This document shows positions 1-16,026 of a stretch of 16,026 nt of DNA, one piece after another. The stretch is from contig CAKQKT010000039.1 of NCBI GenBank assembly GCA_934249275.1, positions 1-16,026 of the forward strand, read 5' to 3'. The stretch is from an uncultured Sutterella sp. (GTDB lineage: Bacteria > Pseudomonadota > Gammaproteobacteria > Burkholderiales > Burkholderiaceae_F). The notes under the pieces were generated by a model that was given only the letters and a program-made list of their open reading frames with translations, made no database searches and was not told the origin of the DNA. Each line of letters begins with the position of its first letter. Position 1 is the stretch's first letter. Made by a program: the position numbers and the translations under genes.

Positions 1-84
1 ATCCTTCTCACGAGCCGGTTCTGACCTCGACTAAGGCACCATCGAGCCCCCTGTTTCCCCAAAAAGTCGGAAGAGCCGTTTTTT

Positions 85-99
85 TTGAGGCTACCTCAA
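85..99. promoter_or_regulatory. Perfect 6-bp inverted repeat upstream of the MFS gene
   Basis: The sequence reads TTGAGG, CTA, CCTCAA, a perfect inverted repeat with a 3-base centre, directly after a run of eight T (79-86). It could be an operator site or, with the T run, the end of a transcript entering from the left. A second symmetrical stretch, CGATCG-TG-CGATCG, lies at 127-140. No regulator can be assigned. The 274 bases before the MFS gene otherwise hold three GATTC words (160, 169, 180) and a possible -10 box TAGAAT at 190-195. Confidence 0.3.
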
Positions 100-274
100 C
101 TTACTGCGCATCGCGTGCGGTTGGTTCGATCGTGCGATCGGCCCTTCCGATGGATGGGCGATTCTTAAGATTCGCGAAAGATTCGCGGATAGAATGCGTG
201 ACATCCGTAAAAACCATTAGACCCGCTCTTTTGGCTTACGCGGCAACTCATACGCGCATGCATCAATAAGAAAA

Positions 275-1516
275 ATGACAGCAGTCAAGCAGCCGGACGG
301 CCGCGGCAACTCCCGGGCCTTTCTGATCGTCTTTCTGGCGTTTCTTTCCGCCTTCGGTCCGTTTGTGACCGACTTCTATCTTCCGACGCTTCCCAATCAG
401 GCGGCCGACTTCTCCGCGCCCGCCTCCATGGTGCAGCTCGGCCTTTCCGCCACGATGTGGGGGCTCGCTGCAGGCCAGCTCTGGATCGGACCGATGTCGG
501 ACGCCCGCGGCCGCAGAATCCCGCTTGCCGCCAGCCTGGCGGTCTTCACGCTCGCGACGCTCGGCGCCGTCTTTGCGCCCAACATCGAGAGCTTCATCGT
601 GATGCGCTTTCTTGAAGGGCTTGGCGCTTCGGGCGCCGTCGTCATGTCGCGCTCGATTGCCGCCGACCTCTATACAGGCCGCGAGCTCGGACGCCTGATG
701 GCGGTCGTGGGCGCCATCCAGGGCATTGCGCCCGTGACGGCCCCGATGATCGGTGCGCTCATTGCGGAGTTTGCCGGCTGGCGCGATATCTTCGTGCTGC
801 TGCTCGCGATCGGCGCAGTCCTCACCGTCGTTACGATCTTCGCCTTCAAGGAGTCGCTCTCGAAGGAGCGCGCCCGTCCGAAGGGCTCGATCCTCGCCTC
901 CTTCAAGCCCCTCATGAAGGATCTGATCTTTCTGGCGATCGTGGCCCAGCAGTTCTTCTCGTCGGGCATTCTCTTCGGACACATTTCCGCTTCGCCATTC
1001 ATCTTTCAGACGATCTTCGGGCTTTCGCCCACGATCTACGGCCTGATCTTCGGCATTCTGGCGCTTTCGATCACAGTGGGCGCCATGATCAGCTCGCGAT
1101 TTGCAAGTCCCGTGAACGCCATGGAGAAGGGCGCCTTCGGCATGCTTGCGGCCTCCGCACTGGTGGCGAGCGCCTTTGCCGCTCAGATGCCGCTTTGGGT
1201 CGTCATCCCCGCCATGATTCTGCTCCTCGTCGCGCTCGGTCTCACGCTGCCCGCGGCCATGACCTTTGCGCTGACGATCCATCGCGAGCGTGCCGGCGCT
1301 GCAGCCGCCATCCTCGGCTCCGTTGTCTTCTTCGGCGGCGGTCTTGCTGCGCCGCTGACGGCGCTCGCCGATGCGCGCGTGTGCGTTTCCGTGATCTTCA
1401 TCGCCTCCTCTGTCATGCTGGTCCTCATCGCGCTCGCTACGCGCAGGGCGCTGGCCAAGGCCCGCACGGATCACGCGGGCGAGGCGGTCGACTTCTCGAA
1501 GATCAAGCACGGCTGA
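275..1516 (+). CDS. MFS multidrug efflux transporter, Bcr/CflA family
   Basis: A 413-residue inner-membrane protein, the usual size for a 12-helix major facilitator. Near the N-terminus it has the family's first-helix signature (TDFYLPTLP, residues 32-40). Motif A, GPMSDARGRRIPL (about 72-84), lies in the loop between helices 2 and 3. Next come RFLEGLGASGAVVMSR (111-126) and the motif C-like segment APVTAPMIGAL (152-162) typical of drug/H+ antiporters. The best match is the Bcr/CflA branch (bicyclomycin/chloramphenicol-type exporters), which pumps small amphipathic compounds out using the proton gradient; the substrate cannot be told from sequence. The ATG at 275 follows a weak purine-rich stretch (AATAAGAAAA) and the protein starts with a short cytoplasmic tail as expected. 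The gene seems to stand alone: 135 bases separate it from the next gene on the same strand. Confidence 0.9.
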   Translation: MTAVKQPDGRGNSRAFLIVFLAFLSAFGPFVTDFYLPTLPNQAADFSAPASMVQLGLSATMWGLAAGQLWIGPMSDARGRRIPLAASLAVFTLATLGAVFAPNIESFIVMRFLEGLGASGAVVMSRSIAADLYTGRELGRLMAVVGAIQGIAPVTAPMIGALIAEFAGWRDIFVLLLAIGAVLTVVTIFAFKESLSKERARPKGSILASFKPLMKDLIFLAIVAQQFFSSGILFGHISASPFIFQTIFGLSPTIYGLIFGILALSITVGAMISSRFASPVNAMEKGAFGMLAASALVASAFAAQMPLWVVIPAMILLLVALGLTLPAAMTFALTIHRERAGAAAAILGSVVFFGGGLAAPLTALADARVCVSVIFIASSVMLVLIALATRRALAKARTDHAGEAVDFSKIKHG

Positions 1517-1591
1517 TTCCAAAATCGGCTCTGAACAACAGGGCGTTTTGACGCAGGGATGCCGGATTTGTGGCATTCTTCAGATTCCGGG

Positions 1592-1622
1592 CCGGGCGCC
1601 CGCGCATCACGCCGGCGCCCGG
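1592..1622 (+). terminator. GC-rich hairpin between the MFS and MORN-repeat genes
   Basis: CCGGGCGCC (1592-1600) and GGCGCCCGG (1614-1622) form a perfect 9-bp stem around a 13-base loop. No T-run follows, so it is a poor intrinsic terminator. It lies about 30 bases before the likely ATG of the next gene and might instead act in that gene's leader, for example as an attenuator or stabilising stem. Confidence 0.4.
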
Positions 1623-1651
1623 ATTGCATTCTGAAACTCATCTTTTCCGTC

Positions 1652-2266
1652 ATGTTCAAGAGCCGTCTTTCCGTCACGCTGATCGGCGCATGCTTGGTGC
1701 TCGCCGCTGCATGGCCGTTTCGCTATCAGCTTTTTCTGATGCTGCCTTCCGAGCCGCTGGAGACTCTTGAGAGCCGGGACGGTCTTCTATGGCAGAACGG
1801 CAAGGTCTTTTCGGGCCGCGTGTCCGAAACGGACCGGATGCTGAGAAGAGGCGGTCTTCTCACCATCACGCCGGTAATCGACGGCGTGAAGGACGGCCGG
1901 TCGGTCACTTTTGAAGGCAAGGATCCGTTGTGCACGCTCGAATGGGTGGCCGGCAAGCGCCAGGGACCCGAGATCTGCACATCGCCCCAAACGGGAAAGG
2001 TCCTCTTTGAGGCGCATTACACGGACGATCTTCTCGAAGGCGAAAGACGCCGCTTTACGCCCGAAGGCGCGCCGCTGCGCGTAGAAACCTTCAGGCACGG
2101 CGTTCTCAACGGACCGTTGGTCGAATACCACACGAATGGAAAGCCGTCGCTCGCTGCCGAATTCAAGGACGGAAAGCTCGTCGGAACCGCCAAGATCTAC
2201 AATGAAAACGGGCTCCTCGTCGGCGAGACCGCTACTGCCGCAGGCCTCGCGACGGATCCCGAATAA
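1652..2266 (+). CDS. Membrane-anchored MORN/YwqK-type repeat protein
   Basis: A 204-residue protein starting at MFKSRLSVTL. A longer frame opens at 1559, but its first 31 residues are arginine/proline-rich, are coded by the GC-rich hairpin, and precede a proper signal-anchor, so the ATG at 1652 is preferred. Residues 4-25 form one hydrophobic helix; the rest faces the periplasm or outside. The C-terminal two-thirds has short repeats of the MORN_2/YwqK kind, such as DGVKDGR, DDLLEGERRRFTPEG, HGVLNGPLVEYHTNGKPS and DGKLVGTAKIYNENGLLVGE, each about 22-24 residues and shaped as strand-turn-strand. Homologues are often labelled 'YwqK family antitoxin', but no toxin partner is visible here. Its function is unknown; the repeats suggest a structural or binding role at the envelope. 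It is followed by a 7-bp stem (2277-2299). Confidence 0.7.
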   Translation: MFKSRLSVTLIGACLVLAAAWPFRYQLFLMLPSEPLETLESRDGLLWQNGKVFSGRVSETDRMLRRGGLLTITPVIDGVKDGRSVTFEGKDPLCTLEWVAGKRQGPEICTSPQTGKVLFEAHYTDDLLEGERRRFTPEGAPLRVETFRHGVLNGPLVEYHTNGKPSLAAEFKDGKLVGTAKIYNENGLLVGETATAAGLATDPE

Positions 2267-2276
2267 TCTCGGCGAA

Positions 2277-2299
2277 ATGGCCGGGGAGCTTTCGGCCAT
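2277..2299 (+). terminator. Possible weak terminator after the MORN-repeat gene
   Basis: ATGGCCG (2277-2283) and CGGCCAT (2293-2299) form a perfect 7-bp stem with a 9-base loop, 11 bases after the stop codon. Only a broken T-run (GAGTCTTTC) follows, so termination would be inefficient. Confidence 0.35.
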
Positions 2300-2373
2300 G
2301 AGTCTTTCGAGTGTCGTCTTTATGAATCGGCCGGGCTGTTACAGATGGAAAATCGGTTCTCCTTGAGATTTCC

Positions 2374-2379
2374 TATAAT
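2374..2379 (+). promoter_or_regulatory. Consensus -10 box for the duplicated-domain exported protein
   Basis: TATAAT, an exact sigma-70 -10 hexamer, lies about 47 bases before the ATG at 2426, in a locally AT-rich stretch. No good -35 hexamer is present at 16-18 bases upstream, so the promoter may be weak or activator-dependent. Confidence 0.4.
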
Positions 2380-2425
2380 TCCTGAACAAACTTCATCGGA
2401 ATTTAGTCTTGAGACATCCATCCTC

Positions 2426-3586
2426 ATGAAACGAGCCTCCGTTCTTCCCGTCATTGCAGCGGGCCTCATGGCCGTGCTTGCCTCGTCCTGCGTCTGCGCA
2501 GCTTCCGGCGTTGACGCCGTCATGCGCAGTCTTGATCAGGTCAACCGCATCTACACGCCGGAAAAGACGTCGCATACGGAGCTCCTCATGCGTCTCACGG
2601 ACCTCGGCTGCCACTATCGCGTGAACGCCCGCAGCCTCGCGGATCCCAACGATGTCATGAAGCACACGTTCGGGTGGTTCTATCGGCTTTTGCCCGACGA
2701 CCGCGGGATTGCCAACTGCTTCCCCGTCACCGTCTTCTTTCAAAACAAGGAGGACGGCCGCGACGTGATTGAAATCGACGGCGGCACCAATGTGGACCGC
2801 AACGCGCTTTTGGGCGCCCTCAAGCGCCGCTGGGGCGAGCCGCTCGTCACCGTGGGCCGCCGCCACAAGGCGACCTACTGGGTCTTCAAGGCCGGAGACC
2901 GCACCGTCGTCCTCAGGGAAATGGGAATCCTTCGCAACTACGAAATCGAAATCCAGCCCATCTCCTACTACGACAGCGTGGAGCGCATGATGAAGGAGGC
3001 CGAGGCCAAGGCTGAGGCCGAGAGGAAGGCTGAGGAGGACCGGCTCCGCGAAGTCGAGGCCCGTCAGGAGCGCGCACGCGAGGCCGCCCGCACGCAGGCC
3101 GGACGGCTCTTCGGCATTCTGACGCCGGGCAAGACCGAGCTTGACGTTGCGAAGGCCAAGGCCGAAGCCGTCGGCTGCCGCATCGAAGGGAACGGCGAGC
3201 TCGTGAAGACCGACAATTTCGGACGCAAGTCTCCGTGCTTCCTCATCCCCGGCCGTCCGACGCTCTCCGTCGAGCGCTTTGAGGGCGGACTCGGCTTCAT
3301 CGTCCGCTACGCCGCAGACGGCGAGGGCGTCAATGCCATGCGCGCCAAGCTCGGCAAGCTCAGCCCCGTCGCCCGCTACGAAAACCGCGGCTCCGCCAAT
3401 CACTACTGGCAGGATGCCGAAATGGCCGTCGTCGAGACCGGCCACGAGCGCCCGGGTGCTCCGATTGCCTTCCTCTTCATTTCGAAGGACACCTTCAACC
3501 GGGAGCTCGCGCGAATCCTCAAGGAAAAGGCCGAGGAGGATGCGGAGCTGAGACGCGAAAACGAAACGCTCTCCCGCATGTTCTGA
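2426..3586 (+). CDS. Exported protein of unknown function with two copies of one domain
   Basis: A 386-residue protein starting at MKRASVLPV. The frame is open from 2345, but the ATG at 2426 gives a normal signal peptide (two basic residues, hydrophobic stretch to about residue 25, then CAAS), and the TATAAT box lies between the two starts. After the signal come a first domain (about 42-188), a highly charged Ala/Glu/Arg helix or coiled coil (about 187-226), a second domain (about 231-360), and another charged helix (363-384). The two domains share landmarks: TP-x-KT near their starts, DLGC/AVGC about 18 residues later, an inner Cys-Phe (NCFP, PCFL), a late YW (YWVF, HYWQD), then V-x-x-E/V-E-x-G and a closing IS motif. 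Each holds two cysteines that could form a disulfide in the periplasm. I do not recognise the family. No enzyme motif is seen, and the neighbours do not suggest a role. Confidence 0.75.
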   Translation: MKRASVLPVIAAGLMAVLASSCVCAASGVDAVMRSLDQVNRIYTPEKTSHTELLMRLTDLGCHYRVNARSLADPNDVMKHTFGWFYRLLPDDRGIANCFPVTVFFQNKEDGRDVIEIDGGTNVDRNALLGALKRRWGEPLVTVGRRHKATYWVFKAGDRTVVLREMGILRNYEIEIQPISYYDSVERMMKEAEAKAEAERKAEEDRLREVEARQERAREAARTQAGRLFGILTPGKTELDVAKAKAEAVGCRIEGNGELVKTDNFGRKSPCFLIPGRPTLSVERFEGGLGFIVRYAADGEGVNAMRAKLGKLSPVARYENRGSANHYWQDAEMAVVETGHERPGAPIAFLFISKDTFNRELARILKEKAEEDAELRRENETLSRMF

Positions 3587-3610
3587 TGCCCGGACTTCCT
3601 CAGACAATCG

Positions 3611-3649
3611 AGCCGGAAGCCTTTCTCCCGAGGAAGGCTCCGGCTTTTT
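3611..3649. terminator. Bidirectional intrinsic terminator between convergent genes
   Basis: AGCCGGAAGCCTT (3611-3623) pairs with AAGGCTCCGGCT (3634-3645), giving a 12-bp stem with a single bulged A and a 10-base loop, followed by TTTTT. It lies 24 bases after the exported-protein gene and just beyond the recombinase stop on the other strand, where the AA run also gives a short T-tract, so it can serve both. Confidence 0.8.
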
Positions 3650-3661
3650 CATTGGCGGATC

Positions 3662-4630
3662 TCAGATGACCAGCTGCCTCGTCGCTTCCTCGACCTGCTC
3701 GTCCTCGCGCTTGTCGTAGCGCTGGGTGGTCAGCACCGACGCGTGTCCCATGGCCTTGCGCACGAGGTTGATGTCCGTGCCTGCGCCCAGCAGCCGGGTC
3801 GCAAAGGTTCTTCTCAGATCGTGAGGCGAAAAGTCCTCGACGCCCGACTCGTGCGAGCGCTGCTTCAGAATGTAGTAGACGGCCGAGGAGGAGATGGAGT
3901 GGTTTCTCCAAATCTTCCCGTAGCGTCGAAGCGCAACAAAGACATTGGGCGAGGGATCGTCGCCGCGAACTTCGAGCCATGCCTGAAGCCTCTCCCAGAC
4001 GGCCTTGCCGAGCGCCACGCGGCGCTCCTTGTTGCCTTTGCCTCGAACCGTGATGGCGCGGCGCGTGAAGTCAACCTGCTCCATCAGAAGGCCGGCAAGC
4101 TCGGAACGGCGAAGACCGCAGCCGATGGCAAGCGCAATGATCGCGGCATCGCGCTTTGAGCGCAGGCTCCCGTCCTCTTCAGTGGCCTTGAGAAGCTTGC
4201 CGGACTCCGAAGGCTTGAGGGCGCGGCCTTTGCTGATGCGCTCGCCGCGAACCGACTTCACTTCCTTGATCGCCATGTAGGTCTGAAGCGGCATCAGCAT
4301 CTTGAGCCAGGCCTGCTTCGCGGTCATCTTGATCGCTGAGAGCTGAAGGTTGATGGTGGCGGGCGAGAGGCCTTCACGGAGCTTCGTTTCGCGAAAGGCA
4401 AGCACGTGGTCGTAGGTGAGCTGGTGCCATTCCATCGAATGAAGGTCGGACGCTCCGAAAAAGCGGGCGATTTGATTGAGAAGCTGAACGATGCGCTTCT
4501 TGGACTGGCCGTCGCCGAGCGTCATGACGTACGCTTCGGCGGGATTGAGATAGTTGCGGGTGCCCGCCGCAACGACGGCAGGAACGGTGGAATCGCAAAC
4601 GCAATAGGACGAATAGTAGGAGGCCTGCAT
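3662..4630 (-). CDS. Tyrosine recombinase / phage-type integrase
   Basis: A 322-residue site-specific recombinase from the ATG at 4628-4630. The frame also extends nine codons to a TTG at 4657; neither start has a good ribosome binding site. The N-terminal SAM-like core-binding domain (about 35-125, e.g. GLSPATINLQLSAIK) is followed by the catalytic domain (about 140-315). The full active set is present: Arg in GLRRSEL (R174), Lys in RGKGNKER (K198), His and Arg in HDLRRTF (H270, R273), His in GHAS (H296) and the nucleophile Tyr in TTQRYDK (Y305). Length and layout match XerC/D-like and integron- or phage-type integrases. It would cut and rejoin DNA at a short target through a phosphotyrosine link. 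It stands alone: no excisionase, tRNA or recognisable attachment site is nearby, so it may be an orphan of an old insertion or a Xer-like enzyme. A possible -10 (TATAGT on the minus strand, 4728-4733) lies upstream. Confidence 0.88.
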   Translation of the reverse strand: MQASYYSSYCVCDSTVPAVVAAGTRNYLNPAEAYVMTLGDGQSKKRIVQLLNQIARFFGASDLHSMEWHQLTYDHVLAFRETKLREGLSPATINLQLSAIKMTAKQAWLKMLMPLQTYMAIKEVKSVRGERISKGRALKPSESGKLLKATEEDGSLRSKRDAAIIALAIGCGLRRSELAGLLMEQVDFTRRAITVRGKGNKERRVALGKAVWERLQAWLEVRGDDPSPNVFVALRRYGKIWRNHSISSSAVYYILKQRSHESGVEDFSPHDLRRTFATRLLGAGTDINLVRKAMGHASVLTTQRYDKREDEQVEEATRQLVI

Positions 4631-5010
4631 GATGAGCAAACGAATGAACAAAACCAAAACGATGGGCGAACCCTATGTGTTGAGTGCGCAAGCGGCCTTG
4701 CAAACAGGCTTTTCACGCATTACGGCGACTATAAACGATTTCTTAAAAACACTCACGCCTCAACATTTCCGACATCCGACCGGTTGCACCGTTCCAAGCT
4801 GCTGCCCTTTGAAATTGGCCTGAGGAGGGAAATCTGTCTCTTGAAGCGTGGAAATTGAGGAGGCCATACAAGATGGAGGGAGGCGAAAGTGGGTAAAAAC
4901 CCTCGAGTGTCGGCCTGCCGACACTTTGCGAAGGCGCTCTCATGCAAACTGCGCATTGTTGACGGACATTCGCGACCAGGCGGATGCCGGAATAAACAGG
5001 AGACAAGAAA
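4631..5010. other. Divergent control region between the recombinase and the flavoprotein
   Basis: About 380 bases without a convincing gene. It contains GCAAG-CGGC-CTTGC (4688-4701), AT-rich sequence with TATAAA/TATAGT words on the two strands (4728-4735), two purine-rich stretches resembling ribosome binding sites (about 4821-4829 and 4858-4863) without a supported ORF after them, GGGT-AAAA-ACCC (4891-4902), and a perfect 8-bp inverted repeat at 4906-4925. The flavoprotein's ribosome binding site AGGAGA is at 4998-5003. A TTGACG (4959-4964) could be a -35 box, but no good -10 pairs with it. Confidence 0.5.
4906..4925. promoter_or_regulatory. 20-bp inverted repeat upstream of the flavoprotein
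   Basis: AGTGTCGG, CCTG, CCGACACT: perfect 8-bp arms with a 4-base centre, 85 bases before the flavoprotein ATG. It could be an operator for a dimeric regulator or an early hairpin in the leader; TTTGCG follows, too short a T-run for a strong terminator. Confidence 0.4.
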
Positions 5011-6510
5011 ATGCAAAAATTTCTGCGCACAATGGCGGCTGCCGCCGTCGCCGCGGCCATGGCGCCCGCCTTTGCCGCTGATGCAACCTACAACGTCGAC
5101 GTTGTCGTGATCGGCGCCGGCGCTGCCGGCACCGCTGCCGGCTGGGCCGCCGCTGAAAAGGGCCTCAAGGTCGTTACGCTCGAAAAGCAGGCCATGGTCG
5201 GCGGCACGGGCAAGTTCTCCGAAGGCATCTTCGCCGTCGAGAGCTCCATGCAGCGCAACTGGAACTATGCCCTCACCAAGGACGAAGCCTTCCAGAAGAT
5301 CATGAACTACGGCCACTGGCGCGGCAATGCCAAGATGGTTCGCGCCTTCGTGGACAAGTCCGGCGAAACGATCGACTGGATGCAGGCCAACGGCGTCAAG
5401 TTCGAAAAGCTCTTCTCCAACTATCCGAACGGCCTCTACACGTGGCACATTTATGAAGGCCGCGGCGCCGGCTGGATCAATCTCTTCCAGCAGAAGTACA
5501 AGGATGCCGGCCAGACGCTCCTCCTCAATACGTGGGGCAAGGAACTCATTCAGGACAAGAGCGGCACGGTGAAGGGCGTCGTTGCAACGAACAAGGCCGG
5601 CGACAAGATCACCGTCAATGCCAAGGCGACCATCATCGCCACGGGCGGCTTCTTCGACAACAAGGAAATGCGTGAGAAGTATCTGCGCTTCCCGGATGCC
5701 GACGGCCTCGCTCAGAAGGGCAAGACCGGTGACGGCATTCAGATGGCCTGGGCTGCAGGCGGCGGCAAGGAAGGCTGCGAAGTGCAGGCGTCCTATCGTC
5801 CGGGTCCCCGCGGCATCGGCACGACGAACCATGTTTCCGCCACGGCCAAGCAGCCGCATCTTTGGCTGACCCCGAAGGGCGAACGCTTCTGCGACGAAAA
5901 GATCATGCTCGAATGGCCGTTCGCAGGCAATGCGCTTGAACGCATCGGCGGCACGATGTACGTCGTGTACGACCAGAACACCCTCAACCACATGGAAAAG
6001 GACAAGGGCATCGACCTTGGCGTCGGCGTGATGGTTCCGGTCGGCACGAAGCTCACGAACTTCGAAAAGGAATGGGATGCTGCCGTCAAGGGCGGCTGGG
6101 CCTTCAAGGCCGACACGCTCGAAGGCCTTGCCAAGGCCACCGGCATGGATCCTGCCAAGCTCGCCAAGACGGTCGAGGCCTACAACGGCTTCTGCGCCGT
6201 TCGTCATGACGCAGAATTCGCCAAGGATCCGGCCTATCTGCGCGAAGTGAAGACCGGTCCGTTCTACGCCATCAAGTCCGTTGCGTCCTCGCTCGGCACG
6301 CTCGGCGGCATCAAGGCCAACGAACACTTTGAAGTTGTCACGCAGGACGAAACGCCGATTCGCGGTCTCTACGCTGCAGGCAATGACGTCGGCGGCATGT
6401 ACGGCGACTCGTACGACCTCCTGATGGCCGGCTCCACGGTCGGCTTCGCGGTCAACTCGGCCCGCATTGCGGTTGAGTCTGCCGAAAAGTACATCAAGAC
6501 TGCCAAGTAA
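5011..6510 (+). CDS. Exported FAD-dependent oxidoreductase (fumarate-reductase-like flavoprotein, substrate unknown)
   Basis: A 499-residue protein of the FAD_binding_2 family (flavoprotein subunits of fumarate reductase/succinate dehydrogenase and relatives). A signal peptide (MQKFLRTMAAAAVAAAMAPAFA, residues 1-22, in two parts MQKFLRTMAAA and AVAAAMAPAFA) sends it to the periplasm. The dinucleotide fold begins at VVVIGAGAAG (31-40), with the ribose-binding Glu at LEK (E58). GGTGKFSEG (64-72), ATGGF (210-214) and the C-terminal FAD motif GLYAAGND (452-459) are present. There is no CxxCH heme site and no FMN-binding domain, unlike the single-chain Shewanella enzymes, so electrons must come from a separate partner, probably a c-type cytochrome, not seen here. 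Residues acting on fumarate in the Shewanella enzyme seem replaced (see findings), so fumarate is unlikely as substrate. AGGAGA seven bases before the ATG supports the start. Confidence 0.88.
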   Translation: MQKFLRTMAAAAVAAAMAPAFAADATYNVDVVVIGAGAAGTAAGWAAAEKGLKVVTLEKQAMVGGTGKFSEGIFAVESSMQRNWNYALTKDEAFQKIMNYGHWRGNAKMVRAFVDKSGETIDWMQANGVKFEKLFSNYPNGLYTWHIYEGRGAGWINLFQQKYKDAGQTLLLNTWGKELIQDKSGTVKGVVATNKAGDKITVNAKATIIATGGFFDNKEMREKYLRFPDADGLAQKGKTGDGIQMAWAAGGGKEGCEVQASYRPGPRGIGTTNHVSATAKQPHLWLTPKGERFCDEKIMLEWPFAGNALERIGGTMYVVYDQNTLNHMEKDKGIDLGVGVMVPVGTKLTNFEKEWDAAVKGGWAFKADTLEGLAKATGMDPAKLAKTVEAYNGFCAVRHDAEFAKDPAYLREVKTGPFYAIKSVASSLGTLGGIKANEHFEVVTQDETPIRGLYAAGNDVGGMYGDSYDLLMAGSTVGFAVNSARIAVESAEKYIKTAK

Positions 6511-6540
6511 AAATAATAAAAAACTTGCGCTGCTCCTCGT

Positions 6541-6587
6541 AATGACGGGGTGTCGGTCAGAAAACCGGCGCCCCGTCATTCTTTATC
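6541..6587. terminator. Long-stem bidirectional terminator between flavoprotein and regulator
   Basis: Bases 6541-6557 and 6564-6580 pair over 17 positions (starting AATGACGGGG, ending CCCCGTCATT; two pairs are G-U) around a 6-base loop, followed by CTTTAT. On the opposite strand the A-rich stretch before the stem (6509-6523) supplies T bases a little further downstream. It can end both converging transcripts. Confidence 0.8.
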
Positions 6588-6620
6588 GTGAGCAGACAAA
6601 AGGCAGAAGAAGCCAGCTCG

Positions 6621-7343
6621 CTAGCCCAAGCGCCAGTCCGGCTTGCAGCCCGAGCGGTGTTCGAGCCAGTCGTAGACGTCGTCAAAGAGTGTCGGCAGAA
6701 TTTCGAGATGACGGCCCGTGCGGCGGGCAAGGCCGTTGCGGCGCCAGTCGCCGATGACCTGCGCAACCGTCTGGCGGGTGAGATTCACCGTCTGTCCGAT
6801 GACTTCGGCGGAAATCGTGTACGGAACCCGCAGCCAGTCCGTCCCGAGGACGGGATTCTCATGAAGGAGAACGGCCTTGAGGAGAATCTTGATGCGCTGC
6901 TCCGGCGGCAGCGTGAAGTTGGCGATCATGCCTTCGATGATCGTTTCTTCCTTCTCAATGGCATGCTGATATTTAAGGACGGCGAGTTCCGGATCCGTGA
7001 AGACGTGCTTGGAGAAGAAGTCGGGTGCCGTGCACCAGACCTTCGAGGGCAGGATTGCCCGGGTTTCGACGTTGCAGCGGCGGCCGACGCTCGAGGTCAT
7101 GTCGCACATCGTAGTGCCGGGAAGGAGTAGCGACATGATGGAGGCATGGCCCGTCGTGTCGCCTGCGACGAAGTAGGCGCACAAGCCTTCTTCAAGAAGA
7201 AAGAGACGGTTGGCATCGCCGCCGCGCTTCAATACTTCGCCGGCCGCTACATCCCGAAGCGTGCCGTGGGCACGAATGAGTTCCGCGATGCGCTCGGGCT
7301 CGCGCGGACAGACGTATGGCGTGGCGAAGAAGATTTGTCTCAT
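6621..7343 (-). CDS. Crp/Fnr-family transcriptional regulator
   Basis: A 240-residue protein with an N-terminal cyclic-nucleotide-binding-type beta-barrel (about 25-115; GEVLKRGGDANRLFLLEEG at 35-53), a long dimer helix (about 118-140) and a C-terminal winged helix. The recognition region is ISAEVIGQTVNLTRQTVAQVIGDW (177-200, in parts ISAEVIGQTVNL and TRQTVAQVIGDW), followed by NGLARR and a wing. It lacks the N-terminal cysteine cluster of Fnr; its cysteines (12, 55, 80, 90, 104, 233) are scattered. The Crp residues that hold cAMP are not evident, so the signal is unknown. The ATG at 7341-7343 has GGAG 11 bases upstream. It converges on the flavoprotein gene rather than sharing a promoter with it, so control of that gene is possible but not shown. 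Related regulators in anaerobes govern respiratory or nitrosative-stress genes. Confidence 0.85.
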   Translation of the reverse strand: MRQIFFATPYVCPREPERIAELIRAHGTLRDVAAGEVLKRGGDANRLFLLEEGLCAYFVAGDTTGHASIMSLLLPGTTMCDMTSSVGRRCNVETRAILPSKVWCTAPDFFSKHVFTDPELAVLKYQHAIEKEETIIEGMIANFTLPPEQRIKILLKAVLLHENPVLGTDWLRVPYTISAEVIGQTVNLTRQTVAQVIGDWRRNGLARRTGRHLEILPTLFDDVYDWLEHRSGCKPDWRLG

Positions 7344-7491
7344 GGATGTTCCGGCTCCGGTGGAAGGTTGTACTGCCGACTTATGAATAAATTCTACAGA
7401 ACGAAGTGGTGAGCCATGAAGATGGTTTTCCTGAACTGCAGGCGGGATTCGGGATGGTCGAGCCGGTGCAGGGCAGAGCCTGTCGGGAAAT

Positions 7492-7782
7492 ATGGGCTAT
7501 TCTTTGGAATGCCGTCTTGAGGATGGAAGTTATTTCACGAGAAAGAGGAAGTCAAATGAAGCTTGGAACAACTACATCAAAAACGAAGAAGACTGCCGCA
7601 TGGCCATGACGGCCGCCGCTGAAGAGGATCCGGGCGACGGAAGCCTGATCTCGGCCGCGAAGCTCGACATTGCCAAGGCACGCAGCCGGGCGGATTTCGG
7701 GTGTGAAATGGATACGGCAGAGTCGAGCCGGACTCATGCCGAGACTGCGAATGAAAGGCCTTCGAAGGAAGGCGACCATTGA
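7492..7782 (+). CDS. Doubtful small ORF
   Basis: A 96-residue frame, MGYSLECRLEDGSY to ERPSKEGDH, hydrophilic and rich in Ala, Glu, Asp and Ser, with no domain, signal or membrane segment that I recognise. The start has only GGGAAAT before it. Inside the frame, a strong ribosome binding site (AGAGGAAG) leads to an ATG in another frame. It ends 15 bases before the inverted-repeat array. It may be a chance ORF, a decayed gene remnant, or a small protein; I favour the first two. Confidence 0.2.
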   Translation: MGYSLECRLEDGSYFTRKRKSNEAWNNYIKNEEDCRMAMTAAAEEDPGDGSLISAAKLDIAKARSRADFGCEMDTAESSRTHAETANERPSKEGDH

Positions 7783-7797
7783 AAAGGTAGTTGTGTT

Positions 7798-7887
7798 GTT
7801 AAAGGAAACGCAGCGAAACCTTTAATAGCAGATGCCGTTATTAAAGAAAACGAGCGAAAATTTTAATAACGGAATCCCTTATTAAAG
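7798..7887. repeat. Array of five alternating TTATTAAAG-like inverted repeats
   Basis: A roughly 9-base word occurs five times with alternating orientation: GTTAAAGG (7798-7805), CCTTTAATA (7819-7827), GTTATTAAAG (7837-7846), TTTTAATAAC (7861-7870) and CTTATTAAAG (7878-7887). Neighbours can pair as hairpins: TTAAAGG/CCTTTAA with a 13-base loop, and CCGTTATTAAA/TTTAATAACGG (7835-7845/7862-7872), an 11-bp perfect stem with a 16-base loop. The two loops are alike, AAACGCAGCGAAA and GAAAACGAGCGAAAAT, so loop as well as stem sequence is repeated. Function is unknown. Confidence 0.7.
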
Positions 7888-8013
7888 TTTTCAGTCATAC
7901 GGATGCAACGTTTGCCAGTCCCGAGAAATATCTGTTTCAGTGAGTTGGAACGCAAATAATGTCTTGTGCCACAGGAAGAAAGTAGAATGTGGCAGGGGTG
8001 AGAAGAGATGTCG

Positions 8014-8631
8014 TCAGTCTTCTTCGCCGTCGTCCGCTTCGTCATCCTGGCTTTCGAGTTCGGCCCTGGCTTCTTCGGCAATGCGCATGACGGACCGGCC
8101 GGCGGTTTCCATGGCCTCAAGATTGCCTGCGATCATGCGCTCCACTCTGAAGATCGCGAAAAAGAAGGTCGCCAGCACGAAGCCGGTCATGCCGGCGTTG
8201 AGCGTGACCCAGTCGCCGCTCATGTAGCCGGTGACAGCCCAGATGAGAAGGTAGAGGCCGCCGTAGTCTTTCTTGAGATTGTCGGGCAGACGGCTGGCGG
8301 TTGACGCGCCGGCGGCCGTCAAAAAGTCGATGAGGTCCTGTTTGAGTTCAGGAATTCTGCGCACCAGGCCGTTCCAGAACATGATCCCGAGAAGCCATCC
8401 CGGAAGCCAGCCCGGGATGAATTCGAAGGCCTGAAGCGCAGCGATGGCGCCGAGCATGACGCCGATGACGATCGCCGCATATCGGAAATTCGCGTGATAG
8501 GCATTGCAGGCTTCGGCATATTTCACGGCGAGCTTCATGAACGAAGCTGCGCGTCCGAGCTTTTGAGCGGGACGAAGACGCTGGAAGTCCTGATAGCGGA
8601 GCTGCCGTTTTTTGGGAAAGCCGAACTGCAT
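8014..8631 (-). CDS. Membrane protein of unknown function
   Basis: A 205-residue protein. A basic N-terminal part (1-45) is followed by about four hydrophobic segments in two hairpins: 51-69 and 72-90, then 122-140 and 146-163. The hairpins are separated by a polar loop (91-121) with RRIPELKQDLIDFL. The C-terminal tail is an amphipathic helix (164-192) ending in a strongly acidic stretch, ESQDDEADDGEED. No family is recognised and no catalytic motif is seen. The ATG at 8629-8631 has only a poor ribosome binding site; MKLAVKYAEA (ATG at 8536-8538) is an alternative start that keeps all helices. It is divergent from hipBA, with 241 bases between. A -10-like TAGAAT on the minus strand (8666-8671) may belong to its promoter. 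Confidence 0.7.
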   Translation of the reverse strand: MQFGFPKKRQLRYQDFQRLRPAQKLGRAASFMKLAVKYAEACNAYHANFRYAAIVIGVMLGAIAALQAFEFIPGWLPGWLLGIMFWNGLVRRIPELKQDLIDFLTAAGASTASRLPDNLKKDYGGLYLLIWAVTGYMSGDWVTLNAGMTGFVLATFFFAIFRVERMIAGNLEAMETAGRSVMRIAEEARAELESQDDEADDGEED

Positions 8632-8646
8632 GCCTGTGTCGAGTGG

Positions 8647-8666
8647 TTGATATGTGGAACGATCAA
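8647..8666. promoter_or_regulatory. TTGAT-N10-ATCAA inverted repeat upstream of the membrane protein
   Basis: TTGAT (8647-8651) and ATCAA (8662-8666) are exact inverted half-sites 10 bases apart, 16 bases before the membrane-protein ATG on the minus strand. The half-sites look like those of Fnr, but Fnr sites have a 4-base gap, so this may be a different regulator's operator or chance. Confidence 0.25.
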
Positions 8667-8726
8667 TTCTACAGGTTCGATTGCGTGTCGAACGTCTCGG
8701 AAAAACATCAATGAAATTTCACGGTT

Positions 8727-8752
8727 GCGCCCATGTTTTGAGGGCGCTTTTT
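8727..8752 (+). terminator. Orphan intrinsic terminator on the plus strand
   Basis: GCGCCC (8727-8732) and GGGCGC (8742-8747) form a 6-bp all-GC stem with a 9-base loop, followed directly by TTTTT. No coding gene reads into it on this strand, so it would end a short non-coding transcript started after about 8640, or insulate hipBA from readthrough. Confidence 0.5.
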
Positions 8753-8812
8753 CACGTTTGCGCCGCGAATGCCTTGACGGACAAGGTGCGGACAAGCAGG
8801 CCGCCGATCGGC

Positions 8813-8870
8813 TATGATGAATATTCATACCGAATCAGGTATAAAAATCAAATTATTCCTTTTGAGGTAT
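8813..8870 (+). promoter_or_regulatory. hipBA promoter and paired operators
   Basis: A -10 box TATGAT (8813-8818) has only a weak -35 (CGGACA, 8789-8794, 18-base spacer). Next comes ATGAATATTCAT (8817-8828), a perfect 12-base palindrome. Two matching operator-like sites follow: ATACC-N6-GGTAT (8827-8842) and ATTCC-N6-GGTAT (8855-8870), the same length with centres 28 bases apart. The second covers the ribosome binding site GAGG (8864-8867) of hipB. E. coli HipB is known to bind TATCC-N8-GGATA sites, so an autorepression role is a fair inference. Confidence 0.6.
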
Positions 8871-8872
8871 AA

Positions 8873-9160
8873 ATGGCCCACTCGACCCAAATCAGCTTTC
8901 GCAACACCATGCCGCTCAACGAGCCCGGGAATGCGGCCGGTTGGATCAAAAGCGTGCGCAAGGCACGCGGAATGACGCAGTCGGAGCTCGCGGCAAAGGC
9001 GAACGTCACGCAACGCCTTGTGTCCGAATTCGAGTCCGGGAAGGTCATGGTGCGCGTTGACACGCTCTTCAGATTGGTTCAGGCGCTCGGCCTGCGGCTT
9101 GCCGTGATTGATCCGAGCATTGAAATCCCGGACGACGAGAAGGAGGAATTCGAGTGGTAG
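8873..9160 (+). CDS. hipB: HipB-type antitoxin, XRE-family DNA-binding protein
   Basis: A 95-residue protein with a Cro/C1-type helix-turn-helix (about 24-77); the core is RGMTQSELAAKANVTQRLVSEFESG (32-56, in parts RGMTQSELAAKAN and VTQRLVSEFESG). It should neutralise the HipA kinase encoded next and repress the operon as a dimer. The C-terminal tail is acidic (IPDDEKEEFEW) and ends in Glu-Trp, as I recall for the disordered tail of E. coli HipB, where the last Trp contacts HipA and the tail is needed for Lon turnover. The first 20 residues are longer than in the E. coli protein. GAGG five bases before the ATG supports the start. The stop overlaps the hipA start by 7 bases, showing translational coupling. 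Confidence 0.9.
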   Translation: MAHSTQISFRNTMPLNEPGNAAGWIKSVRKARGMTQSELAAKANVTQRLVSEFESGKVMVRVDTLFRLVQALGLRLAVIDPSIEIPDDEKEEFEW

Positions 9161-10470
9161 AGAGCACATTGCGTGTGGACTGGAACGGCGTGGAAGTCGG
9201 GACTTTGATCATGGGTGCCGGCCGGGTCCTTCGATTTCGATATTCGCCGGAATGGCTGAGCCATCCCAACCGCAGGTCGATCTCGCTCAGCCTTCCGCTT
9301 GGTCGAAAGGAATATGAAGGGCCGGCAGTATGGAGCTTCTTTTCCAATCTGCTTCCCGACAATGCGCAGGCGCTGGAAAGGATCAGCGAGATCTTTCGCT
9401 TGCCGCCCGGCGGAACCTTCGCATTTCTTGAAGCCATGGGCCGGGACTGCATCGGTGCGGCCCGGTTCCATGCCGAAGGCTCGACGCCTCCCGAGCCGTG
9501 CGGCATGAAGAGCCGCAAGCTTTCCGAGGAGGGCATTGAGGAGATGCTGCTCAGCCTCGGCGGCTTCCCGCTTGGGATGAGTCCTGAGGAGGATTTCCGG
9601 CTCACGATTCCCGGCGCGCAAATGAAGACCGCGCTCCTGAGGCTCAACGGCGAATGGCGTCTTCCGCTGGAGGGTGCTCCTACGACGCATATTCTCAAGC
9701 TGCCCATCGGTTCCATGCACGGCAATACGATCGACTTTTCCGGGAGCTGCGAAAACGAGTGGCTCTGTTTGGAAATTGCGCGTGCCTTTGGCCTGCCCGC
9801 AGCCCGCGCGGACCTTGCGGCCTTCGGTTCGGTGCGGGCCATTGCCGTGGAGCGCTTCGACCGAATTCCTTCAAAGAGTCATCCGGGCGTCATTCTGAGG
9901 CTGCCCGCCGAAGACATGTGCCAGGCGCTCGGCGTACCGCCGCATCAAAAGTATGAGACCGACGGCGGTCCGGGCATCGGCCGGATCATGAAGCTTCTCG
10001 AGCAGTCTGCGGAAAGAGAGCGCGACAGGCATGTCTTCATGGCGGCGCAGGTTCTGATGTGGCTGCTGGATTCGCCCGATGCGCATGCAAAGAACTATTC
10101 GATTCTGCTTCGCCGAGGCGATTGCTTCGAGCTCGCGCCGCTCTATGACATCCTGTCTGCCGCACCGCTGACGGCTTCGGGTGAACTCTCCGAAAGAAGG
10201 CTCAAGCTCGCGATGGCTCTGATCGGCAAGAATCGGCACGATCGGATGACGGATGTGCAGCCGCGGCATTTCATCTCGACGGCGAAGGCGGTCGGCTTTC
10301 CCGAGACGGAGATGCGTGAAATACTTCACAACTTTGCCGACAAAACGCCCAAGGTCATCGAGGATCTCAGGAAGAGGCTCCCGGCGGACTTTCCAGAGAC
10401 GACATCTCGGCCAATTTTCGAGATCATTCGAAAAAGAGCAGGGATGCTCGCGCGCTTCCTTGAATCCTGA
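9154..10470 (+). CDS. hipA: HipA-type serine/threonine kinase toxin
   Basis: A 438-residue protein starting at GTG; AGGAGG seven bases upstream (9141-9146) and the overlap with hipB fix this start. The N-terminal subdomain 1 (about 1-110, with FFSNLLPDN) and the HipA_C kinase domain (about 145-405) are complete. Signatures include GAQMKTALL (154-162), THILKLPIG (178-186), ENEWLCLEIARAFGLP (200-215), VERFDR (232-237), LPAEDMCQALG (250-260), DGGPGI (270-275), the catalytic loop DAHAKN (309-314) and the metal-binding LYDILS (330-335). Asp309, Asn314 and Asp332 fall at the same numbers as in E. coli HipA, which phosphorylates glutamyl-tRNA synthetase and arrests growth. The residue before the P-loop, Ser150 in E. 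coli and autophosphorylated, is Thr151 here. This protein is likely an active toxin held by HipB. Confidence 0.92.
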   Translation: MVESTLRVDWNGVEVGTLIMGAGRVLRFRYSPEWLSHPNRRSISLSLPLGRKEYEGPAVWSFFSNLLPDNAQALERISEIFRLPPGGTFAFLEAMGRDCIGAARFHAEGSTPPEPCGMKSRKLSEEGIEEMLLSLGGFPLGMSPEEDFRLTIPGAQMKTALLRLNGEWRLPLEGAPTTHILKLPIGSMHGNTIDFSGSCENEWLCLEIARAFGLPAARADLAAFGSVRAIAVERFDRIPSKSHPGVILRLPAEDMCQALGVPPHQKYETDGGPGIGRIMKLLEQSAERERDRHVFMAAQVLMWLLDSPDAHAKNYSILLRRGDCFELAPLYDILSAAPLTASGELSERRLKLAMALIGKNRHDRMTDVQPRHFISTAKAVGFPETEMREILHNFADKTPKVIEDLRKRLPADFPETTSRPIFEIIRKRAGMLARFLES

Positions 10471-10532
10471 GGCAGGCAGAATCCGGTGATTGCAATGTGG
10501 GTCATTTTGTGATCCGCTCGTCTCTTGTTCGG

Positions 10533-10552
10533 TATCGAAGAGCTCTTCGATA
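10533..10552. promoter_or_regulatory. Perfect 20-bp palindrome downstream of hipA
   Basis: TATCGAAGAG followed by its exact reverse complement CTCTTCGATA, with outer arms TGTTC (10526-10530) and GAACA (10554-10558) extending the symmetry imperfectly. It lies 62 bases after hipA and about 105 before the dipeptidase promoter. As RNA it folds into a hairpin; as DNA it could be an operator. Confidence 0.5.
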
Positions 10553-10609
10553 AGAACATTTTGCCTTCTCTCCGAGTGTCTATGTAAGACGACTGGAATG
10601 TTCTTTTTG
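10552..10609 (+). terminator. Possible terminator of hipBA
   Basis: AAGAACATT (10552-10560) is the exact reverse complement of AATGTTCTT (10597-10605), with 36 bases between, and TTTT follows the second arm. The long loop makes this a weak call; it overlaps the edge of the palindrome at 10533-10552, so alternative folds are possible. Confidence 0.35.
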
Positions 10610-10655
10610 CCTGTGCGGGAAAACATTAATAGGGTTTTATCTCTGCCGCCTTTAA

Positions 10656-10683
10656 TTGACGATTGCTTGCTGTCGTGTATAGA
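10656..10683 (+). promoter_or_regulatory. Sigma-70 promoter of the C69 dipeptidase
   Basis: TTGACG (10656-10661) and TATAGA (10678-10683) are spaced by 16 bases, close to the sigma-70 consensus, and would start transcription near 10690, leaving a leader of about 40 bases before the ATG. Confidence 0.55.
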
Positions 10684-10728
10684 CTTCAAGGGTCATTTTT
10701 CAAACTGATGTCACAAACGGAGAACACT

Positions 10729-12543
10729 ATGCAGCTCAAGCAAACGCTTCTCGCGGTTTCGACCGGTCTGGCTCTCGCCTCTCTTTCCATGGGCTCTTTG
10801 GCCTGCACGACGCTGATCGTCGGCAAGAACGTGTCCGAGACCGGCCGCGTGATTGTTGGCCATACGGAAGACGCCGGCGGCCGCGTGCTGCATCAGGAAT
10901 TCTTCTATCCGGCTCAGAAGCATGCCGAAGGCGCCGATCCGCTCGTCGGCGAACCGGGCCGCGCCGTCATCCCGAACGTTCCCGAAACGCTCGACACGTA
11001 CTGGTCCAACATGCAGGACATGGCGGGCTCGTCCTTTGACCAGGGCTTTACGAACGGTGCCGGCCTCATCATGTGCTCGAACGGCGGCGGCAAGTCCTTC
11101 GACGGCAACGAACTCTCCGACGCGGATGCCAAGCTCGTTGACGGCGGCATCGGCTTCCTCTTCCGCCGCGCCGTTGTCGAACGTGCTCACAATGCCCGCG
11201 AAGCCGTGAAGATCGCCGGCGAACTGATTGAAAAGTACGGCTACTTCGGCGCCGCCCGCAATTACACGGTTGCCGACAAGGACGAAGCCTGGATTATCAA
11301 TGTCGTCAAGGGCCGCCACTATGTTGCGAAGCGCATCCCGGACGACAAGGTCATGCTGATTTCGAACTATCTCGCCATCCGCGACGTTGACCTCAACGAC
11401 AAGGAAAACGTGATTGCCTCGCCCGACCTGATCGACTATGCCATCAAGATGGGCCGCTACAAGCCCGCCAAGGCCGGCGACTACAGCGACTTCGACTTCT
11501 CCCGCGCCTACCAGCCCGACCAGACCAGCCGTCTGAGCCCGGGCAACTCCTATCGTCTGCAGACCGGCTGGGAATACCTGACCGGCATTCACTACAGCGA
11601 CTGGCTGCACTTCCCGGAACTCCAGTCTCCGAAGTTCAAGGTCGGCGTCGAACAGATCCGTCATCTGATGCGCCTGACCTCCCCGAAGACCTATGCTGAA
11701 CGCGGCGACGGCCGTGCCGATGCCTTCCACGTGAACGCCGAGGACATTTCCCGCGCCCAGACCCGCGAATCCTGGGTCATGGAACTTGGAGAAAAGGCTC
11801 ATCTGAATACGCTGTGGCGCTGCTCGAGCTATCAGGAAACCGGTCCTTACATCCCGTGGTTCCCGACGGCCGGCAAGATTCCGGAAGGCTATCAGTGGAC
11901 GTCTCTCGAAGAAGCCCGCAAGGTTCACTTCCACATGAATCCGGAATACCTGTCGCTCGACTTCAACAAGAGCTACTTCACGTATGCCGTTCTCGGCGAA
12001 CTCGTGAACTTCAACCGCGGCCTCTTGAGCGGCGTGCTGCCGGTCCAGGCTGAAGTTGAAAAGGTCTTCGCCGAAGACCTCGCCAAGGTTCGCGCACAGG
12101 TCAAGGATATGCCGCGCGACGAAGCCCGCAAGGTTCTTGCCGACTTCACCGTTGCATCCGCCGCCAAGGCCGACAAGGTCTACAAGGATCTGCTCGCCTC
12201 CATCAACACCGTGAAGGCCGAAGCCGACCGCAAGGACGTGAGCGTTGCCGACAAGGACGGCACGATCACCATGACGATGGCCAAGACCGCCGACATGCCG
12301 TTCAAGACCTGGGACAAGGACACGCTCTACTGGGGCCTCGGCATGACGGCCTCCACGGCTTCCACGCTTAAACCGGTCAAGCCCGTGAGCGTCAAGGAAA
12401 CCGACAAGACGATCGCCTTCACGTTCAAGACGGCCGACGTCGCCAAGTACGCCGTTGCCGGCTGCCTGACGGATACGTATCTGCGCGGCTACGCCGACCA
12501 CAAGCGCTTCGTCGCCATGGTTCCGGTGATGTTCACCAAGTAA
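10729..12543 (+). CDS. Secreted C69-family dipeptidase (N-terminal cysteine hydrolase)
   Basis: A 604-residue protein starting at MQLKQTLLAV; GGAGA six bases upstream of the ATG and the signal peptide that follows favour this over an upstream frame opening at 10663. The signal (1-25) ends GSLA, and the next residue is Cys26 in CTTLIVGKNVSETGRV. Peptidase family C69 (PepD-like) consists of Ntn-hydrolases whose nucleophile is the cysteine exposed at the mature N-terminus, so signal-peptide removal would also generate the active enzyme. Other family marks are GHTEDAGGR (residues 44-52), GYFGAARNYTVADKDEAWI and the late YLSLDFNKSYF region. It probably cleaves dipeptides in the periplasm or outside, feeding amino acids to an asaccharolytic cell. 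The C-terminal 130 residues (alanine/lysine-rich helices then strands) extend beyond the short cytosolic PepD type. The gene is monocistronic between its own promoter and terminator. Confidence 0.87.
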   Translation: MQLKQTLLAVSTGLALASLSMGSLACTTLIVGKNVSETGRVIVGHTEDAGGRVLHQEFFYPAQKHAEGADPLVGEPGRAVIPNVPETLDTYWSNMQDMAGSSFDQGFTNGAGLIMCSNGGGKSFDGNELSDADAKLVDGGIGFLFRRAVVERAHNAREAVKIAGELIEKYGYFGAARNYTVADKDEAWIINVVKGRHYVAKRIPDDKVMLISNYLAIRDVDLNDKENVIASPDLIDYAIKMGRYKPAKAGDYSDFDFSRAYQPDQTSRLSPGNSYRLQTGWEYLTGIHYSDWLHFPELQSPKFKVGVEQIRHLMRLTSPKTYAERGDGRADAFHVNAEDISRAQTRESWVMELGEKAHLNTLWRCSSYQETGPYIPWFPTAGKIPEGYQWTSLEEARKVHFHMNPEYLSLDFNKSYFTYAVLGELVNFNRGLLSGVLPVQAEVEKVFAEDLAKVRAQVKDMPRDEARKVLADFTVASAAKADKVYKDLLASINTVKAEADRKDVSVADKDGTITMTMAKTADMPFKTWDKDTLYWGLGMTASTASTLKPVKPVSVKETDKTIAFTFKTADVAKYAVAGCLTDTYLRGYADHKRFVAMVPVMFTK

Positions 12544-12556
12544 AAAAACTCCTCAA

Positions 12557-12616
12557 CACTTCCGAAAGGAAGTGAGCTCAAGCCAAGAGAGGCGGTCCGA
12601 AAGGGCCGCCTCTCTT
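12557..12616 (+). terminator. Tandem hairpins ending the dipeptidase transcript
   Basis: Two stems, each with a GAAA tetraloop: CACTTCC-GAAA-GGAAGTG (12557-12574), 7 bp perfect, and a 14-bp stem starting AAGAGAGGCGG (12585-12598) pairing with 12603-12616, with one G-U pair. The T-run after the second is short (TTGC), so part of the effect may be RNA stability rather than termination. Confidence 0.65.
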
Positions 12617-12862
12617 GCATTGGTCTTTGCTCAGGGCGAGAGAAAATTCTTAGTCGAAATAGGGGTAAGAACTCACATGTTGCTTCAAGGTTCGCGTCCT
12701 ATACTGAAAAAAGCGTTCGGATTTGACGGAACGCACCATGTGCGGAAGGCTTCCGCCGGTTGAGAAATACGCCTGCACGCCCCCCGCAGTTTTCTTTCTC
12801 GCCTCGGAAATGACAAAGCGTCAAGGCCTTCCTGATGCATGACTCTTTTGGAGACAGGAAGC
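12617..12862 (+). promoter_or_regulatory. Leader and control region of dmsAB
   Basis: About 250 bases before dmsA with no supported gene. A possible -10 box TATACT sits at 12700-12705 without a good -35. Downstream are two symmetrical stretches: GCGTTC (12713-12718) with GAACGC (12729-12734), and GCGGAAG-G-CTTCCGC (12742-12756). No Fnr-type TTGAT-N4-ATCAA site was found. The ribosome binding site is GGAG at 12850-12853. Confidence 0.35.
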
Positions 12863-15307
12863 ATGCTTTCACGACGTAATTTCCTCACTCACACGGCCAT
12901 GCTCGGCTCTGCCGCCGGGTTTACGGCAACTCCCTTGAGCAGTGCGGTTGCTGCCGCGGTCGACGATCTTGAGACGACGACCTGGTCCTGCTGCTCGATC
13001 AACTGCGGCTCGCGCTGCCTCTTGAGGTGCGTATCCAAGAAAGGCCGCGTCATTCGCATTGAAACTGACAATACGGGCGATCCGTAAGCCGGAGCTTCGG
13101 CCACATCGTGCCCGCAGGTTCGCGCCTGCCAGCGCGGTCGCGCGATCCGCCAGCGCCTCTATTCCGAAGAACGCCTGAAATTCCCGATGAAGCGCGTCGG
13201 CAAGCGCGGGGAAGGGCGCTTCGAGCGCATTTCCTGGGATCAGGCTCTTGACGAAATCGCTGCCCGCCTGAAGAAGACCATCGCCGAGCACACGAACGAG
13301 TCCGTCATGCTGATGCACGGCTCGGGCAATTATTCGCTCTTCAACAACCGCAACTGCACGTTCCGCTTCTTCAATATGATCGGCGGCAACATCGGCTGGT
13401 ATTCCGACTATTCCGCTGCCTGCATTCAGCATGCATGGCCTTATCTTTACGGCGGATTCGGCTACGGCGGCGTACGCTCGACGAACAACGGCGCCGGCTC
13501 CTACATGAACCAGGTGAAGAATGCCAAGCTTTACGTCACTTTCGGCAACAATCCGGCCGTGACTCGTGCGTCCGGCGGCGGCCAGTCCTGGGAGCTCTAT
13601 GGTGCGCTTCGCGAAGGCAAGACGCGCATGGTCGTGATCGATCCGATCTGCTCGGATACGCTTGCAGGCCGTGATGCCGAATGGATTGCCATTCGTCCGG
13701 GCACCGACGCGGCGCTCTGTGAAGGCATGGCCTGGGTCATGATCAATGAGAATCTCGTCGATCAGGCCTTCCTCGACAAGTATTGCGTCGGCTACGACGA
13801 AAAGACGCTGCCGGCATCCGCGCCGAAAGGCTCGGACTACAAGTCCTACATTCTCGGCAAGGGTCCGGACAAGACCGCGAAGACCCCGCAGTGGGCCTCC
13901 CGCATCACGCAGGTTCCGGTTGAAACGATCGAAAGCCTGGCTCGTGAAATCGCCACCACCAAGCCCGTCTTCATCTCTCAGGGCTGGGGCCCGCAGCGCC
14001 GCATGAACGGCGAAACCCAGTCGACGGCCATCGCGATGATGGCGCTTCTGACCGGCCAGGTGGGCCTCCCGGGCACCAACTCCGGTGCGCGTGAAGGCGA
14101 CTCCTACGGCATCGATACGGGCCTGCCCGTCGGCAAGAATCCGATCGGCAAGTCGTTCCCGATCTTCCTCTGGCCGCGCGCCGTGAAGGATGCCAAGGGC
14201 ATGACGGCGCTCAACGCGGGCGTTCGCGGCTGCGACAGGCTCGAGCACAACGTCAAGTTCATCTGGAACACGCAGGGCAACACGCTCGTCAATCAGCACG
14301 GCGGCGTGAATCAAATTCGAGAAATGCTCGAGGACGAGTCTCTCGTCGAGACGATCGTCGTTGTCGACAATCAGATGACGCCGTCCGCCCGCTTCGCCGA
14401 CTATGTCCTGCCCGACACGATGAACCAGGAAATCGACGACATGCAGGGCGATGCCTACGCCGTCGGCGACTACAACTACATCGTTGCCTGCCCGAAGGCT
14501 GCGGACATTCTTTGGGAGCAGAAGCCCAACTACTGGATCATGAGCCAGATGGCCAAGCGCTTCGGCCTCGAGGACAAGTTCACCGAAGGCCGCACTCAGA
14601 AGGAATGGATTCGCTGGGGCTACGAACAGACGCTCGCCAAGGCCGCGAAGCAGCCCGATCCGATCAAGCTTCCGTCCTTTGACGAATTCTGGTCGAAGGG
14701 CTTCGTCAAGTATCACATGGGCCATGATTCCGGCATCGTCCTCAAGGCTTTCCGCGACGATCCGGTGAAGAATCCGCTCAAGACGCCTTCGGGCAAGATC
14801 GAAATCTATTCGGAGCGCCTCGCAAAGATTGCTTCGACCTGGGAGCTCCCGAAGACCAAGGGTCAGGAAATCCATCCGATCCCGCAGTTCATCGCAACGG
14901 CCGAAATGCTCGGCCAGGGCGATCCGCTCGAAAAGAAGTATCCGCTTGAGATCTACGGCTACCATGGCGCGGGCCGCACGCATTCGACCTATCACAACGT
15001 GCCGTGGCTCCGTGCTCTCCATCCCGACGAGCTCATGATCAATCCGATCGACGCAGAGCCCCGCGGCATTAAGACGGGCGACAAGGTCAAGGTCTTCAAC
15101 GACCGCGGCTCTCTTGTCATTCCCGCCTTTGTCACGAACCGCGTGATTCCGCATCTGGTGGCGATGCCTCAGGGTGCCTGGTACAAGCCTGACGAGAAGG
15201 GCGTCGACCGGGGAGCCTGCTTCAACGTTCTGACGACGCTTGAATCGACCCCGCTTGCCAAGGGCAATCCTTCTCACACGAACCTCGTGCAGGTTGAAAA
15301 GCTTTGA
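12863..15307 (+). pseudogene. dmsA: DMSO-reductase-type molybdopterin catalytic subunit, interrupted by an in-frame TAA
   Basis: Full-length frame of 814 codons, the size of E. coli DmsA, with one stop (TAA, 13085-13087) at codon 75. The first part (12863-13087) has a twin-arginine signal, SRRNFLTHTAML, and three cysteines of the [4Fe-4S] site, CSINCGSRC (44-52). After the stop the same frame resumes with VRACQRGRAIRQR (fourth Cys, residue 89) and SEERLKFPMKRVGKRGEGRFERISW, then the molybdopterin domains, including the DYS motif that I take to hold the molybdenum-ligand serine (SDYSAAC, near 13409). The dinucleotide-binding C-terminus (GYHGAGRTHSTYHN, INPIDAEPRGIKTGDKVKVFNDRG) is intact. An internal ATG at 13187 (MKRVGKRG) opens 706 codons, but it has no family precedent as a start and would drop export signal and cluster. 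The family reduces S- or N-oxides in the periplasm; substrate unknown. It may be a recent null allele or a base error. Confidence 0.8.
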
Positions 15308-15321
15308 ATCGGAGTCACACT

Positions 15322-15912
15322 ATGAAGCAATACGGATTCTATTTCGATGCAACGCGCTGCACGGGCTGCAAGACCTGCGTGATCGCGTGCTGCGACAAGA
15401 ACGGACTTGAGGACGGCCGTCAGTTCCGTCATGTCCTTCCCTTTGAAAACGGCGGCTGGCGTCAGGACCGCATGACGGGCGCCTGGCATCAGGACGTGTC
15501 TCACGGCTACGTTTCGGTGTCCTGCAACCACTGCAGCGATCCCGCCTGCGTCAAGGTCTGCCCGACCAAGGCTCACGCCAAGCACGACGACAAGGGCGGA
15601 CTCGTCCTGATCGATCAGTCGAAGTGCATCGGCTGCGGCATGTGCGCAAAGGCCTGCCCGTATGGCGCGCCGGTTCTTGACGAGAAGGCGCACAAGATGA
15701 CGAAGTGCGATGCCTGCGTCGACCGCGTGGTCAAGGGCGAGCTTCCGGTGTGCGTCGCGGCATGTCCGCAGCGCGCGCTTGACTTCGGCTATGTCGATGA
15801 TCTCAAGGCCAAGTACGGCGAAGGCGCGCACATCGAGCCTCTGCCGTCTCCGGCCGTCACCAAGCCCAATCTCGTCGTCAGGCACGGCAAGGTCGGGAAG
15901 GAAGTCCGATAG
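15322..15912 (+). CDS. dmsB: DmsB-type four-cluster [4Fe-4S] electron-transfer subunit
   Basis: A 196-residue ferredoxin-like protein, slightly shorter than E. coli DmsB (about 205). All 16 cluster cysteines are present in four groups: CTGCKTCVIAC (13-23), CNHCSDPACVKVC (68-80), CIGCGMCAKAC (102-112), and CDAC (129-132) with CVAAC (144-148). It passes electrons to the molybdenum subunit. It has no signal peptide, as is normal: the family rides through the Tat system bound to DmsA. The ATG at 15322 has GGAG seven bases upstream; a TTG six codons earlier lies inside the end of dmsA and is less likely. It begins 14 bases after dmsA and would be cotranscribed. No membrane anchor (DmsC/NrfD) or maturation chaperone (DmsD/TorD) gene follows before the terminator. 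With dmsA broken, it may have no partner of its own. Confidence 0.9.
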   Translation: MKQYGFYFDATRCTGCKTCVIACCDKNGLEDGRQFRHVLPFENGGWRQDRMTGAWHQDVSHGYVSVSCNHCSDPACVKVCPTKAHAKHDDKGGLVLIDQSKCIGCGMCAKACPYGAPVLDEKAHKMTKCDACVDRVVKGELPVCVAACPQRALDFGYVDDLKAKYGEGAHIEPLPSPAVTKPNLVVRHGKVGKEVR

Positions 15913-15925
15913 ACAAGCGGTCAAG

Positions 15926-15990
15926 TGAGGCTTCGGCCTGACTGACAGGATAAGACCCGTTCGGCTTGCATTTGCCGGACGGGTTTTTTT
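15926..15990 (+). terminator. Terminator after dmsB
   Basis: ACCCGTTCGGC (15955-15965) pairs with GCCGGACGGGT (15974-15984), 11 bp with one T-G pair and an 8-base loop, followed by seven T, a textbook intrinsic terminator. A small UUCG hairpin, AGGC-TTCG-GCCT (about 15928-15939), precedes it. The last 36 bases of the window show nothing recognisable. Confidence 0.9.
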
Positions 15991-16026
15991 AATTTGCAAC
16001 GCCTCAGTTAAGGTGGCGACTTGCTC

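Follow-up and report, generated by a model that had tools for sequence, protein, structure and literature searches.

The stretch of DNA analysed here (the window) comprises 16,026 nucleotides from an uncultured Sutterella sp., and near its end lies a frame for a DmsA-type catalytic subunit that is followed directly by dmsB (Table 1). Translation of the dmsA frame gives 814 codons and a terminal stop with a single internal stop, and agrees with the earlier note in making the TAA at codon 75 the sole interruption and in placing Cys44, Cys48 and Cys52 before it and Cys89 after it. Two models match the piece ahead of the stop: TIGR01409 for a Tat signal (24.7 bits against a cut-off of 16.7) and PF04879 for the beginning of the Molybdop_Fe4S4 domain (27.5 bits against 22.7). 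The DmsA/YnfE family model, TIGR02166, matches with 54 bits over residues 1-74 and with 934.2 bits past the stop, where the score exceeds the cut-off of 777.7 from this part alone, and the molybdopterin part past the stop is 95% identical in amino acids to that of S. wadsworthensis over 739 residues. The downstream codons were said to continue in the same frame and to be conserved, and they do so, with family matches on both sides of the stop and equal constraint on the two pieces (see below). The Tat signal and the four-cysteine iron-sulfur motif do not stand on a single chain in the window, being split by the stop, and the same site is uninterrupted in all five genomic orthologues that we aligned. 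For annotation, the two dmsA pieces are best recorded as a single interrupted gene instead of two separate ones.

Table 1. Features of the dmsAB locus in the window.
Feature	Position	Strand	Basis
Terminator-like hairpin, 15 pairs, between C69 peptidase gene and dmsA	12584..12617	+	Terminator scan
Interrupted dmsA (DMSO/selenate-family reductase catalytic subunit)	12863..15307	+	Translation; TIGR02166 on both pieces; 95% amino-acid identity of downstream part to S. wadsworthensis
74-codon piece ahead of the stop, with Tat signal and Cys44/48/52 of first Fe-S cluster	12863..13084	+	TIGR01409, PF04879
In-frame TAA, codon 75	13085..13087	+	Sense codon in 5/5 aligned genomic orthologues
Codon of Cys89, fourth cysteine of the Fe-S motif, past the stop	13127..13129	+	Translation
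Longest possible restart product, 706 aa, without Tat signal and Fe-S motif cysteines	13187..15307	+	First in-frame ATG/GTG/TTG after the stop
dmsB, iron-sulfur subunit, open	15322..15912	+	TIGR02951, 214.8 bits (cut-off 214.1)
Terminator-like hairpin, 14 pairs, after dmsB	15952..15987	+	Terminator scan

The dmsB gene adjoins dmsA, as is typical of DmsABC systems, and its TIGR02951 score lies just past the cut-off. No dmsC was found in the 114 bases between dmsB and the end of the window, where one of the terminator-like sites is located, and the tested open reading frames behind dmsB in S. wadsworthensis 2_1_59BFAA (L001; 3 frames) and in a canine Sutterella metagenome-assembled genome (MAG) (L003; 2 frames) gave no DmsC match either. 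The terminator scan returned 4 sites in the region and shuffled sequences gave 3.4 (sd 1.9), so the number is no higher than chance would give; the two hairpins in Table 1 have the longest stems among them. Before the dmsA start, a TCCTATACT box was seen by eye to be common to the window and L001, within a three-way upstream alignment that is weak (mean column identity of 59%), and a simple scan found no sigma-70 site. Loss of the promoter through upstream rearrangement was considered as a cause of decay and found to be unsupported, the bases before the start still being like those of L001.

The neighbourhood of dmsAB differs in all three records (L001 4767-7825, L003 4776-7831, window 12863-15912). 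In L003 (2062-7828), dmsAB is immediately preceded, at a distance of ∼340 bases, by the flavocytochrome c and Crp-like genes, and in the window the corresponding segments (4998-7345 and 12850-15906) are separated by ∼5.5 kb that includes hipBA-like genes and a C69 peptidase gene. The hipBA-type pair (8873-10470) consists of an HTH_3 antitoxin-like gene and an overlapping HipA-like kinase gene (PF07804, PF13657), and a tyrosine recombinase gene (PF00589, 128 bits) occupies 3665-4657 on the minus strand. Upstream of dmsAB, L001 has an autotransporter gene; downstream of it, L003 has genes for DsbB and an arylsulfotransferase.

Over 3,060 bases, the window's dmsAB is 87.3% identical in DNA to that of L001; identity is 81.6% to L003 and 81.4% to a water-deer Sutterella MAG (L002), and a search of 12 genomes of the genus gave 87% as the best dmsA match. 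On these identities, the window probably belongs to a Sutterella species outside the panel. Within the family, 12 of 67 genomes had a dmsA match at an E value of 1e-250, and 17 of the 18 matching places were free of an internal stop, the sole exception being in G003, the genome of L003. Comparison with sister strains had been proposed as a check on codon 75, and when the codon was aligned with five genomic orthologues (L001, L002, L003, L032 and L033), none had a stop. All five have a sense codon there, specifying Glu in three, Gln in one and His in one, so that the tyrosine codon (TAC or TAT) suggested as ancestor of the TAA was rejected. An in-frame stop that is absent from orthologues, the mark of a nonsense pseudogene, is therefore what codon 75 presents, and on these aligned codons one substitution is sufficient to explain it. 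The small local insertion that had been suspected between TGD and QVRAC was rejected as well, since this linker is 11 codons long in the window and in all five orthologues (the motif reads QIRAC in L003). A further 57 protein relatives show a residue or an aligned gap at codon 75, which is no test of the stop, because interrupted copies would appear as fragments.

Selection on the two pieces was compared from codon counts (Nei-Gojobori, window versus L001). Before the stop, dS was 0.60 and dN 0.0244 (ratio 0.041), and after the stop, dS was 0.685 and dN 0.0317 (ratio 0.046); dmsB, which has no internal stop, gave a dN/dS of 0.066. With L003 as outgroup, 12 amino-acid changes past the stop were assigned to the window branch and 24 to the L001 branch, a count weakened by the errors of L003 itself and by saturated dS (1.5); L002 as outgroup agrees, with 14 and 17 changes. 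Neither relaxed selection nor further decay was thus found past the stop, the ratios being 0.046 versus 0.041 and the window branch showing no excess of changes, and the earlier observation that the rest of dmsA and dmsB are free of decay is borne out. Because constraint past the stop is comparable to that ahead of it, and excess changes are absent, the stop is either very young or an error. The neutral expectation over the whole window branch is ∼585 changes, and if all 14 changes were attributed to the time after the stop, they would represent 2.4% of the branch. By this sequence-based estimate, the stop would have arisen in roughly the last 2% of the window branch, or is not real. If real, it would provide a dated case, placed in roughly the final 2% of the branch leading from the S. 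wadsworthensis split, in which a single substitution deprived a gut commensal of one respiratory reductase.

We consider it probable, and the most likely reading, that a very recent single-substitution nonsense mutation made a null dmsA allele in this Sutterella species, an event that is most likely ordinary and requires no special mechanism. The unbroken constraint would also be expected if dmsA were really intact and the TAA had come from a wrong consensus or base call, or from a minority allele chosen during metagenome assembly, although genuine null alleles of recent origin look no different in this respect. Such errors seem to be present in the record of a relative: in L003, dmsA contains a TGA and flavocytochrome c a TAG, N bases are scattered over the 12.2 kb (32 in all), and these in-frame stops are likely to be uncorrected sequence errors. 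We set aside its dmsA TGA as a second natural null because of these N bases and the stop in the neighbouring gene. In contrast to L003, no second interruption or frameshift appeared in the window genes that were compared with relatives: the flavocytochrome c, Crp-like, C69 peptidase and MFS genes are all open and align over most or all of their length (the first two to L003, C69 to G003, and MFS to the best-matching genome, G001). These open neighbours favour a real substitution over poor assembly, though a single wrong base could also give the TAA. The same TAA was not found elsewhere, the window's own 74-residue fragment being absent among 7 matches of a short-protein search (best match 96% identity), which would fit an error; some other truncated DmsA alleles, however, recur across contigs (P0127 in 11, P0121 in 3 and P0067 in 4). 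An exact 20-base pattern across the stop gave 0 matches in viral contigs, which are a poor place to look. Taking these points together, we regard an error or a minority allele as unlikely, though by no means negligible.

Among the explanations offered in the earlier note, a recent nonsense mutation or strain-specific null and a base-call error remain, and stop readthrough and phase variation are left without support. If the stop were read through or suppressed, some full-length DmsA would be made, and the unrelaxed constraint past the stop, and nothing else, points in this direction. UAA is a tight stop. A programmed readthrough site would be expected to recur at the same place in relatives, whereas all five orthologues lack this stop, which speaks against conserved recoding here. 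The RNA immediately past the stop folds no better than shuffled sequences (z -0.16). Neither an Rfam match nor a tRNA was found within the window. Readthrough is accordingly very improbable in our estimate. A gene that switches on and off, or a split DmsA whose pieces cooperate, seems more improbable still; no observation speaks for it directly, although both pieces are well conserved. Within 12840-13400, a repeat scan showed nothing at the stop that could slip, neither a homopolymer nor a short tandem repeat; what it did find were two imperfect two-copy repeats (74% and 81%) and a single inverted pair of 11 bases separated by 388 nt. The change itself is one substitution. The downstream piece has a start without a visible ribosome site, and a split enzyme would have its iron-sulfur motif divided between two chains.

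Interrupted DmsA proteins also occur in public protein clusters, beside an intact DmsA cluster (P0001) of 707 members. P0127 has 40 aa and ends just before Trp41; P0121 has a frameshift near residue 83 (longest contig 40,496), and P0129 has one near residue 384 (1 contig of 37,912). P0064, P0065 and P0067, from 6 contigs in all, end before Trp551 and represent one allele. Two further proteins depart from the frame as well: P0128 (469 aa; contig of 3,527 bases) and P0135 (246 aa; contig of 1,719 bases). We surveyed the ends of 127 DmsA-type fragments, drawn in part from the best 120 of 588; among the matches listed, 84 of the 127 have a foreign tail, and the other 43 match a full-length relative up to a clean end within it. 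The residue after a clean end was Trp in 8 of 43 and Gln in 9 of 43 among the matches listed, compared with 2.0% Trp and 3.9% Gln in the full-length set, where the next residue is approximate (many relatives are only ∼50% identical), many fragments may be contig ends, and 3 of the 8 Trp cases (P0064, P0065 and P0067) are the one allele. Ends preceding Trp or Gln show putative nonsense alleles across the whole DmsA family, not special to Sutterella, and an excess of such truncations as a Sutterella speciality was discarded, as the pattern belongs to the whole family. In five other clusters (P0003, P0019-P0021 and P0122), a Sutterella dmsA front was seen by eye to be joined to a paralogue rear; these proteins may be products of paralogue recombination or assembly chimeras, and some of the fragments may likewise be assembly products.

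With the stop taken as a real nonsense mutation, ribosomes would stop at codon 75 and release a stub of 74 residues that includes the Tat signal and three of the iron-sulfur motif's four cysteines. The first possible restart lies past Cys89, so its product would lack both the signal and the cluster motif, and no Shine-Dalgarno-like sequence was seen by eye at this start (13187). In this family, the lack of both would be expected to abolish activity. An internal restart would then yield a leaderless protein without the cluster motif and no active DmsAB from this locus, and we infer a loss of DmsA activity here.

Such a loss could be tolerated because relatives have other DmsA-type enzymes. The best-matching genome, G001, encodes a full-length DmsA paralogue of 815 codons at 68% identity, in which the Cys motif is present. 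Its second paralogue (56%, L069) is an open frame of 700 codons that begins just before the MKRVG motif and contains no Tat signal or Fe-S motif, and a paralogue in G003 (55%, L064), which lies within an error-rich record, is open over 719 codons. Neither L069 nor L064 has a Tat signal or a full Fe-S motif in frame, each is followed by a dmsB-like frame, and this DmsA-type gene seems to have lost its front. As these two paralogues are short, not every paralogue can serve as a backup, and redundancy is thinner than the count of matches suggests. The intact paralogue in one relative, together with the other truncated alleles in public clusters, makes the loss look tolerated, and by analogy with the relatives, redundancy probably allows it in the window strain too. 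A broader proposal is that dmsA is recurrently lost in gut Sutterella, with several independent null alleles circulating beside intact copies and S-oxide respiration repeatedly switched off by selection in some hosts. It would draw together the codon-75 stop, the Trp41 and Trp551 truncations and the frameshifts near residues 83 and 384, and it adds the S. wadsworthensis paralogue that is seemingly without its front; we consider this proposal doubtful.

A single young nonsense mutation in an otherwise conserved dmsA, the reading we prefer, can be set beside known systems. Like members of TIGR02166 (DmsA/YnfE), the window gene has a Tat signal, the Cys motif, molybdopterin domains and dmsB directly behind it; it differs in the interruption at codon 75, and no dmsC was seen adjoining. 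A second comparison is with the gut organism designated 'B. bacterium 1_1_47', where we take 'B.' to be Burkholderiales. Excerpts from one paper (PMC4257093) describe DmsAB systems that have no membrane component in certain gut bacteria, namely this organism and two clostridia. The window's dmsAB is like the systems in those excerpts in that no dmsC was found adjoining, whereas they are predicted there to be cytoplasmic and the window has a Tat signal ahead of the stop. Among the papers listed in searches on Sutterella dmsA, DMSO reductase and molybdopterin oxidoreductase, on dmsA pseudogenes, and on the DmsA signal peptide and cluster, no listing names an interrupted Sutterella dmsA; excerpts from one paper (PMC6137255) report a missense change in dmsA and no interruption. 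Salmonella Gallinarum, according to the excerpted text of a review (PMC10812584), is without dmsA1 and dmsA2, and is a host-restricted pathogen with more than 200 pseudogenes (231 and 212 in two biovars). As in Gallinarum so described, a gene of DMSO respiration appears to have been lost within one lineage; unlike the many pseudogenes given for that pathogen, the codon-75 stop is the only interruption noticed in the 16-kb window.
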